From the NCBI GenBank assembly GCA_900473685.1, contig UCNE01000029.1, positions 1-64,000 on the forward strand: a stretch of DNA of 64,000 nt, written 5' to 3'. Made by a program: the position numbers and the translations under genes. The DNA is from Hyphomicrobiales bacterium. GTDB lineage: Bacteria; Pseudomonadota; Alphaproteobacteria; Rhizobiales; Rhizobiaceae. This document shows positions 1 through 64,000 of the stretch, in pieces; the first letter of the stretch is position 1; the number at the start of each line of letters is the position of its first letter. The notes beneath the pieces are model-generated. The model saw only the letters and a list, made by a program, of their open reading frames with translations, made no database searches and was not told where the DNA came from.

Positions 1-1736
1 AGATCGACGTTTCCGCCTTCGGTATTTCAAGTCTCGACCAGCTCAAGCTGATCTTTGAAACGAAGAATGGCACGGATGCCTATTTCAATGCTTATTATTA
101 CGGCTACGCGCACTCGATTCAGCTGAGCAAGGTGGCCGCAGCCAAGTTGACGGCGCGCGATTTCATCTTTGATACGCAACAGTTCAAGGATCTTGCCGGC
201 ACTGTCAGCGCTGACCGGCTGTTCGGCAGCGCGACTGCGGATACGCTGGACGGCAGTGCCGGCAACGATCAATTGTTCGGTGGCGCGGGCAACGATATCC
301 TCATCGGCGGCCTGGGCGATGATGTTCTCTATGGTCAGGCAGGCGCCGATACGTTCATGTCGATCGAGCGGGCGGCGCATTACACCAGCGAGAGCCGCGA
401 TACGATCGGCGATTTCCAGGTTGGTGTCGACAAAATTGATGTTTCCGCCTTCGGCATATCCAGCTTGGAGCAGCTGAAGCTCATTCTTGAAACCAAGAAC
501 GGCACCGATGCCTATTTCAATGCCTATTATTATGGCTATAGCCACTCCATCCAGTTGAGCAAGGTTGCCGCTGGCAAATTGACGGCGTCCGACTTCATCT
601 TCGACAAGACCCAAGCCAAGGACGAGACGGGTACTGCCGGCAGTGACCGGCTGTTTGGAAGCAACACCGCCGATACGCTGGATGGTGGCGCGGGTGATGA
701 CCAGTTGTTTGGCGGAGCAGGCAATGATCGCCTGATCGGCGGTGCGGGTACCGATCGCTTTTATGGCGGCAGCGGCGTCGATACTGCGGTTTTCACCGGA
801 AAGCGCAGTGAATATGTGATCACACGCAATGCCGATGGTAGCGTCAAGGTCAATGGTGAGCTGCTTTACGGTATCGAGAAAATCGAGTTCAGCGACGCGA
901 CAATCAACACTCCGGCCAATCTTGCGCCGACAGCGCCGTCTCTTTCGAAGGCCACCGTGGCGGAAAATACGGCCGTGGGAACGACGATCGGTGTGTTCTC
1001 GTCGACAGATCCGGAAGGTGGGGCCGTAACGTACCGGCTGACCGACAGTGCCGGTGGCCTGTTCAAGCTTGTCGGCAACAAGTTGCAGGTGGCCAAGGTC
1101 TTCGATTACGAAAAGTTGCAGAAGGACACGGTCTCCGTCGAGGTGACGGATCTGGCCGGCAAGAAGACGATCAAGATTTTCACCATCTCCATCACCGATG
1201 TCGTCGAGACGATCGCCGGTAGTGCGAAAAGCGAGATCTTGAAGGGTGGTATCGGCGCCGACAAGATGGTTGCCGGCGCCGGCAACGACACGGTCTACGG
1301 TTACGCCGGCAACGACTTGCTGTATGGCGGTGCTGGTAACGATAAGCTTTACGGCGATGCCGGAAATGATCTCCTGCATGGCGGTGCCGGTGCAGACTAT
1401 CTCCTCGGTGGCACCGGCAAGGACACGTTCCTGTTTACGGCCGTGTCGGAATCCACGGTCGCGGCGGCAGGCCGGGACACGATCTTCGATTTCTCGGGAG
1501 CCGAGGGCGACCGGATCAATCTGTCTACCATCGATGCCAATACAAAACTTGCCGGCAATCAGGCCTTCACTTTCCTCGGTACGGCCGCATTCAGCGGCAA
1601 GGCCGGCGAATTACGCTACGACAAGAAGGCATCTGATACCTTTATCAGTGCCGATATCAATGGTGACAAGATCGCCGACTTTTTCCTCCATCTCGACGAC
1701 GCGGTAGCTTTGTCGAAGGGATATTTCGTGCTCTGA
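1..1736 (+). CDS. RTX/cadherin-type calcium-binding secreted protein, 5'-truncated by window edge
   Basis: The frame is open from the first full codon (base 3) to TGA at 1736, about 577 residues, so the true start lies upstream of the window. It contains several clusters of RTX nonapeptides (GGxGxDxLx type: bases 230-340, 660-790 and 1210-1420), a cadherin-like module near 910-1200 (NLAPTAPSL...ITDV), and a C-terminal block with the hydrophobic, aspartate-rich pattern of type I secretion signals. RTX repeats bind calcium and fold after export outside the cell. A 144-residue unit is duplicated (bases 3 and 435). No TolC/HlyB/HlyD genes are present in this window. The specific function, such as adhesin or matrix protein, cannot be told from sequence. 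Confidence 0.88.
   Translation, partial: IDVSAFGISSLDQLKLIFETKNGTDAYFNAYYYGYAHSIQLSKVAAAKLTARDFIFDTQQFKDLAGTVSADRLFGSATADTLDGSAGNDQLFGGAGNDILIGGLGDDVLYGQAGADTFMSIERAAHYTSESRDTIGDFQVGVDKIDVSAFGISSLEQLKLILETKNGTDAYFNAYYYGYSHSIQLSKVAAGKLTASDFIFDKTQAKDETGTAGSDRLFGSNTADTLDGGAGDDQLFGGAGNDRLIGGAGTDRFYGGSGVDTAVFTGKRSEYVITRNADGSVKVNGELLYGIEKIEFSDATINTPANLAPTAPSLSKATVAENTAVGTTIGVFSSTDPEGGAVTYRLTDSAGGLFKLVGNKLQVAKVFDYEKLQKDTVSVEVTDLAGKKTIKIFTISITDVVETIAGSAKSEILKGGIGADKMVAGAGNDTVYGYAGNDLLYGGAGNDKLYGDAGNDLLHGGAGADYLLGGTGKDTFLFTAVSESTVAAAGRDTIFDFSGAEGDRINLSTIDANTKLAGNQAFTFLGTAAFSGKAGELRYDKKASDTFISADINGDKIADFFLHLDDAVALSKGYFVL
3..750 (+). repeat. 432-bp period direct duplication inside the RTX gene
   Basis: The coding sequence starting at base 3 recurs at base 435, an offset of exactly 432 bp (144 codons). 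Both copies encode the same block (IDVSAFGISSL, ETKNGTDAYFNAYYYGY, then an RTX cluster) with only scattered substitutions. Similarity extends about 105 residues and then decays in the second copy near base 750. Because the first copy begins at the window edge, more copies may lie upstream. Confidence 0.85.
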
Positions 1737-1791
1737 GGCCAGAGATGCTTGTGACGCCACCGGTTTTCCTACCGGCGGCGGTTGGACGGTA

Positions 1792-1826
1792 AAAAAACGG
1801 CGGCCACATCTAGGCCGCCGTTTTTC
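1792..1826. terminator. Bidirectional rho-independent terminator
   Basis: A perfect inverted repeat pairs 1793-1805 with 1813-1825 (arm AAAAACGGCGGCC, 7-nt loop). A-rich and T-rich flanks give a U tract in both directions. It sits between the convergent RTX gene and the DUF853 gene. A weaker G+C hairpin lies just before it at 1756-1781. Confidence 0.85.
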
Positions 1827-1847
1827 ATTTCAAAGGCGTCTGGCGGG

Positions 1848-3407
1848 TTACCGCTTCAAGCTTCCCAAAATCCCGCGCACCAGCGCTCTTCCGAGCGAGG
1901 AGGCGACGGTGCGGGCGACGGATTTCATGGCGGCTTCGGCGACGCTTTCGCGCTGATAACCGGCACGGGGCTTCGGCTTGGGCTGTGACGGTGCCTGCGC
2001 ATCATCGTCGCCAAAGCCGGGCAGGGTCCAGCGGCCGCCGCCGGGAGCCGCCGGGGGTGGCGCCTCGGTGGTTTCACGGCTTTCTTCGGCTTGCTGCGTG
2101 GATTTCGCGGCGCGTTGGGCAAGAATCTCGTAAGCCGACTCCCGATCAACATCCTTGTCATACTGGCCGGCGACCGGACTGATGCTCATGACGTTGGCGC
2201 GTTCAGCCTCGGTCAGCGGACCGGCGCGGCTCGACGGCGGGCGGATCAGCGTACGCTCGACCATCGAGGGCGAGCCCTTGCCTTCGAGCGTCGAAACCAA
2301 AGCCTCGCCGGTGCCGAGATTGGTAATGACCGTGGCGCAATCGAAATCCGGATTGGGGCGGAAGGTGTCGGCAGCGGTCTTCACGGCCTTCTGCTCGCGC
2401 GGCGTATAGGCGCGCAACGCATGCTGGATGCGGTTGCCAAGCTGGGCCAGCACGGTTTCCGGCACATCGAGCGGGTTCTGGGTGACGAAATAGATGCCGA
2501 CGCCCTTCGAGCGGATCAGGCGGACGACCTGCTCGATGCGCTCCAGCAAAACCTTCGGCGCATCGTTGAACAGCAGATGCGCCTCGTCGAAGAAGAACAC
2601 CAGCTTCGGCTTGTCGGGGTCTCCGACCTCGGGCAGTTCTTCGAACAGTTCCGACATCAGCCAGAGCAGGAATGTGCCGTAGAGGCGCGGATTCATCATC
2701 AGCTTGTCGGCGGCCAGCACCGAGATCGCGCCGCGGCCGTCGCGGGTGGTGCGCATGATGTCGGAGACCTTGAGCGCCGGTTCACCGAAGAAGTTCTTGG
2801 CGCCCTGTTGCTCGAGGATCAACAGTTCACGCTGGATCGAGCCGACCGAGGCCTTTGAGATCAGGCCGTATTTGCCCGAAAGTGCCGAGGCATTCTCGGC
2901 CATGTAGTTGAGCATCGCCTGGAAATCCTTGAGATCCAAGAGTGGCAGCCCGCCTTCGTCGGCGATCTTGAAGGCGATGTTGATGACGCCTTCCTGGGCG
3001 TCGGTGGCATTCATCAGCCGGGAGAGCAGCAAAGGCCCCATCTCCGACATGGTGGTGCGCACGCGGTGGCCTTTTTCGCCGTAGAGATCCCAGAAGATCA
3101 CCGGGAATTCCTGGAAGGCGAAATCGGTGAAGCCGATCTGCTCGGCCCGCTTGGTGACCCAATCCTTCGGTTCGCCGATCGCGCCGATACCGGAGAGATC
3201 GCCCTTCACGTCGGCGCAGAACACCGGCACGCCGGCATTGGAAAAGCTCTCCGCCAGGATTTGCAGCGTCACGGTCTTGCCGGTGCCGGTGGCGCCGGTG
3301 ACGAGGCCATGACGGTTACCGAATTTGTAGTCCAGATATTCGCCCTTGTTGATGGTGTCGTCCGGTTTCCGGCTGGTGCCGATATAAAGTTTCCCGTCCT
3401 CAAGCAT
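1848..3407 (-). CDS. DUF853 / HerA-like helicase ATPase (YjgR family)
   Basis: This is a 519-residue cytoplasmic P-loop ATPase of the HerA-FtsK superfamily, related to E. coli YjgR. Walker A is GATGTGKT at residues 38-45, preceded by GNRHGLV. Walker B is LVFFFDEAHLLF further on, followed by the RSKGVGIYFVTQNP segment typical of the family. The C-terminal ~80 residues are Pro/Ala-rich and likely disordered. I chose ATG 3407 because YjgR proteins begin about 30-40 residues before Walker A and GGAG precedes it by 11 nt; the frame is open further upstream to 3524. The cellular role is unknown; DNA pumping or processing is inferred only from the superfamily. Confidence 0.85.
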   Translation of the reverse strand: MLEDGKLYIGTSRKPDDTINKGEYLDYKFGNRHGLVTGATGTGKTVTLQILAESFSNAGVPVFCADVKGDLSGIGAIGEPKDWVTKRAEQIGFTDFAFQEFPVIFWDLYGEKGHRVRTTMSEMGPLLLSRLMNATDAQEGVINIAFKIADEGGLPLLDLKDFQAMLNYMAENASALSGKYGLISKASVGSIQRELLILEQQGAKNFFGEPALKVSDIMRTTRDGRGAISVLAADKLMMNPRLYGTFLLWLMSELFEELPEVGDPDKPKLVFFFDEAHLLFNDAPKVLLERIEQVVRLIRSKGVGIYFVTQNPLDVPETVLAQLGNRIQHALRAYTPREQKAVKTAADTFRPNPDFDCATVITNLGTGEALVSTLEGKGSPSMVERTLIRPPSSRAGPLTEAERANVMSISPVAGQYDKDVDRESAYEILAQRAAKSTQQAEESRETTEAPPPAAPGGGRWTLPGFGDDDAQAPSQPKPKPRAGYQRESVAEAAMKSVARTVASSLGRALVRGILGSLKR

Positions 3408-3655
3408 GGGGGCCTTGTCTCCGTTTCGCCAATGAAAGCCGGCAGCGCGCCAGCCTTCATCACATTGTTTTCCCATGACTGTTATAGGTGCAGTGCCGGT
3501 CACCGGCAACAGAAGGATTGCCATGCAAAAGACGGGATTTACGCGCTGGATGGCCGCATTGTATTTGCTACCGAGGCATGAAACGATATCGACGTTCTCG
3601 CGCTGTGGATACCCGTTCCGAACGGCGCTTGAGTTTCAATCCGAGATAATTTACC

Positions 3656-3671
3656 TTGACGTTAACGTCAA
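3656..3671. promoter_or_regulatory. Perfect 16-bp palindrome upstream of a small-protein gene
   Basis: TTGACGTTAACGTCAA is a perfect palindrome ending 20 bp before the ATG at 3692. It resembles sites described for MerR-family regulators such as LiuR, but no MerR gene is adjacent, so the binding protein is unknown. It probably overlaps or lies just downstream of the promoter. Confidence 0.5.
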
Positions 3672-3691
3672 ATAAATGAGGAGAATCACCC

Positions 3692-4090
3692 ATGAACGAA
3701 CTGGTCACGCGCGTTGCCGAAAATGTCGGCATCGACCCGGCAACGGCTGAAAAGGCCATCGGCATGATGCTCGGCTTCCTGCAGCGCGAAGCGGCAGACG
3801 GCCCGATTGCCAAGATGATCGAAGCCATTCCGGGCGCCGATGCACTGATTGCGCAGTATAACGGCGAAGGCACGGGCGGCGGTGGCGGCCTACTCGGCGG
3901 GCTGCTCAGCGCAGTCGGTGCCGGTGGCGGCGTCATGGCGCTCGGCCAGCAGCTGATGAGCCAAGGTCTCGGCATGGGCGAAATCACCGCGCTTGCCAAG
4001 GAAACCATCGGTTACGCCAAGGAGCATGCCGGCGCCGACGTGGTCGACGAAGTGGTTGCCTCGGTTCCGGGCCTCAGCCAGTTCGTCTAA
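3692..4090 (+). CDS. Small Gly-rich helical protein, DUF2780 (VcgC/VcgE)-like
   Basis: It encodes 132 residues with a good ribosome binding site (GAGGAG 9 nt before ATG). The first 55 residues form a helical segment ending in the IPGADALIAQYN pattern. A poly-glycine linker and hydrophobic stretch follow (GGGGGLLGGLLSAVGAGGGVMALG), then a second amphipathic helical region ending in VPGLSQFV. This repeated helix-IPGAD/VPGL layout resembles DUF2780 proteins, whose function is unknown. There is no signal peptide. The perfect palindrome at 3656-3671 suggests dedicated regulation. The family assignment is tentative. Confidence 0.7.
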   Translation: MNELVTRVAENVGIDPATAEKAIGMMLGFLQREAADGPIAKMIEAIPGADALIAQYNGEGTGGGGGLLGGLLSAVGAGGGVMALGQQLMSQGLGMGEITALAKETIGYAKEHAGADVVDEVVASVPGLSQFV

Positions 4091-4104
4091 TCGCCTGAAG
4101 TCAT

Positions 4105-4476
4105 ATGGACGATACGTCCGAAAACGATCTCGCCGCGCATCTGAGGCAACTGGAGCAACGTCTCCACGATCCGCAGGTGCGCGGTTCTGTTTTTTTGACC
4201 GGTGAATTGCTCGATGCGGATTTCACCGAAATCGGCAGCTCTGGTCAGGCCTATGGCCGCGCCGATACGATTGCCGCGCTGGCCGCCGAAGCAAAGCCTG
4301 CCGGGCCATCCGTGCGATCGGAAAACTACCAGCTGAAACGCCTCTCGGAGACTGTCGCGCTGCTCGCCTATGAAACGGCAGGTGAGGGCCGGCGTGTGCT
4401 GCGATCATCGATCTGGCGCCGAACGGATGGTGATTGGCGCATGGTCTTTCATCAGGGAACACCGAAGAAGGTGTAG
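4105..4476 (+). CDS. SnoaL/DUF4440-like (NTF2-fold) small protein
   Basis: The protein has 123 residues and starts 15 nt after the preceding gene, so the two may be co-transcribed. The pattern is that of NTF2-like DUF4440 proteins: N-terminal helices (LRQLEQRL), then LLDADFTEIGSSGQAYGRADTI, and closing strands RRVLRSSIWRRTDGDWRMVFHQGTP. Members of this fold act as small-ligand binding domains or isomerases, but no catalytic residues can be assigned here. Confidence 0.75.
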   Translation: MDDTSENDLAAHLRQLEQRLHDPQVRGSVFLTGELLDADFTEIGSSGQAYGRADTIAALAAEAKPAGPSVRSENYQLKRLSETVALLAYETAGEGRRVLRSSIWRRTDGDWRMVFHQGTPKKV

Positions 4477-4486
4477 CCGATGTTGC

Positions 4487-5653
4487 TCAGACCGCTTTCT
4501 GCCGTATCGTGAAAACCATAAACAGCGTGAAAACCACCAGGATCAACCCAACGCTGACCGGGGCTGCGCGAGCGCCGAACAGGTCCATGATCGATCCCGT
4601 TGCGCCGGATCCCATGCCGCTTCCCACGGCGTAAGCCAACGCGAAGGCCGCACTTCCGGCCACCAGCATGCTACCGCGATACTGTTCGCCGAGCATCGTC
4701 AGCGCGCAGGTATAAAGCGAGAAGCTCGCAGCACCGATCAAGGCAAAATCGGCCAGAATGGCAATCGGCGATGTCAGGAAGGGGATGATCAGGAAGGCGA
4801 AGGCGCCGATCCCGCCCATGGCGATCGCCACACGCTGGCGCGGCAGCCGGTCGAGCAGCACGCCGATGAAGGGCTGGGCCAAGGCGGTCGGCAAGGCCAG
4901 CACCGTGACGCTCAAAGCTGCAAAAGCCTGCGAATGGCCGGTCTTGACGAAATAGACCGGCATCACCGAGATCGCGGCGATATCCGAGAAACCGAATGCC
5001 AGGACCATGGCGATCAGCACCGGCGCCTTGCGGAAAAATACGAAGACGTCACGGGTGGACGAGGCCTCTGGCGTCGTGCGGGTCGAGAGCGTCAACAGAG
5101 CGGTGGCGAAAGCAACCAGCGCCACGTAGACGGCGGTCAGCGCAAAGCCGAAACCACCTTCCGTTCCCATCAGTGGAATGATCAGGGGACCCGCGGCAAA
5201 ACCGCCGCAGATGCCAGCGCCGTAAAGTCCCGAAACCCGGCCACGCAGTCGGTCGGGGCAGGCGGAATTCATCCAGGCCTCGCTCAGCATGAAAATCAGG
5301 CTGGCAAAGAAGCCGAGCAGGAAGCGGGCGAGGAACCAGACGGGCAGAGCGGTGGTCGCGGCAAAGGTCGCAAGGCATATCGAGCAGCCGGCAAGGCTGA
5401 TGATGATCAGCTTGTCGGTGCGCAGCCGTGCCGTCAACTGGCCGATCATCAGCGTCGAGGCGGCAAGGCCGAGCGCGAACGCAACAGCGTTGAAGCCGAT
5501 CATCGCCGGGGTCACGCCGCGGCTTTCCAATGTCAGCGAAATCAGCGGATAGGTGATGCCCTGCGCCACCGAAAAGGCCGACGCGCCAAGAATGACGGCA
5601 ACGATGGCCGCCCAGTCGGGCATGAAATCGGCGGTGGCGTGTGATGACTGCAT
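4487..5653 (-). CDS. MFS transporter, YcaD-like
   Basis: This is a 388-residue inner-membrane protein with about 12 hydrophobic segments and the two-half layout of the major facilitator superfamily. The first-half motif QLTARLRTDKL occupies the usual loop 2-3 position, and SEAWMNSACPDRLRGRVSGLYGAG is the hallmark of the YcaD/Fsr-type group. The second-half copy is GVLLDRLPRQRVAI. The substrate cannot be deduced. It is convergent with the DUF4440 gene with only 10 bp between stops. Confidence 0.85.
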   Translation of the reverse strand: MQSSHATADFMPDWAAIVAVILGASAFSVAQGITYPLISLTLESRGVTPAMIGFNAVAFALGLAASTLMIGQLTARLRTDKLIIISLAGCSICLATFAATTALPVWFLARFLLGFFASLIFMLSEAWMNSACPDRLRGRVSGLYGAGICGGFAAGPLIIPLMGTEGGFGFALTAVYVALVAFATALLTLSTRTTPEASSTRDVFVFFRKAPVLIAMVLAFGFSDIAAISVMPVYFVKTGHSQAFAALSVTVLALPTALAQPFIGVLLDRLPRQRVAIAMGGIGAFAFLIIPFLTSPIAILADFALIGAASFSLYTCALTMLGEQYRGSMLVAGSAAFALAYAVGSGMGSGATGSIMDLFGARAAPVSVGLILVVFTLFMVFTIRQKAV

Positions 5654-5804
5654 GAGACCCTCGCGGCCATCTTGGATGTGGCCTGGCCTCTCTTATCTGA
5701 ACATGAGCGGGGTTGAAATAGATCGATCTTGCCTGAGGAGCTGATTGGCACTGCACCAGCTTTTCAATCTGCCGGCGCAGTGCGTGAGGGCCGTGGTTCC
5801 CCGA

Positions 5805-6638
5805 TCAGTCCGCCCGGTCCCAGTCGGGTGCCAGGCCGCCGGGGCTGACGATGCGGCCGTTCGGGCGGGCGAGCTTGTGGATCGCGGCCATCTCGTCGCT
5901 GGAAAGGTCGAAATCGAATATATCGAAGTTTTCCTTCAGGCGGCTTTCGGTCGCCGTCTTCGACAGCGTGATCACATCCTTCTGCTGGATCAGCCAGCGC
6001 AGAACCACCTGGGCCGCCGTCTTGCCGTGCCTGGAAGCGATATCCTTGAGCAGCGGCTCGTTCGGCACCTTGCCATCGGCCATCGCATAATAGGCGGTAA
6101 TGGACATGCCGGTGGCGCGGGCGGCTTCCAGTACTTTTGTCTGGTCGAGATAGGGATGATATTCGATCTGGTTGGTGGCGAGCGGCGCTTCGCTGAGCTC
6201 CACCGATTGCGCCATCAGCGCCGTGTTGAAATTGCTGACGCCAATGTTCCGGACCTTGCCGGTCTTTTTCACCGCATTCAGTGCGCCGATCTGTTCGGCC
6301 AGGGGCACACCGCTGCTGGGCCAATGGAGAAGCAGGAGATCGACATAATCGGTGCGCAGCTTCTTCAGGCTTTCATCGACCGAGGCGAGAAAATCGGCGT
6401 GCTTGTAATGGTCGACCCAGACCTTGGTGGTGAGGAAGATATCACCGCGGGCAACGCCGGATGCCTGGATCGCTTCGCCGACCTCGGCTTCGTTGCGATA
6501 GATCTGTGCCGTATCGATATGGCGGAAACCAAGCTTGATCGCCTGCGGCACGATGCGCAGCACATCGGGGCCGGGCATGCGGAAGGTGCCAAAGCCGAGA
6601 GCGGGAATATTGGCACCGTTGGCGCTGACTGTCTGCAT
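5805..6638 (-). CDS. dkgB: Aldo/keto reductase, DkgB-type (2,5-diketo-D-gluconate reductase B-like)
   Basis: This 277-residue NADPH-dependent aldo/keto reductase closely follows the E. coli DkgB pattern: GFGTFR at the N terminus, HIDTAQIYRNEAEVG, TTKVW, LLLLHWPS, and a C terminus ending RIVSPGGLAPDWD. The catalytic tetrad is visible as D42, Y47, K72 and H105. DkgB enzymes reduce 2,5-diketogluconate and reactive aldehydes such as methylglyoxal. The gene lies 82 bp downstream of the MFS gene in the same direction with a strong hairpin between them (6661-6681), so it is probably the second gene of a LysR-controlled unit. The actual substrate is unproven. Confidence 0.85.
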   Translation of the reverse strand: MQTVSANGANIPALGFGTFRMPGPDVLRIVPQAIKLGFRHIDTAQIYRNEAEVGEAIQASGVARGDIFLTTKVWVDHYKHADFLASVDESLKKLRTDYVDLLLLHWPSSGVPLAEQIGALNAVKKTGKVRNIGVSNFNTALMAQSVELSEAPLATNQIEYHPYLDQTKVLEAARATGMSITAYYAMADGKVPNEPLLKDIASRHGKTAAQVVLRWLIQQKDVITLSKTATESRLKENFDIFDFDLSSDEMAAIHKLARPNGRIVSPGGLAPDWDRAD

Positions 6639-6660
6639 GGGAATGTCCTTTCAGGGAGGA

Positions 6661-6681
6661 GACCCGGCGAACGGCCGGGTC
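6661..6681 (-). other. Intercistronic hairpin between MFS and aldo/keto reductase genes
   Basis: GACCCGGC at 6661-6668 pairs with GCCGGGTC at 6674-6681 around a 5-nt loop, just upstream of the dkgB-like ribosome binding region. There is no T tract, so it may be an mRNA-processing or stability element rather than a terminator. Confidence 0.5.
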
Positions 6682-6720
6682 TGGAATGATGGTCTATAGA
6701 TGTGGCTGACCGGTTCGAGG

Positions 6721-7902
6721 TCAAGCGGCTTGGGCGATGGGTTCCGGCTTGCGGTCGAGCATGCCGCTGATGATGGTCAGCACCAGGGCGCCCGCGACCA
6801 GGATTGCGCCGACCCAGGGCGTTGCCTGCAGGCCGAGCGGCGAGGCGACGACCAGCCCGCCAATCCAGGCACCGGCTGCGATGCCGAGATTGAAGGCGGC
6901 GATGTTCAGCGCCGAGGCGACATCGACGGCACCGGGGCGATGCTGCCTGGCCAGCTGCACGACATAAAGCTGCAGGCCGGGCACGTTGGCAAACGACAGA
7001 AAGCCGAGGGCTGCAAGCGTGATCAGGGCAGGGATGGTCGAGACCGAAGTGAAGGTGAAGATCACCAGCACGGCGGCCTGCGCGGCAAACAGCCAGACCA
7101 GCGCCTTGACCGGATTGCGGTCGGCGACACGGCCGCCGATGATGTTGCCGGCGGCAATCGCCAGGCCGTAGAGCACCAGCACGAGGCTGACGGAGGAGGC
7201 GGCAAAACCGGTGACGTCCTGCAGCATTGGCGCCAGGAAGGTGAAGGTGACGAACGTGCCGCCGTAACCGAGCGCCGTCATGGCAAAGACCAGCAACAGG
7301 CGGCCAGAGCCAAGCACCCGAACCTGGTCGAGAATGCTGGCGGGTGCTGCCTTCGACAGGGTCGAGGGCAGAAGCACGGCGATGGCTGCAAACGCAATGA
7401 CACCGAGACCGGCGACGGCCCAGAAGGTGGCACGCCAGCCGAATGTCTGGCCGATGAGGGTGCCGAGCGGCACACCGGTGACGATGGCGACGGTCAGCCC
7501 CATGAACATCAGCGCGATGGCCGAGGCGCGGCGGTTTTCCGGCACGAGGTCGGCAGCAATGGTGGATCCGACGGAGAAGAACACGCCATGCGCAAAGGCC
7601 GAGAGAACACGGGCGACGAGCAGCGTTTCGTAGGACGGGCTGAGCGCCGCCATGGCATTGCCGGCGATGAACAGCGCCATCAGGCCGAGAAGCAGCGGCT
7701 TGCGCTCGATGCGGCCGGTCAATGCGGTCAGGATCGGCGCGCCAAACGTGACGCCGAGCGCGTAGATCGAGACGATGAGACCTGCGAGCGGCAAGGTGAT
7801 GCCGAGATCGGTGGCGACGGTCGGCAACAGGCCGACGATGACGAATTCCGTGGTTCCGATCGCATAGGCCGCGATCGTCAGTGCGAAGAGGGCAAGAGGC
7901 AT
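6721..7902 (-). CDS. MFS transporter, DHA1 family (AraJ/NepI-like)
   Basis: The protein has 393 residues and 12 predicted membrane segments. It begins MPLALFALTIAAYAIGTTEF, with the YAIGTTEFVIVGLLP signature of the AraJ/NepI/chloramphenicol-exporter group. Motif A-like sequences are ALTGRIERKPLL in the first half and GGRVADRNPVKAL in the second. I chose ATG 7902 because the alignment begins there and AAGGTG lies just upstream; the frame is open further to 8226 into the regulator region. It is divergent from a LysR gene with an operator between them and followed by the dkgB-like gene. Efflux of a sugar, nucleoside or drug is plausible but not determinable. Confidence 0.85.
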   Translation of the reverse strand: MPLALFALTIAAYAIGTTEFVIVGLLPTVATDLGITLPLAGLIVSIYALGVTFGAPILTALTGRIERKPLLLGLMALFIAGNAMAALSPSYETLLVARVLSAFAHGVFFSVGSTIAADLVPENRRASAIALMFMGLTVAIVTGVPLGTLIGQTFGWRATFWAVAGLGVIAFAAIAVLLPSTLSKAAPASILDQVRVLGSGRLLLVFAMTALGYGGTFVTFTFLAPMLQDVTGFAASSVSLVLVLYGLAIAAGNIIGGRVADRNPVKALVWLFAAQAAVLVIFTFTSVSTIPALITLAALGFLSFANVPGLQLYVVQLARQHRPGAVDVASALNIAAFNLGIAAGAWIGGLVVASPLGLQATPWVGAILVAGALVLTIISGMLDRKPEPIAQAA

Positions 7903-8037
7903 GAGAACACCTTTTTCGCCGGTGGGATGCCGACGTGTTGGTGGCGGCGCACCGGATATCCGGGCCGTCATGGGTTTCGTTGAGCGGAATATGGGCCAAA
8001 GCCACTTGCGCGATAATCCATGAGAATAGATAAATGC

Positions 8038-8056
8038 CTGTGAATTGAATTCACAG
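8038..8056. promoter_or_regulatory. 19-bp perfect operator palindrome overlapping the LysR gene's ribosome binding site
   Basis: CTGTGAATTGAATTCACAG has two perfect 9-bp arms around a central G and contains the T-N11-A pattern of LysR-type boxes. It lies between the divergent MFS and LysR genes. Its right end overlaps the AGGAGG of the LysR gene (8055-8060), so binding would be expected to repress the regulator itself. Confidence 0.7.
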
Positions 8057-8065
8057 GAGGCAGCC

Positions 8066-8962
8066 ATGGACAACCGGGCGGGCGAAATGGAGGTCTTTGT
8101 CACCGCCGCCGAAGCCAAGAGCTTTTCGGCGGCCGGACGGCGGCTGAAACTGTCTCCGTCCGCGGTCAGCAAGCTGGTCACCCGCATCGAGGACCGGCTC
8201 GGCACCCGTCTTCTGGTGCGCACCACCCGCTCACTGCTCCTGACGCCGGAGGGCGAGATCTATCTCGCCCGGGCGCAGCGTATCCTCGCGGACATTGCCG
8301 AGACGGAACAGATCGTCGCGGGCGGCGGATTGGCAACGCCGCGCGGACTTTTGCGGGTGAACGCCACGGTCGGCTTTGGCGAGCGCTACATCATCCCGCT
8401 GGCGGGTGAATTCCTGGCGCTCTATCCCGAGGTGCGCCTTGACCTGTCCTTCACGGACGGCGTCATCGACCTGATCGAGGAACGCACCGATATTGCCATC
8501 CGGGTCGGGCCGATGCGCGACTCGAGCCTGAAAGCGCGAAAACTCCTCGACAGTCGCCGGATCACGGTGGCGACGCCGGATTATCTGGCCCGGCATGGCA
8601 CGCCGCGGCATCCGGATGATCTCGTCACCCACAATTGCATCACGTTCACCTTTGGCCGCAATCCGGGCGAATGGCTGTTTCGCGATCCTGACAGTAAAGC
8701 GCTTTACACCCGGCCGGCGCCGGGCAATGTGCAGGCGTCGAGCGGCTCGATCGCTCGCAACCTGTGCCTGACCGGTCTTGGTATCGCCCGCATCGGAAAA
8801 TTCGATGTCGACCCGGATATCGACGGCGGCAGGCTGGTCGAGGTGCTGATGGACTACAATCCGCATGAACCGGAGCAGGTCCATGCGGTTTTTGCAGGCC
8901 ACGAGCATCTGGCCGCCCGTATCCGCGCCTTCATCGATTTTCTTGCCGCAAAGATGGATTAA
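8066..8962 (+). CDS. LysR-family transcriptional regulator
   Basis: This 298-residue regulator has an N-terminal winged HTH (VFVTAAEAKSFSAAGRRLKLSPSAVSKLVTRIEDRLG at about residues 8-44, in pieces) and the RTTRSLLLTPEGE wing that is standard for LysR. The remaining ~210 residues form the periplasmic-binding-type effector domain of the CrgA/aromatic type (VRLDLSFTDGVIDLIEERTDIAIRVG). ATG 8066 has AGGAGG five bases upstream and is preferred over the in-frame ATG at 8045, which lies inside the operator. It is divergent from the MFS/dkgB pair and is the obvious regulator of that pair and of itself. Confidence 0.9.
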   Translation: MDNRAGEMEVFVTAAEAKSFSAAGRRLKLSPSAVSKLVTRIEDRLGTRLLVRTTRSLLLTPEGEIYLARAQRILADIAETEQIVAGGGLATPRGLLRVNATVGFGERYIIPLAGEFLALYPEVRLDLSFTDGVIDLIEERTDIAIRVGPMRDSSLKARKLLDSRRITVATPDYLARHGTPRHPDDLVTHNCITFTFGRNPGEWLFRDPDSKALYTRPAPGNVQASSGSIARNLCLTGLGIARIGKFDVDPDIDGGRLVEVLMDYNPHEPEQVHAVFAGHEHLAARIRAFIDFLAAKMD

Positions 8963-8995
8963 GAAATCTGCCTTGCTGGCGAATGGGAGGAAGCG

Positions 8996-9595
8996 ATGAG
9001 AGAATTGATCCTGAAGATGTCCATGTCACTCGATGGATTCGTCGCCGGGCCTGCGGGCGAAGTCGAATGGATGTTCAGCGGCGACCCGGAGGCCATTGCC
9101 TGGAGTGTGGCGGCTGTGTCGAAAGCCAGCCTGCACATCATGGGCAGCCGTACTTTTCACGATATGGCCGCCTATTGGCCGACCGCCACCGGCGTGTTTG
9201 CGCCGCCGATGAACCAGATCCCCAAGGCCGTGTTTTCAAAACGGGGGCTCACAATTCTAGACGAAGGCAATGCCGGACGCGCGCCATCCGGAACGCTTCA
9301 GCCCGGCGGGGAAAGCTGGAGTGAGACCTATGTCGCCAGCGGCGATCTGGCCGGCGAAATCGCCAGCCTGAAGGCGGGGGATGGCATGCCGATCATCGCT
9401 CATGGTGGCGCCACCTTTGCGCGCAGTCTCATTGCCGAGGATCTGATCGATCAATACGTCTTGCTGGTGCATCCGGTCGTGCTGGGCAAGGGCATGCCGA
9501 TCTTCTCCGGCGTCGCTCCGTCAAGGCGCCTCAAGCTGATCAGCGCAACAGCCTTTCCGGGAGGCTCGGTGGCGCAGATTTACCGGCCGGCGTGA
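8996..9595 (+). CDS. Dihydrofolate reductase-like / RibD C-terminal domain protein
   Basis: The 199-residue cytoplasmic protein has the RibD-C/DHFR fold pattern: MSMSLDGFVAGPAGEVEWMF at the N terminus, IMGSRTFHDMAAYWP, and ISATAFPGGSVAQIYRP near the end. The strand IIAHGGATFARSLIAEDLIDQY followed by LLVHPVVLGKGMPIF is the typical NADPH-binding and closing segment. These single-domain proteins are usually of unknown substrate and are not the essential folate enzyme. It begins 33 bp after the LysR gene in the same direction (GGGAGGAAGCG upstream) and may be co-transcribed with it. Confidence 0.85.
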   Translation: MRELILKMSMSLDGFVAGPAGEVEWMFSGDPEAIAWSVAAVSKASLHIMGSRTFHDMAAYWPTATGVFAPPMNQIPKAVFSKRGLTILDEGNAGRAPSGTLQPGGESWSETYVASGDLAGEIASLKAGDGMPIIAHGGATFARSLIAEDLIDQYVLLVHPVVLGKGMPIFSGVAPSRRLKLISATAFPGGSVAQIYRPA

Positions 9596-9793
9596 TCACC
9601 TCTGGAAATGTGCGCGTTCCGCAAGCGGTCAAGCCGGGATACGAACTCTGGAGGCTGTAACGGTGAACGGAGTCCCGGGAAAAGGCAGGTATCGGGTGGC
9701 GGCCGAATCGCTTGACTGATGAGTTGGCTCTGGCAGTTTGGCAAGCAGGCCCCACATGCTTTTTCCGACACCGCCTGCCGAGACGAGATACCG

Positions 9794-10510
9794 ATGCCCC
9801 AACCGCGAAAAATGTCCCTGACACCGGATATGGTGGCGCTCTGCCATCGCGACATCACCGATCCCGGCCCGGATGGACGCTGGACCGCGATCAGCGACGA
9901 GCAATATCGCGATCTCGCCGTGGCGCTGGAGCGCGAAAGCCACGGCGAACCGCTCTGGGTGTTTGCCTATGGATCGCTGATCTGGAAGCCGGAATTCGAG
10001 GCGATCGACCGGCAGCGGGCAACGGCCTTCGGCTGGCATCGCTCGTTCTGCCTGCATATCAACCGCTGGCGCGGCTCGCATGACCAGCCCGGATTGATGA
10101 TGGCGCTGGAGCGCGGCGGCCGCTGCGATGGCGTCATTTACCGGCTGCCGGATCATGACCGGGCGGTGCAGATCGAACGCATGCTGCGCCGCGAAGTCAG
10201 CGCTGTCGAAAATATCGATGCCGTCCGGTGGATATCGGTCAAATCCGAAAGCGGCCCATGCCGGGCTTTGGGGTTCTGGGTGGGGGCGACCGGCGAGCGC
10301 ATCCGCTCCCGCCTGCCGCTGGATGAGGTCGCGGGTGTCCTCGCCCGGGCGTGCGGACATTTCGGTTCAGGCGCCGAATATCTCTACAACACGGTCTCGC
10401 ATCTGGAGGATTTCGGCATTCACGACCGCAACCTCTGGCGGCTGCAGCAACTGGTTGCCGATGAGATCAGGTCGATCCATTCCCAGGTTACAGAACCGCA
10501 GAGCCTCTGA
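9794..10510 (+). CDS. ChaC-type gamma-glutamylcyclotransferase
   Basis: This 238-residue enzyme of the ChaC family is expected to cleave glutathione to 5-oxoproline and Cys-Gly. The cyclotransferase signature VFAYGSLIWKPEF is near residues 54-66, followed by the FCLHINRWRGS and PGLMMALERGG segments. The later GAEYLYNTVSHLEDFGIHD block is diagnostic of ChaC. An in-frame ATG at 9719 would add 25 residues that do not resemble the family and lacks a ribosome binding site, so ATG 9794 is preferred. The next gene starts 18 bp downstream. Confidence 0.85.
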   Translation: MPQPRKMSLTPDMVALCHRDITDPGPDGRWTAISDEQYRDLAVALERESHGEPLWVFAYGSLIWKPEFEAIDRQRATAFGWHRSFCLHINRWRGSHDQPGLMMALERGGRCDGVIYRLPDHDRAVQIERMLRREVSAVENIDAVRWISVKSESGPCRALGFWVGATGERIRSRLPLDEVAGVLARACGHFGSGAEYLYNTVSHLEDFGIHDRNLWRLQQLVADEIRSIHSQVTEPQSL

Positions 10511-10528
10511 CGGGGCAGGGAGAGGCCA

Positions 10529-11128
10529 ATGGCCAAGGATCAAACCCCGCTGCCCGTCCTGGCCTTTGCTGATGCGGCCGAATGGGAGACCTGGCTCGCC
10601 AGCCAGCCACTTTCGGCAAACGGTCTCTGGGTGAAATTCGCCAAGAAGGCGGCGGGCGTGCCGACGGTGTCAAAGCCGGAGGCGATCGATGCAGCCCTGT
10701 GCCATGGCTGGATTGATGGCCAGCTGAAACCGTTCGATGACAAGCATTGGCTGATCCGCTTCACGCCACGCCGCGCCAAAAGCAAGTGGTCGGCGATCAA
10801 TTGCAGGCGGGCGGAAGCCTTGATCGAAGCGGGGCTCATGCGTCCGGCCGGGCTTGCCGAAGTCGAACGGGCCAAGGCGGACGGGCGCTGGGAGATGGCC
10901 TATCAATCCCAAAGCACCATCACCATGCCCTCAGACCTGCAGCACGCACTTGACGCAAATGAAACCGCCAAAACCCTGTTCGATGCACTGGACAGCGCCA
11001 ATCGCTATGCCGTTCTCTATCGTGTTCACACCGCCAAGAAACCGAAAACCCGCGCCCGCGCCATCGAAAAGCTGGTTGCCATGCTGGCCCGCGGCGAAAC
11101 CATCCATCCACGCCGGGGCAAACTCTAG
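10529..11128 (+). CDS. YdeI/OmpD-associated-like protein
   Basis: This 199-residue protein has the pattern of the YdeI/OmpD-associated family: FADAAEWETWLASQP, GLWVKFAKKAAGVPTVSKPEAIDAALCHGWIDGQ, FTPRRAKSKWSAIN, then a C-terminal Lys/Arg-rich helix ending ETIHPRRGKL. The ribosome binding site GGGAGAGG is good. Members have been linked to bacteriocin and peptide protection, but the biochemical role is not known. It is probably co-transcribed with the ChaC gene. It is convergent with the EF-G-like gene, with 9 bp between stops. Confidence 0.8.
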   Translation: MAKDQTPLPVLAFADAAEWETWLASQPLSANGLWVKFAKKAAGVPTVSKPEAIDAALCHGWIDGQLKPFDDKHWLIRFTPRRAKSKWSAINCRRAEALIEAGLMRPAGLAEVERAKADGRWEMAYQSQSTITMPSDLQHALDANETAKTLFDALDSANRYAVLYRVHTAKKPKTRARAIEKLVAMLARGETIHPRRGKL

Positions 11129-11137
11129 ATCAGCGCG

Positions 11138-13099
11138 TTAATGCTCGGCGCGCTGCGTTCCGTGCGCCCGCACGATCGCATCGGCTTCCTTGCCGTACAG
11201 TTCCTCGAAATGATCGAAGGTCTTGGAAAAATAGCCGATCCCTTGGGTGGACGAACGCAAGGCGCGGGCCAGTTCGTCCAGCGCCCCGCCGGGAATAAGG
11301 GCGCGAAAGATATCCCAGCCCTTGGCCGTCTCATCTCTGTCGAAGCCGAGCACCTGGCCCTTCAGCGACGAGACAATCTGCACCAGATTGCCGGAATAGA
11401 CCGAGGGAATGTGGATTTCGCTGCGAAACACCGGCTGCATCAGCACAGCCGCCCCCTCCGACAGTGCCTGCCGCACACCCATTTTCGAGGCGGAGCGGAA
11501 CGCGTGTTCGGAACTGTCGACCGCGTGGTGCTGGCCGTCGGTCAGTGTCACGCCGACATCGATGACCGCAAAGCCGAGCGGACCTTTCTCCATCGCCTCG
11601 CGCGCGCCCGCTTCGACGGCGGGGATGTAATTGCGCGGCACAACGCCGCCCTTGACGATTTCGCCGAAGGAAAACCCCTGGCCGCGCCCGTTCGGGTGGA
11701 TGGTCAGCTTGACGTCGGCAAACTGCCCGGCGCCGCCGGTCTGCTTGCGGTGACGATAGTGAACCTCGGCCGGTTTTGAGATCGTCTCGCGATAGACGGG
11801 CGTTGGTGCCCGCTCGGTCGCCGTCACATGAAAGACATCGGACAGAGTGCGCAGCAGATCGCGCAGATGCACCGGCCCCTGAGCGCAGACCATCTGGGCG
11901 CCGGTTCCGTCTTCCTGCAGGATTTTGAGGCTGCGGTCGGTCTCGGACAGTTTGGTCAGCGTTTCCGAAAGCTTGTTTTCGTCGCGCTCGCTACCCGGCA
12001 CCAGGATTCTTTCCAGCATCGGTGCCGGCGCCTGTGTCCATTCGGGTGCGGCAAGGGCGGCATCCGTGGTCAGCAGTGCCGGCACGGGCAGGTGATCGGA
12101 TTTGACCGTCGCGAAGAGATCGCCGGCCAGAGGCGTAAAGGCCGCATTGCCCTTGCCGTTGGCGGGATCCTGCACGGCACCCAGGCCTGAGCCGCCGAGT
12201 TGTGCCCCCTGTTTCAGCCCGTCACTCAGCGCGCGTGCCAAAACCGTCTTGCCGATATTCTGGCGGTGATAGGCGTGAAAACTGACGGCCTTGAGCTTGG
12301 CTTTGTCGACCTTGCCAGCTCCGGCAAGACGCTCGCGCAGCGCATCCACCGGCGGCGCCTCGTGGCGCAAAGCCTTCATCAGCCGCATCATGCCATTGCC
12401 ATGGCTGGCCGCCCCGATCAGCACCGGGATGATCCTGTTTTCGCGCAGCACCCGGGTGGAGATCGCATAGAGCGCATCGCTTGGCGGCTCGCGGTCCTCG
12501 ATCAGCTCCTCCAGCAGCCAGTCGTCGAATTCCGACAGATGTTCCAGGAGTTCGGTGCGGGCCTCATGTTCCCGTTCGGAGGTGCTCTCGGGAATGGCGA
12601 TCAGCGCCGAGGTCTGGCCCTCGCGGTAGCGCCAAGCCCGCTCGGAAATCAGATCGCAGCTGCCGACGATTTTGTCGCCTTCGCGAATCGGGATCTGGCG
12701 CAGCAGAAGCGTATGGCTGGCGTAATCCTGAAGGGCGGCGATCACGTCCCGCAGCCTGCCTCGCGGTTCGTCCATCCGGTTGACAAACAGAATGCACGGC
12801 GTTCCCGATGCCTCGATCATCTTGAGGTAGGGGGCGGCAAGAACCGCTTCTTCCGTCGCCGGCGAAACGCACAGGATACAGGCATCACTGGCGAGCAGCG
12901 CCTGCTGCGCATGGGCAAGCGCCTCGTTCAGCCCCGGCGTGTCCAGCGCACACCAGGCTTCGTTGCCGAAGGTGAATTCCGTGAGGTTCAGCCCATAGGG
13001 AGAGGTCGATTTTCGTGGGGTCCCCTCCAGCGAGGCGAGCCTTTCGACGATCGCCGATTTTCCGGTCTGCGACGGTCCAAGTACAGTAAAGCAGCGCAT
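11138..13099 (-). CDS. Elongation factor G-like GTPase, non-canonical
   Basis: The protein has 653 residues. The G domain has a P-loop (GPSQTGKS, about residues 8-15), DTPG for G3 and NRMD in place of NKMD for G4. The switch-I RGITI motif of translational GTPases is missing: only about 25 residues separate the end of the P-loop helix from DTPG. EF-G domains III-V are recognisable, including VHYRHRKQTGGAGQFADVK (in pieces), IDVGVTLTDGQHHAVDSSEHAF of domain IV and the VYSGNLVQIVSSLKGQVLGFD segment of domain V. It is shorter than housekeeping EF-G (~700). ATG 13099 has GGAGG 7 nt upstream and is preferred over ATG 13120. It is unlikely to be the main translocase. Confidence 0.8.
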   Translation of the reverse strand: MRCFTVLGPSQTGKSAIVERLASLEGTPRKSTSPYGLNLTEFTFGNEAWCALDTPGLNEALAHAQQALLASDACILCVSPATEEAVLAAPYLKMIEASGTPCILFVNRMDEPRGRLRDVIAALQDYASHTLLLRQIPIREGDKIVGSCDLISERAWRYREGQTSALIAIPESTSEREHEARTELLEHLSEFDDWLLEELIEDREPPSDALYAISTRVLRENRIIPVLIGAASHGNGMMRLMKALRHEAPPVDALRERLAGAGKVDKAKLKAVSFHAYHRQNIGKTVLARALSDGLKQGAQLGGSGLGAVQDPANGKGNAAFTPLAGDLFATVKSDHLPVPALLTTDAALAAPEWTQAPAPMLERILVPGSERDENKLSETLTKLSETDRSLKILQEDGTGAQMVCAQGPVHLRDLLRTLSDVFHVTATERAPTPVYRETISKPAEVHYRHRKQTGGAGQFADVKLTIHPNGRGQGFSFGEIVKGGVVPRNYIPAVEAGAREAMEKGPLGFAVIDVGVTLTDGQHHAVDSSEHAFRSASKMGVRQALSEGAAVLMQPVFRSEIHIPSVYSGNLVQIVSSLKGQVLGFDRDETAKGWDIFRALIPGGALDELARALRSSTQGIGYFSKTFDHFEELYGKEADAIVRAHGTQRAEH

Positions 13100-13208
13100 G
13101 GGCGGTCCTCCAACAGCCATAAGCTCAATTCTCTGTACCCACAGGATGCCCTGAACCGGCGCTCTGCGCCAGAGGGTGATTTTTCCTGTCCTTTCGGAGC
13201 TGGCCCGG

Positions 13209-13979
13209 CTATTTTTTGACCGCCACCACGAAAAGGCGCGGAAACTTCAGCATAACGCGGCCGTCCGCCAGTGGCGGATAGGCTTCGCGGATGCGGCGGA
13301 GATAGGCCGCCAGATAGGCTTCGCGGGCATCGGCCGGCAGCGCATCGAGATAGGGACGAAGGCCGGTGCCCTTGACCCATTCGACGATCGCCTCGGCGTT
13401 TGCCAGCCGATGATAGTAGATCGTGTGCCAGACATCGATCTTGATGCATTTGGCTTCCAGCCGGTCGAGATAAACCGATGGGGCGGGCAGGGCGGCGCGG
13501 CGCTGGCCGCCACTCGGATAATATTGCGAAAAACGCGGGTCTTCCGCCAGTTCCCGCATCGAGGCATGCGACGGCTCGTCGAGATTATCCGGCATCTGCA
13601 CGGCAATCGTGCCGCCGGGGATCAGCTGGCCCATCAGCCGCTCGATGGTGGCCAGATGATCCGGCAGCCATTGGAAGACGGCATTGGCAAAGAACAGCAC
13701 GGCCGGCTTTGGTGGCGCCCACTGCGTCAGGTCGCCCTTTTCGAAGCGCGTATGGGTCATGCGCTTGCGCGCCGCCACCAGCATGTTTTCGTCGCTGTCG
13801 ATGCCGGTCAGCATATAAGCCGGGAAGCGGTCGTGGATCAGTTCCGTCGAATTGCCTGGGCCGCAGCCGAGATCGTAGAGTGCGCCATCCGGCAGGTTTG
13901 GGATCTGGTCGAGCAGGTCACGGGCCGGCCGGGTGCGCTCGTCCTCGAATTTCATGTACTGTTCGGCAGACCAAGACAT
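13209..13979 (-). CDS. tam: Trans-aconitate 2-methyltransferase
   Basis: This 256-residue SAM-dependent methyltransferase (EC 2.1.1.144) would methylate trans-aconitate, an inhibitor of aconitase. Motif I is LYDLGCGPGNST at residues 34-45. MSWSAEQYMKFEDERTRPARDLL at the start (in pieces), GIDSDENML, and WLPDHLATIERLMGQLIPGGTIAVQMPDN are diagnostic for Tam. It is cytoplasmic. It lies downstream of the haloacid dehalogenase gene on the same strand, separated by a dispersed repeat and a hairpin, so they are probably separate transcription units. Confidence 0.9.
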   Translation of the reverse strand: MSWSAEQYMKFEDERTRPARDLLDQIPNLPDGALYDLGCGPGNSTELIHDRFPAYMLTGIDSDENMLVAARKRMTHTRFEKGDLTQWAPPKPAVLFFANAVFQWLPDHLATIERLMGQLIPGGTIAVQMPDNLDEPSHASMRELAEDPRFSQYYPSGGQRRAALPAPSVYLDRLEAKCIKIDVWHTIYYHRLANAEAIVEWVKGTGLRPYLDALPADAREAYLAAYLRRIREAYPPLADGRVMLKFPRLFVVAVKK

Positions 13980-13998
13980 GGGATGTCCTTTGAGTGTT

Positions 13999-14059
13999 AG
14001 AGCAGTTCCAGCAAAAGTGCGGAGCGGTTTTGCGTCCGGAAATGCGTAAAAACAAAAGA
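13999..14059. repeat. Dispersed rhizobial-type intergenic repeat
   Basis: The sequence from AGAGCAGTTCCAGCAAAAG through GCGGTTTTGCGTCCGG to AATGCGTAAAAACAAA is a short non-coding repeat type I recall from many Rhizobiaceae intergenic regions. It contains GC(G/A)GAGCGGTTTTGCGTCCG-type self-complementary parts. Only this copy is seen in the window. The function is unknown. Confidence 0.5.
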
Positions 14060-14098
14060 AGGGTGTTTTCGCGATTCGAAGAAAAGCGAAAATACCCT
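14060..14098 (-). terminator. Hairpin at the 3' end of the haloacid dehalogenase gene
   Basis: AGGGTGTTTTCGC (14060-14072) pairs with GCGAAAATACCCT (14086-14098) with a single G-T pair and a 13-nt loop. It overlaps the dehalogenase stop codon at its right edge. On the minus strand it is followed by TTCTTTTGTTTTT, which supports termination. Confidence 0.7.
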
Positions 14099-14747
14099 AG
14101 AGGCTTTCGAGTGACGGCAGGATCAGCGAAGGGCCGAAATCGGCATATTCGTCCGGCATGTTGGCGCGGTTGATCCAGACGGTGCGGAAACCGAATTTGG
14201 TGGCGCCGGCAATGTCCCAGCGATTGGATGACTGGAAGGAGACTGCATCGGGATAAAGCCGGTAGGTTGTCGTCACCATGTCGTAGACCGCCGGTGCCGT
14301 CTTGAAGGCCTTGACCGTTTCGACCGAGAAGATGTCGTCGATGATCAGGTCAAGCCCGGCTTTCTTGACTGCCGATTGCAGCATCTGCGGCGTGCCGTTC
14401 GACAGGATGGCGATGCGGGCGCCACGATCCTTCAAGTGTTTCAGCACGCTTGGAACTTCCGGATAGCAGTCGAGATGCCAGTAGGCATCCAGCAACGCTG
14501 CCTTGAGTTTCTTGTCGGCAGAGGGAAAGCGCGCGAAGGCATAGTCCAACGATTGCTCGGTCAGCGTCCAGAAATCCGTATAGGTGCCCATCAGCGTGCG
14601 GATCCAGGAATATTCCAGCTGCTTGGCACGCCAGAGATCGGAAAAGGCCTCGCCGTCGGGCCCAATCGCGCCCGCATGCCTGCGCACGGCCGCATGCACG
14701 TCGAACAGCGTGCCATAGGCATCGAACACGTAGGCTGCATGCGGCAT
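14097..14747 (-). CDS. (S)-2-haloacid dehalogenase, type II (HAD superfamily)
   Basis: This 216-residue cytoplasmic hydrolase has the type II haloacid dehalogenase layout: the nucleophile Asp in VFDAYGTLFD (D9), Ser/Asn of motif II in ILSNGTPQML, the motif III Lys in SVETVKAFKTAPAVYD, and the SSNRWDIAGATKFGF acidic/motif IV region. This replaces halide by hydroxyl at C2 of short haloacids such as L-2-chloropropionate. Lengths of 210-230 are normal for the family. The natural substrate may be another phosphorylated or halogenated compound; the family call is firm, the substrate less so. Confidence 0.88.
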   Translation of the reverse strand: MPHAAYVFDAYGTLFDVHAAVRRHAGAIGPDGEAFSDLWRAKQLEYSWIRTLMGTYTDFWTLTEQSLDYAFARFPSADKKLKAALLDAYWHLDCYPEVPSVLKHLKDRGARIAILSNGTPQMLQSAVKKAGLDLIIDDIFSVETVKAFKTAPAVYDMVTTTYRLYPDAVSFQSSNRWDIAGATKFGFRTVWINRANMPDEYADFGPSLILPSLESL

Positions 14748-14946
14748 AAAACTCTCCCGTTGTTCCCTGAGCGCCGCTCTCCCTCAACACGCAAAACAGA
14801 AGGGGCAGCGCCTTGATATCGATCGCGTTTTGCCCCGGCCGTTCCCTTGAGCCCGAGGCATTCTGCAATCACCGCTTGAATACGGTTCTTGGCCGGGATC
14901 ATGTCAAAAATTTGTGCGGCGCACAATGTTCCGCGCGCTTATCCGA

Positions 14947-15516
14947 TCAACTCTTTGTGGGTTTCCAGACCTTGGCGGGAAACCGCAGCGCCTGTTTGGC
15001 AAGCCGCCCCTTGAGACCGAGTACCGTGTCGCATAGGCCGGTCACGTGCCGGTTCGGTTTTGCCTCCGGCCTCAACCCGTGCAGCGCGGCTGCCGCCTCC
15101 TCCGGTTCCATGGTGCGGGCTAGAATACCGAGCGTCAGCGCCGTCGAGCGGCCGATGCCGCGCAGGCAGTGGATCAACAGATGCGCATCCTGCGGCAGGC
15201 TGTCGATAAAGGCGAAGGCCTGCTCGATATGCGCGGGCTTGGCTGCATCGGGTTCATCGGGATCGGTGACATCACCGAACAAAAGTTCCAGGTGCCGTTC
15301 CGGCGGCAGATCGATCATCGACAGGAGCTTTGTTCCCGGCGCTCGGATCGAGATCAGATGGCTCGGCGCCCAGGCGGCCTTGTTATGCCGCGCCTCGGTC
15401 TGCGAGGCGACGATCATCCGCACCGGCCAGCCGTTCACATGGCCCGCATTTGTTTCAAGCAAAGGCGCATAGAGCGCTTCCGCCTGCTTCTCCTGCCTTT
15501 CCGCTGCCAGTGCCAT
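14947..15516 (-). CDS. Dual-specificity/tyrosine phosphatase-like protein
   Basis: This 189-residue protein carries a cysteine-phosphatase P-loop, HCLRGIGRS (C-x5-R with flanking His and Ser), near residue 122, with general-acid aspartates upstream in LLFGDVTDPDEPD. It is preceded by HLISIRAPGTKLLSM. Such single-domain phosphatases are common in rhizobia and annotated as tyrosine phosphatase family proteins. The substrate is unknown and there is no signal peptide. The gene is isolated from both neighbours by 150-200 bp. Confidence 0.8.
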   Translation of the reverse strand: MALAAERQEKQAEALYAPLLETNAGHVNGWPVRMIVASQTEARHNKAAWAPSHLISIRAPGTKLLSMIDLPPERHLELLFGDVTDPDEPDAAKPAHIEQAFAFIDSLPQDAHLLIHCLRGIGRSTALTLGILARTMEPEEAAAALHGLRPEAKPNRHVTGLCDTVLGLKGRLAKQALRFPAKVWKPTKS

Positions 15517-15666
15517 GGATCGCCTCGTGATTCCGTTGCCGTGAGGCTCGAAAATATCAGCCGGGGCGGGGGTGGGGGAAGAGGGTTTTTAAGTGGCTGG
15601 TATCCGGATTGCACCGGAGCGTATCGCGCGGACCTGCTTGCCCCGGCGATTTGGCAGCGGTGGCCG

Positions 15667-15882
15667 TTATTTTTTCTTCTTCGCCGCCGCCTTCTTCACC
15701 GGCTTTTCCTCGGCCGGTTGTTGGGCAAGCCTCAGTGCCTTCAGCATCGCCGTCTTCTTGTTGCGTGCCACCAGTTCCGCGTTGATGATGTGCAAGGCCG
15801 CCGCCGTCGTTTCGTCAGGGCTTCGCCGTACGGTGGGCTTGGCGGCAGTCTTGGTGTCGTTTTTGCTGGTCAATCGATGCAC
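15667..15882 (-). CDS. Small basic protein with Lys/Ala tail, unknown function
   Basis: It encodes 71 residues. The middle is helical (ETTAAALHIINAELVARNKKTAMLKALRLAQ) and the C terminus is a KKAAAKKKK histone-H1-like tail. Proteins of this size and composition are seen in Rhizobiaceae, but I do not recognise a function; nucleic-acid binding is only a guess from charge. No strong ribosome binding site precedes the ATG. Confidence 0.6.
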   Translation of the reverse strand: MHRLTSKNDTKTAAKPTVRRSPDETTAAALHIINAELVARNKKTAMLKALRLAQQPAEEKPVKKAAAKKKK

Positions 15883-15958
15883 TCACTTTGCAAATCGGAA
15901 CGGGGCAAGTCGGAACGGGTATTCCGAAGGGCTGACGGGAGATTACCCTCCCGTACCG

Positions 15959-16126
15959 CTAGAAGACCGCGAGATATTTGAGCAGCGAAATAATGCCGAT
16001 GATGATCACGATAATCTGGACGATCTGCTTGGCGCGGCCATCGATCGGCAGGCGCGCAACGAGATACAGGACAAGTACGATAACGAGAAACGTGATCAGA
16101 ATACTGATCAGCATGGATGATGCCAT
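15959..16126 (-). CDS. Small two-helix membrane protein, Thivi_2564 family
   Basis: This 55-residue frame on the minus strand reads MASSMLISILITFLVIVLVL at the start, then YLVARLPIDGRAKQIVQ and a second hydrophobic helix IIVIIIGIISLLKYLAVF. That two-helix hairpin with a short polar loop matches the Thivi_2564 family of tiny inner-membrane proteins. GGAG lies 9 nt upstream of the ATG. Function is unknown. Confidence 0.75.
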   Translation of the reverse strand: MASSMLISILITFLVIVLVLYLVARLPIDGRAKQIVQIIVIIIGIISLLKYLAVF

Positions 16127-16222
16127 TTATTCCACTCCCAAAAACAACGCTGCATTGCGCTTCCGGAGTGGAAATAGGGCGGCTTCGTCTCAAGGGAAGC
16201 CGTATTTTGGAGAATATCCCGT

Positions 16223-16255
16223 CCGCAGGCAAAGCCAGATGGGCTCTGCCTGCGG
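16223..16255. terminator. Long hairpin between small membrane-protein gene and alcohol dehydrogenase
   Basis: CCGCAGGCA (16223-16231) pairs with TGCCTGCGG (16247-16255), with an inner AGCC/GGCT pairing. It lies just downstream of the alcohol dehydrogenase stop on the minus strand. There is no clear U tract, so termination is inferred from position. Confidence 0.45.
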
Positions 16256-16264
16256 TGCTCTTCG

Positions 16265-17305
16265 TCAGAAGCGCGTGATGACGCTGATGCCGAGGTCCTG
16301 CGCCGTATCCATCGTCATCAGCGCCGGCACCGCGTCCTCCAGGCTGATATGGCGGCCGATCAGTTTTTGCGGGTTGAGTTTGCCGGTTTCCAGCATCGCC
16401 ATCATCTCCTGGTAGCGCCAGGCCTGCATGCCGTGGCTGCCATAAATTTCCAGCTCATGGCCGATCACCTGGCTCATCGGGATCTGCGGGCTTGCATGGT
16501 CGCCGAGCATCAGGCCGACCTGGACATGGCGGCCGCGGCGGCGCAGGTTCTTGATCGAGTTGAAGCAAGTGACGGGCGAGCCCAGCGCGTCGATCGACAC
16601 GTGCGCGCCGCCCTTGGTGATTTCGCGCACGGCTTCGGCCACATCGCCGGTGACGCTGCCGTCGATCGTGGCGACGGCGCCGATCTCGCGGGCAAAGGAG
16701 AGTTTCGTTTCGGAAATATCAATGGCGATGACATTGGCGCCGAGCGCGGTGGCGATCATGATGGCCGACAGGCCGACGCCGCCGCAGCCATGCACCGCCA
16801 CCCATTCGCCGCCACGCACCCGTCCCTGGTCGACAATGGCGCGGAACGAGGTGGCAAACCGGCAGCCGAGACTGGCCGCGGTCGCATAGTCGAGATTGTC
16901 GGGCAGATGCACCAGGTTCTGGTCGGCAAAATCGATGGCGACATATTCGGCAAACGAGCCCCAATGGGTAAAGCCCGGCTGGAACTGGTTGGCGCAGACC
17001 TGTTGATTGCCCGAATGGCACTCGCCGCAGCGGCCGCAACCGGAGACGAACGGGACCGTCACCCGGTCGCCGATCTTGTAGCGCAGCACGCCCTTGCCGG
17101 TCGCTGCCACGGTGCCGGCGAGCTCATGGCCCGGCACATGCGGCAGGGCGATATCCGGATCATGTCCCATCCAGCCGTGCCAGTCGCTGCGGCAGAGCCC
17201 GGTCGCTTCAACCTTGATGACCACGCCATCGGCGCTGGGCGTCGGATCGGGCAGCACACGGATATCGGGCGTCTTGCCGAAGGCGTCGTAATACATGGCT
17301 TTCAT
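16265..17305 (-). CDS. Zinc-dependent alcohol dehydrogenase (medium-chain MDR family)
   Basis: This 346-residue NAD(P)-dependent enzyme has a GroES-like domain with catalytic zinc ligands ([21 protein letters not shown]) and structural zinc cysteines in [17 protein letters not shown]. The Rossmann motif is [27 protein letters not shown] (in pieces) at about residues 165-195. It oxidises alcohols or reduces aldehydes in the cytoplasm; the [13 protein letters not shown] and QVGLMLG segments are typical of the 1,3-propanediol/general ADH subgroup found in rhizobia. It is divergent from the aminotransferase gene. The substrate is not assigned. Confidence 0.9.
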
Positions 17306-17458
17306 CAGATGGGTCCTTTTGCTTCTGGCAACAGACTAGGCGAGCGGAACTTTGCGATCCAGATTGGACGGCATGACTTTTTTTGATGTACCTATTTACC
17401 CCACTTGTCGATTTTCCGGCTATGCCGGGTAAAACCAAGAGACCAACAGGAGACCATC

Positions 17459-18346
17459 ATGGCCGTCGATACATCCCCGCGCAGCACCACCTGGACTTAT
17501 GTCGATGGCGAGTGGCTTTCCGGCAATCCGCCGCTGATCGGTCCGACCTCGCATGCCATGTGGCTGGGCTCGACAGTGTTTGATGGCGCCCGCTGGTTCG
17601 ACGGCATCGCGCCGGACCTCGACCTGCATTGCCAGCGCGTCAACCGCTCGGCCTTGGCGCTCGGCCTGAAGCCGGTGGTGACCGCAGAGGATATCGAGGC
17701 TTTGACCTGGGAAGGCGTCAAGAAATTCGATGGCAAGACCGCCATCTATATCAAGCCGATGTATTGGGGCGAGCATGGCATGCCAGGCAGCGTCGTGGCC
17801 GTCGATCCCGATTCCACCCGGTTTGCGCTCTGCCTGTTCGAGGCGCCGATGGGCGAAGGCCCGGGCGGCCAGTCGCTGACGGTGTCGCCCTTCCGCCGCC
17901 CGACGATCGAGTGCATGCCGACCGACGCCAAGGCAGGCTGCCTTTACCCCAACAACGGTCGCATCCTGATCGAAGCCCGCAAGCGCGGCTTCTCCAATGC
18001 GCTGGTGCGCGACATGCTCGGCAATATCGCCGAAACCGGCTCGTCCAACGTCTTCATGGTCAAGGACGGCGTCGTCTTCACGCCCGCTTCCAACAAGACC
18101 TTCCTCGCCGGCATCACCCGCTTCCGCGTCATCGGCCTGCTGCGCGACGCCGGCTTCGACGTGGTCGAGACAACGCTGACGCTCGCCGATTTCGAGACCG
18201 CCGACGAGATCTTCACCTCGGGCAACTATTCCAAGGTCGTCCCCGTCACCAAACTCGAAGACCGCGACCTCCAGCCCGGCCCCATCGCCGCCAAGGCCAA
18301 GGACCTGTATATGGACTGGGCACATTCGGCCGCGTCGGATTTGTGA
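17459..18346 (+). CDS. Branched-chain amino acid aminotransferase-like, PLP class IV
   Basis: The protein has 295 residues. Class IV aminotransferase features are WLGSTVFDGARWFDG near the N terminus, the PLP-lysine region TDAKAGCLYPNNGRILIEA (in pieces), and NIAETGSSNVFMVKDGVVFTP with the PLP-phosphate binding Glu/Ser-Asn. This group normally transfers amino groups between branched-chain amino acids and 2-oxoglutarate; D-amino acid transaminases and ADC lyases share the fold. ATG 17459 has AGGAG 8 nt upstream. The intergenic 153 bp toward the divergent dehydrogenase must hold both promoters. Confidence 0.85.
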   Translation: MAVDTSPRSTTWTYVDGEWLSGNPPLIGPTSHAMWLGSTVFDGARWFDGIAPDLDLHCQRVNRSALALGLKPVVTAEDIEALTWEGVKKFDGKTAIYIKPMYWGEHGMPGSVVAVDPDSTRFALCLFEAPMGEGPGGQSLTVSPFRRPTIECMPTDAKAGCLYPNNGRILIEARKRGFSNALVRDMLGNIAETGSSNVFMVKDGVVFTPASNKTFLAGITRFRVIGLLRDAGFDVVETTLTLADFETADEIFTSGNYSKVVPVTKLEDRDLQPGPIAAKAKDLYMDWAHSAASDL

Positions 18347-18358
18347 TTTCGTAGCAGA

Positions 18359-18394
18359 CTGCACCCCGTTTCCTCATCGCTGAGCGGGGTGCAG
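18359..18394. terminator. Rho-independent terminator between aminotransferase and RTX genes
   Basis: CTGCACCCCG (18359-18368) pairs perfectly with CGGGGTGCAG (18385-18394), followed by CCTTTTA on the plus strand. It separates the convergent aminotransferase and RTX genes. Confidence 0.75.
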
Positions 18395-18404
18395 CCTTTT
18401 AGCG

Positions 18405-21386
18405 TCAGATGAAGCTGAAATCGCTCGTCGATAGTGTTTTGACGTTCTGCAGGATGGCGACGAGTTCGAGGTTGGCTTCGGTTCCCTTGCCATCGGCATC
18501 AAACCACAGGCGGCCGTTATCGCTTTCAAACAGGAACGTGCCCTTTGTACTGGTCGCCACGGGATTGGCGCCGACAACGAGCGTCACAGTCGTGTCGGCC
18601 GCTGCGATACTGTAATCGCTTTTGTCGATCACCAGCTTGTCCTGGCCGCGGGTAAAGTCGGTTATGACGTCTCCCTCGCCACCGCGGCCGTCTCGGTCGA
18701 AGACGAACTTGTCGTTGCCCTTGCCGCCGGTCAGCCAGTCGTCGCCGGCACCACCGATCAGCGTGTCGTTGCCATCGCGCCCGTCCAGCACATCGTCGGC
18801 CTCCTCACCGTAGAAGGTATTGGCCTTGGCATCGCCACGGATGTCGTCGTCATAGGTGCTGCCTTTGACAACCTCGATATTCCTGACAGTCAGGCCAAGC
18901 GCAAGCCCCTTGTTCTTGCTCTGGGTTATAAGATCCAGAACGAAACCCGTGCTTGCGAAAAAATCATAGAATTCCAGGGTGTCGAGTCCGGCTCCTCCGT
19001 CGAACATGTCTTTGCCTGTTTGTCGATCACGGATCAGTGTATCGTTACCCAGATCGCCAAAAAGTTGATCGTCGCCCAAGCCGTCCAATAGGAAATCGTC
19101 GCCGCCGGCGCCTTTCAGGATGTCGTTGCCGCTCTTGCCTTCAAGCAAATCATCAAACCCGCTGCCAGTGACGGTATCCTTGCCCTTGCTACCCTGGTAG
19201 GAAAGCCGTTCAAAGGCGGTAAACGACGTTGTCGCATCGACATTGACCGTGCCTGTGGAGAAGGTGAAGGCAATGTCCTTGGTCTGCTCTGAGACATTGA
19301 TGATAACCGAGTCCATGCCGGTGCCGCCATTGGCACGATCGCCGATCCCCATATAGACAAGGTCATTGCCGTCTTCGGCATAGATAGTGTCCCTGCCGCC
19401 GCTCAGTGTCTGGCCGTCGCCATAGATCGTGTCATTGCCGGTGCCGCCCCTCAGCGTATCACCGCCCAAACCACCGTTGAGGATGTCGTTTCCGCCGCCG
19501 CCGGTCAGGACGTCATTGCCGTTGCCGCCGCTAAGGGCGTCGCTCAGGCCACCGCCTGTGAAAACGTCATTGCCGCTACCGCCGATAAGGGCAACCCGTT
19601 CGACATTCTTGACCGTAACGGGGGCATCGGTCGCCGTCACGCTGGCAGCCAGCTTGAAGGTGATGCCGGCGGTATATTTGCTGAAATCGATCAAGGCGAA
19701 GTCCGTCCCCGTGCCGCCGTCCAGCGACAGTTTGCCGGTGGACGCGGTCCGGTAGAAGCTGTCGTCGCCGGTTCCCATATCCACCATGTTGTGACCGACG
19801 GCACCACCTCTGTAGGCATCGCCGACGCGGATGGTGTCCGATCCATCCCCCGACTTGATGACATTGGTGCCGCCATTGTCGTTGATCAAGTCCGCGCCAG
19901 CCCCGGATGTCAGCGTATCGTTGCCGTTGCCGCCATCCAGTTCGTCCGAACCGTTCGTGCCGATCAGCGTATCGTTGCCGTCATAGCCGTAGAAGGAAAC
20001 GCTTTGCGCCGCGCCGACCGACTTGACAACGTCATTGCCCTTTCCGAACGACACCGTGTAATGCTCGAAGTTCCTCAGGCTGGTGCCGTCCGTCAATGTT
20101 GCCGTGGTGCCGCTGACGGAGAAGGTCTGGCTTGCGGTCAATGACTGGCGATCGACAATCACCTCGTCGGTTCCTGTGCCGCCATCGCCGATATCTGCAC
20201 CGCCGTCGCCCAACGTGACGGTGTCGTTGCCGAGACCGCCATAGACTGTGTCCTTGCCGAGACCCGCATTGAGGGTATCGTCACCGCCCACACCATTGAT
20301 CCAGTCATTGCCGTCTCCGGCCTCGACCGTATCGTTGCCGGCGCCGGTGGTGATCCTGTTCGCACCGGATCCGGTGGCGTAGATCGAATAGTGATCCATG
20401 CCCTTGAAGGTCGTGCCGCCGGCCAGCGTGTTGACCTCGGTTGCGGCCTTGGCGGTGAAATTGCCGCTTAAATTGCGCAGAATCAGGCGATCGCTGCCGC
20501 CGGCATCGGTGATGGTATCCTTGCCCTCACCATAATAGTAGCTGATCGTATCGTCGCCCGCGCCACCATCGATCGTGTCGTTGCCCGTGCCGCCGTCGAT
20601 TTCGTCATTTCCGGAACCGCCGTAAAGCCTGTCATCGCCTTCACCGCCCCCCAGGGTGTCATCACCTGCCTCCCCAGACAGATAATCCGCTCCCTCGTCA
20701 CCGCTGAGACTATCGGAGTGGGAGCCACCGTAGATTTTGTCGTTGCCTTCGTTTCCGTTGAGATAATCGGACCCCTGATTGCCAAACAGCACGTCATCGC
20801 CTTCACCGCCCGACAAGCCGTCGGTGCCACGCCCGCCTGACAGGGTGTCATTTCCGGCGCCGCCATAAAACCGACCCCCCTCGTTGCCAGCAGTCATGAC
20901 ATCGGCAAACTTGCTGCCGGTAATGCTAAAGTTCTCGACATTGGTCACCAGGACTCCACCCGGCAAGGTTTGTGGCGTAATCCAGTCCTTGACCGTGATA
21001 TTCAGTTTGGTGGTCGATAGCGTATAGTCGATCTCAAGCCAGTCCGTTCCAGAGCCGCCATCGACGACATCGCCGGCTGCAGTTGCAAGTGTTCCGAGCT
21101 TGAAGGTATCCCCACCGCTGCCACCGTAGAGCTTGTCCTTGCCGGCCCCGCCATCGATTTGATCATAGCCGCTATTGCCGCTCAGGGTGTCGTTACCGTC
21201 GCCACCGTAGATCGAATCGTCCTGGAATGAGCCGCTGACTGTGTCACTGCCGTCTCCCGCCTCAATACCATCTGAGCCCATGCCACCAGTGATCGTGTCA
21301 TTCCCGGCCAGTCCCGAGATGAAATCGTCTTCGAGATCGCTGCCGATCAAAATGTCGTTGCCGTTGGTGCCGGTAATATATTCCAT
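18405..21386 (-). CDS. Large RTX calcium-binding protein, type I secretion substrate-like
   Basis: It encodes 993 residues, acidic and Gly/Asp-rich throughout, with no signal peptide. At least eight clusters of GGxGxDx(L/I) nonapeptides are separated by beta-rich linkers that recur in similar form (NVENFSITGSKFADVMTAG, NFEHYTVSFGKGNDVVKS, NVERVALIGGSGNDVFTGG). The C-terminal ~110 residues (FVFDRDGRGGEGDVITDF to TLSTSDFSFI) match the serralysin-like terminal domain with a C-terminal type I secretion signal. There is no protease or lipase domain, so it is a structural, adhesive or calcium-binding secreted protein. ATG 21386 has AAAGGA 7 nt upstream; an in-frame GTG lies at 21413. Confidence 0.88.
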   Translation of the reverse strand: MEYITGTNGNDILIGSDLEDDFISGLAGNDTITGGMGSDGIEAGDGSDTVSGSFQDDSIYGGDGNDTLSGNSGYDQIDGGAGKDKLYGGSGGDTFKLGTLATAAGDVVDGGSGTDWLEIDYTLSTTKLNITVKDWITPQTLPGGVLVTNVENFSITGSKFADVMTAGNEGGRFYGGAGNDTLSGGRGTDGLSGGEGDDVLFGNQGSDYLNGNEGNDKIYGGSHSDSLSGDEGADYLSGEAGDDTLGGGEGDDRLYGGSGNDEIDGGTGNDTIDGGAGDDTISYYYGEGKDTITDAGGSDRLILRNLSGNFTAKAATEVNTLAGGTTFKGMDHYSIYATGSGANRITTGAGNDTVEAGDGNDWINGVGGDDTLNAGLGKDTVYGGLGNDTVTLGDGGADIGDGGTGTDEVIVDRQSLTASQTFSVSGTTATLTDGTSLRNFEHYTVSFGKGNDVVKSVGAAQSVSFYGYDGNDTLIGTNGSDELDGGNGNDTLTSGAGADLINDNGGTNVIKSGDGSDTIRVGDAYRGGAVGHNMVDMGTGDDSFYRTASTGKLSLDGGTGTDFALIDFSKYTAGITFKLAASVTATDAPVTVKNVERVALIGGSGNDVFTGGGLSDALSGGNGNDVLTGGGGNDILNGGLGGDTLRGGTGNDTIYGDGQTLSGGRDTIYAEDGNDLVYMGIGDRANGGTGMDSVIINVSEQTKDIAFTFSTGTVNVDATTSFTAFERLSYQGSKGKDTVTGSGFDDLLEGKSGNDILKGAGGDDFLLDGLGDDQLFGDLGNDTLIRDRQTGKDMFDGGAGLDTLEFYDFFASTGFVLDLITQSKNKGLALGLTVRNIEVVKGSTYDDDIRGDAKANTFYGEEADDVLDGRDGNDTLIGGAGDDWLTGGKGNDKFVFDRDGRGGEGDVITDFTRGQDKLVIDKSDYSIAAADTTVTLVVGANPVATSTKGTFLFESDNGRLWFDADGKGTEANLELVAILQNVKTLSTSDFSFI

Positions 21387-21765
21387 TCCAATGTCCTTTA
21401 AGGCCTTGTTCACGTCCGGAAACCTCGCGACGCACGAGTCTTGAAATTATGGGGGAATCCGGCGGGCGGTTGGCGGTGGGGTTGCAAAGATGTTTATCGT
21501 TGAGTCCGCGAAATCGCAATCCAGCGTAGAAAATAATTGCAACCATCGGGTGACGCTTTGGTGTGTAATTTTGACATGATCGTTTGGAAAACGGGAGCTT
21601 ATGATTGCCCGAGATCGGTTCGTCTGTGAGATACTCATCGGCTTTTCCACGGAACTCCACTGTGTTCGTTGGAAATGCGCGAATGACGGGTTGAGATGCC
21701 GCGCCGCAATGGCTATCTGATGCAGCCCAAGAAATCTCTGCAAGCACAACAAGGCGTATCCCCGC
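21387..21765. other. Intergenic region between divergent RTX and MYG1-like genes
   Basis: This 379-bp region is lower in G+C than its surroundings and has no convincing gene in either strand. It must carry both divergent promoters. A TTGACA hexamer occurs at 21571 on the plus strand but lacks a well-spaced -10. No strong palindrome was found. Confidence 0.5.
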
Positions 21766-22716
21766 ATGACCCCAGACTTTCTCGTCACCCATTCCGGTGG
21801 CTTCCATGCTGATGAGCTTTTGTCGAGCGTCATCCTCACCCGGCTCTTTCCGCAGGCACGCATCGTGCGCAGCCGGGCGCCGGAGTGGATCACGCCGGCT
21901 GCAGACCGGGTCATCTATGATGTCGGCGGTGCCTATGATGCCGAAGCCCGCATCTTCGATCACCATCAGCGCGGCGCGCCGATGCGCGAGGACGGCCAGC
22001 CTTACAGTTCGTTCGGTCTGATCTGGAAGCATTTTGGCCGCGATTATCTCGCAGCCTTTGGTGTTCCCGAAGCTCATGTCGAAACCGTGCATGCCTCGTT
22101 CGATGCCAGCTTCGTTCTGCCGGTCGACCTGGTCGACAATGGCGCGCTCAGCCCGTCGGTTGCCGGATTGCTGGGTGGGTTGACCCTGCCGGTGCTGCTG
22201 GAAACCCTCAAACCGGTTTTCGACGAGACGGACCCGGATGCCGACGATCGCGCCTTTCATGGCGCCCTGGCCATTGCCCGCGCCTTCGTCGAGGCGCGGA
22301 TCGCCAAGAGCGCTGCCAAATTGCGGGCCGAGGCGCTGGTGCATCAGGCGATCGTCGATGCCGGCGAGGGGCGTATTCTGGAATTGCCGATGGGCATGCC
22401 GTTCCGTCCGGCCATCGTCAAGGCGGGTGCCGATCACCTGCTGTTCGTCGTCCATCCGCGCGACAAGGACTGGTGCCTGACCACCATCCGCCGGGCCGAC
22501 GAAGGTTTTGAAGTCCGCGCCGACCTGCCGGCCGCCTGGGCCGGCCTCACCAATGGCGATCTCGAGGTGGCATCCGGGGTGAAGGGCGCCAGCTTCTGCC
22601 ACAATGGCCGCTTCGTTGCTGCAGCCAAGACCCGCGAGGCAGCGCTTGCCATGGCGGAGCTTGCGGTGAAGGAAGCGATTGTCACCGGCCTTTCGCAAGT
22701 GCAGGCGGCTGAGTAA
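21766..22716 (+). CDS. MYG1/UPF0160 family metal-dependent hydrolase
   Basis: This 316-residue protein is related to eukaryotic MYG1 exonuclease and bacterial UPF0160 proteins (DHH-like fold). It begins TPDFLVTHSGGFHADELLS, the diagnostic HxGxFHADE metal site. Further metal ligands lie in VIYDVGG and IFDHHQRGAP. The C-terminal half has the expected FVVHPRDKDWCLTTI and NGRFVAAAKTREAALAMA segments. Mammalian MYG1 processes RNA; the bacterial role is not established. The ribosome binding site is weak (AAGG), ATG 21766. Confidence 0.88.
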   Translation: MTPDFLVTHSGGFHADELLSSVILTRLFPQARIVRSRAPEWITPAADRVIYDVGGAYDAEARIFDHHQRGAPMREDGQPYSSFGLIWKHFGRDYLAAFGVPEAHVETVHASFDASFVLPVDLVDNGALSPSVAGLLGGLTLPVLLETLKPVFDETDPDADDRAFHGALAIARAFVEARIAKSAAKLRAEALVHQAIVDAGEGRILELPMGMPFRPAIVKAGADHLLFVVHPRDKDWCLTTIRRADEGFEVRADLPAAWAGLTNGDLEVASGVKGASFCHNGRFVAAAKTREAALAMAELAVKEAIVTGLSQVQAAE

Positions 22717-22725
22717 GAAACACGG

Positions 22726-22753
22726 CCAGCGTCATCGGACCTGATGACGCTGG
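22726..22753. terminator. Hairpin between convergent MYG1-like and membrane-protein genes
   Basis: CCAGCGTCATC (22726-22736) pairs with GATGACGCTGG (22743-22753), a perfect 11-bp stem. It lies between two convergent stops. There is no U tract, but the position fits a shared transcript end. Confidence 0.6.
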
Positions 22754-22782
22754 AAGCGCCTCCGCCGCGCCTATCGCTGCTA

Positions 22783-23289
22783 TCAGGCGGGCAGGGCGCC
22801 CGGCCCGGAGCGGCGGTGCATGATAAAGGCCTGAAGACAGATGCCGAGCAGGAAGATCACGGCCCAGATGGCGGTGACCGTCTGGACCGGCGGCGAATCC
22901 GGGCCATTGCCGATCGGGCTCGAGGGCGGCAGGCGCGACAGGGTCTCGTTAATGCCGGGGATCATCAAGAGGAAGAAGGTGAACGACATCGACAGTGCCT
23001 GCAGGTAGCGGTTGAGGCGGCCGAACCAGCCGAGCTGGCCGATGACGATGGAAAAGATCACCGCCAGCATGGCGATGATGCCGATCGCATGACCGGCATT
23101 GAACCCGCCGGTGCTCGACAGGCCGAACGAGGTGATCGCCGACAGGAACAGCGTGAGGATGTAGATCCGGCCGGAATTGGATTTCGGCAGGATGGCGGCA
23201 TATTTCGAAAAGGAATAGAGCCCCGCGACGATCGGCGCGACGCTGATGACGGTATGGACGATGCCGAGCGTGGACAATGGATTGGCCAT
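22783..23289 (-). CDS. Small integral membrane protein, unknown function
   Basis: It encodes 168 residues with about five hydrophobic helices (LSTLGIVHTVISVAPIVAGLYSF, IYILTLFLSAITSFGLSS, AIGIIAMLAVIFSIVIGQLGW, LNRYLQALSMSFTFFLLMIPGI, TVTAIWAVIFLLGICLQAFIM) and a Pro/Ser linker before the last. It resembles DUF2306-type or cytochrome-b561-like small membrane proteins in layout, but conserved heme histidines are not clear (H12 and H67 are possible). I do not assign a function. The small gene at 23526 is divergent from it. Confidence 0.7.
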   Translation of the reverse strand: MANPLSTLGIVHTVISVAPIVAGLYSFSKYAAILPKSNSGRIYILTLFLSAITSFGLSSTGGFNAGHAIGIIAMLAVIFSIVIGQLGWFGRLNRYLQALSMSFTFFLLMIPGINETLSRLPPSSPIGNGPDSPPVQTVTAIWAVIFLLGICLQAFIMHRRSGPGALPA

Positions 23290-23525
23290 GAAAAATCCCC
23301 CTGAATGATTGTGATCAATGCGCAGAAAAATCAGCCGGTTTGCCGTCAGGTGCCGCCGGATTGAATGCGCCGGGCGGCCGCGGGCCTATGGGATTTTGAT
23401 ATGTTCGCGCCATCCGCGCAATCGAAATCCTATGCCGGTTCGCCTTAAAAGGGAACGCGCCGGACAGCCACGCTTTTTCTAGATTTTGTCCGGCCTGCGA
23501 GACCAACCGAAAAGGATGTCGTTCA

Positions 23526-23711
23526 ATGCTGTATGGTCGTGGTGCGGTTCTTTCCTATCAGTATCAAAGGCGCAGCGATGCCGCCGCTGCCCCTCTTCCC
23601 GTCGTCCCTGTAACGACAGGACGGGAAGACGCTGCCATCCTGCTGAGGCTGTGCATCGTGGCGGTCTTGGCCGTTGGCGCGGCCGCGGTCATGATTACTT
23701 TCGGCCGATAG
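23526..23711 (+). CDS. Possible small single-helix membrane protein
   Basis: This 61-residue frame has a polar, Arg/Ala-rich first half and one clear transmembrane helix (AILLRLCIVAVLAVGAAAVMITF) close to the C terminus. AAAAGGA sits 9 nt before the ATG. No family is recognised. It lies in the 550-bp space between divergent genes, so a real small tail-anchored protein is plausible, but conservation should decide. Confidence 0.45.
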   Translation: MLYGRGAVLSYQYQRRSDAAAAPLPVVPVTTGREDAAILLRLCIVAVLAVGAAAVMITFGR

Positions 23712-23832
23712 AGAGACACGGCCCGCGCAGCTCCTGCTGCGCGAAGAGTGGCGAAACCATGAACCCGGAATGCCAGGGATTGGTGGGCAAGGGCTCCTTG
23801 CTTTTGGCCATCAGAAGCCGTCGCCCAACAGT

Positions 23833-24717
23833 TCATTTCAGCGGCAGGAACAGGTCCACGACCGTCTCGTGCTCCGGTACATCGGGAAAGAAGGCGAGGC
23901 GCTGGCAGTAGAGGGGGAAATCCCTTGGCTCTTCGCCGCTGGCCGGTAGCCAGTCGCGATAGAGGTAGAGAGCGGCTGGTTCCAGATTGTCGGTATTGCC
24001 AACAACGCGCAGCACAGCGCAACGCCCTGCGGGGATGGCGCCGGACACCACGTCCCCGTCATTCGGGGCAATCGGGAAATCGATGCCCGCACATAAGTCC
24101 ATACGATAGTCGGACGGGGATGCAGGCCGGCGCTCCGAACGGAAGACATTGAAGATCGGGCTGATTTTTGGAGACGATAGGCCAGCGGCCTTTCGCCAAG
24201 CGATGAACCGCAGGATGGTATCGCCAATCGTCGCGGGGTCCCCCCGATGTTTCATGACCGCCACCTGTGTCGCGGTCACGTTGCGGATCGTCACGTCTTC
24301 ATGGCCGTAAGTCTTGTGCATGAGCTTGCTCCTGGCGTTGTCGAGAGGCCCGAAGGCCGCGAGCCACGGCTCCCATTCAGGAGATTTCCGAAACGACGAC
24401 GGCGATTGCCCGAACCGTTGCCGAAAGGCGCGGGCGAAGGCATCCGGTGCGCCATAACCGGCATCCATCGCTATGTCGGTGACGCTTTGGGCGTCTCTGT
24501 AGGCGAGCCGGTACGAAGCGCGCTTCATGCGGGCGAGCTGGACATAGCGGTGCACGGACAACCCGAAGGTTGACGTGAACTGCCGGTGGAAATGGTATTT
24601 TGAAAACGCCGCGACGCCACTCAAACCATCCAGATCCAGAATGCCATCGAGATGCTGGTCTATGTAATCCAGCACCCGAAACATCCGGACATGATAGTTT
24701 TCAAGGGTCACCTTCAT
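23833..24717 (-). CDS. AraC-family regulator with C-terminal GyrI-like effector domain
   Basis: The protein has 294 residues. Residues 8-110 hold the double-HTH AraC/XylS domain (VLDYIDQHLDGILDLDGLSG, FSKYHFHRQFTSTFGLSVHRY, SVTDIAMDAGYGAPDAFARAFRQRFGQSPSSFR, in pieces). Residues 135-294 form a GyrI-like (SOUL/BmrR-type) small-molecule domain. This is the Rob/SoxS-like two-domain type that binds hydrophobic compounds and activates efflux or detoxification genes. No target gene is adjacent on the same strand. No dedicated operator was recognised in the 128-bp upstream gap. Confidence 0.88.
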   Translation of the reverse strand: MKVTLENYHVRMFRVLDYIDQHLDGILDLDGLSGVAAFSKYHFHRQFTSTFGLSVHRYVQLARMKRASYRLAYRDAQSVTDIAMDAGYGAPDAFARAFRQRFGQSPSSFRKSPEWEPWLAAFGPLDNARSKLMHKTYGHEDVTIRNVTATQVAVMKHRGDPATIGDTILRFIAWRKAAGLSSPKISPIFNVFRSERRPASPSDYRMDLCAGIDFPIAPNDGDVVSGAIPAGRCAVLRVVGNTDNLEPAALYLYRDWLPASGEEPRDFPLYCQRLAFFPDVPEHETVVDLFLPLK

Positions 24718-24845
24718 CGTCGCTTCTCTCGTGGCAGCACCAGATAGGCCTTTTTGGATCGGCCGCGCTCGGCCGATCTTGCTGTTTGGGATGGTTACGC
24801 CATGTTGTCACTCGCAAGGCCAGTGGCATGCTTGCGAGGCGATTG

Positions 24846-25736
24846 CTAGATCGCCGCCAAAACCTCGAGCGCTGCCTTCACCCTTGACCGGTCGGCCGCA
24901 GACAGCGGCAGGATCGGCCGTGGCGGATTGTGGGGGGTGAGCTCGAGAAGGTTGGCAATAGCATGGACCACGCGGTAGCTGCTGAGTTCTCGAAACAGCG
25001 CCCAGAGCGGTTCGAACAGTGCGTTGATACGCTCCACCTCGGCGCGGTCGCCGGCCTGTGCCGCCCGCATCAGCTTGACGGACGGCTCCGGCAACGTCCC
25101 GGCGACAACGCTGTACCAGGCGGCACCGCCCGCAAGGATGGCGTCTGCCACCAGCCAGTCGCCGCTGTAACCGACGGCGAAACCGGCGGGAACGGCAGAC
25201 ACTGTTGCCTGATGGGCGGCCGTAATGTCGGCAGCGGGTAGCGCCGGATTTTTGACGGCGGCGATGTTGGGGACGGCCGAAAGCCGCGACAGCAGCGTCT
25301 GGCTGATCGAAAAATGCGTCGTGCCCGGATTGTTGTAGATGCAGAGCGGCAGCTGCGTGGCTACTGCAACGGCTGAAAAATGCTCGAATACTTCATCATC
25401 GCCAAGCGGCGTATAGGATACCGGCGCCAGAAGCAGTCCTTGCGCGCCCGCATCCTGCGCATCGCGGGCCAATGCCACTGCCTCATCGGTCCGCAATGCC
25501 CCGACGCCGGCGATGACCGGCGTGCGGCCGCCAAGGCACTCCGTGGCGGCTTCGATGGCGCGGCGTTTTTCCGCCCGGCTGAGATACATGTAGGAGCCGG
25601 TGCTCCCCAAAAGGCCGATGGAGTCGGCCCCCGCCGTATCGATGCGTTTGATGAGGCCGCTCAGGGCGCCGGTATCGACGCGGCCAGCCGCGTCGCAAGG
25701 GGTGATCGGGAAGGCGGACAGGCCATGGAACAGCAT
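24846..25736 (-). CDS. Dihydrodipicolinate synthase family aldolase (DapA/NanA-like)
   Basis: This 296-residue class I aldolase has a TIM barrel. MLFHGLSAFPITPCDAAGRVD starts the barrel (in pieces), LLGSTGSYMYLSRAEKRRAIEA is the substrate carboxylate-binding loop (in pieces), YNNPGTTHF carries the catalytic Tyr, and AAVKNPA the Schiff-base Lys. The family includes DHDPS, sialate lyase and sugar-acid dehydratases; the non-canonical GSTGSY loop and C terminus argue against housekeeping DapA. I chose ATG 25736 because family members begin there; in-frame ATG 25763 and GTG 25769 are alternatives. No pathway partners are adjacent. Confidence 0.82.
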   Translation of the reverse strand: MLFHGLSAFPITPCDAAGRVDTGALSGLIKRIDTAGADSIGLLGSTGSYMYLSRAEKRRAIEAATECLGGRTPVIAGVGALRTDEAVALARDAQDAGAQGLLLAPVSYTPLGDDEVFEHFSAVAVATQLPLCIYNNPGTTHFSISQTLLSRLSAVPNIAAVKNPALPAADITAAHQATVSAVPAGFAVGYSGDWLVADAILAGGAAWYSVVAGTLPEPSVKLMRAAQAGDRAEVERINALFEPLWALFRELSSYRVVHAIANLLELTPHNPPRPILPLSAADRSRVKAALEVLAAI

Positions 25737-25819
25737 ATCAGGTCTCTGTGCTGGAGGGAGCATTCCCACAAGCTGTGACCGTCCTGCCTTGAGTGGTCAA
25801 TGACGGGATTGTCCCGGTG

Positions 25820-26146
25820 TCATTTTGCAGGCGACTTCAACATCTGCTCGGTTAGCTCACCGCCAAGCTCGACGGTCTTGGTCTGCTTGTTGTAGACGCA
25901 GATCTGGGTGATCTTGCCCTTGGCGCCCTTTGGCTTGCCGCTGACCAGCGCAAGGCCGAAGCTCTCGGAGCCGAACGGGTCAACAACCGCCTTCGGCTTT
26001 TCGATCGATCCTGCCGCCGCCTTCAGGCACTTGGCAGAAACGTCGGTGCGTATCGCGGCCCAGGCATCATCCGACGATGCGGCAGCGGCCGATGGCAAAA
26101 GGCCGGCGAGAACGGCGATCACGACGGTACGGTGGTGAAAAGACAT
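25820..26146 (-). CDS. Small secreted/periplasmic protein, unknown function
   Basis: It encodes 108 residues. A signal peptide (MSFHHRTVVIAVLAGLLPSA, then AAASSDDAW) is followed by a domain with two cysteines (KCLKAA and ICVYN) that could form a disulfide and a VDPFGSESFGLALVSGKPKGAKG segment. AAGGAAA lies 6 nt before ATG 26146, which makes this start preferable to upstream frames. The pattern is common in rhizobial hypothetical periplasmic proteins. It is divergent from sodB. Confidence 0.72.
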   Translation of the reverse strand: MSFHHRTVVIAVLAGLLPSAAAASSDDAWAAIRTDVSAKCLKAAAGSIEKPKAVVDPFGSESFGLALVSGKPKGAKGKITQICVYNKQTKTVELGGELTEQMLKSPAK

Positions 26147-26391
26147 CTGATTTCCTTGGCTTATGGATCGGCTGATTCGTACGCACCCTGTCGAAGGATC
26201 GTGTCCATTCTGTGCCCGTTTCATCGCTGTGGAACATTCTGGCGGTGAAAGTATTTTCCATTGCTGGTGCGAAATTTGGCATGGCGGCGGTTGCCTGTTG
26301 CAGCAGCGGTCCCTATGTTCCGGCTCACAGATTTCTTTCATGAATTCCAACCCGGCTTTCATGGATCCCGCCAAGAAGAGGAGATACCATC

Positions 26392-26991
26392 ATGGCTTTC
26401 GAATTGCCGAACCTGCCTTACGACTACGACGCGCTCGCCCCTTACATGTCGCGCGAAACGCTCGAGTATCACCACGACAAGCATCACCTGGCTTATGTGA
26501 CCAACGGCAACAAGCTGGCTGAAGAAGCCGGTCTTTCCGCTCTGTCGCTGGAAGAAATCGTCAAGAAGTCCTACGGCACCAACCAGCCGCTGTTCAACAA
26601 TGCCGGCCAGCATTACAACCACCTTCACTTCTGGAAGTGGATGAAAAAGGGCGGCGGCGGCACGCAGCTCCCGGCCAAGCTCGATGCAGCCATCAAGTCC
26701 GATCTCGGCGGCTACGACAAGTTCCGCGCTGATTTCATCGCTGCCGGTGCCGGCCAGTTCGGTTCGGGCTGGGCATGGCTCTCCGTCAAGGGCGGCAAGC
26801 TGGAAATCTCGAAAACCCCGAACGGCGAAAACCCGCTGGTTCACGGCGCATCGCCGATCCTCGGCGTCGATGTCTGGGAACATTCCTATTACATCGACTA
26901 CCGCAACGCCCGCCCGAAGTACCTCGAAGCTTTCGTCGACAGCCTGATCAACTGGGATTACGTGCTCGAGCTTTACGAAGCCGCAGCATAA
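26392..26991 (+). CDS. sodB: Superoxide dismutase, Fe-type
   Basis: This 199-residue enzyme converts superoxide to peroxide and oxygen in the cytoplasm. Metal ligands by alignment to E. coli SodB are H27 (LEYHHDKHH), H77 (QHYNHLHFW), D160 and H164 (GVDVWEHSYYIDY). Q73 occupies the FeSOD glutamine position, and the Mn-specific glutamine before the DVWEH motif is absent, so iron is the likely cofactor, though cambialistic activity is possible. The ribosome binding site GAGGAG is strong. A terminator follows at 27020-27048, so it is monocistronic. The 245 bp upstream, shared with the secreted-protein gene, would hold its regulation. Confidence 0.93.
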   Translation: MAFELPNLPYDYDALAPYMSRETLEYHHDKHHLAYVTNGNKLAEEAGLSALSLEEIVKKSYGTNQPLFNNAGQHYNHLHFWKWMKKGGGGTQLPAKLDAAIKSDLGGYDKFRADFIAAGAGQFGSGWAWLSVKGGKLEISKTPNGENPLVHGASPILGVDVWEHSYYIDYRNARPKYLEAFVDSLINWDYVLELYEAAA

Positions 26992-27019
26992 GCAACCCGC
27001 TTATCGAATTGCAGACTGG

Positions 27020-27048
27020 CACCCGGCGTCAAAAGCGCCGGGTGTTTT
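27020..27048 (+). terminator. Rho-independent terminator after sodB
   Basis: CACCCGGCG (27020-27028) pairs with CGCCGGGTG (27036-27044), then TTTT. It lies 29 nt after the sodB stop. Confidence 0.85.
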
Positions 27049-27139
27049 CGTTCCGGCAAAGTCCGGTGCCATCTTGTCACGGGCGATCTTCATGCGCAGA
27101 TGTCATGCGGCTGTCACAGGCCGGTTTTAGGCAGGCGTC

Positions 27140-27994
27140 ATGCAAAACAACACCGACACACCCATTCTCCGCTTCGGCATCGTCGCCGACCCGCAATATG
27201 CCGATATTCCGCCGCACGAGGCGATGAACCGGCATTATGCCCAAAGCCTCGCCAAGCTTGCCGATGCCATCACCGTGTTCAATGCGGCGGATCTCGATTT
27301 TGTCATGACGCTCGGCGATATCATCGATCGCGATTGGGACAGTTTTGACGATATCCTGCCGGTTTACGGGGCGTTGCGCCACAAGGCGTTGTTTCTGCTT
27401 GGCAATCATGATTTCGCGGTGGCGCCGGAACATCTGGGCGCTGTCTCCGAACGTCTCGGCATGCCTGCCCGGTATTATGATTTTGCCATCGGGACCTGGC
27501 GTTTTGTGGTGCTAGATGGCAGTGACGTCAGCATGTTTTCCGCGCCGTCAGACGACCCGCGTACAACTCTGGCCGTGGAACGGCTGGAGGCACTTGTCGC
27601 CGACGGCGCCATCAATGCGCAGACCTGGAACGGCTCGCTCAGCGACGAACAATTCGAGTGGCTGACGCGGGTGATGGAAAAAGCCGAGGCCGATGGCGAA
27701 ACCGTTCTGGTCCTAGGCCATTATCCGGTCTTTCCGCCCAACAGCCACAATATGTGGGACAGCCAGCGGATCATCGACCTGCTGACCGGCTTTGCCTGCT
27801 TTCGCGGTTATTTCTGCGGCCACAACCATGTCGGCAATTTCGGCGAGGTCGACGGCCGGCCATTCGTCACGTTCAAGGGCATGGTCGACACGCCGGACGA
27901 AAACACCTTTGCGATCGTCGCGGTTTTTCAGGACCGGATCGAGATCGAAGGGTTCGGGCGGGAAGAGAGCCGGGTGATACGGTTCGGCGTTTGA
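27140..27994 (+). CDS. Calcineurin-like metallophosphoesterase (ADP-ribose/CDP-alcohol diphosphatase-like)
   Basis: It encodes 284 residues with all metallophosphoesterase motifs in order: IVADPQYAD (DxQ variant typical of ADPRibase-Mn and CDP-alcohol phosphohydrolases), TLGDIIDRD (GDxxD), LLGNHDF (GNHD/E), VLGHYPV and FCGHNHVG (GHxH). There is no signal peptide. The DPQ first motif places it near eukaryotic Mn2+-dependent ADP-ribose diphosphatases; a nucleotide-sugar or ADP-ribose substrate is inferred, not proven. The gene stands alone after the sodB terminator. Confidence 0.85.
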   Translation: MQNNTDTPILRFGIVADPQYADIPPHEAMNRHYAQSLAKLADAITVFNAADLDFVMTLGDIIDRDWDSFDDILPVYGALRHKALFLLGNHDFAVAPEHLGAVSERLGMPARYYDFAIGTWRFVVLDGSDVSMFSAPSDDPRTTLAVERLEALVADGAINAQTWNGSLSDEQFEWLTRVMEKAEADGETVLVLGHYPVFPPNSHNMWDSQRIIDLLTGFACFRGYFCGHNHVGNFGEVDGRPFVTFKGMVDTPDENTFAIVAVFQDRIEIEGFGREESRVIRFGV

Positions 27995-28080
27995 AACGCT
28001 GTAAGAAAATCTGCCGGTGCATGAGCCGATTTGCGAAGTCGTGCGTTTACCTCTGGTCCAATCAAACCGAGGAGACGACT

Positions 28081-28311
28081 ATGGCGACGACCTTTGATCT
28101 ATCCGACCTGTCCGAAGGGGAATTGACCGCGCTCATCGATGAGGCGGTGAGCCTGCGCGAGACGTTGCGCAACAGCCGGGAACGCGAACGGACAACCGCC
28201 GTCGATGGATCGAAAGGGCAGGATGTGAACGATCCCAACCACGGCGTCATCACGGCGCCCACGCCACGCCAGGTGAAGGAAGAAGGCCCGGCCCACGGCG
28301 CGACGAAATAA
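28081..28311 (+). CDS. Small hydrophilic protein, unknown function
   Basis: This 76-residue protein has an amphipathic helical first half (FDLSDLSEGELTALIDEAVSLRETLRN) and a polar, Pro/Gly-containing tail (DPNHGVITAPTPRQVKEEGPAHGATK), probably disordered. GAGGAG is 6 nt before the ATG. No domain is recognised. It is convergent with the WYL regulator, 9 bp between stops. Confidence 0.65.
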   Translation: MATTFDLSDLSEGELTALIDEAVSLRETLRNSRERERTTAVDGSKGQDVNDPNHGVITAPTPRQVKEEGPAHGATK

Positions 28312-28320
28312 GCGCATTGT

Positions 28321-29031
28321 TCAGGTGTTTGCGGGTTGAAGGGCAGGTGGACCAGTCCGCCACCCCTTGATCCACATATCCCGCAGGCCGTCGCCTTCAC
28401 CGCGAAAATGCTCGTTGGTCTCTTCGCAATTCTCCACCCGGTCGGCGCGAAAATTGCGGATCGCCTGACGCAGTTCGCACCAGGCGACCACGACGGCGGT
28501 TGTAGAGTAATAGATTAGTGCCAGGGGCCGGACCGTGCGCTCGCTGGCACGGCCGAATTCGTCACGATAATCGAGCGTCAATTTCTGTTCGTCGCGGATC
28601 GCCCGGCGCACCAGCGCCAGATCAAGGCCTGACGGTGGCGGTGCGATCGTGCCCCAGGCATGCAGCGCCTTGGACTGTAACGTCTGGCGCAGCGGCGCCG
28701 GTATCGCGCCGGCAATCTTCTGGTTGACCCGCCGGGCAGCGTCCTTCAGTTCGGCGTCGCCGGTGCGCTCGAGCAGTGCCAAGGCCAGCACGATCGCCTC
28801 GGTTTCCTCGATCGAAAACATCAGCGGCGGCAGATCGAAGCCGGGCCGCATGATATAGCCGATGCCGCGTCCGCCCTCAATCGGCACCCGCATCGCCTGA
28901 AGGGCAGCGATATCCCGGTAGATCGAGCGGACCGTCACTTCCAGCGTTTCGGCGATCTGCGCCGCCGTCACCGGACGGGTCGCAAGCCGCAGAATCTGGA
29001 TGATCTCGAACAGGCGCGATGCCTTGCGCAT
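28321..29031 (-). CDS. YafY-type transcriptional regulator (HTH-11 + WYL domain)
   Basis: This 236-residue regulator has an N-terminal winged HTH (SRLFEIIQILRLATRPVTAAQIAETLEVTVRSIYRDIAALQ, residues 5-45, in pieces). The WYL domain is in the second half (KLTLDYRDEFGRASERTVRPLALIYYSTTAVVVAW). WYL domains bind nucleic-acid or nucleotide ligands and control the HTH. It is divergent from a LysE-type exporter; the inverted repeat CTGACAG-N4-CTGTCAG in the shared region is the likely operator. Such WYL/LysE divergent pairs suggest control of export by an intracellular metabolite. Confidence 0.88.
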   Translation of the reverse strand: MRKASRLFEIIQILRLATRPVTAAQIAETLEVTVRSIYRDIAALQAMRVPIEGGRGIGYIMRPGFDLPPLMFSIEETEAIVLALALLERTGDAELKDAARRVNQKIAGAIPAPLRQTLQSKALHAWGTIAPPPSGLDLALVRRAIRDEQKLTLDYRDEFGRASERTVRPLALIYYSTTAVVVAWCELRQAIRNFRADRVENCEETNEHFRGEGDGLRDMWIKGWRTGPPALQPANT

Positions 29032-29064
29032 GGGCTACCTTTTCTTCCATCGTGTGAAACGCTC

Positions 29065-29082
29065 CTGACAGAACCCTGTCAG
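29065..29082. promoter_or_regulatory. 18-bp inverted repeat between WYL regulator and LysE exporter
   Basis: CTGACAG (29065-29071) and CTGTCAG (29076-29082) form a perfect 7-bp dyad with spacer AACC. It is 34 bp upstream of the regulator start and 88 bp upstream of the exporter start, fitting an operator used by both. Confidence 0.6.
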
Positions 29083-29169
29083 TTGGGTGAGGGTATAGCA
29101 TGTCAGCAAGCGCTTGAAAAACAAGCGTTGTGCAAAACACACCTCTCTCTCGATCGACGGATAACTGAC

Positions 29170-29808
29170 ATGACCTACGCGGAAAATCTCTGGCTGTTCT
29201 TCACGCTTCTCTTCGGCATCATCATCGTGCCCGGCATGGACATGGTGTTCGTCATGGCCAATGCGCTGACGGGCGGCCGGGCATCCGGTTTGACGGCGAC
29301 GGCCGGCATCATGGCGGGCGGGGTGTTCCATACGCTCTATGCGGCGCTTGGCGTCGGCTTCCTGCTGCATCTGGTGCCGGAGCTTTTCAATGTATTGCTG
29401 CTGGCGGGTGCCGCCTATATCGCCTGGATCGGTTTTTCGCTGGCCCGCAGCAGCATCGCGATTGCCTCGGTCGAGCCTGGCGCCCGCCTGTCGCCGTGGA
29501 CCAGCTTTCGCCGTGGAGCCTTGACCAGCATTCTCAATCCCAAGGCCTACCTGTTCATGCTCGCGGTCTATCCGCAGTTCCTGAAACCCCAGTTCGGGCC
29601 GGTGTGGTCGCAGGCGCTGATCATGACGATCATGATTTCACTGACCCAGCTTGCCGTCTACGGCAGCCTGGCGCTGGCGGCTGGCCGAAGCCGTGATGTC
29701 ATCGTCTCCAGCCCGCGTGCCACAGCGGTTATCGGCAAGACCGTCGGCGTCGTGCTGATCGCGGTTGCAGCCTTGACCGCGTGGCACGGGTGGGTATCGC
29801 AGGGTTGA
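29170..29808 (+). CDS. LysE/RhtB-family amino acid exporter
   Basis: This 212-residue inner-membrane protein has about six helices. The N-terminal LysE signature is FTLLFGIIIVPGMDMVFVMANALTGGRASGLTATAGIMAGG (in pieces), with the GxxxGL turn after the first helix. The conserved loop FRRGALTSILNPKAYLFMLAVYPQF with an NPKA motif is diagnostic. Family members export amino acids or homoserine-type compounds. It is divergently transcribed from the WYL regulator. ATG 29170 begins the family match, though only a weak ribosome binding site precedes it. Confidence 0.88.
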   Translation: MTYAENLWLFFTLLFGIIIVPGMDMVFVMANALTGGRASGLTATAGIMAGGVFHTLYAALGVGFLLHLVPELFNVLLLAGAAYIAWIGFSLARSSIAIASVEPGARLSPWTSFRRGALTSILNPKAYLFMLAVYPQFLKPQFGPVWSQALIMTIMISLTQLAVYGSLALAAGRSRDVIVSSPRATAVIGKTVGVVLIAVAALTAWHGWVSQG

Positions 29809-29989
29809 CGGATAGATAATATGAGTAAAATACTCCTGTTAAATCAAGCCGTTGCGACGCGCGTGATAAACTCGATTTCAAAAAAATGTTACTTCCTTCG
29901 TGATCGCAACATGCAATCATGCCGGCGCATCGATTGAGAGAGCCCGCTTCGTCAGTCCGGGCGGCGTCTCGCCAGAGCTGGAGACCTGA

Positions 29990-30427
29990 ATGAAACTGAA
30001 AATGATACTGACGGCACTCGTGGTTGCAGGCTGCGGCGTCAGCGCCGTCATCGCTGCCGATGATCCGGTCAAGGTCCGCGAAGGGCTGATGAAGCAGATC
30101 GGCGGATCGATGGGTGCGCTTGCCGGGATCGCCAAGGGCGAAAAGCCCTATGATGCCGATGTCGTCAAGACATCGCTGACGACGATCAGCACCAATATCA
30201 AGGTTTTCCCGGACCAGTTCCCGGCCGGCTCCGAAGCCAATTCGGAAGCCAGCCCGAAAATCTGGGAGAATATGGACGACTTCAAGGCGCATGCCGCCAA
30301 GCTCGGCGATGCCGCCGAAGTGGCGCTCGCTCAGTTGCCGGCGGACCAGGCGGGCGTTGGCGCAGCGCTTGGCGTCATCGGCAAGAACTGCGGCGAATGT
30401 CATCAGGCCTACCGCATCAAGAAATGA
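29990..30427 (+). CDS. Cytochrome c' (cytochrome c556-type)
   Basis: This 145-residue periplasmic protein has a signal peptide (MKLKMILTALVVAGCGVSAV, cut before ADDPVKVREG) and a four-helix bundle. The single heme motif CGECH is at the C terminus (GVIGKNCGECHQAYRIKK), as in cytochromes c'/c556. The distal-side pattern KVREGLMKQIGGSMGAL carries the Met typical of low-spin c556. The diheme cytochrome gene begins 92 bp downstream, so they likely form one operon for periplasmic electron transfer. Confidence 0.9.
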   Translation: MKLKMILTALVVAGCGVSAVIAADDPVKVREGLMKQIGGSMGALAGIAKGEKPYDADVVKTSLTTISTNIKVFPDQFPAGSEANSEASPKIWENMDDFKAHAAKLGDAAEVALAQLPADQAGVGAALGVIGKNCGECHQAYRIKK

Positions 30428-30519
30428 TGCGGCGGGCCTCGTCCCCCTGACAAGGATTTTTTGGCGCGCCCGTCCCGGCGCGCCAAATGTGTTTTCTGGA
30501 TGAGGCAAGTGGAGTGGCA

Positions 30520-31437
30520 ATGGGCGCGCGGGTTCGAAAACTGGTGTCGGCGGTGGTTTTCTTCGGCGTGCTCGCCGGTGGCGCCGCCTGGTTCCTGACC
30601 AAGCCCGAACCGTGGCCTGCATCGCATTGGAATGGGCTCGGCGAACCGGACCTCGCCAATGGCGAACAGATGTTCTGGGCGGGCGGCTGTACCAGCTGCC
30701 ATGCGGCACCGAAATCCGAAGGTGACGCCAAGCTGGTTCTATCAGGCGGATTGCCGCTGAAAAGCCCGTTTGGCACATTCCACGTGCCCAACATCTCGCC
30801 GGATGAGACTGCCGGGATCGGCAGCTGGACGCTGGCCGAATTCGGCGATGCCATGACGCGCGGCGTCGGTGCTAAGGGCGAACATCTTTATCCGTCTTTC
30901 CCCTATGGCTCCTACGCCCGGATGACCCCGAAGGATATCAACGATCTCTGGGGCTTTTTGAAAACACTGCCGAAGAGCGCCAATGTGGCGCCACCGCATG
31001 ATTTGCCGTTTCCGTTCAACATCCGGTTGGCGGTTGGCGGCTGGAAACTGCTGTTCTTCACCGACAAGCCACGCGTGACGGTCGATACCTCCAATCCGAA
31101 GGTCGCCCGCGGCCAGTATCTCGTCGAAGGCCCCGGCCATTGCGGCGAATGCCACACGCCGCGCAATGGCTTAGGCGGTTTCGAGGCTGCGCAATGGCTG
31201 GCGGGCGCACCCAATCCCGAAGGCGAGGGACGTATCCCCAACATCACGCCGGGCTCGAAAAGCGTCGGTTCCTGGAGCGAGGGCGATATCGTCAATTACC
31301 TCGAAACCGGCTTCACACCTGAATTCGATTCGGCCGGCGGCTCTATGGTCGAGGTCCAGCAAAACATGGCAAAACTACCGGCGTCAGACCGCGAGGCGAT
31401 CGCGGCCTATCTGAAGGCGGTGCCGGCGGTGGAGTAA
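30520..31437 (+). CDS. Diheme cytochrome c, membrane-anchored (alcohol dehydrogenase cytochrome-like)
   Basis: It encodes 305 residues. An uncleaved N-terminal helix (LVSAVVFFGVLAGGAAWFL) anchors it facing the periplasm. Two class I cytochrome c domains carry CTSCH near residue 54 and CGECH near residue 205, with LYPSFPYGSYARMTPKDINDLW and SDREAIAAYLKAVP as the expected flanks. This is the layout of cytochrome subunits of periplasmic dehydrogenases, yet no dehydrogenase gene adjoins it. ATG 30520 has GGAG 5 nt upstream; upstream in-frame ATG 30487 is less likely. HicB begins 4 bp after its stop. Confidence 0.88.
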   Translation: MGARVRKLVSAVVFFGVLAGGAAWFLTKPEPWPASHWNGLGEPDLANGEQMFWAGGCTSCHAAPKSEGDAKLVLSGGLPLKSPFGTFHVPNISPDETAGIGSWTLAEFGDAMTRGVGAKGEHLYPSFPYGSYARMTPKDINDLWGFLKTLPKSANVAPPHDLPFPFNIRLAVGGWKLLFFTDKPRVTVDTSNPKVARGQYLVEGPGHCGECHTPRNGLGGFEAAQWLAGAPNPEGEGRIPNITPGSKSVGSWSEGDIVNYLETGFTPEFDSAGGSMVEVQQNMAKLPASDREAIAAYLKAVPAVE

Positions 31438-31441
31438 GACC

Positions 31442-31783
31442 ATGAACATCATGTCCTACAAGGGCTATGCAGCGCGGATCGATTACGATGCGGAGGACGA
31501 GATATTTTTCGGCCGGATCGCGGGCATTACCGGTGGCGTCGGGTTTCATGCCGATACCGTGGCGGATTTGAAAGCGGCATTCCACGAGTCTGTCGATGAT
31601 TACATCGAAACCTGCGCGAAGATCGGCAAGGATCCGCAAAAATCCTATTCCGGCAAGATGATGTTTCGCGTTGACCCGGATGTGCACGCCAAGGCCGCAA
31701 AGGCTGCCGAACTGTCGGGAAAGAGCCTCAATCAATGGGCAGCCGAAGTGCTGGCAAAGGCGGCTGGCGCAAAGTCGGCATAG
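31442..31783 (+). CDS. HicB-family protein, apparently without HicA
   Basis: This 113-residue protein has an N-terminal HicB-like fold (YKGYAARIDYDAEDEIFFGRI, GFHADTVADLKAAFHESVDDYIETC) and a C-terminal ribbon-helix-helix (GKMMFRVDPDVHAKAAKAAELSGKSLNQWAAEVLAKAA, in pieces). HicB is normally the antitoxin of the HicA RNase, but I find no HicA-sized double-stranded-RNA-binding-like ORF on either side. It follows the cytochrome by 4 bp, so translation may be coupled. It may be a free-standing regulator. Confidence 0.85.
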   Translation: MNIMSYKGYAARIDYDAEDEIFFGRIAGITGGVGFHADTVADLKAAFHESVDDYIETCAKIGKDPQKSYSGKMMFRVDPDVHAKAAKAAELSGKSLNQWAAEVLAKAAGAKSA

Positions 31784-31871
31784 CGGGTGTTTCCACCATC
31801 CCCGGGCGGCCAAGGCGCGCTCTGTCGAACGCGCCCATCGCCATAATGCTGCTGCCTTGAAATGACCCGCC

Positions 31872-32369
31872 TCAGGCGAGTGTCTGCAGATAGCGCATGC
31901 CGGTCACCGGACCGGGCGTGAAGTTTTCGGACTCATAGAAACGGTGCGCCTGGAAATTGCCGGTGGCGGCGCTGACCGAGAGATAGGTGGCGCCGGCCAT
32001 GCGGGCCTGTTCGCGGGCCTTGGCGACCAAATGGCGGCCGATGCCGGTGCCGCGATGGGCGGGGCGGACATAGAGATGGTGCAGTTCCATGCCGCGCGCA
32101 CCCTGCTGGGCGCGGTAGAGCGGCACGAGAATGGCGTAGCCGATCAGTTCGCCAGCGGCCTCGGCGACCAGCGCCGTGATCCAGGGCATGCGGCCGAACA
32201 GGTCGCGCTCGAGATTTTCCGGAGTGACGGCGGCAGCGTCGCCATGATGGGCGGCAAGCTCGCTAATCAGTGCGCGCAACTCGGCCAGGTCGCGCTGCTT
32301 GGCAGCACGGATGGTCACAATCGGCGCGCGCGTGGCGGGATGGAGTGTCGGGGTGGCGGTTTGCAGCAT
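31872..32369 (-). CDS. GNAT-family N-acetyltransferase
   Basis: This 165-residue acetyltransferase has IRAAKQRDLAELRALISELAAHHGD, strand LVAEAAGELIGYAILVPLY, the acetyl-CoA loop HHLYVRPAHRGTGIGRHLVAKA (R/Q-x-x-G-x-G/A type) and the closing NFQAHRFYESENFT. Its substrate is unknown. ATG 32369 has AAGGA 8 nt upstream. The 150-bp leader carries a promoter-like TTGACA, a 16-codon leader peptide and a terminator, indicating transcription attenuation by aromatic amino acid tRNA charging. An amino acid or related amine substrate is therefore attractive but unproven. Confidence 0.88.
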   Translation of the reverse strand: MLQTATPTLHPATRAPIVTIRAAKQRDLAELRALISELAAHHGDAAAVTPENLERDLFGRMPWITALVAEAAGELIGYAILVPLYRAQQGARGMELHHLYVRPAHRGTGIGRHLVAKAREQARMAGATYLSVSAATGNFQAHRFYESENFTPGPVTGMRYLQTLA

Positions 32370-32410
32370 TTCAAGGTTCCTTATGGCTTTTGCGCCATCA
32401 GGTGCCGTCC

Positions 32411-32514
32411 AAAAACAAAAGCCGCCTGATGGCGGCTTGTTGAACGAGATCAGACAGCCGCACCTATGGGAGCAGCGTAAAATACCAACGGGCGATGTTC
32501 GCGGTTCTGATCAT
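32411..32514 (-). promoter_or_regulatory. Putative ribosome-mediated attenuator with aromatic leader peptide upstream of GNAT gene
   Basis: On the minus strand a 16-codon frame (32514-32464) encodes MIRTANIARWYFTLLP, with Trp-Tyr-Phe in a row. It is followed by a terminator: AAGCCGCC (32438-32431), loop ATCA, GGCGGCTT (32426-32419), TTGTTTTT. GCGGCT (32461-32456) can pair with AGCCGC of the terminator's left arm (antiterminator). GATCAG+CCGC in the early codons can pair nested with GCGG+CTGATC (protector). TTGACA at 32549-32544 is well placed for a promoter firing at or near the leader ATG. These are all the parts of a classical attenuator. Confidence 0.72.
32464..32514 (-). CDS. Leader peptide of the GNAT attenuator (16 residues)
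   Basis: MIRTANIARWYFTLLP, ending in TAG. It has no ribosome binding site; if transcription starts at its ATG, as the TTGACA position allows, it would be a leaderless start like that reported for rhizobial trpL. The W-Y-F run would stall ribosomes when aromatic aminoacyl-tRNAs are scarce. Confidence 0.6.
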   Translation of the reverse strand: MIRTANIARWYFTLLP

Positions 32515-32745
32515 GGCGGGCAATGTCGCCTTTTCGAAAGAAATGTCAACGGGAATTGTCGAGCCTGTTAATTTTTGCGGCTGAAACAAGATTCTGAACG
32601 GCCATGTTTCCGGCCAAGACCGGCCACATTCGCTGCCTACGCATTATCCCCAGGGCGCAGCATATGATTGAGTTATGACTAATATTGTCGATTACGATCA
32701 AGGTGTTGCGCCATCAGCGCCGTTATCAAAGGGAGAACCCATCGC

Positions 32746-33630
32746 ATGTCGTTCACGTTCAATCGCCGGTCGTTCATCATCGGCTCCGGCCTGCTTCTGC
32801 CAAGCGTCGGTTTTGCGCCAAAGCTGGTCTTCGCCGCCGCCGATGACATCGAAAAGCAGCTGGCGGCGCTGGAAAAGCGCACCGGCGGCCGTCTCGGCGT
32901 CTATGTCCTCGATACGAAAACCAAGGTGACGTTCGCCCATCGGCCGGACGAGCGCTTTGCCATGTGCTCGACCTTCAAGGCGCTGGCGGCGGCTTTCGTG
33001 CTGGCGCGCGTCGACAAGGGCGAGGAAAAGCTCGACCGGCGGATTCCGATTTCGAAGAAGCACCTTCTGTCCTATTCACCAATTGTCGAAAAACATGTCG
33101 GCGGCGGTATGACGGTGGGTGAACTCTGCGCTGCCACCGTCACCTATAGCGACAATGCCGCCGGCAACCTGCTCCTGGCGAGTTTTGGTGGTCCGAAGGG
33201 ACTGACGGACTGGCTGCGCTCGATCGGCGACGAAACCACCCGCCTCGACCGCATCGAGCCGGAACTCAACGAAGCGAAAATCGGCGATCCGCGCGACACG
33301 ACGTCGCCGAAGGCAATGACGGAAACGCTCGGCAAGCTGCTCCTGGAAGACGTGCTTTCACCCGGATCGCGCGATCAGTTTTCTGCCTGGCTCGTCGCCA
33401 ATACGACCGGCGACCGGCGCCTGCGGGCAGGCCTTCCGAAAGGCTGGATCATTGGCGAAAAGACCGGCACCAGCGGCCGCGGCGAAGCCGGCGACATCGG
33501 CTTCATGCGTCCGTCCGAAGGCAATACGATCCTGGCGTCGGTCTATATTGCCGAAGGCAAGAAGAAGACCAAGGAGCTTGAACCGGTGTTTGCCGAGGTC
33601 GGCAAGCTGATCGCCGGGATGGTCGGGTAA
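32746..33630 (+). CDS. Class A beta-lactamase
   Basis: It encodes 294 residues. An N-terminal Tat-type signal (NRRSFIIGSGLLLPSVGF) directs export to the periplasm. The class A motifs are all present: S-x-x-K in CSTFK (catalytic Ser), SDN in TYSDN, the omega-loop EPELNEA (Glu166) and KTG in GEKTGTS. The cysteine just before the serine is a chromosomal class A feature also seen in some carbapenemases, but the spectrum cannot be inferred. No AmpR/PenR regulator is adjacent. Hydrolyses beta-lactams; likely intrinsic to the species. Confidence 0.92.
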   Translation: MSFTFNRRSFIIGSGLLLPSVGFAPKLVFAAADDIEKQLAALEKRTGGRLGVYVLDTKTKVTFAHRPDERFAMCSTFKALAAAFVLARVDKGEEKLDRRIPISKKHLLSYSPIVEKHVGGGMTVGELCAATVTYSDNAAGNLLLASFGGPKGLTDWLRSIGDETTRLDRIEPELNEAKIGDPRDTTSPKAMTETLGKLLLEDVLSPGSRDQFSAWLVANTTGDRRLRAGLPKGWIIGEKTGTSGRGEAGDIGFMRPSEGNTILASVYIAEGKKKTKELEPVFAEVGKLIAGMVG

Positions 33631-33706
33631 GGTCGGCGGCAATGGATGAAGTTAGGGCGTTTCTCCGCAAGACGATGAGTGTTTCACAAGGCGGCCACCC
33701 CACTTT

Positions 33707-33824
33707 CCGTCATCCTCGCCCTTGTGGCGGGGATCCAGCGATCCGACGTCCGTCGGATCGAAAGACTCTTTCAGCCCAAAGACTTGGGCTGGCTGGATCT
33801 CTGTGACAAGCACAGAGATGACGG
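33707..33824. repeat. RIME-like mosaic palindromic intergenic element
   Basis: The ends CCGTCATC and GATGACGG are inverted repeats. Inside are ATCCAGC/GCTGGAT, a perfect dyad ATCCGACG-TC-CGTCGGAT, CAGCCCAA-N4-TTGGGCTG, and CTCTGTG-N5-CACAGAG. This nested hairpin structure between genes is the hallmark of rhizobial intergenic mosaic elements. Confidence 0.7.
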
Positions 33825-33884
33825 GGCAGGGGGCGGCTGGTGTCCCAAACACATTGTCACCTGCGACAACGACTTTGCCTCAAC

Positions 33885-34147
33885 TCAGGTCGCCGTCTTC
33901 TCAGCTTTGGCGTGGTCGTCCCCCTCAAGCTTCTCCATGGCCCTCGTCAGCGCTGCAAAACAGCGCATGTCGAGCGCAGTCCGACCATCGCGGGCCATGA
34001 TGGCCAATGCCTGCGAGACCCGCATGGCCGCCCGGTAGGCGCATTTTGCGGCAGCTTCGTTCGAGCTGCCGCCGTTTCCAGCCGCACATCGCGCCGACCA
34101 AGATTGTAACAACCCGCATAAATCTCCCTCTTCAGGTCGCTGGCCAT
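33885..34147 (-). pseudogene. Possible frameshifted remnant of a small helical-protein gene
   Basis: ATG 34147 opens a frame beginning MASDLKREIYAGCYNLGRRD that looks protein-like but turns low-quality after about 28 residues. A different minus-strand frame continues from there with NEAAAKCAYRAAMRVSQALAIMARDGRTALDMRCFAALTRAMEKLE (in pieces), strongly helical, to a stop at 33885. Joining the two needs one frameshift near 34070. The product is unknown. Confidence 0.35.
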
Positions 34148-34238
34148 GATCCCGCGCGCCCGTCACGCCAGCATGACGGGTCGGGTGCACCTCGCTCTGG
34201 CGCACCGCGTCGTCCGGAGGGCTTTTCTTTCATGTGAA

Positions 34239-34262
34239 TATAGTATACCCCCCTATGCTATA
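34239..34262. promoter_or_regulatory. RcnR/DmeR-type operator
   Basis: TATAGTATA, a C6 tract (34248-34253) and TATGCTATA form an AT-rich dyad (8 of 9 positions) around a G/C tract, the signature of RcnR/CsoR-class operators. It ends 11 bp before the dmeR ATG. Confidence 0.75.
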
Positions 34263-34273
34263 GTGAGGTGCCG

Positions 34274-34546
34274 ATGTCCCATACCACCCGGGAAAAACCA
34301 AAACTGCTGGCGCGGGTGCGCCGCCTGAAGGGTCAGCTTGAGGCCGTCGAGCGGGCGCTGGAAGTTGAGACGCCCTGCGGCGATATCCTGCAGCTGCTGT
34401 CGTCCATTCGCGGCGCCCTGAACGGGCTGACCGGCGAGGTGATGGAAGATCACCTGCGCGAGCATGTGCTTCTGGCGGAAAACGAGGCGGAGCGTCTGCG
34501 GGCCGTCGATGAACTGTCCGCCGTGCTGCGGACCTATGTGCGCTAA
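34274..34546 (+). CDS. dmeR: RcnR/CsoR-family nickel/cobalt-responsive repressor (DmeR)
   Basis: It encodes 90 residues, all-helical and probably a tetramer. It begins MSHTTREKPKLLARVRRLKG as RcnR does, and the RcnR metal ligands fall in register: H3, C35, H60 and H64. The neighbouring cation diffusion facilitator makes this the dmeRF operon described in rhizobia, where the regulator represses until Ni or Co binds. ATG 34274 restores the N-terminal Ser-His-Thr that provides ligands; an in-frame GTG lies at 34268. The operator lies immediately upstream. Confidence 0.88.
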   Translation: MSHTTREKPKLLARVRRLKGQLEAVERALEVETPCGDILQLLSSIRGALNGLTGEVMEDHLREHVLLAENEAERLRAVDELSAVLRTYVR

Positions 34547-34581
34547 AATCCTGATACGCCGATCTTGAGAGGAATGGCTTT

Positions 34582-35640
34582 ATGCCGACAGAAAACCTGG
34601 TTCACGAACACGTCTTTCTCGGCGCCGGTCATCGGCGCAACGAACGCCGCGTCTGGCTGGTCATTGCGCTGACCGCAACGATGATGGCGGCGGAAATTAT
34701 CGCCGGAAATCTCTATGGCTCGATGGCGCTGGTCGCCGATGGCTGGCACATGTCCACCCATGCGGGTGCCATGCTGATCACGGCGCTCGCCTATCTCTAT
34801 GCACGGCGCCAGGCCCGCAATCCGCGCTTCACCTTCGGTACCGGCAAGCTTGGCGATCTCGCCGGTTTCGCCAGCGCCATTGTGCTTGCGTTGATCGCCC
34901 TGCTGATCGGCTGGGAGAGCCTGCTGCGCCTCGCCAACCCCGTCCAGATCAGCTTTTCGCAGGCGATCGCCGTGGCGGTGATCGGCCTGGCGGTCAATCT
35001 CGTCTCGGCTTTCCTGCTCAAGGATGACCACGATCATCTGGGCCATACGCATGGCGGACATTCCCATGGTGGTCACGCGCATGGAGCTCATTCGCATGGC
35101 GCGCATACGCATCATCATGCGGCCCAGCCCGCGAGCGGAGACCATGATCATGGCCATCATCACGCTGGCCACAGCCATGAGGGGCATAGCCATCATGGCC
35201 AAGCAGCGCCCGGCACCGACAACAATCTGCGGTCCGCCTATCTCCATGTGATGGCTGATGCGTTGACATCGGTGCTTGCCATTCTCGCCCTTCTGGCGGG
35301 CAGCATCTATGGCTGGCTCTGGCTTGATCCGGCCATGGGCATTGTCGGCGCGCTGGTTATCGCCCGCTGGTCCTATGGCCTCATCCGCCAGACCGGCCTG
35401 ATCCTCATCGATGCGACCGATACGGTGACGGAACTGCAGACAGAAATCCGTGAACGGATCGAAACGCCGCAGGAAAAAATCACCGATCTGCATGTCTGGC
35501 AGGTCGGCCCCGGCCACAACGCCGCCATCGTCGCCATCGCCACGGCCAACCCGCACCCGCCGGCCTTCTACAAGGAAAAGCTCGCCAAGCTCACCGGCCT
35601 GTCGCATCTGACCGTCGAGGTGACGCCGGTCGCGGCATAA
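34582..35640 (+). CDS. dmeF: Cation diffusion facilitator, Co/Ni exporter DmeF
   Basis: This 352-residue inner-membrane CDF protein has six predicted helices. The first metal-site pattern is SMALVADGWHMSTHAGAML (HxxxD/DxxxH-type with Asp and His) and the second is YLHVMADALTSVLAI with HxxxD. A long His/Gly-rich cytosolic loop (about residues 150-215, many HGGHSHG repeats) is typical of DmeF. The C-terminal domain follows (DLHVWQVGPGHNAAIVAI). It exports Co2+/Ni2+ using the proton gradient. It starts 36 bp after dmeR and is followed by a strong terminator. Confidence 0.9.
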   Translation: MPTENLVHEHVFLGAGHRRNERRVWLVIALTATMMAAEIIAGNLYGSMALVADGWHMSTHAGAMLITALAYLYARRQARNPRFTFGTGKLGDLAGFASAIVLALIALLIGWESLLRLANPVQISFSQAIAVAVIGLAVNLVSAFLLKDDHDHLGHTHGGHSHGGHAHGAHSHGAHTHHHAAQPASGDHDHGHHHAGHSHEGHSHHGQAAPGTDNNLRSAYLHVMADALTSVLAILALLAGSIYGWLWLDPAMGIVGALVIARWSYGLIRQTGLILIDATDTVTELQTEIRERIETPQEKITDLHVWQVGPGHNAAIVAIATANPHPPAFYKEKLAKLTGLSHLTVEVTPVAA

Positions 35641-35718
35641 GGTTTTATCTTTGTGGAGACCGTGAACCGCCGCCCAAGGCGGTTCGCTGCAGAATCGTTT
35701 TGCAGCTTTGATCATACA

Positions 35719-35750
35719 AAAAAAGCCGGCAGGTCGCCCCGCCGGCTTTT
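35719..35750. terminator. Bidirectional terminator between dmeF and glucose dehydrogenase
   Basis: AAAAGCCGGC (35721-35730) pairs with GCCGGCTTTT (35741-35750), with A-rich and T-rich flanks. It terminates both convergent genes. Confidence 0.85.
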
Positions 35751-35769
35751 CCATGTGTTGAAGGCTGGC

Positions 35770-38112
35770 CTACTTCGCCAGCTTGTACGCGATCACGTAG
35801 TCGCCGGGCTTGGTGCCGACCGAGCCGTGGCCGCCGGCAACGATCAGCACGAACTGCGTGCCGTCGTCTGTGGCATAGCTCATCGGGGTAGACTGGCCAC
35901 CGGCCGGAAGGCGGCCTTCCCACAGCACCTTGCCGGTCGTCAGGTCATAGGCGCGGATAAAGTTGTCGACGGCTGCCCCCAAGAACGCGACGCCGCCCTT
36001 GGTGATCATCGGGCCGCCGATACCGGGCACGCCGACCTTGAAGGGCAGGGGAACCGGCGTCATGTCCTGCACGGTGCCATTCCTGTGCTTGTAGGCGATC
36101 TTGCCGGTCTTCAAATCCGCACCGGCGACATAGCCCCATGGCGGCGCCTGGCAGGGAATGCCGAGCGGTCCAAGGAATGGCCCCATGAAGACGCCGTAAG
36201 GCGCGCCGTCATTGCGGTTGAGGCCCTGTTCGGAACCTTTTTCGTCCTGGCCCTTGGCCGGAATCTGGTCGCGCGGCACCAGTCTCGACGTGAAGGCGAG
36301 ATAGGTCGGCATGCCGAACATCACCTGGCGTTCCGGATCGACCGCGACCGAACCCCAGTTGAAGGTGCCGAAATTGCCGGGATAGATCAGACTGCCTTCC
36401 AGCGATGGCGGCGTGTAGCGGCCTTCATATTTCAGCCGCTTGAAGTCGATCCGGCAGGCGAGCTGATCGAACATCGTCACGCCCCACATGTTCTTGTCGG
36501 TGAGGGGCGGCGGCGAGAAGGTGAGGTCGGAGATCGGCTGGGTCGGAGCGGTAAAGTCCTCCGCGATCGCGCCCGTCGGCGCCGGGATTTCCTTGACCGG
36601 GATGATCGGCTCGCCGGTACGCCGGTCAAGCACGTAGATATCGCCCTGCTTGGTCGGGCCGACAAGGGCCGGAACCGGTTGGCCGTCCTTGCCGGTAATG
36701 TCGAGCAGCACTGGCTGGGCGGGAACGTCCATGTCCCAGAGGTCGTGATGCACGGTCTGGCGCACCCAGCGGACTGCGCCGGTTGTGATGTCCAGCGCCA
36801 CGATCGACGAGGAGTATTTTTCGACATGCTCCGAACGGCCCATGCCGAGCTGGTCGGGCACCTGGTTGCCGAGCGGGATATAGACGAGATTGAGCTTGTC
36901 GTCATAGCTGAACACCGACCAGCTGTTGGGCGAGTTGGTCGTGTAGGTCTGGCCTTTCGGCAGTGGCGTCGTCGTATCGGGGTTGCCACTGTCCCAGTTC
37001 CAGACCAGCGCACCGGTGTTGACGTCGAAGGCGCGGATGACGCCGGACTGTTCCTGCGTCGAATAATTGTCGTTGACGGCACCGCCAATGATGATCTTGC
37101 CAGCCGTGATCACCGGTGGCGAGGTCGAGTAATAGTAACCGGCCGGATTGTATTTCATGCCGGTTTCGAGATGCAGCGTGCCCTTGTCGGCGAAGCTCTC
37201 GCAGACCTTTCCGTTGGCGGCATCAAGCGCGATCAGTCGCGCATCGGCTGTCGGCAGATAGACCCGTTCGGCGCAAGGGCTGCCGGCCACGACAGCCGGA
37301 TCGGCATAATAGGTGACGCCGCGGCAGGTCTGGTGCTGCCGGTCCGGGTTCATGCCGGAATTGGCGTCGAATTTCCATTTTTCCTTGCCGGTCGCGGCGT
37401 CGAGCGCGATGGCGAGGTTATGCGGCGTGCATATGTAGAGCGTGTCGTGGATTTTCAGCGGCGTCACCTGATAGGTGGTTTCGCCAATATCATCCGGCCG
37501 CTTCACATCGCCCGTCTGGTATTGCCAGGCAACCTGCAGCGTGCCGACATTTTCCGGGGTGATCTGCGAAAGCGGCGAGTAGCGCTGGCCATAGGGCGTG
37601 CGGCCATACTGGTGCCATTCACCATCCGGCACATTGCCGCCGAGATCGGCGGCTGCAGTCGCGGTTCCAACCGGCAGTTCGCCGGCAAGATCAAGCGGGT
37701 CCTGCGTCATCGAATAGCCGGCAACAACGATCGAGGCGAGAACGGCGAGACCCAGTGGCAGGGCGCTGGCCTTGTAGACTTCCCCCGTCGGGCTGGAAAA
37801 ACCGAGGCCGCGGCGGATGCCCGGCAAAAGCAGCCAGAGGCCGAGCAGGATGACGACGCCGCCACGCGGGCCGAGTTGCCACCAGTCGAAGCCGACCTCC
37901 CAGATCGCCCAGGCGAGCGTGCCGATGATCAAAAGCGCGTAGACGGTCAGCGCCGCACCGCGGCGCGCAAACAGGAGGAAGGCCGTGATGAGGAAGCCGA
38001 GACCGGCAATGGCATAATACCAGCTGCCGCCGAGCAGGATGAGCCAGAGCCCGCCGCCGCCGAGCGCAAGCCCAATCAGCGCGAAGACGATGGCCGTCAA
38101 CAAAATCAACAT
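35770..38112 (-). CDS. gcd: Membrane-bound PQQ-dependent glucose dehydrogenase
   Basis: This 780-residue enzyme oxidises glucose to gluconate in the periplasm and passes electrons to ubiquinone. The first ~140 residues hold five membrane helices. The rest is an eight-bladed quinoprotein propeller starting EWHQYGRTPYGQRYSPLSQI. Gcd-type motifs include TPHNLAIALDAATGKEKW, TSPPVITAGKIIIGGAVNDN, QTVHHDLWDMDVPAQP (in pieces) and GGHGSVGTKPGDYVIAY near the end. GGGAG is 7 nt before the ATG. It needs PQQ; no pqq synthesis genes occur in this window. It acts in mineral-phosphate solubilisation in rhizobia. Confidence 0.93.
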   Translation of the reverse strand: MLILLTAIVFALIGLALGGGGLWLILLGGSWYYAIAGLGFLITAFLLFARRGAALTVYALLIIGTLAWAIWEVGFDWWQLGPRGGVVILLGLWLLLPGIRRGLGFSSPTGEVYKASALPLGLAVLASIVVAGYSMTQDPLDLAGELPVGTATAAADLGGNVPDGEWHQYGRTPYGQRYSPLSQITPENVGTLQVAWQYQTGDVKRPDDIGETTYQVTPLKIHDTLYICTPHNLAIALDAATGKEKWKFDANSGMNPDRQHQTCRGVTYYADPAVVAGSPCAERVYLPTADARLIALDAANGKVCESFADKGTLHLETGMKYNPAGYYYSTSPPVITAGKIIIGGAVNDNYSTQEQSGVIRAFDVNTGALVWNWDSGNPDTTTPLPKGQTYTTNSPNSWSVFSYDDKLNLVYIPLGNQVPDQLGMGRSEHVEKYSSSIVALDITTGAVRWVRQTVHHDLWDMDVPAQPVLLDITGKDGQPVPALVGPTKQGDIYVLDRRTGEPIIPVKEIPAPTGAIAEDFTAPTQPISDLTFSPPPLTDKNMWGVTMFDQLACRIDFKRLKYEGRYTPPSLEGSLIYPGNFGTFNWGSVAVDPERQVMFGMPTYLAFTSRLVPRDQIPAKGQDEKGSEQGLNRNDGAPYGVFMGPFLGPLGIPCQAPPWGYVAGADLKTGKIAYKHRNGTVQDMTPVPLPFKVGVPGIGGPMITKGGVAFLGAAVDNFIRAYDLTTGKVLWEGRLPAGGQSTPMSYATDDGTQFVLIVAGGHGSVGTKPGDYVIAYKLAK

Positions 38113-38464
38113 GAATATCTCCCGTTATGGAAAGCCGCGCCGCGCGGTTCATTTCGCTTGCGGTGGGCATTGGGTCCAATGCCTCAGGGAAAAGGCAGTC
38201 CGGTCTCAAGGTTGGCCATCGCGCCGGAGGGAATTTGCGCGGTGATCCTCTGTCGGGCGCGGGGGACAAGGTTTTAGTTCCCGCGTGTACCCTCAACATA
38301 ACGCGATGCCCCTGCCTTTCAATGGCCACATTTCGGCACGGCGATCAAAATTTGGGATGGTGGCTGGCGGATGACGCGCAGCGGCAGAGAATGGAGTGAA
38401 GGCAGGCGGCCTGTATGGAAGGGGGCACGCCCAGCCATAGCGAGAATGATTTGGTTTAGAGCAA
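38113..38464. other. Intergenic region upstream of gcd
   Basis: This 352-bp region has no supported gene in either strand. It contains the gcd promoter on the minus strand and the 3' side of the HepT gene. I recognise no operator. Confidence 0.5.
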
Positions 38465-38812
38465 TTATTCGTTGGCCACGGAGTGCTGGATTATCTTAAT
38501 CGCCGCTTTGAGCGGTGCAACATGCTCCGTTATAACAACCCAAACGACGTCATCCGCTATTTTATGGTACTCATGACGCAGGATGTTCCCAATGCCGCGA
38601 ATTTGTTTCCACGGCAGATCTGGCGCGAGTGTCAGCAGTTCATCAGGAATATGCCGGGAAGCCTCCGAAACGATTTCCAACGCTCTCTGGATGCCGAGAC
38701 GCAACAGCCAGTCCTGCTCAAAATCCGCCAATGACTTGCCAGCTGTATGGGTTTCAATGCCGTCGATGGCTTCCAGAATTTCGGAGAGGACAGGCCCGAC
38801 CTTGCGCTTCAC
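38465..38812 (-). CDS. hepT: HepT-like RNase toxin (DUF86/HEPN)
   Basis: This 115-residue, all-helical protein has the HEPN active-site pattern R-x4-6-H in the ILRHEYHKIADDVVW segment, plus the EIVSEASRHIPDELLTL helix characteristic of HepT. HepT is an RNase that cleaves RNA and is neutralised by the adjacent MNT nucleotidyltransferase, which AMPylates it. The start is GTG, 2 nt after the antitoxin stop, so translation is coupled. Confidence 0.88.
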   Translation of the reverse strand: MKRKVGPVLSEILEAIDGIETHTAGKSLADFEQDWLLRLGIQRALEIVSEASRHIPDELLTLAPDLPWKQIRGIGNILRHEYHKIADDVVWVVITEHVAPLKAAIKIIQHSVANE

Positions 38813-38814
38813 CG

Positions 38815-39111
38815 TTAAAAGACCCGCACTGCAGATTGTTCGATATCCGCACGGAGCATCGGGTGCAGGCTGCTGCGGGTGGTTAAGTCCACCTTTACCG
38901 ACAGCATTTCCTCCAGGAACTGCTTGATCCCGACGAGGTCTAGCAGGGAAAAGCGCTTTGCCGGTTCATAGTCGATGTACAAGTCGAGATCACTCGATCG
39001 TCCTGCCTCGTTGCGCGCTGTCGATCCAAAAAGATACAGCGCTGTCGCGCCCATGCCTTTGACGGCATCGGCGTGTTGCTGGAGCTTCTCGATGGCATCC
39101 GTTCTGTTCAT
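38815..39111 (-). CDS. mntA: MntA-like nucleotidyltransferase antitoxin
   Basis: This 98-residue protein has the minimal nucleotidyltransferase motif GS-x10-D-x-D (FGSTARNEAGRSSDLDLYID) and a third acidic residue in VKVDLTT. Such MNT-domain proteins transfer AMP to a tyrosine of HepT (in the RX4HXY motif) to inactivate it. The antitoxin-first order with a 2-nt gap is the standard HepT/MntA operon. Confidence 0.88.
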   Translation of the reverse strand: MNRTDAIEKLQQHADAVKGMGATALYLFGSTARNEAGRSSDLDLYIDYEPAKRFSLLDLVGIKQFLEEMLSVKVDLTTRSSLHPMLRADIEQSAVRVF

Positions 39112-39155
39112 GACGGCAGCTTACACCATCCAACGCGCGCAGACGAGGCTTTGGC

Positions 39156-40661
39156 TCACGTCCCGCAGAACGTCTTCAACACTTCTTCCGAAGGGGCCGG
39201 TGGCGCGGCATAGGCGGCGAACTTCGGCTGGTCCTCATAGGGTTTTGCCAGAACGTCGTTCAATGCCTCGAACAACGAGAAATCGCCATCATCCTCGGCC
39301 GCACGGATCGCCTGCTCGATGCGGTGGTTGCGCGGGATGAAGGCCGGGTTGACGGCGCGCATTGCTGCCGCCGTCAGCGCATCGGATAGAGGTTCCCGTC
39401 CGGTCCTCTCGCGCCAGGCGAGAAGCCAGGCGTCGATGTCGGCGGGGTTGGCGAAGAGGTCGCGCAGCGGTCCGTCATGGGCGCTGCTTTCGGCTGCATC
39501 GCACAGCTTGCGGAAGGTCAGCGTGAAATCGGCCTCGTTGCGGTGCATGGCGCTCAACAGGCCCTGGACCAGATCGAGATCGCCGTCTTCCTCCGTATGA
39601 AGGCCGATCTTCGCCTTCATGCCGGTGAGCCAATGGGTCTGGAACCGCGGCCCATAGCCGGCAATGGCGTCATTGGCGAGATTGACGGCCTCGGATGCTT
39701 CGGGATCAAGCAGCGGCAATAGGGTCTCGGCAAACCGTGCCATGTTCCACTGGCCGATCGCCGGCTGGCTGGCATAGGCGTAACGCCCACCCCGGTCGAT
39801 CGAGGAGAAAACCTTGGCGGGATCATAGGCATCGAGAAAGGCACAGGGGCCGAAATCGATGGTTTCGCCGGAAATGGCGCAATTATCGGTGTTCATCACG
39901 CCATGGATAAAGCCGACACAAAGCCAGCGGGCAATCAGCGAGGCCTGCCGCTCGATCACCGCTTCGAGCAGGGCCAGATAGGGTCGCTCATGGCCTTTGA
40001 TTTCGGGATAATGCCGGTCGATGACGTAATCTGCCAGAACCTTCAGGCCTTCGTTGTCACCGCGTGCCGCCAGGAACTGGAACGTGCCGACGCGGATATG
40101 GCTGGCTGCCACGCGGGTGATGACGCCACCCGGCAGAACGCGGTCGCGGTAGACCGGCTCTCCGGTGACGACGGCCGCCAGCGCCCGTGTCGTCGGAATA
40201 CCAAGTGTAAACATCGCCTCGCTGACGATATATTCGCGCAGCACCGGGCCAAGGGCTGCCCGCCCGTCGCCGCGCCGGGAATAGGGTGTCTTGCCCGCAC
40301 CCTTCAGCTGGATATCGCGGCGCCTGCCATGGGTATCGATGACTTCGCCAAGCAGGATCGCCCGTCCGTCGCCAAGCAACGGCACGAACTGGCCGAACTG
40401 ATGCCCGGCATAGGCCATGCCCAGTGGGTTTGCGCCCTCGGGAACGGCGTTGCCGGAGAAGATCGCCGCCCCGTTGCGCTCCAGCGCATCGGTATCAAGG
40501 CCAAGCTCCTCGGCCAATGGGCGGTTGAACTTGATCAGCCAGGGCTCGGAAACGGGCGTCGGAACGGCAGCCGCGTGAAAATGCGCGGGCAGCCGGGCAT
40601 AGCTGTTGTCGAAGGCAATGGGTGCGGCGCCGGCCGCTTTTTCGCGCGCAGATAATGTCAT
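39156..40661 (-). CDS. selO: Protein adenylyltransferase SelO (YdiU family)
   Basis: This 501-residue pseudokinase-like enzyme transfers AMP from ATP to Ser/Thr/Tyr of proteins. The diagnostic UPF0061 segments are FDNSYARLPAHFHAAAVP, GMAYAGHQFGQFVPLLGDGRAI (in pieces), DIQLKGAGKTPYSRRGDGRAA (in pieces) and VGFIHGVMNTDNCAISGETIDFGPCAFLD (in pieces) with the catalytic-loop and DFG-like Asp residues. ATG 40661 starts the match; the open frame continues to 40718. In bacteria SelO is linked to oxidative-stress responses. It stands alone, 44 bp after MntA. Confidence 0.9.
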   Translation of the reverse strand: MTLSAREKAAGAAPIAFDNSYARLPAHFHAAAVPTPVSEPWLIKFNRPLAEELGLDTDALERNGAAIFSGNAVPEGANPLGMAYAGHQFGQFVPLLGDGRAILLGEVIDTHGRRRDIQLKGAGKTPYSRRGDGRAALGPVLREYIVSEAMFTLGIPTTRALAAVVTGEPVYRDRVLPGGVITRVAASHIRVGTFQFLAARGDNEGLKVLADYVIDRHYPEIKGHERPYLALLEAVIERQASLIARWLCVGFIHGVMNTDNCAISGETIDFGPCAFLDAYDPAKVFSSIDRGGRYAYASQPAIGQWNMARFAETLLPLLDPEASEAVNLANDAIAGYGPRFQTHWLTGMKAKIGLHTEEDGDLDLVQGLLSAMHRNEADFTLTFRKLCDAAESSAHDGPLRDLFANPADIDAWLLAWRERTGREPLSDALTAAAMRAVNPAFIPRNHRIEQAIRAAEDDGDFSLFEALNDVLAKPYEDQPKFAAYAAPPAPSEEVLKTFCGT

Positions 40662-40775
40662 GCGCCTAAGGTAAGAGCAGGGCGGGTCTGCGGCAAGGGC
40701 GTTCGAGCGGCAGGGCAAGTAGGGCTGGGCCTGCTGACGCGATTATCCCTGCGAGTGTCCACGGATAGAAAGCCA

Positions 40776-41243
40776 TCACGCCTTGGTAAAATCAGCTCCA
40801 GCCGCCTCGGCCTCTGCCGCACCGCCATCCTGTGGGATTTCCAGCTGGCGCTTGATCGCTTCCTTGATTTCCGCTTCGATTGCCGCGCGGGCATCCGCGT
40901 CCATGGCGGCAATATCGGCTTCCGTCAAATCCTTGTCGGCGAGAATCTGCGCCCGGATCTTTTCGGCCAGCGACATTTTCGACCAGTCCATGAACTCGTC
41001 GGCCGGGCTGTCCTTCGGCGCTGCAGTCACGGCGCCGGTTTCGCCTTCCAGCTTGTCGGCCATCGACAGCCAAAGCGCGGAAGACAGCGATGCCGAGGAG
41101 CCGGACAAACCGATCGAAACGGTCGGCGCCTGCGTGCGCTCGCCGCCACCGCCATCGACGTTGAGCGCAAGGCTGGAAGACGCCGCGCCCTGGTTGCCGT
41201 TTTGCGGGCGGTAATAATTGCTGATGCTGTCGCCGATCTTCAT
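40776..41243 (-). CDS. Hypothetical acidic protein, 155 residues
   Basis: The N-terminal ~60 residues are Gly/Ser-rich and low complexity. The C-terminal ~80 residues form a charged helix region (MDWSKMSLAEKIRAQILADKDLTEADIAAMDADARAAIEAEIKEAIKRQLE, in pieces). The MxxWxKMSLxEKIRAQIL part resembles segments in other rhizobial hypothetical proteins. There is no signal peptide or catalytic motif. I assign no function. It is isolated between convergent-type neighbours. Confidence 0.7.
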   Translation of the reverse strand: MKIGDSISNYYRPQNGNQGAASSSLALNVDGGGGERTQAPTVSIGLSGSSASLSSALWLSMADKLEGETGAVTAAPKDSPADEFMDWSKMSLAEKIRAQILADKDLTEADIAAMDADARAAIEAEIKEAIKRQLEIPQDGGAAEAEAAGADFTKA

Positions 41244-41323
41244 ACCGATTCTCCCTGCAAGGTTGCAGGGAGAACTAAGAAATCTGGCGTGTGCGAGGCT
41301 TGTCTATTCCGATGAAAGACGGG

Positions 41324-43417
41324 TTACATCTTCCCCGCCACCTTGATCGCAAACGCATATTCGAACGCGATTTCCTCCAGCCGCTGGAAGCGGCCGGATG
41401 CGCCGCCGTGGCCGGCATCCATGTTGGTCTTCATCAGGATCGGCTCGGAGCCGGTGGTCTTTTCGCGCAGCTTGGCGACCCATTTGGCCGGCTCCCAATA
41501 GGTGACGCGCGGGTCGGTGAGGCCACCCAGCGCCAGGATCGCCGGATAGGGCTTTTCCGAGACGTTGTCGTAAGGAGAGTAGGCGGCCATGCGCTCATAG
41601 GCTTCCTTGGACTCGATCGGATTGCCCCATTCCGGCCATTCCGGCGGCGTCAAAGGCAGCGTGTCGTCGAGCATGGTGTTCAAGACATCGACGAACGGCA
41701 CGGCGGCGATCACGCCCTTGAATTTTTCGGGCGCCATGTTGGCAATCGCCCCCATCAGCATGCCGCCGGCCGAGCCACCCTCGGCGACGATGTTGGCGTA
41801 GGAGGTGAACTTCTGTTGATTCAGATAGTCGGCCGCCGCGATGAAGTCCTTGAACGTATTGCTCTTCTTCTCCATCCTGCCGTCTTCGTACCACTGAAAA
41901 CCCTTGTCCTTGCCGCCGCGGATATGGGCGATGGCATAGACGAATCCCCGGTCGGCAAGCGAGAGGCAATTGGTGTTGAACGAGGCCGGAATGGCAATGC
42001 CATAGGCGCCGTAGCCATAAAGCAGGCAGGGGGCGGAGCCGTCGAGTGGCGTATCCTTGCGGTAGAGCAGGGTGACCGGCACCTCGGCGCCATCCCAGGC
42101 AGGCGCCATGACGCGGCGGGTAACGTAGTCATCGGGATTATGGCCCGAGGGTACTTCCTGCGTCTTCAAAAGCGTGCGCTCGCGCGTCACCATGTTGTAG
42201 TCGTAGAGTTGGCTCGGCGTCGTCATCGACGAGTAGGAAAAGCGGATGACGTCGGTATCGTATTCGGCGGCACCCTGGAGGCCCAGCGAAAAAGCTTCCT
42301 CGGCAAAGGCGATCGCATGTTCCTCACCGGTGCGGCGGTCGCGGATCTTGATCTGCGGCAGGCCGGCCTCGCGCTCCAGCCAGACGAGATGCCGGGCATA
42401 GGCGCCGTGCGAGATAATCAGACGGCCGGCGGTGTGCGGCACCAGGTCGGTCCAGTTCTCTCGATTCGGATTGTCAACCGGCGCCTGCATGATCTTGAAA
42501 TCCTTGGCACCATCGGCATTGGTCAGGATGTAGAAGACATCGCCGCCCTCCGAGAGCGAATATTCGAGGCCGGTTTCGCGCGCTGCCACCAGCTTTGGTT
42601 TGCCGGTAAGATCGGAGGTCCGAAGCAGCCAGTATTCGCTGGTCTCGTGGTCATGGATGTCGATGTAGATGAAGTCGTCGAGCATTGAGCCGCCGACGCC
42701 CATGAAGAAGCCCGGATCCTCTTCCTCGTAAACCAGGCGGTCGTCGCTCTGCGGCGTGCCGACGATGTGATGGAAGATTTTTGACGGGCGGTGGTTGTCG
42801 TCGAGCACGGTGTAGAAGAAGCTCTTGCCATCCGGCGCCCAGGCGCCGCCGCCGCCGGTGTTTTCGATGACATCGGCAAGGTCCTCGCCGGTCGCGAGGT
42901 CACGGACGCGCAGCGTATAATATTCCGAGCCCTTGTCGTCATAGCTCCACAGGCCGCGGCTGTGATCGGTCGAGTGATCGACGCCGCCCAGCCGGAAATA
43001 GGCCTTGCCCTCGGCTTCCTTGTCGCCGTCGAGAAGGACGCTGCGTTCGCCGCCATCGCGCGGCGTGCGGAAGAACGACGGCTGCTCGCCGCCCGTCACA
43101 TAGAAGGTGCCGTAGGCAAATGGACCGTCTTTCATCGGAACCGAGCTGTCGTCTTCCTTGATGCGGCCCTTCATTTCGGCAAACAGCGTCTTCTGTAGCG
43201 CCTCGGTGTCGGCCATTGCCGCCTTCATATAGGTGTTTTCGGCCTCCAGATGCTGACGGATTTCAGGATCGAGAATAGTCGGATCCTTGAACATCGCCTG
43301 CCAGTTGCCGGCGCGCAGCCAGGCATAGTCGTCGGTGCGCGTGATGCCATGGCGTGTGTCCGTCACCGGCTTTTTCGGAGCGGCGGGAGCGGGCGGCAGG
43401 TTCTTGAAGATGGACAA
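41324..43417 (-). CDS. ptrB: Oligopeptidase B (prolyl oligopeptidase family S9A)
   Basis: This 697-residue cytoplasmic serine peptidase has an N-terminal seven-bladed propeller and a C-terminal alpha/beta hydrolase domain. The nucleophile elbow is EGGSAGGMLMGA near residue 546, preceded by HIRGGKDKGFQWYEDGRMEKKSNTFKDF (in pieces), with Asp in GGLTDPRVTYWEPAKW and catalytic His in MDAGHGGASGRF. It cleaves after basic residues in short peptides. The length is normal for PtrB. Confidence 0.92.
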   Translation of the reverse strand: MSIFKNLPPAPAAPKKPVTDTRHGITRTDDYAWLRAGNWQAMFKDPTILDPEIRQHLEAENTYMKAAMADTEALQKTLFAEMKGRIKEDDSSVPMKDGPFAYGTFYVTGGEQPSFFRTPRDGGERSVLLDGDKEAEGKAYFRLGGVDHSTDHSRGLWSYDDKGSEYYTLRVRDLATGEDLADVIENTGGGGAWAPDGKSFFYTVLDDNHRPSKIFHHIVGTPQSDDRLVYEEEDPGFFMGVGGSMLDDFIYIDIHDHETSEYWLLRTSDLTGKPKLVAARETGLEYSLSEGGDVFYILTNADGAKDFKIMQAPVDNPNRENWTDLVPHTAGRLIISHGAYARHLVWLEREAGLPQIKIRDRRTGEEHAIAFAEEAFSLGLQGAAEYDTDVIRFSYSSMTTPSQLYDYNMVTRERTLLKTQEVPSGHNPDDYVTRRVMAPAWDGAEVPVTLLYRKDTPLDGSAPCLLYGYGAYGIAIPASFNTNCLSLADRGFVYAIAHIRGGKDKGFQWYEDGRMEKKSNTFKDFIAAADYLNQQKFTSYANIVAEGGSAGGMLMGAIANMAPEKFKGVIAAVPFVDVLNTMLDDTLPLTPPEWPEWGNPIESKEAYERMAAYSPYDNVSEKPYPAILALGGLTDPRVTYWEPAKWVAKLREKTTGSEPILMKTNMDAGHGGASGRFQRLEEIAFEYAFAIKVAGKM

Positions 43418-43747
43418 GGAAATCTCCGGGAATGCGAGGGGTCTGTCTCCGAGATAGAGCCCGTGTAGGCAAGGTTCAAGCTGAAAGTCACCCAGGCAGA
43501 CCAGTGAAAGGCAACTTGAGGTGGCAACGGCCCGTTCCGGAGCGATTGTTGGCGTTTTCGAGTGTCCTTGGACGTCTTGATTGCCAGCCTTAACTTACTG
43601 TTAGCGCAATTACCTCAGATTGCGCTACGGCGTGATCTGATTGCGCCCCGGCGCGATGTCCTTGCTGCGCTTTGCCAGAGGCATCATGCCTCGTCCCCCG
43701 TCATTTTTCGATCAGCGCGCGGTCAGTTGCCCAGCCGGAGTTCCGAC
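43418..43747. other. Intergenic region with a perfect dyad upstream of the chemoreceptor gene
   Basis: 330 bp without a gene. It contains the perfect inverted repeat AGCGCAAT (43603-43610) and ATTGCGCT (43619-43626) with an 8-bp spacer, about 120 bp before the chemoreceptor ATG, which could be a regulator site. Confidence 0.5.
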
Positions 43748-45661
43748 ATGAATTTTCGCAATCTCTCCATTCTCCAGAAGATCAGTCTTGTGGTTTTCGT
43801 CATGGGCCTGTCCTGTCTGGTCATCGCGTCCGTCGGCGCTCGCGGTATTCTGGCATTGGAAACCGCCATCGTCTCGGTCGGCGCCAAGGAGGAGGTTGCC
43901 CGCGAAGCCATGGATCTGCGCGTCGATATCATCGCCATCAGCCGCATGACCTATCAGCTGGCAGCGCAGCCGGGAAAGGCCGCGGACTTCCGTGCAGAGA
44001 CCGACAAGCGCTCCAAGGAAATGCTGGAACGGCTGCCGAAGATCGAGGCCGCTGCAGACGAAACCGAGCTGAAGCAGCTGCAGGCCATCCGGACCACGCT
44101 TGAAGCCTATTTCGGCGAAATCCACGCCATGGTCGGGATTGCCGAAGCCAGCCCGCAGGATGCCGCCGCCATCAAGACCGCTCTCGACAAGGCGCTCGAT
44201 GCGCAGAAGATCGTCACCAGCACCGTCAAGGTCTACAGCACCTATTCGGGCGAGGCACTGGCCGCAGCCCGTGCCGAGGCCTTGCAGTCCTCGTCGGTCG
44301 CACTCGCCATTGCCGTCTTCGCGGCTGCCGGCTGTATCGTCGTCGGCGCCGTCGTCAGCCTGCTAGTTGCCCGCCGTGGTATTTCCGCGCCGGTTCGCGA
44401 TCTGACGGCTGCGATGAGCCGTCTTGCCGAAGGCAATCTCGACAGCACCGGCACCGACGCCACCCGCAAGGACGAGATCGGCGAAATGGCCCGCGCCGTT
44501 GAAGTGTTCCGCCGCAATGCGCTGGTGATGCGCGATATGAAAGCCCAGGAAGCGGCCCTGCATGCGCTCAGCAGCGATCTCCAGTCGAGCATCAGCGCGG
44601 TCGTTGCCGCAGCGGTCGCCGGCGATTTCACCGGCCGTATCGGCAAGGATTACCAGAACGACGACCTCAACCGCTTTGCCGGCAGCGTCAACGAACTGGT
44701 CGGCAGCGTCGATCTTGCCGTCACCGAAGTGCGCCGCGTCATCGCAGCGCTTGCCGATGCCGATCTGTCGGAAAGCATGGAAGGCCATTTCAACGGCGCC
44801 TTCGCCGAACTGCAGCAGAACGTCAACGCCACAATGGTGACGCTGCGCTCGACCATGAACAATGTGCGCGGCGCGGCCGGCACCATCAAGGACAGCTCGG
44901 CCGAACTGAGTTCGGCCGCCAACGACCTGTCGAAGCGCACGGAGCAGCAGGCGGCAGCGCTTGAGGAAACCGCCGCCGCCCTCGATGAGATCACAGCGAC
45001 CGTCCGCACTTCGTCGGCCCGCGCCAATGAGGCCCGCGACATGGTGCGCGAGACCAAGGAAAGTGCTGGAAAGTCCGGCGAGATCGTCCGCAACGCCGTC
45101 ACGGCGATGAGCCGGATCGAAGGGTCGTCCAGCCGCATCAGCCAGATCATCGGCGTCATCGACGAGATCGCCTTCCAGACCAACCTGCTTGCCCTGAACG
45201 CCGGCGTCGAAGCGGCGCGGGCAGGGGAAGCAGGCCGTGGCTTTGCCGTCGTTGCCCAGGAAGTCCGCGAACTGGCGCAACGCTCCGCCAATGCCGCCAA
45301 GGAGATCAAGACGCTGATCAGCGCGTCTGCCTCCGAGGTCGAAGGCGGTGTCTCGCTGGTGCGGGCAACCGGCGATGCGCTGGTCGAGATTGAAAAGCTG
45401 GTGCTGCGCGTCAACGATCACGTCGAGAGCATCGCCACGGCGGCGCGTGAACAGTCGACGGCGCTGGCCGAGATCAACACGTCCGTCAACCACATGGACC
45501 AGATGACCCAGAAGAACGCTGCCATGGTTGAAGAAACCACAGCCGCCAGCGAGACGCTCGCCGACGAAAGCCGCCAGCTGCAGACCCTGCTTGCGCGCTT
45601 CAAGCTGGAAGAAACCAGCCGTTCGCAGCCGATGCAGCAGCGCACCCGCTACGCGGCCTGA
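43748..45661 (+). CDS. Methyl-accepting chemotaxis protein
   Basis: It encodes 637 residues. An N-terminal membrane helix (ISLVVFVMGLSCLVIASVGARGIL) precedes a periplasmic ~150-residue helical ligand domain. A second helix (VALAIAVFAAAGCIVVGAVVSLLVA) leads to a HAMP segment and a duplicated linker. The signalling domain includes EIAFQTNLLALNAGVEAARAGEAGRGFAVVAQEVRELAQRS (in pieces). GGAG is 8 nt upstream. It senses an unknown chemical and signals CheA/CheW. It has no chemotaxis neighbours here. Confidence 0.92.
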   Translation: MNFRNLSILQKISLVVFVMGLSCLVIASVGARGILALETAIVSVGAKEEVAREAMDLRVDIIAISRMTYQLAAQPGKAADFRAETDKRSKEMLERLPKIEAAADETELKQLQAIRTTLEAYFGEIHAMVGIAEASPQDAAAIKTALDKALDAQKIVTSTVKVYSTYSGEALAAARAEALQSSSVALAIAVFAAAGCIVVGAVVSLLVARRGISAPVRDLTAAMSRLAEGNLDSTGTDATRKDEIGEMARAVEVFRRNALVMRDMKAQEAALHALSSDLQSSISAVVAAAVAGDFTGRIGKDYQNDDLNRFAGSVNELVGSVDLAVTEVRRVIAALADADLSESMEGHFNGAFAELQQNVNATMVTLRSTMNNVRGAAGTIKDSSAELSSAANDLSKRTEQQAAALEETAAALDEITATVRTSSARANEARDMVRETKESAGKSGEIVRNAVTAMSRIEGSSSRISQIIGVIDEIAFQTNLLALNAGVEAARAGEAGRGFAVVAQEVRELAQRSANAAKEIKTLISASASEVEGGVSLVRATGDALVEIEKLVLRVNDHVESIATAAREQSTALAEINTSVNHMDQMTQKNAAMVEETTAASETLADESRQLQTLLARFKLEETSRSQPMQQRTRYAA

Positions 45662-45683
45662 TATCAGGTCCACATGGATGATG

Positions 45684-45722
45684 AAAAAGGGGGAGGGCAG
45701 CGATGTCCTCCCTTTTGTATTT
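45684..45722 (+). terminator. Rho-independent terminator after the chemoreceptor gene
   Basis: A stem with left arm AAAAAGGGGGAGGG and right arm CCTCCCTTTT (mismatched by extra Gs) and loop CAGCGATGT is followed by TGTATTTTA. It lies 23 nt after the stop. Confidence 0.75.
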
Positions 45723-45811
45723 TAGGTGGTACTTAAAAATAGACGGAACTGCCTTCACGCCGTAGAATGCAACCTTGCAATAGGTGCAGGGCTCGGGGCG
45801 GGAGCGTGTAA

Positions 45812-46636
45812 ATGCCTATTTTCATGGACCGGCATGAACTGACGGGAACCACGGCGGCAGACGTTGCCGAGGCGCATCGCAGGGACCTCGACATTCAGGA
45901 TCAGTACGGCGTCAAATTCCTCACCTACTGGTTCGACCAGAGGCGGGGGACCGCATTTTGCCTGGTGGACGCACCGGACGCCGAAACGGCGCAATGTGTG
46001 CACCGCGAGGCGCACGGACTGGTTTCCGGCGAGGTTGTCGAAGTCGCGCTGTCGGCGGTCGAGGCATTTCTTGGCCGGATACACGACCCCGAACCGCTGC
46101 CGGGCCAATCCTCGGCCAAGATGGATTCCGGCCACCGGGCAATCCTGTTCACCGATATCGTCGGTTCCACCGCGATGACGTCGCGGCTTGGCGATCGCAT
46201 GGCGGCCGAACTGGTGAGGGCGCATGACGCCGTGGTGCGTCGCTGCCTCGAACATTTTTCCGGCCGTGAGGTGAAGCATACCGGCGACGGCGTCATGGCG
46301 ACATTTGCCTCGATAACGGCAGCCGTCGATTGCGCCAGGGTAATCCAGCAGGAGTTTGCACGCTACAATCTCGGCAATGCCGAGCCGCTTCATATCCGTA
46401 TCGGGCTGGATTGCGGCGAGCCCGTCGAAGACAGCAACGATCTCTTCGGGTCCACCGTGCAGCTGGCAGCCCGCCTTTGCGATGCCGCCGATGGCGATCA
46501 GATACTGGTGTCGGAAAACATCTTCCGGGAATACGGCGCCGCCGATCTGTTCACGGAGGCAAAGCGCCGCCGGCTGAAGGGATTTTCAAAACCCATTCTG
46601 GCTTTTCGATGCGAATGGGTCGGCGCCGGCGCATAG
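45812..46636 (+). CDS. DUF4242 domain fused to class III adenylate/guanylate cyclase
   Basis: It encodes 274 residues. Residues 1-90 match the DUF4242/SCO4226 nickel-binding fold (MDRHELTGTTAADVAEAHRRDL, DQYGVKFLTYWFD, TAFCLVDAPDAETAQCVHREAHG). Residues 105-270 form a class III cyclase domain: AILFTDIVGSTAM (metal Asp), VKHTGDGVMATF (purine-binding Lys and second metal Asp). In the transition-state motif the usual Asn is Gln (GSTVQLAARL). It makes cAMP or cGMP in the cytoplasm if active. A metal or metabolite sensor role for the N-terminal domain is inferred. GGAG is 7 nt upstream. Confidence 0.85.
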   Translation: MPIFMDRHELTGTTAADVAEAHRRDLDIQDQYGVKFLTYWFDQRRGTAFCLVDAPDAETAQCVHREAHGLVSGEVVEVALSAVEAFLGRIHDPEPLPGQSSAKMDSGHRAILFTDIVGSTAMTSRLGDRMAAELVRAHDAVVRRCLEHFSGREVKHTGDGVMATFASITAAVDCARVIQQEFARYNLGNAEPLHIRIGLDCGEPVEDSNDLFGSTVQLAARLCDAADGDQILVSENIFREYGAADLFTEAKRRRLKGFSKPILAFRCEWVGAGA

Positions 46637-46676
46637 CGCGGAGTTTATGCTCGGACTGCGCTTTCGTGGAAAACCG

Positions 46677-47342
46677 TCAATGGCGTGTGGCGGTCAGAAA
46701 CTGCCAGATTTCCCTGCAATCGGCCACGACGGTCCAGTTTTCCGTATAGTTCCTGTCGAGTTGCAGGCGGCGGAAATAATGACCGTCCATGCCGCTGCTC
46801 AGGCGGTAGCCGATCAGGCCCGGGCGCGATTTGATATAGTAGGACGTGTTCGACCCGTATCGCTCGATTTCCCGCATCGTCAAGGGCGAGGGGCCGACAA
46901 TGCTCATGTCGCCACGCAGCACGTTGAAGAGCTGCGGCAGCCCGTCCAGCCCCAGTTGCTGAAGGACGGCGCCGAGCGGTGGAAGCGACACGTCGGGTTG
47001 ATGTTTGCGCGTCCACAGCGTTTCCGCAGTTACCGCCAGATTCTGGGTTGCTAGATGCTGGGCGAAGTCCGCCCCGCCTGACGGCGACGAGGTGCGAAAC
47101 TTCAGGCGATCGAGGGATACGCCATCATAGCCGATCTCGGCATGGCCGCAAATGACCGATCCGGTGGTCGATAGTTTCACCAGTGCCGCGATCATCAGGA
47201 TAAGCGGCAGGAAGATCAGGATGATCGAAATGGAAATGAAGATATCGATGAAACGCTTCGTGAATCCTCCAGTGGGCCTGTACTGGAGGTTGACGATATG
47301 CAGGAGGGAAGATTTACCGTTTCTTGCTGCCGACGATACCAT
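46677..47342 (-). CDS. ExoY-like undecaprenyl-phosphate sugar phosphotransferase, divergent active site
   Basis: This 221-residue monotopic membrane transferase is of the polyprenyl-P hexose-1-P family that starts exopolysaccharide repeat units. A membrane hairpin is FIDIFISISIILIFLPLILMIAAL. The family core reads LGLDGLPQLFNVLRGDMSIVGPSPLT, where the normal sequence is SLDELPQL..GDMSxVGPRP: the catalytic Asp is kept but the adjacent Glu is Gly, and the Arg of GPRP is Ser. KFRT is KFRTS rather than KFRTM. Activity may be altered. It follows the GT2 gene on the same strand by 97 bp, with a hairpin in the gap. Confidence 0.82.
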   Translation of the reverse strand: MVSSAARNGKSSLLHIVNLQYRPTGGFTKRFIDIFISISIILIFLPLILMIAALVKLSTTGSVICGHAEIGYDGVSLDRLKFRTSSPSGGADFAQHLATQNLAVTAETLWTRKHQPDVSLPPLGAVLQQLGLDGLPQLFNVLRGDMSIVGPSPLTMREIERYGSNTSYYIKSRPGLIGYRLSSGMDGHYFRRLQLDRNYTENWTVVADCREIWQFLTATRH

Positions 47343-47387
47343 GTTGCGCTCGAAATATTTTGGATTGTCACAAGACCTGCTTTGCAG

Positions 47388-47407
47388 TCCAGGCCGGAAA
47401 GCCTGGA
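47388..47407 (-). other. Intercistronic hairpin between GT2 and ExoY-like genes
   Basis: TCCAGGC (47388-47394) pairs with GCCTGGA (47401-47407), 6-nt loop, in the 97-bp gap. It could modulate readthrough or mRNA stability; there is no U tract. Confidence 0.45.
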
Positions 47408-47439
47408 ACGTCAGCGCGGCGCTAATGCAGTCAAGGTAA

Positions 47440-48477
47440 CTATGCGGCCAGGTCTGCGTTAGGGACGTTTTTTACCGCAGTTACATCCGTCATCACCTTG
47501 CGGTTCATGATGAAGAACACGAAGTTGGCAGGGCTGCGCAGCAGAAATGCCGGATACTGCGATACCAGCTTGGTGAAGACCTTGGGGTCCGGAAGAAACC
47601 TCTTCGCCGCCCCGCGCAGCAGCGCGTAGACATAGGCGCCCTCGTACAGCCTCTGCCTGAAGGCGATCGTCTCGGCATCCATGGAGTAGATGCGGGCATT
47701 GTTGCGCATGTAATTGTACTGAATGGCAAGGCAGCCCTGGATGCTGATCGACTTCGGGCTTTCCCAGGAGACGTTCGACCAGTAGAGGTTCAGGCCTTCG
47801 CCGCAGCTGACATTGACGCGAATATCGACCGCGGTTGCATTGTCGATGGACAGTTCGATCCAGAAGATGTGATCCTCGCCGGCGCTTCTCAGCGACGTGT
47901 TGAAGCGAAGATTCGGGTTCTTGCGGAAATTGTAGAGGACTGTCGATGTCTGCGGCGGGCACTCGCGTATCATCGTGCGGGTCAGCTCTCCGGCTGCAAA
48001 GGTCTTGACCATCTGGGAATGCCCGGCGCCGCGGTTTTGGCTGAGCGCCTGCCAGGTTTCGGGCAGGCAGCGGAAATAATCGCCGTAATGCTTGCTCCTC
48101 ACGTGATTGCAGAAGAAGAAATCGCTTTTCCGCAGCGCCGACAAGGCTCTTTGGATGTGCAGCGGTGTCCATATGTCGTCGGAGTCCAGAAACGAGACAA
48201 AATCGATTTCTTCGCCAGCGAGACTGTCCAGACCGGTATTGCGTGCGCCGGCAGGCCCGGAATTGGCCTGGGTGATGACGTTGAGTGCGTGGCTGGACTT
48301 GAAGGAGAACCCTTCGAGTTCCCTGCTGGCAGGGTGCGGCGAGGCGTCATCGACGATAACGACTTTCAGCTTAACACCGGCCGGTAGCTGTTGCAGTGCA
48401 ACAGATTCAAGCGCCCGGCGCAAAATTCCGTCTTCCGCCTGATAGAACGGTATGATGACAGCGATATTGGTCGTCAT
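47440..48477 (-). CDS. Glycosyltransferase family 2
   Basis: This 345-residue GT-A fold transferase starts NIAVIIPFYQAEDGILRRALESV, then VVIVDDASPHPAS, NSGPAGARNTGLDSL and the metal-binding DSDD in FVSFLDSDDIWTP. A long C-terminal region with SAGEDHIFWIELSIDN (ED/W motif) suggests a polysaccharide elongation enzyme. It has no strong membrane helix. ATG 48477 is preferred; an in-frame GTG is at 48489. It forms a likely two-gene exopolysaccharide unit with the ExoY-like gene. The upstream region is strikingly AT-rich. Confidence 0.88.
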   Translation of the reverse strand: MTTNIAVIIPFYQAEDGILRRALESVALQQLPAGVKLKVVIVDDASPHPASRELEGFSFKSSHALNVITQANSGPAGARNTGLDSLAGEEIDFVSFLDSDDIWTPLHIQRALSALRKSDFFFCNHVRSKHYGDYFRCLPETWQALSQNRGAGHSQMVKTFAAGELTRTMIRECPPQTSTVLYNFRKNPNLRFNTSLRSAGEDHIFWIELSIDNATAVDIRVNVSCGEGLNLYWSNVSWESPKSISIQGCLAIQYNYMRNNARIYSMDAETIAFRQRLYEGAYVYALLRGAAKRFLPDPKVFTKLVSQYPAFLLRSPANFVFFIMNRKVMTDVTAVKNVPNADLAA

Positions 48478-49050
48478 TTCAAGCCCCACACTATAGTTAC
48501 GATTAGACTTTCTACCGGGAGTTGTTTTGTGCTTTATGAATTTTTATTTGTGTAAAGAATTGGAATAAAACAAAAATACTGTGCAGTTCGCCTAAAATTC
48601 GAGCAGGAAAAGCGGCGAATTTGTGACGAAATGATGAAATTTTGTCTTGGTAATCAAATTGTAACGCAGTTTTAACCTTACTATTCTGTGCGTACACCAG
48701 TTATTATGGATGATCAATAGTAGTTGACGCGAATGTACGCGCGGCACTTTGACCTTTATTGGGGTAGAATCGGCGCAAGCGCTGAGGCGGGGAGCCTCGG
48801 ATCAGGCCAGGTCATTGATGTTGCATTGCAATATCGAGCGGGTTGTGCTGCCCGATGGAATATCCCGCGTCGTCCCTTAAATCGGATTTGTTGCGCCGGC
48901 TGACCGGTGTTTCTCCATGTCTGAAAATGTGCGTCAGCCCACCCTCGACACCGCCAAATGCCATGGGCCGCATTTTCCGTCTGGACAACGGGATTGTAAC
49001 TTTATAACAAATAATTGTTACGTTATTACATAAATATTTTGGGAGAACCC
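48478..49050. other. 573-bp divergent intergenic region, AT-rich in its left part
   Basis: From about 48490 to 48770 the sequence is unusually AT-rich compared with the window, with many A/T runs upstream of the exopolysaccharide genes; this could bind a Ros/MucR-type regulator (inferred). The right part holds the aztD promoter and a Zur-like box. I find no supported gene in the region. Confidence 0.5.
49017..49034. promoter_or_regulatory. Zur-like box upstream of aztD
   Basis: GTTACGTTATTACATAA is close to an alpha-proteobacterial Zur consensus, with 12 of 16 central positions palindromic. It lies 17 bp before the aztD start, where binding of zinc-loaded Zur would block transcription. A second overlapping dyad (TAACAA/TTGTTA) is adjacent. 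Confidence 0.6.
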
Positions 49051-50280
49051 ATGCCGATCCATCCAGGCAAACCAATGCAGGCCGCTGCCATTCTGGCGTT
49101 GACGGCGCTGTCTCCCCTTCCGGCTTTCGCCGACGATCATCAGGAAACATGGCGGCTGTTCGTCGCCGATCACACCCAGCCTGTGGTCCGGGCGCTCGAT
49201 GCGGCCAGCGGCAAGGAGCTGGGCCGGTTCGATCTTGGCGGTTACGCCGCACTGTCCTTGAGCTACAGCGGCAAGACCGTTTTTGCGGTGCAGGGCGACA
49301 AGGACACGGTGCAGGTCATCGCGTCCGGCATTGCGCTGTCCGATCATGGCGAGCATCGCGATATCGAGATTTCCGATCCGAAACTGCTGCCCGGCGGCAT
49401 CACCGGCAAGAAGCCGGGCCATGTGGTCACCCACGGTGACGATGTGGCGGTCTTCTATGATCGCGGCGGCAAGGTTGATCTGTTTCAGGAAAGCGCGCTG
49501 CTCGAAGGCAAGGGGATTGCCGCAAGTGCCGATACCACGGCCGCGCATCATGGCGTCGCCGTGCCGATGGGCAAGCATATCCTCGTTTCCGTGCCCAATA
49601 TGACGACGGAAGTGAAGCCTGACGAGCTTCCGCCACGGCTGGGACTGCGTGTCATCGACCGGCAGGGCAAGCAGGTCGGTGATGTCGCCACATGCACGGG
49701 CCTGCACGGCGAAGCGTCATCGGCACGCCTAGTCGCCTTCGGTTGCGCGGAAGGGGTTCTGGTTGCCCGGCCCGGCGGGCTCGACGGACCGAAGCTGGAG
49801 ATGGTCGCCTATGGCAGCGATCTGCCGGAGGGCAAGGTGTCGACCCTGCTCGGCGGCCGGTCGATGCAGTTCTTTCTCGGCAATTATGGTGAGGACAAGG
49901 TCGTGCTGATCGATCCGGACGCCGCTTCACCCTATCGCCTGGTCGAGCTTCCGACCCGCCGTGTCGATTTCATCCTCGATCCGGCCAATGTCCGCAACGC
50001 CTATATCCTGACGGAGGATGGCAAGCTGCATGTGCTGGATGTCGTCAGCGGCGAGATCGTCCGGTCTGCCGGCGTCACCGAGCCCTATAGCAAGGATGGC
50101 CATTGGCGCGATCCGCGTCCGCGGCTTGCGGTTGCTGGCGACAGCATCGCCATCACCGATCCGCGCCACAGCTTGGTGCGGATGATCAACACTGAAACGC
50201 TGAAGCAAACCGCGACCATTTCCGTCGAAGGCATGCCGTTTGCGATCGTTGCGGCCGGTGGCTCCGGTGCGACGCACTAA
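49051..50280 (+). CDS. aztD: Zinc metallochaperone AztD
   Basis: This 409-residue periplasmic protein has a signal peptide (MQAAAILALTALSPLPAFA in the longer start) and a beta-propeller matching AztD: ETWRLFVADHTQPVVRALD, TVFAVQGDKDTVQVIASGIA, AAHHGVAVPMGKHILVSVPN, TCTGLHGEAS, LPTRRVDFILD, EDGKLHVLDVVSGEIVRS, EPYSKDGHWRDPRPRLAV. AztD hands zinc to the AztC binding protein of the AztABC importer. aztA-C are not next to it here. GGGAG is 6 nt before ATG 49051. Zinc starvation should induce it through Zur. Confidence 0.9.
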   Translation: MPIHPGKPMQAAAILALTALSPLPAFADDHQETWRLFVADHTQPVVRALDAASGKELGRFDLGGYAALSLSYSGKTVFAVQGDKDTVQVIASGIALSDHGEHRDIEISDPKLLPGGITGKKPGHVVTHGDDVAVFYDRGGKVDLFQESALLEGKGIAASADTTAAHHGVAVPMGKHILVSVPNMTTEVKPDELPPRLGLRVIDRQGKQVGDVATCTGLHGEASSARLVAFGCAEGVLVARPGGLDGPKLEMVAYGSDLPEGKVSTLLGGRSMQFFLGNYGEDKVVLIDPDAASPYRLVELPTRRVDFILDPANVRNAYILTEDGKLHVLDVVSGEIVRSAGVTEPYSKDGHWRDPRPRLAVAGDSIAITDPRHSLVRMINTETLKQTATISVEGMPFAIVAAGGSGATH

Positions 50281-50339
50281 GCCTTGAAGGACTGCTGTCC
50301 GCACCTGACACCAGGTGCGGACGGCGATTTCGATTTGCC

Positions 50340-52520
50340 TTATCCGCCGCAACGGCCGCCAAAGTTTGTCTGGACAAGCACGCTGCCATTGACGGTGAGG
50401 ACCGAGCCCGGGCCTTGCGTCAGTGAACCGCCGAGGCTGCCGTCCCAGGACGGATCGACCTTGCAATCGCGCGGGGTGCCGGTAACGGTGACGTCACCTT
50501 TGACATCCAGCGATGGTCCCATGAAGTAGAGCCCCGCCGTGCCGGCCTTGTCGATCGTGACATTGTCGAAGGTGATGTCGCTGATCGGCCCGCCGAGGAA
50601 GTCCCAGTCGCTCCCGTAGATGAACGCGCCGTAGGTTCCGGCATTGGTAATCGCCACGTTCTTGAAGCTGATGCCGGAAACCGGGTTGAGGAAGATGCCG
50701 GCATTACGGGTGCCGTCGATCATCAGCCCGTCGACATTGACATTGGTGGTCACGGCACCTTCCGGCATGCTGCTGGAGGTGACCATCATCAGGCCGTTGA
50801 TACCGCCCTTCAGCACCATGTCGGTGATGGTGACATCGCGCGTTCCCTGCAGCACGACGAGATCCATGTCGCGGCCCTGCATCGAGTTGTCGATCGTGAC
50901 CTTGTTGAGATTAACGTCATTTGCAGCGACGAACAGGAGACCCTCCCGGCGCGAACGCGAGATCGTCACGTTGTCCAGGGTGATGTTGCTGGCGGCGTTG
51001 GTGATAACCGGAGGCCAGTCACTTTCATCGATCGCGCTGCCGGCAAAGAGGCCGTAGGTCACATTGTCGATTTCCGTGTCGCGGATCGTCAGGTTGCTGG
51101 TTCCATGCGCGCTGACGGCGGCATAGGGCGCCCGGTTTGGGTCGAACACCGAGAATTCGCATTCCGTGCTGCTTTCGCAGATGTAGAGGTCGTGGATGCT
51201 GGAATTCTGGATGATCGCGCCGTTCACCCGGTCAAACCGGATGCCGTCCCGGCTGGTGCCGGAAATATCGACGCGGTCGATCATCAGGTTCGAGGCGTCG
51301 GTACCGCCGATCGCGGCCAGGCCACCGGCGATTGACAGTGTCGAGACCGCGCTGTTCGATGCCATGGTGACGACGTCCTGGGCGGGATTGTAGCCAGTCA
51401 GCGTCGTGGCAGCACCCTGGTTCCTGAACCAGCCTTCGCCACCACTCGAGGCGCCGCGCAGGCCGAGCACGCCGCCGCCGCCGAGCAGCACCTGGCCGTT
51501 GTTCAGCGTCAGGGACTGGTTGAGGCCGATATTGCCGTTGGCAAGGATCAGCGCGTTGTCGCCGGCCGCAGCGATGATGGCATTGATGGCGGCGGCATCT
51601 CCATTGGCTGCGGAGATGTCGATGACATTACCGGCTGTCTGGCCGTTCAGTTCGACAATAGCCTTCTCGAGATCGCCGGTGGCACCCCGATGCGTCTCGA
51701 TGGTGCGATTGCGCTCGACGCGCTGGGTCAGCGGGTCGAACGGATCGGCCGGACCGGTGGACGAGGAGGCACCGAGCGGCACGCGCAACCGCGCCATCGC
51801 TGCACCCTTGAAGTGGTCTTCGTTATCGTAGGAACCGGAGGCGCCGATCGTCACTGTCGATCCGCCGGGAAGGCCGGGCAGGTCGGCAAAGGACAGTTCG
51901 GCACGCAGCTTGGCACCCAGCTTGTCGTCGAGATTGTCGCCGCCATAGAAATAGCTGCCGGCAAACACCTTCAACTGCATCTTGTCGCTGGCACTCGACA
52001 GCGGCACGCGAACACCGGCTTCGACATCGCCGCCGCGGCGGGCGCGTTCCATGCCTTCGCGGAACATCAGCTTGCCGCCGCTGACTTCGCCGCGGCCCAT
52101 GCCGGCGAGCGTATGATCGTCGCCGAGCGGCAGGTAGATGTTGGCGCGCGTTTCAAACACCGGTCCGAGCGCTTCCACGCCGAAGGATAGCTGGTTGAAG
52201 GAATTGTCGTAGGCGCTGTTCAGGTAGTCGTAATAGCCGTAGACGCCGACCACCCAGTCGTCGCTGGCACGCATGCGATAGCCGGCACCGATCGACCCGC
52301 GCTGCACGCCGCCCTCGATGAAGGCGCCTTGCGTATCGATGTACAGTGCATTGCCCGAATCAAGCAGGATCGGCAGGAAAAAGCCGCCCCCGGCGCTCGA
52401 TTGGCCGCTGCGCCAGGTGCCATCGATTTCCACCGTAGGCCGCCAATCGGCTGCATGCAAAGGCAATGGCGCAGCGCTCGCTGTGGCGAGTGCGTATACA
52501 AGAATTCTCTTATTTTTCAA
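50340..52520 (-). CDS. Inverse autotransporter with parallel beta-helix passenger
   Basis: It encodes 726 residues from a TTG start with AGGGG about 8 nt upstream. Signal peptide residues 1-23 (MKNKRILVYALATASAAPLP, then LHAADW) are followed by an inverse-autotransporter beta barrel of about 230 residues (SIGAGYRMRASDDWVVGVYGYYDYL, NQLSFGVEALGPVFETRANIYLP, in pieces). A Thr/Ser linker leads to a right-handed beta-helix passenger from about residue 290 (DISAANGDAAAINAI, then repeated N-x-x-I/L-x-N-V-T-I turns). Intimin/invasin-type proteins keep the barrel N-terminal and display the passenger outside. A surface adhesin or enzyme is likely, function unknown. Confidence 0.82.
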   Translation of the reverse strand: MKNKRILVYALATASAAPLPLHAADWRPTVEIDGTWRSGQSSAGGGFFLPILLDSGNALYIDTQGAFIEGGVQRGSIGAGYRMRASDDWVVGVYGYYDYLNSAYDNSFNQLSFGVEALGPVFETRANIYLPLGDDHTLAGMGRGEVSGGKLMFREGMERARRGGDVEAGVRVPLSSASDKMQLKVFAGSYFYGGDNLDDKLGAKLRAELSFADLPGLPGGSTVTIGASGSYDNEDHFKGAAMARLRVPLGASSSTGPADPFDPLTQRVERNRTIETHRGATGDLEKAIVELNGQTAGNVIDISAANGDAAAINAIIAAAGDNALILANGNIGLNQSLTLNNGQVLLGGGGVLGLRGASSGGEGWFRNQGAATTLTGYNPAQDVVTMASNSAVSTLSIAGGLAAIGGTDASNLMIDRVDISGTSRDGIRFDRVNGAIIQNSSIHDLYICESSTECEFSVFDPNRAPYAAVSAHGTSNLTIRDTEIDNVTYGLFAGSAIDESDWPPVITNAASNITLDNVTISRSRREGLLFVAANDVNLNKVTIDNSMQGRDMDLVVLQGTRDVTITDMVLKGGINGLMMVTSSSMPEGAVTTNVNVDGLMIDGTRNAGIFLNPVSGISFKNVAITNAGTYGAFIYGSDWDFLGGPISDITFDNVTIDKAGTAGLYFMGPSLDVKGDVTVTGTPRDCKVDPSWDGSLGGSLTQGPGSVLTVNGSVLVQTNFGGRCGG

Positions 52521-52577
52521 AATACTAACCCCTAGACTTACGTCCGCCTGAACGGATATCGGGGCGAGTTAGAATAC

Positions 52578-52594
52578 TTGACTATAATAGTCAA
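52578..52594. promoter_or_regulatory. Perfect 17-bp palindrome upstream of the autotransporter
   Basis: TTGACTATAATAGTCAA has two perfect 8-bp arms around one A. It lies 57 bp upstream of the TTG start of the autotransporter gene, in its expected promoter region. The binding protein is unknown. Confidence 0.6.
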
Positions 52595-52622
52595 ATTTAA
52601 GAGGTGCGTTGGTACAATCCGT

Positions 52623-52664
52623 CGCAGGCACCCTGTTGAAAACTCTTTTTGCAGGGTGCCTGCG
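52623..52664. terminator. 13-bp-stem hairpin after the VOC gene
   Basis: CGCAGGCACCCTG (52623-52635) pairs perfectly with CAGGGTGCCTGCG (52652-52664) with a 16-nt loop. It lies 7 bp after the VOC stop on the minus strand, but lacks a U tract. Confidence 0.55.
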
Positions 52665-52670
52665 GGGGCG

Positions 52671-53630
52671 TCAGCCCACCAGTTTCAGGCCGATGCCCCA
52701 GGGATCGATCAGAGAGACGGTATCGCCGTTGCGCGTCACCGGGATCTCCAGTTCATCGAGCTTGGCGACGGCGTTCTGCAGCTTGGCCGGATCGTTGAAA
52801 TGCACCGTGTAGTCGGACAGGCCGGTCATGTTGGTCTGCCGTTTCGGCGCGCCGCGTGAGTTCCAGATATTGGCGCCGACATGGTGGTGGTATTTGCCCG
52901 AGGCAAAGAAGCTGGCGCCGGGATAGCTTGCCATCAGGTCAAGGCCGAGCACATCGCCGAAGAACGCGTTGGCCTGCGGTATATCCGAAACCTGAAGATG
53001 GATATGACCGATCGTGCTGCCGGTGGCCATGCCGTCCCATTTGTCCTTCGGGGCTTCGTCATAGAGCGCCTGCAGGTCAAACGGCAGCGTCGCCATCTTC
53101 ACCATGCCGTCCTGCAGGTAATTCCATTCGCCGCGCGGCCGGTCGCGGTAGACCTCGATGCCGTTGCCTTCCGGATCGCCGAGATAGATGGCTTCCGAAA
53201 CCAGATGGTCGGACGCGCCCTGAAGCGGCACGTTGTTATGGGCGATATGGGCGAGCCAGCGGCCAAGCTCCGTGCGATCAGGCATCAGGAAGGCGGTGTG
53301 GAACAGGCCCGGCGCATTCTGCGGCGCGGCGGCCGCGTTGCCCTGCGTCGTCAGGGTCAGAAGCGGACGGCCGGCAACGCCGAGTGTCTCGCCGCTGGCG
53401 GTCTTCTCGATCGGCTTCAGGCCCATGATGGCTTGGTACCAGGATGACACCATTGGGAGGTCGCGCACGACCAGATGCGAATGATCGACATAGGCGGGCA
53501 TGCGGACGGCGTGGTCTTCGGCTTGAACGGTCATGGGCGTGCTCCCTGCCTTGGCTGTGGTGACGGCGGTGCCAGTGACCAATGCTGTCGCCGAAAACTT
53601 CATGAACGTGCGTCTGTTGAAGCTGGTCAT
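52671..53630 (-). CDS. VOC-family dioxygenase-like protein with Tat-like signal
   Basis: It encodes 319 residues. The N terminus NRRTFMKFSATALVTG, cut after AKA, resembles a twin-arginine signal, so export is possible. Two vicinal-oxygen-chelate modules follow: VDHSHLVVRDLPMVSSWYQAIMGL with GLFHTAFLMPDR, and IGHIHLQVSDIPQANAFFGDVLGL with FASGKYHHHVGANIW. The layout resembles catechol 2,3-dioxygenase CatE. Metal ligands (His, His, Glu) are plausible in H-x-H and IEVYRD. The substrate is unknown. Confidence 0.82.
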   Translation of the reverse strand: MTSFNRRTFMKFSATALVTGTAVTTAKAGSTPMTVQAEDHAVRMPAYVDHSHLVVRDLPMVSSWYQAIMGLKPIEKTASGETLGVAGRPLLTLTTQGNAAAAPQNAPGLFHTAFLMPDRTELGRWLAHIAHNNVPLQGASDHLVSEAIYLGDPEGNGIEVYRDRPRGEWNYLQDGMVKMATLPFDLQALYDEAPKDKWDGMATGSTIGHIHLQVSDIPQANAFFGDVLGLDLMASYPGASFFASGKYHHHVGANIWNSRGAPKRQTNMTGLSDYTVHFNDPAKLQNAVAKLDELEIPVTRNGDTVSLIDPWGIGLKLVG

Positions 53631-53874
53631 TGGCCTGTCCCCGTCCGTTGTCATGCCCGACTATATGGCGCGCGCGCGGCGTTCACGGAAGATACTGACT
53701 TGACGATGTACTGTTCTCAACCTGTTGACAATTGCCTGCGACGGTATGGCGAGTTGTGACTTTTGCCGCCGCACACCTATATTGAATCTATCCGCGTAAT
53801 GCGGCGAGGATGACGGCCTTGCAAAGCCTGTCATCGCGCGCTGCGGCCGGCGCGGCGAACCCGAGGAGACCGTC

Positions 53875-54300
53875 ATGTATTCGAGAATTATCGTTCCGAT
53901 TGCCATGGACCAGCTGGAGCACGGCGAGAAGGTCCTGGAGCGCGCCCAGTCGCTGCTCGACGAGGGCGGCGAGATCATCCTGCTCAACGTTGTCGAGGAT
54001 CTGAACGCCTATGCCCAGGGCTACATGATCGTCGATTTTCCGCTGGAACTGATCGAGGCGTCACGCGACCATGCCAAGAAGACGCTGACCGGCCTCATGG
54101 AAAAACATGGGGTTACGAACGGCCGTGTCGAAATCCGCATCGGCGGTGCCGCCGGCGTCATCAACAATTTCGCCGAAGAGGCGGAGGGCGATCTGGTGAT
54201 CATCGCCTCGCACCGGCCGGGTCTGATCGATTATTTCATCGGCTCGACTGCCAGCCGCGTTACCAGCCATTGCAAATGTGCGGTGCTGATCGACCGGTAG
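53875..54300 (+). CDS. Universal stress protein (UspA family)
   Basis: This 141-residue protein starts with the UspA pattern (YSRIIVPIAMDQLEHGEKVLERA) and ends with the nucleotide-binding G-2x-G-9x-G(S/T) motif variant (IIASHRPGLIDYFIGSTASRVTSHCKCAVLIDR). The ATP-binding glycine pattern is incomplete around HRPG, as in UspFG types. GAGGAG is 6 nt upstream. Stress or dormancy role. Alone, not in an operon. Confidence 0.9.
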   Translation: MYSRIIVPIAMDQLEHGEKVLERAQSLLDEGGEIILLNVVEDLNAYAQGYMIVDFPLELIEASRDHAKKTLTGLMEKHGVTNGRVEIRIGGAAGVINNFAEEAEGDLVIIASHRPGLIDYFIGSTASRVTSHCKCAVLIDR

Positions 54301-54370
54301 GTTTCCGCGCTGCGATTGGTCTTGCAATAAGCGGCGGCAGTCTTGCCCGACTACCGCCTGATGCCGTTGT

Positions 54371-55375
<1,005 letters not shown>

Positions 55376-55771
55376 TTAGGCCTGATATTGCTCGTCGGTA
55401 ACGTGTTCCATCCAGTCGACGACCTTGCCATTCAGTGCCTCCGCAATGGCCACATGGGTCATGGCGGTGGTTGGCGATGCGCCGTGCCAGTGTTTTTCGC
55501 CGGGTTCGAACCAGACGATATCGCCTGGCCGGATTTCCTCGATCGGGCCGCCAAGCCGCTGCACCCGGCCGAAACCGGAGACGACAAGCAGCGTCTGGCC
55601 GAGCGGATGGGTGTGCCAGGCGGTACGGGCGCCCGGCTCGAACGTCACGGTCGCGCCACTGACCCGGGCAGGGGCCGTTCCCTGAAACGGTGCATCGATG
55701 CGGACTGTTCCGGTGAAATAGTCTGCAGGCCCCTTGGCGGATGGGGCAGAGCCATTGCGCTTGATGTTCAT
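55376..55771 (-). CDS. Single-domain cupin protein
   Basis: This 131-residue beta-barrel protein has cupin motif 1 [32 protein letters not shown] (G-x5-HxH-x11-G, in pieces) and motif 2 [17 protein letters not shown]. The His-x-His and later His are the metal ligands. It matches the (R)-mandelonitrile lyase-like/ carboxymuconolactone-associated cupins often paired with aldo/keto reductases and LysR regulators in rhizobia. ATG 55771 follows GGAC with 5 nt spacing; an upstream in-frame start is at 55804. Confidence 0.85.
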
Positions 55772-55839
55772 CAGATGTCCTTTCCGAACAGTCTGGCCGG
55801 TCATGGCCGATGATGATGATGTAAGTGATGATCCTGTAT

Positions 55840-55883
55840 TTAGCGCGTGCGATTACCCGCGATTAGGTGCTAGAACGCGCTAA
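55840..55883. promoter_or_regulatory. Long-spaced inverted repeat between cupin and LysR genes
   Basis: TTAGCGCGT (55840-55848) and ACGCGCTAA (55875-55883) are perfect 9-bp arms 26 bp apart, with GCGATTA direct repeats in the spacer. It lies between the divergent cupin/AKR and LysR genes, 22 bp before the LysR ATG. Confidence 0.55.
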
Positions 55884-55905
55884 GCCTCATGAGGAGAATT
55901 CATGA

Positions 55906-56799
55906 ATGCCGCGCCAGCCGATCAACGATCTCGTTGCCTTCATCGCCGTTGCCCGCGAACAGAGCTTTACCAGGGCGGCAGCGAGGCTGGGTGTGTCGCA
56001 GTCGGCGCTCAGCCATACGATTACCGGGCTGGAAAAGCGGCTCGGCCTGCGCCTGCTTAACCGCAACACTCGCAGCGTTTCGCCGACACCGGCCGGAGCC
56101 CGCCTGCTCGATACCGCCGGCCCGCGCATGGACGAGATCGAAAGCGAGCTGGCGGCGCTCAGTGAATTGCGCGACAAGCCGGCCGGCACCATCCGCATCA
56201 ACGCAGGTGAGCATGCGGCCGAAGCGGTGCTGTGGCCAGCCCTTGCAAAACTGCTGCCGGATTATCCCGACATCAATGCCGAGGTCATCGTCGACTACGG
56301 CCTGACGGATATCGTTGCCGAGCGCTATGATGCCGGTGTCCGGCTCGGCGAGCAGGTGGCAAAGGACATGATCGCGGTCAGGATCGCGCCCGACATGCGC
56401 ATGGCGGTCGTCGGCTCTCCCGCCTATTTCACCGGACGGAAAAGGCCGCAGACGCCACATGACCTGACCGGTCATTCCTGCATCAACATGCGCCTGCCGA
56501 CCTATGGCGGCATCTATGTCTGGGAGTTCGAAAAGGATGGGCACGAGTTGCGGGTGCGGGTCGAGGGGCGGCTGGTCTTCAACAATATCGCGCTGCGGGT
56601 CAATGCGGCGCTCGAAGGACTGGGCCTGGCCTACCTGCCGGAAGATGTCGTCTGTCCGCATATTGCCGATGGCCGCCTGATCCGCGTTCTCGACGACTGG
56701 TGCCCGCCGTTTTCCGGCTATCACCTCTATTACCCCAGCCGCAAACAGCCGTCCGCCGCCTTCACCCTGCTGGTGAACGCGCTGCGCTATCGCCCGTGA
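55906..56799 (+). CDS. LysR-family transcriptional regulator
   Basis: It encodes 297 residues. The N-terminal HTH is INDLVAFIAVAREQSFTRAAARLGVSQSALSHTITGLEKRLG (in pieces) with the RNTRSVSPTPAGARLL wing. The effector domain includes LTDIVAERYDAGVRLGEQVAKDM and FSGYHLYYPSRKQPSAAFTLLVNALR, typical of the PgrR/DsdC-like subgroup. AGGAG lies 10 nt before ATG 55906. It is divergent from the cupin and aldo/keto reductase genes and likely regulates them through the inverted repeat in between. Confidence 0.9.
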   Translation: MPRQPINDLVAFIAVAREQSFTRAAARLGVSQSALSHTITGLEKRLGLRLLNRNTRSVSPTPAGARLLDTAGPRMDEIESELAALSELRDKPAGTIRINAGEHAAEAVLWPALAKLLPDYPDINAEVIVDYGLTDIVAERYDAGVRLGEQVAKDMIAVRIAPDMRMAVVGSPAYFTGRKRPQTPHDLTGHSCINMRLPTYGGIYVWEFEKDGHELRVRVEGRLVFNNIALRVNAALEGLGLAYLPEDVVCPHIADGRLIRVLDDWCPPFSGYHLYYPSRKQPSAAFTLLVNALRYRP

Positions 56800-57010
56800 G
56801 GGCGTCATCCAGCGGACGTCGCTTGCATTGGGTTGATAAGTTGAAAACACCGAACATGTGTTGATGTCGGCCTGTCGCAAATGTTGATCCCCATGGCCCT
56901 GTTTCAGCCTTTAACGGCCTGTCAAATTGTTATGGTTATCTGGCTTGCCGTCCGGGTGTGTTGACGGCAGACTGCAATGATAGAGCCGGATCGGCTGTTG
57001 AGAGGCGTAC

Positions 57011-57670
57011 ATGGAAATCAAGGGCATCAAGTGGAACTACGATCGCTCTGAACTGATCGCCGATGGCGTTGTTCATGGCGTCGGGCTCGCCTTTGCGCTG
57101 ATCGGTGTCACGGCGATGATCTTCTACGCCAGCGTCTGGAGCACGTCGGGACAGCTGGTTGCCGCCTGGATCTACGGGGCGGGACTGGTGGCGACGCTGT
57201 CGATTTCCTTCCTCTACAATCTCTATCCGGTGTCGCAGACCAAGTGGTTCCTGCGCCGCTTCGATCACTCGTCGATCTTCATCCTGATTGCCGCCACCTA
57301 TACGCCGTTCCTGCAGCGCGGCTGGGACGATCCCTATCTGTTCGGCATGCTGATCGGCATCTGGTCGATCGCCATCGTCGGCGTGCTGATCAAATGTGTC
57401 TTTCCCGGCCGCTTCGACAGGCTGGCGATCCTGCTTTACCTCGCCATGGGCTGGAGCGGCGTCTTTGCTGCCGGTCCGTTATTGTCGCAACTCACCGAAA
57501 CGACAATGATCCTCATTCTGGCGGGCGGCATCATCTATTCCCTGGGTGTGATTTTCCATGTCTGGGAAAAGCTGCGCTTCCAGAACGCCATCTGGCACGG
57601 CTTCGTCGTCACCGCCGCCGCCGTACATTATTCCGCCGTTCTTACCTGCATCAGCAGTGCTGCGAGCTGA
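57011..57670 (+). CDS. Hemolysin III-family (PAQR-like) membrane protein
   Basis: This 219-residue integral membrane protein has seven predicted helices. Family motifs are DGVVHGVGLAF, SISFLYNLYPV with FDHSSIFILIAATYTPF, and IWHGFVVTAAAVHYSAV; the conserved His/Asp/Ser residues form a metal site as in PAQR hydrolases. The name is historical and does not prove haemolysis. Related proteins may be ceramidase-like or regulate membrane lipids. It is followed by a convergent gene. Confidence 0.85.
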   Translation: MEIKGIKWNYDRSELIADGVVHGVGLAFALIGVTAMIFYASVWSTSGQLVAAWIYGAGLVATLSISFLYNLYPVSQTKWFLRRFDHSSIFILIAATYTPFLQRGWDDPYLFGMLIGIWSIAIVGVLIKCVFPGRFDRLAILLYLAMGWSGVFAAGPLLSQLTETTMILILAGGIIYSLGVIFHVWEKLRFQNAIWHGFVVTAAAVHYSAVLTCISSAAS

Positions 57671-57690
57671 AGCGACAGCTGACAGCCTGC

Positions 57691-58557
57691 TCAGGTCGCG
57701 GCAGCGCCACGCACTGCCCGCAAACGCTGGTTATCGAGCGCCAGACCCAAAATCCGCGCGATGATATCGACGGGTGCCTCGGATGACGACGGCCGCTCGC
57801 CGGGCGCAAAGGCAAGCCCGACAACGGCGCTCTGGCCCGCCGCTGATGTCACCGGCCAGAAATCGAAACGCGACGCCGCAGCCGGATAGACGCCGGCCCG
57901 CGCCACTGTTCCCATCACCAGCGCTGCCCGTGCAGCCTCCAGATCGGCCGCCTGAAGCTCAGGGCCACCGGTGCTGTTGACGGAGGTAACGTCACTCCCG
58001 CTTAGCAGGATCACCACGGCGGGAACGTCGAACAATGCTGCCAACGTCTTGCCGGTCATGGAGACAACCGCCTTGGTGTCCGTGGCTGCCCCGATATCAC
58101 GGCTGTAGGCTTGCAGCATGGTGGCCTGTCGTGTCAGCAATGCCGCATTGATCGCCCGGCGGCGGGAGGTAAAGGCAACGCTGCTGACGATCAGCCCGAC
58201 GAACAGCAGCAGGCCGATCGCCCAGACATTGGCGGGGTCGTTGACAGTCAGCGTATAACGCGGCTCGGTCAGGAAGAAATTGTAGGCGAGCGCCCCAAGC
58301 ACGGCCGAACAGACGGAAGCCCCGAACCCGAAGGAAACGCCGGCGATGATCACCGGTATGACGAAGACGAGCGAAACATTCGGGATGCTCATGCCGCTGT
58401 CGATCCCCAGAGCCACGACCGTGGCGGCAGCCGTCATTGCGACCGCCGCAAAATAACCCGTCAGAGCCGGGGCTTGCGACGGTGCCTCGACCAGAAACGG
58501 ATCGGCCGTCCGCAGGGGGGCGATCTCCCTGTCCAGACCGGATTCAACCTGTGTCAT
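57691..58557 (-). CDS. KdpD-like DUF4118 membrane/GAF protein lacking a kinase domain
   Basis: It encodes 288 residues. Four hydrophobic helices (GYFAAVAMTAAATVVALGI, VSLVFVIPVIIAGVSFGFGA, AVLGALAYNFFLTEPRY, VWAIGLLLFVGLIVSSVAF) form the DUF4118 domain of KdpD. Next is a GAF-like segment (ALLTRQATMLQAYSRDIGAATDTKAVVSM, FDVPAVVILLSG, ASRFDFWPV). In KdpD these are followed by HisKA/HATPase, absent here: the stop is in a well-formed context and the next gene is convergent. It may be a sensor partner or a truncated relic. No kdp genes are nearby. Confidence 0.82.
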   Translation of the reverse strand: MTQVESGLDREIAPLRTADPFLVEAPSQAPALTGYFAAVAMTAAATVVALGIDSGMSIPNVSLVFVIPVIIAGVSFGFGASVCSAVLGALAYNFFLTEPRYTLTVNDPANVWAIGLLLFVGLIVSSVAFTSRRRAINAALLTRQATMLQAYSRDIGAATDTKAVVSMTGKTLAALFDVPAVVILLSGSDVTSVNSTGGPELQAADLEAARAALVMGTVARAGVYPAAASRFDFWPVTSAAGQSAVVGLAFAPGERPSSSEAPVDIIARILGLALDNQRLRAVRGAAAT

Positions 58558-58731
58558 TGTTCAACTCCCGCCAAAGTTATGCGGTCCTGCCGCCAGAGCG
58601 GCGGACGCAGCTGCGATAGACGGCTGCAGTATACACCCGGCGCCATTCGGGCGTGAGTGAAACGTGAGGGGGATTCCGGTGGCTTCCGGGCAGCCGGATT
58701 GGCGATCCCGAATGTTCTGCGGCAGCCGGTG

Positions 58732-59247
58732 TCAGTTCGGCGCAGCCGCGGGGGCGGCCGTTGGTGCCTGGTTGCATCCTTCGGCAGGGCGCAGGGATTT
58801 TATCATGCGGTTGACGAGCTTGTCGTAAGCCTTCAGCGCCGATCGTGGATATTCCAGCTGGAAATAAGCAGCGCTGCCGTCGCAAAGCGCCACGCCCCGC
58901 ACGTAGAGAACGTTGGCGGACCGGGAGCCGGAATAGCTTGCCCAGCCCGGCGTCACCTTCTGATAAGTGATCGCCCAGCCCTTTTCCTCGTCCCAGGCGA
59001 TACGCTGGCGGATATCGGCGGCAAAGGAGCCGTTCCCGGCAAAAGCGCCGAAAATCAATAGCCTGGCGCCGTCCCTTGAATCAAACGTTGCGCCGTCGCC
59101 GTTATCGCTTTCCTGCGTCAGCGCAAAACCGGGCGGTACTTCGGCGCTGTAGCTGAAACGCGGATTTGAGTAACGGGTCCAGACGTCCGCCGCCGAAACG
59201 GGGAGTGCGGTGCAAAGGGTCACAATCAGCAGCCATGCAGTTCTCAA
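58732..59247 (-). CDS. Secreted/periplasmic protein, unknown function
   Basis: It encodes 171 residues. The signal peptide MRTAWLLIVTLCTALPVSAA is cut before DVWTRYSNPRF. The mature part has the repeated strand pattern (RFSYSAEVPPGF, ATFDSRDGARLLIFGAFAG, YFQLEYPRSALKAYD) seen in many rhizobial hypothetical periplasmic proteins, and ends in an Ala/Pro-rich tail. No catalytic motif is visible. The msrB gene lies upstream on the same strand, 13 bp away, so they are probably co-transcribed. Confidence 0.75.
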   Translation of the reverse strand: MRTAWLLIVTLCTALPVSAADVWTRYSNPRFSYSAEVPPGFALTQESDNGDGATFDSRDGARLLIFGAFAGNGSFAADIRQRIAWDEEKGWAITYQKVTPGWASYSGSRSANVLYVRGVALCDGSAAYFQLEYPRSALKAYDKLVNRMIKSLRPAEGCNQAPTAAPAAAPN

Positions 59248-59260
59248 GACTGTTTCTCCA

Positions 59261-59668
59261 TCAGCCGTCTTCGAATGTCAGGGCAGCACCATTCATGCAA
59301 TAGCGCAAGCCCGTCGGCGGCGGGCCATCTGCAAACACATGGCCGAGATGGGCATCACAATCGGCGCAGCGGATTGCGGTCCGGCTGAGGCCATAGGAGA
59401 CGTCGTGATGTTTTGTCACGGCATCCACGGAGATCGGCTCGAAAAAACTCGGCCAGCCCGTGCCGGAATCGAATTTGGCCTTTGAGCGGTAGAGCGGCCG
59501 GTTGCAGCAGACGCAATGATAGCTACCGGTTTTTCCCGGCTCGAAATCGGGGCTGGAAAAAGCCCGCTCGGTGCCATGCTGCCGGGTGACCCGGTATTGC
59601 TCCGGGGTCAGCTGCTCGCGCCATTCGGCATCGGTTCTGTCGATTTTCAGGGGGCGTTTCTGCTGCAT
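59261..59668 (-). CDS. msrB: Peptide-methionine (R)-S-oxide reductase MsrB
   Basis: This 135-residue enzyme repairs R-methionine sulfoxide in proteins. Zn-binding CxxC motifs are CVCC and CADC, the [18 protein letters not shown] segment is the signature (in pieces), and the catalytic Cys is in [13 protein letters not shown]. Cytoplasmic. It precedes the secreted-protein gene on the same strand. Confidence 0.93.
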
Positions 59669-59928
59669 CGGCCTCTCCGTGACGTTATGGCGCAGGAGAT
59701 AGGCCGAACTTCGGCGCCGGCAATTGTCAGAAGAGGCGGCGGGATCAAATTGGTGCCGTCCTACAACAGGTCTTTTCCTGCGAGAGCTGGGGAAGAGGAC
59801 CTGTATATCCGGCCATAACCTTGAGTTTACCGTTCGCTTGCCCTATTCCCAGAGGGTGACATTGCGGCATTTTCCTGCCGCCTTTCCTGCTTTTCGCCAC
59901 CCCCGCTCACGAAAGGACCTGCTGACCC

Positions 59929-62289
59929 ATGAATGTCACCGACCTGACATTTCTGGCCCTCTGCCTTCCTTTCCTGGGGGCGCTTTTTGCGCCTTTGCTG
60001 ACACGCATGTTCGGCCACAATGCAGCCTGGGTGCTGGCCCTCATCCCGGCCGCGATCTTTGTCCATTTTTCCGGCTTTGCGGCTGAGATCGCCCAGGGCA
60101 CGGCCGTCACCGGCGGTTACACCTGGGTGCCGTCCTTCGATGTGCGGTTTTCCTGGTTGATCGATGGCCTGTCGCTGAGCTTCATCCTGCTGATCTCGGG
60201 CATTGGCGCGCTGATCGTGCTGTATGCCGGTGGCTACCTGAAGGGCCATCCGCATCAGGGCCGGTTCTTCTCGTTCCTGTTGATGTTCATGGGATCGATG
60301 CTGGGGCTGGTGGCCTCCGACAGTTTCCTGATGCTGTTCGTCTTCTGGGAGCTGACCTCGATCACCTCGTTCCTGCTGATCGGCTTTGACCATCATCGCG
60401 AAGCCGCGCGCCGCGCCGCCTTCCAGGCGCTGGTCGTCACCGGCGGCGGCGGGCTGTTCCTGCTCGCCGGTCTGATCGTGCTGTGGAACATTTCCGGCGT
60501 CACTCAATTTTCGGCGCTCACGGCGCTTGGTCCTCTCGTCAAGGCGAGCCCGCTTTATCTCGCGGTGCTGGTGCTGGTGCTTGGCGGCGCTTTCACCAAG
60601 TCGGCGCAGTTTCCGTTCCATTTCTGGCTGCCGAATGCCATGGAAGCGCCGACTCCGGTCTCGGCCTACCTGCATTCGGCCACCATGGTGAAGGCCGGCG
60701 TCTATCTGCTGATGCGGCTCAATCCCGTGCTCGGCGGTACGCCGGAATGGCAGCTGATCCTGCCGATGTTCGGCGCGGCGACGCTGGTGATCGGCGCGCT
60801 CCTGGCCGTGCGCCAGACGGATCTCAAGCTGATGCTCGCCTATACGACCATGTCGTCGCTCGGGCTTCTGGTCATGCTCACCGGTTTCGGTGCGCCCTAT
60901 GCCATCGAGGCGGCGGTGCTCTATCTCGTCGCCCACTCGTTGTTCAAGGGTGCTCTGTTCATGGTGGCTGGCATCATTGATCACGAGACCGGCACCCGCG
61001 ATGTGACGCGCCTCGGCGGGCTGCGTTCGGCCATGCCGCTGACCTTTGCGATTGCGCTCGCCGCCGCCATCTCGATGGGTGGCCTGCCGCCGTTCTTCGG
61101 CTTCCTCGCCAAGGAAGAGGTCTATGCGGTGCTGTCGTCGTCTGATCCGCGCTCGATCGTTTTTGCGGTCCTTGCCATCATCGGCAACGCCCTGATGTTT
61201 GCCATCGCCTTTGCCGTGGCGCTGAAGCCGTTTGCCGGAAAACCGGTGGCAACGCCGAAACACGCGCATGAAGCACCCGTCCTGCTCTGGCTCGGACCTG
61301 CGGTTCTGGCCTTGGCCGGGCTTGCCGCCGCCGTGCTGTCGGGCGCCGTCCATGCGCTGTTCTCCACGCCGATGGCCTCTGCCATTGCCGGTGAGCCGCG
61401 CGCGGTCGCCATCTCGCTTGTGCCGCATATCGGCGTGCCGCTGGCGCTGTCTGTCTTGACGATCGTTATCGGTATTGCGCTTTACATTGGCCTTGCGCGG
61501 GTGAGGGCAGGTGTTGCCTCGGCTCTCGCCTGGATCGGCTGGGGGCCGGATCGCGGCTTCGATCAGGCCATTTCCGGCCTTGTCCGCCTGTCCTTCGCCA
61601 TCACACGGCGGCTGCAGAACGGCAGGCTGGACAGCTATATGACCATGACCTTCGTAGCGATCGCGGTGGTCCTGCTCGTACCGCCATTCGTGTTCGGCGA
61701 ACTGGCGCTGGCGCCGGTCTTCCCGTCCATTCCGCTGCATGAACTGGCGATCATGATCATTGCGGTGATCGGCCTGTTTGCCGTCGTTCTCGCCAAGGAC
61801 CGGCTGACGGCGATCGTCTCGCTCGGCATTCAGGGCTTTTCGGTCGCAGTGATCTTCCTGCTGTACGGCGCGCCGGATCTGGCCTTCACCCAGTTCATGA
61901 TCGAAACGCTGGCGGTGGTTATCCTGGCGCTGGTGATGACGCGGCTGAGGCTGTCGCCATCCGACCGCCGGCCGTTCCGCCAGACCCTGCCGGACGCCGC
62001 CATTGCGCTCGCCTGCGGGCTTGGCGCCGGGCTTTTGCTGCTAAAGGTAACGCAGGTGCCGTTCGATACGGCGCTCTCCGATTTCTTCGCGCAATATTCG
62101 AAAACCATCGCCCACGGCGCCAACATCGTCAACGTCATCATCGTCGACTTCCGCGGCACCGATACGCTGGGCGAGATTGCCGTGGTGATGATCGCCGGGC
62201 TGGCCATTCTGTCGCTGGTGCGGCTCAGGGCCGGATCGCTGCGCCGCATCGCCGACAATGATCCCGATGCGGAGGAGGCCGGCCGATGA
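59929..62289 (+). CDS. mrpA: Mrp/Mnh Na+/H+ antiporter subunit A
   Basis: This 786-residue membrane protein is homologous to the NuoL/MnhA subunit, with about 20 helices. The antiporter core has [64 protein letters not shown] (in pieces), [36 protein letters not shown] (in pieces, with the key Lys) and [12 protein letters not shown]-like segments. The C-terminal part is the MrpA extension (DUF4040-like) ending [23 protein letters not shown]. It is first in the mrp operon and exports Na+ for H+. The stop overlaps the mrpB ATG (ATGA). Confidence 0.92.
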
Positions 62290-62705
62290 AATCGCTGATC
62301 TTCCGAACCATCACCCCGGTCATCGTCAGCGTCATGGTGCTGTTCTCGATCTTCGTTTTGCTGCGCGGCCATAATGAGCCGGGTGGCGGCTTTATCGGCG
62401 GCCTGATCGCCGTTGCCGCGTTGTCGATCTACGGCATTGCCTTCGGCGTCGAGACCGTGCGCCGCGCCATCGTCTTTCACCCGCTGTCGATCGCCGGGGC
62501 AGGCCTGCTGTTGGCAACGCTGTCCGGCCTGCTGTCGATGTTCTTCAAGGTGCCGTTCATGACCGGGCTCTGGGTCTATCCGGTGGTTCTCGGTGAGGAA
62601 ATCCCGCTGTCCAGCGTCATGACGTTCGATATCGGCGTCTATCTGGTCGTCGTCGGCGCCGTCACCTCGATTGCCCTGTCGCTCGAGGAAAGGGGGGAAG
62701 ATTGA
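62286..62705 (+). CDS. mrpB: Mrp antiporter subunit B
   Basis: This 139-residue membrane protein has four helices and is the MnhB subunit: [44 protein letters not shown] (in pieces), where GHNxPGGGFxGGL is the diagnostic motif. It starts within the mrpA stop codon (ATGA) and ends overlapping the mrpC start (TGATG), so the genes are translationally coupled. Confidence 0.92.
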
Positions 62706-63082
62706 TGGAACCCGTTTTCGCGCTTTTGACCGGCATCTTCGTGGCTGTTGCCGTCTATCTGCTTCTGTCGAAATCGATCATCCGCATGCTGCTGGGCGTT
62801 GCCATCCTCGGCAATGCGGTCAACCTGCTGCTCTTTACCAGCGGCCGCATCCTGCGCGAGGTGCCGCCGGTGATCGGGGCGGGGCTCGACGTGCCGGCCG
62901 GCGCGACCGCCAATCCGTTGCCGCAGGCGCTGATCCTGACGGCAATCGTCATTTCATTCTCGTTCTTTGCCTTCCTTTTGGTGCTGTCCTGGCGCGCCTA
63001 TCGTGTTCTTGGAACGGACAACACCGATGGTATGCGCGTGGCCGAGCCGGACGATGTCCAGCCGCCGCCGCTTGGATACTGA
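62705..63082 (+). CDS. mrpC: Mrp antiporter subunit C
   Basis: This 125-residue protein has three helices and is the NuoK-like MnhC subunit: VAVYLLLSKSIIRMLLGVAILGNAVNLLLFTSGR (in pieces) and DPLPQALILTAIVI-like NPLPQALILTAIVISFSFFAF. ATG 62705 has GGGGAAG upstream; the TTG at 62702 is not needed. Confidence 0.9.
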   Translation: MEPVFALLTGIFVAVAVYLLLSKSIIRMLLGVAILGNAVNLLLFTSGRILREVPPVIGAGLDVPAGATANPLPQALILTAIVISFSFFAFLLVLSWRAYRVLGTDNTDGMRVAEPDDVQPPPLGY

Positions 63083-63086
63083 CAGC

Positions 63087-64000
63087 ATGGCCGTTTCGTC
63101 TTCCCCCGCCGATCTCTCCGCAGCCCTGGTTCTTCAACCGGTGGCGGCGCTCGACTGGCTGGTGATCCTGCCGGTCGCCTGGTGCATTTCGATCGGCGCG
63201 ATCCTGATGATGATCCGCTACAAGGGCATGGCGCAGCCGCTGGTGGCGATTTTCGGGCTCGCCGTTCTCGTGGCGCTCGATGCCGGCCTTCTGTGGCATG
63301 TCGCGCAAAGCGGGCCGGTAACGATGGTCATGGGACGCTGGCTGCCGCCATTCGGCATCGCGTTCACGGTCGATCTGACCGGTGCGCTGTTTGCGCTGAC
63401 ATCGGCCGTGGTGGCGCTGGTTGGGGCGGTCGCCGCCATCGACGATGTCAATGCCAGCGGCAGGCGCTACGGTTTTTATCCCTTCCTGCTGCTTTTGATG
63501 GCGGGCGTCAGCGGCGCGTTTCTGACCGGCGACGTCTTTAACCTCTATGTCTGGTTCGAAGTGCTTTTGATCTCGTCCTTCGGGCTTCTGGTGCTGGGCG
63601 CCGAGCGCGAGCAGATCGACGGGGCGGTGAAATACGGTTTCCTCAATCTGGTCGCCACGACGCTGTTCCTGCTGACCACCGGCTATCTCTACGGCATCTT
63701 CGGCACGCTCAACATGGCCGATATCGCCCGCAAGGCTCCCGGCCTGCAATCAGTCGCGCCGCTGGTCACACTGACGGCGCTCTATATCCTGGCCTTCTCG
63801 ATGAAGGCGGCGGCGTTTCCGGTGAACTTTTGGCTGCCCGCCTCCTACCACACGCCGCGCATCGTCGTTTCCGCGCTGTTTGCCGGGCTGCTGACCAAGG
63901 TCGGCATCTATGCGCTGATCCGCATCGGCGTCATGCTGTTTCCGGCTGAGCGCGAACAGCTCGGATTGGTGCTGGCGATCGTCGCGGCGCTGACGATGCT
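63087..64000 (+). CDS. mrpD: Mrp antiporter subunit D, 3'-truncated by window edge
   Basis: The frame from ATG 63087 stays open to the end of the window (about 304 residues). It begins MAVSSSPADLSAALVLQPVA and then shows the NuoM/N-like antiporter pattern: FTVDLTGALFALTSAVVALVGAVAAI, GVSGAFLTGDVFNLYVWFEVLLISSFGLLVL (in pieces) and KAAAFPVNFWLPASYHTPRIVVSALFAGLLTKVGIYALIR (in pieces) with the conserved Lys. It is 4 bp after the mrpC stop. The E-G subunits should follow outside. Confidence 0.88.
   Translation, partial: MAVSSSPADLSAALVLQPVAALDWLVILPVAWCISIGAILMMIRYKGMAQPLVAIFGLAVLVALDAGLLWHVAQSGPVTMVMGRWLPPFGIAFTVDLTGALFALTSAVVALVGAVAAIDDVNASGRRYGFYPFLLLLMAGVSGAFLTGDVFNLYVWFEVLLISSFGLLVLGAEREQIDGAVKYGFLNLVATTLFLLTTGYLYGIFGTLNMADIARKAPGLQSVAPLVTLTALYILAFSMKAAAFPVNFWLPASYHTPRIVVSALFAGLLTKVGIYALIRIGVMLFPAEREQLGLVLAIVAALTM

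Follow-up and report, generated by a model that had tools for sequence, protein, structure and literature searches.

The window examined here, a stretch of 64,000 nucleotides of contig UCNE01000029.1 (assembly GCA_900473685.1) from a Hyphomicrobiales bacterium of the Rhizobiaceae, carries on its minus strand a gene for a GNAT-family N-acetyltransferase preceded by a short leader (Table 1). The gene product scores well above the cut-off of PF00583 (Acetyltransf_1) and has the GNAT fold; the 24 NCBIfam equivalog families that it matched all stay below their cut-offs, and its closest solved relatives and folds, among the matches listed, are small-amine acetyltransferases. Divergent from the leader, at 32746-33630 on the plus strand, lies a gene for a class A beta-lactamase, over the NF033103 cut-off and below those of the named families shown, and a frame related to it occurs in three of 17 GNAT loci (L031, L048 and L070) in a coarse neighbourhood comparison. 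A HicB-family protein (PF05534) is encoded at 31442-31783 on the plus strand, convergent with the GNAT gene. The same comparison of 17 GNAT loci, swamped by shadow frames, gave no operon partner that could be named. The initial annotation of this DNA had described a leader frame with adjacent Trp-Tyr-Phe codons, an intrinsic terminator, the stretch GCGGCT, a TTGACA hexamer and the GNAT ATG, and a check of the sequence found every one of them in place. The terminator, AAGCCGCC-ATCA-GGCGGCTT, spans 32438-32419 and is followed by TTGTTTTT to 32411. The 131-nt leader folds better than 200 of 200 dinucleotide shuffles (z -3.14), and Rfam returned no match in the window at gathering score. The leader had been called a complete attenuator; the parts named are there, but the term understates it, as a further conserved segment at 32402-32393, perhaps a translational layer, had been overlooked.

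Table 1. Features of the GNAT leader and its gene in the window (positions are those of the window)
Feature	Position	Strand	Remark
Leader promoter, -35 hexamer TTGACA	32544..32549	-	35 nt from start of TTGACA to A of leader ATG
Leader ORF MIRTANIARWYFTLLP, 16 codons + TAG	32464..32514	-	ATG at 32514; stop codon ends at 32464
Sensor codons TGG TAT TTT (Trp-Tyr-Phe)	32479..32487	-	Codons 10-12
Long-range protector stem, 5' arm GATCAGA	32506..32512	-	At ORF start; covaries with 3' arm
Long-range protector stem, 3' arm TCTGATC	32448..32454	-	Covaries with 5' arm
Segment 1 CGCTGCTCC	32469..32477	-	Overlaps codons 13-16; pairs with segment 2
Segment 2 GGTGCGGCT	32456..32464	-	Pairs with segment 1 (protector) or segment 3 (antiterminator)
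GCGGCT within segment 2	32461-32456	-	Part pairing with segment 3 as antiterminator
Segment 3 AAGCCGCC	32431..32438	-	Terminator left arm, also antiterminator strand
Terminator loop ATCA	32427..32430	-	Complementary to segment 5; both change together
Segment 4 GGCGGCTT + U-run	32411..32426	-	Right side of intrinsic terminator
Segment 5 CCTGATGGCG	32393..32402	-	Just after U-run; complementary to CGCCATCAGG (32434-32425) and to the Shine-Dalgarno region
Segment 6 GCCATAAGGAA, with GNAT Shine-Dalgarno AAGGAA	32377..32387	-	Pairs with segment 5
GNAT-family N-acetyltransferase, 165 aa	31872..32369	-	ATG at 32369; proposed regulated gene

The leader is conserved before the GNAT gene. One scan of genome contigs supplied 80 GNAT loci (L031-L110), and the 80 sequences referred to below are the window and the 79 of these loci that bear a leader; L001-L030, of ambiguous orientation and mostly from the same species as L031-L110, were excluded from the alignments. 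A frame of 15-17 codons with Tyr-Phe and a neighbouring Trp lies upstream of the GNAT gene in 79 of the 80 loci, the sole exception being L110, whose GNAT is 42% identical. The aromatic residues run YFW in 53 of the 80 sequences, among them the S. meliloti locus L048 (strain 4H41), and WYF in 27; L185 has WFYY, and Trp is missing from L167. Tyr is encoded by TAT in 79 of 80 and Phe by TTT in all 80. The motif sits near the C-terminus of the leader peptide, between residues that vary. All 80 sequences have TTGAC beginning 34-36 nt ahead of the leader ATG, a spacing that fits a leaderless transcript with its predicted 5' end at or beside the ATG, as had been proposed from the TTGACA of the window. 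It had also been suggested that orthologous upstream regions be aligned: the W/Y/F frame and the stems are kept, and the stem at the start of the ORF covaries.

At the level of genomes, covariance model R1, run on 247 genomes of the family (Rhizobiaceae, to go by the named records), gave strong matches (E<=1e-9) in 57 places. A GNAT ortholog (protein search, E<=1e-30, on 247 genomes drawn likewise) is present in 55 of 247 genomes, and in 55 of 55 the element lies upstream on the same strand, with 38-145 nt between both matches. The R1 match is strong in 54 of these 55; it has an E of 0.0019 in G101, where the leader reads MIKRLPTLCWFYYANLP. The 192 genomes that have no GNAT ortholog gave no R1 match at E<=1e-9. 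A second strong match occurs in three of the 55 GNAT genomes, two of them before tyrS (L148 and L149) and the third at L150. The last is a Tyr-Tyr attenuator with no tyrS after it, perhaps a remnant. Of 63 weaker R1 places (E above 1e-9), 12 were read (L172-L181, L185 and L186); L185 is real and the other 11 looked like chance. The window genome has seven weak matches, of which the three that were read (L182-L184) are chance; another, on contig C15, is found a short way upstream of trpE.

Folding of the nascent RNA, ended at the terminator loop and with the ribosome footprint blocked, is consistent with transcription attenuation. With the ribosome stalled at the first aromatic codon, segments 2 and 3 pair (P>0.5) in 80 of 80 sequences, which bears out in the model the earlier proposal that GCGGCT pairs with the left arm of the terminator as an antiterminator; with the ribosome at the stop codon the pairing is found in 0 of 80, the footprint, which we set, covering segment 2 by construction. 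When the complete RNA is folded in the stalled state, the terminator is still mostly formed and the mean probability of 2:3 pairing is 0.17. The stem at the ORF start is supported by covariation: none of 500 shuffles reaches its paired cells, double-change cells or covariation score (5 of 500 reach its double-changed pairs, and 154 of 500 its pair types), and none of 5000 permutations reaches the observed value when sequences are scored one by one. The antiterminator (95.4% paired, one pair covarying U-A/C-G; 18 of 500 shuffles) and the terminator (100% paired cells in 29 sequences; 114 of 500 shuffles) do not go far beyond the shuffles. As for the protector proposed in the initial annotation, the GATCAGA:TCTGATC stem stands, but the element covering the antiterminator is better sought in a hairpin at the stop codon, between CGCTGCTCC (32477-32469) and GGTGCGGC (32464-32457). 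This hairpin is 86.6% paired and reached by 5 of 5000 permutations in per-sequence scoring; in fixed alignment columns it does not exceed the shuffles. By sequence and by modelled folding, the leader shows three of the traits that define a ribosome-mediated attenuator, namely a presumably translated leader ORF with sensor codons, an intrinsic terminator and an antiterminator that excludes it; read-through in response to charging of the cognate tRNA would be the fourth. The attenuator is real, and comparison among species supports its aromatic logic well; induction would follow from uncharged aromatic tRNA.

Segment 5 pairs with the left arm and loop of the terminator, gap-free over at least 8 bases, in 73 of the 80 sequences; among the other seven, the pairing is bulged in L077 and largely lost in L104 and L106. 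It is weak in L108. In 29 representatives this helix (loop:5) is 91.7% paired, with 13 double-change cells at four loop positions; versions slid along the sequence reach at most 52.8%. None of 500 shuffles attains its paired percentage, double-change cells or covariation score, 2 of 500 attain its double-changed pairs, and its pair types are not unusual (117 of 500). The match of segment 5 to the Shine-Dalgarno (SD) region, limited to the UTR and scored per sequence, is 18.5 against 15.6 permuted (0 of 5000). In fixed alignment columns the 5:SD helix does not beat the shuffles and it is seen only with a free register per sequence, because the register differs from species to species. In 25 of 28 sequences the accessibility of the SD lies under the mean obtained after shuffling segment 5, occlusion being absent in L070, L079 and L103; L106 has no recognised SD, hence SD counts out of 28 or 79. 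Thirty loci were also hand-picked for diversity of gene contexts, L200 and L201 being left out (L201 failed the terminator pattern) and L150 entered as tyrS, though no tyrS was found there. Across the 30, loop:5, the ORF-start stem and the match of segment 5 to a fixed stretch that holds the SD and can run into the coding region were each reached by 0 of 10,000 permutations; for the 16 loci outside the Rhizobiaceae-type GNAT the figures are 0 for loop:5 and 52 of 10,000 for the SD stretch, all of these counts being other than exact probabilities since related rows are not independent.

Our preferred reading, to which we give a probability of roughly 0.7, is that the attenuator governs the lone GNAT gene according to how well the tRNAs for Trp, Tyr and Phe are charged, in combination with a translational lock. 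RNA polymerase would start at the leader ATG, with a ribosome following. Where aromatic aminoacyl-tRNAs are plentiful, the ribosome would reach the stop codon and cover segment 2, so that the terminator (3:4) forms and transcription stops. Where any of the three tRNAs is short, it would stall at the W-Y-F codons and cover segment 1, so that segment 2 pairs with segment 3 and the polymerase reads through. The loop of the terminator, now opened, could then pair with segment 5 as it emerges and keep it off the SD, allowing translation of the GNAT. Behind a polymerase that passes a terminator already formed, the loop would be closed, segment 5 would fall onto the SD and the GNAT would stay untranslated.

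The folds of longer RNAs bear on the second half of this scheme. In RNA ended after segment 5, loop:5 pairing (P>0.5) is found in 78 of 80 sequences when 2:3 is enforced, but a ribosome placed at the stop codon also allows it, in 65 of 80; at equilibrium, therefore, loop:5 is not specific to the stalled state, which slightly lowers our confidence in the combined reading. In the complete RNA at equilibrium, even with 2:3 enforced, no more than 6 of 79 sequences have loop:5 above 0.5, and the SD remains occluded, its accessibility exceeding 0.5 in 3 of 79. A switch of segment 5 at equilibrium is unsupported by these figures on complete RNA. With the SD occluded at equilibrium, an ON state could arise only kinetically, and the model depends on timing: either the terminator has to form first, or segment 5 has to find its partner before the SD is transcribed. 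We regard a double lock on transcription and translation as a strong structural lead, in which the translational half, to which equilibrium folding lends no support, would follow from the pairing of segment 5. Three species of one genus (L164, L169 and L170) have a hairpin with no U-run directly after the stem (in L164, TTTT comes four bases on), the hairpin being extended by extra pairs in its place. Their loop:5 duplexes, with a bulge or mismatch in two, have energies of -17.7 to -20.0 kcal/mol (window, -19.9), and the 5:SD match is kept, which suggests from sequence that the translational half can stand alone. These loci may represent a natural conversion to translational control.

Other genes are preceded by the same element. 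Scans covered 249 genomes of the order with R1 and 397 with R2, as well as 385 genomes of the class with R2, and each new locus was read; L191, L193, L194, L203, L204, L206 and L215-L218 were judged to be chance. The element precedes tyrS in 10 loci, L148 and L149 included, with YY as the sensor in nine and VYF in L196, and all three tyrS products tested match TIGR00234 (tyrS) at E<1e-100. Two further loci, both YY, have a gene for a TyrA-like dehydrogenase, over the PDH_N cut-off and below those of the prephenate dehydrogenase models. One locus, L200, has WW before a class I synthetase of the W/Y type (PF00579), presumably trpS-like from its resemblance. The window genome's own tyrS has no aromatic leader frame upstream. 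S4-domain proteins follow the element in two loci (WYFT and YFT), the S4 match of L202 falling below cut-off. These small proteins of L201 and L202, similar to the C-terminus of TyrRS, are possibly stand-alone RNA-binding regulators. Five loci, in two other bacterial families, carry GNATs, all behind WYF. Orthology of these distant GNATs was considered and rejected: in a profile search none of the five was the top match of its genome, so it is more likely that different GNATs were recruited. Compared in this way, the parts of the leader are established together with their conservation and covariation, and the sensor codons are seen to follow the downstream gene, with Tyr before tyrS and the TyrA-like genes. 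As judged from sequence, the element is one family before GNAT, tyrS and TyrA-like genes in alphaproteobacteria, and the Tyr-codon copies support an independent tie of the RNA to aromatic amino acids. Of the link between the GNAT and aromatic amino acids made in the initial annotation, the regulatory side, as indicated by the leader codons and the tyrS and TyrA-like copies, holds up; a metabolic role of the enzyme remains presumed.

Several other explanations of the element have to be weighed. Genomes of this kind abound in short frames and GC hairpins, and many weak model matches looked like chance, so that a small frame and a terminator might have met by coincidence; this is refuted by conservation (frame in 79 of 80 loci, element in all 55 genomes that have the GNAT), and we put its probability at practically nil. 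Leader peptides of the erm and cat genes induce resistance genes by arrest, and GNATs are often resistance enzymes. The nascent GNAT leader peptide might likewise stall the ribosome on an antibiotic or metabolite, and both the aromatic motif near its C-terminus and the small-amine acetyltransferases nearest to the GNAT, among the solved structures listed, would suit such a role. We hold arrest to be quite improbable, because the residues permute in order (WYF, YFW, WFYY) between variable flanks, which fits codons over peptide shape, and because they track the gene downstream.

The remaining alternatives concern segment 5. It may be a mere SD-sequestering hairpin that sets a low basal translation, with no switch, the match to the loop having another cause. 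Occlusion of the SD at equilibrium, seen for the ribosome states tested, would agree with this, as would its lower accessibility relative to shuffled segment 5 in 25 of 28 sequences; yet four loop positions that the terminator leaves unpaired covary with segment 5, and the match recurs with different loops in the other bacterial families, which makes a static hairpin unlikely, if the least so of the alternatives. The leader could also be a plain transcription attenuator whose released RNA acts in trans, the terminator loop pairing with segment 5 of the GNAT mRNA. The two are complementary and covary, and rnTrpL of S. meliloti, which acts in trans on trpDC mRNA, offers a precedent, described in PMC7298713. 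However, the read-through mRNA carries the identical loop in cis and much closer, segment 5 covaries with the SD side too, and the duplex is kept in the three species with no U-run directly following the stem, from which release of the sRNA may be scant. Action in trans is improbable to us, and we retain the attenuator combined with a translational lock.

Enterobacterial pheA and pheST have leader attenuators with aromatic codons in the leader peptide, a terminator and an antiterminator. They resemble the GNAT leader in these parts; they respond to a single amino acid and serve different genes, and we know of no segment 5 in them. In the trp leader of B. subtilis, with TRAP, one signal controls both termination and SD accessibility. 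The likeness to the GNAT leader as proposed lies in the double control; TRAP control is protein-mediated and its RNA unrelated. Nearer by is the trpL/rnTrpL leader of rhizobial trpE(G), which has a small leaderless ORF that starts the transcript, as is predicted for the GNAT leader, and similarly has regulatory codons near its end, an ORF start that pairs with a segment after the stop codon, and a GCCGCC terminator. A leaderless start and attenuation are described for S. meliloti trpL in PMC7298713 and PMC10117765. It differs in its run of Trp codons and its biosynthetic target, whereas the GNAT leader has one Trp with Tyr and Phe and a GNAT target; on these two points, codon run and trpE target, the GNAT leader is no member of the trpL/rnTrpL family. 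Translational T-boxes with an SD-sequestering hairpin (ileS of Actinobacteria), as well as leader-peptide elements that lack obvious terminators, are reported in PMC1262725. Such T-boxes resemble the proposed GNAT leader in reading out tRNA charging as SD sequestration. A T-box binds the tRNA directly; in the GNAT leader the ribosome would sense charging, and a terminator is also present, its loop being the candidate anti-sequestor. Among the papers searched, titles and opening parts of abstracts name no GNAT, tyrS or tyrA attenuator in alphaproteobacteria, and the leader-peptide strings had no match; the survey of proteobacterial attenuators by Vitreschak et al. (2004) may mention one.

An uncharacterised acetyltransferase thereby gains a signal that can be tested, a shortage of charged Trp, Tyr or Phe tRNA, which is not evident from the protein itself. 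A single RNA device, fitted with different sensor codons, appears to have been reused before tyrS, before TyrA-like genes and before GNATs of more than one kind. Should segment 5 have its proposed role, the terminator's own loop would give an amino-acid attenuator control over translation, and read-through and leaky termination in alphaproteobacteria would be interpreted differently. A bolder and, as a whole, doubtful reading is of an undescribed alphaproteobacterial attenuator family that uses its hairpin twice, the stem terminating and the loop, opened by a stalled ribosome, freeing the ribosome-binding site, and in which different, apparently non-orthologous GNATs were recruited with the same Trp-Tyr-Phe sensor; these enzymes might inactivate natural amines that, by inhibiting the shikimate pathway or aromatic tRNA synthetases, would look to the cell like a lack of Trp, Tyr and Phe together.

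The window genome's own trpL encodes MTQARNIAIWWWAR; its loop:5 score of 15 equals the permuted mean, and its 5:SD score is 11. In the same trp leader (MTQARNIAIWWWAR; L220, 965 onward) the ORF start ATGAC pairs with GTCAT after the stop codon, so a stem that closes over the start codon may be general in rhizobial attenuators.
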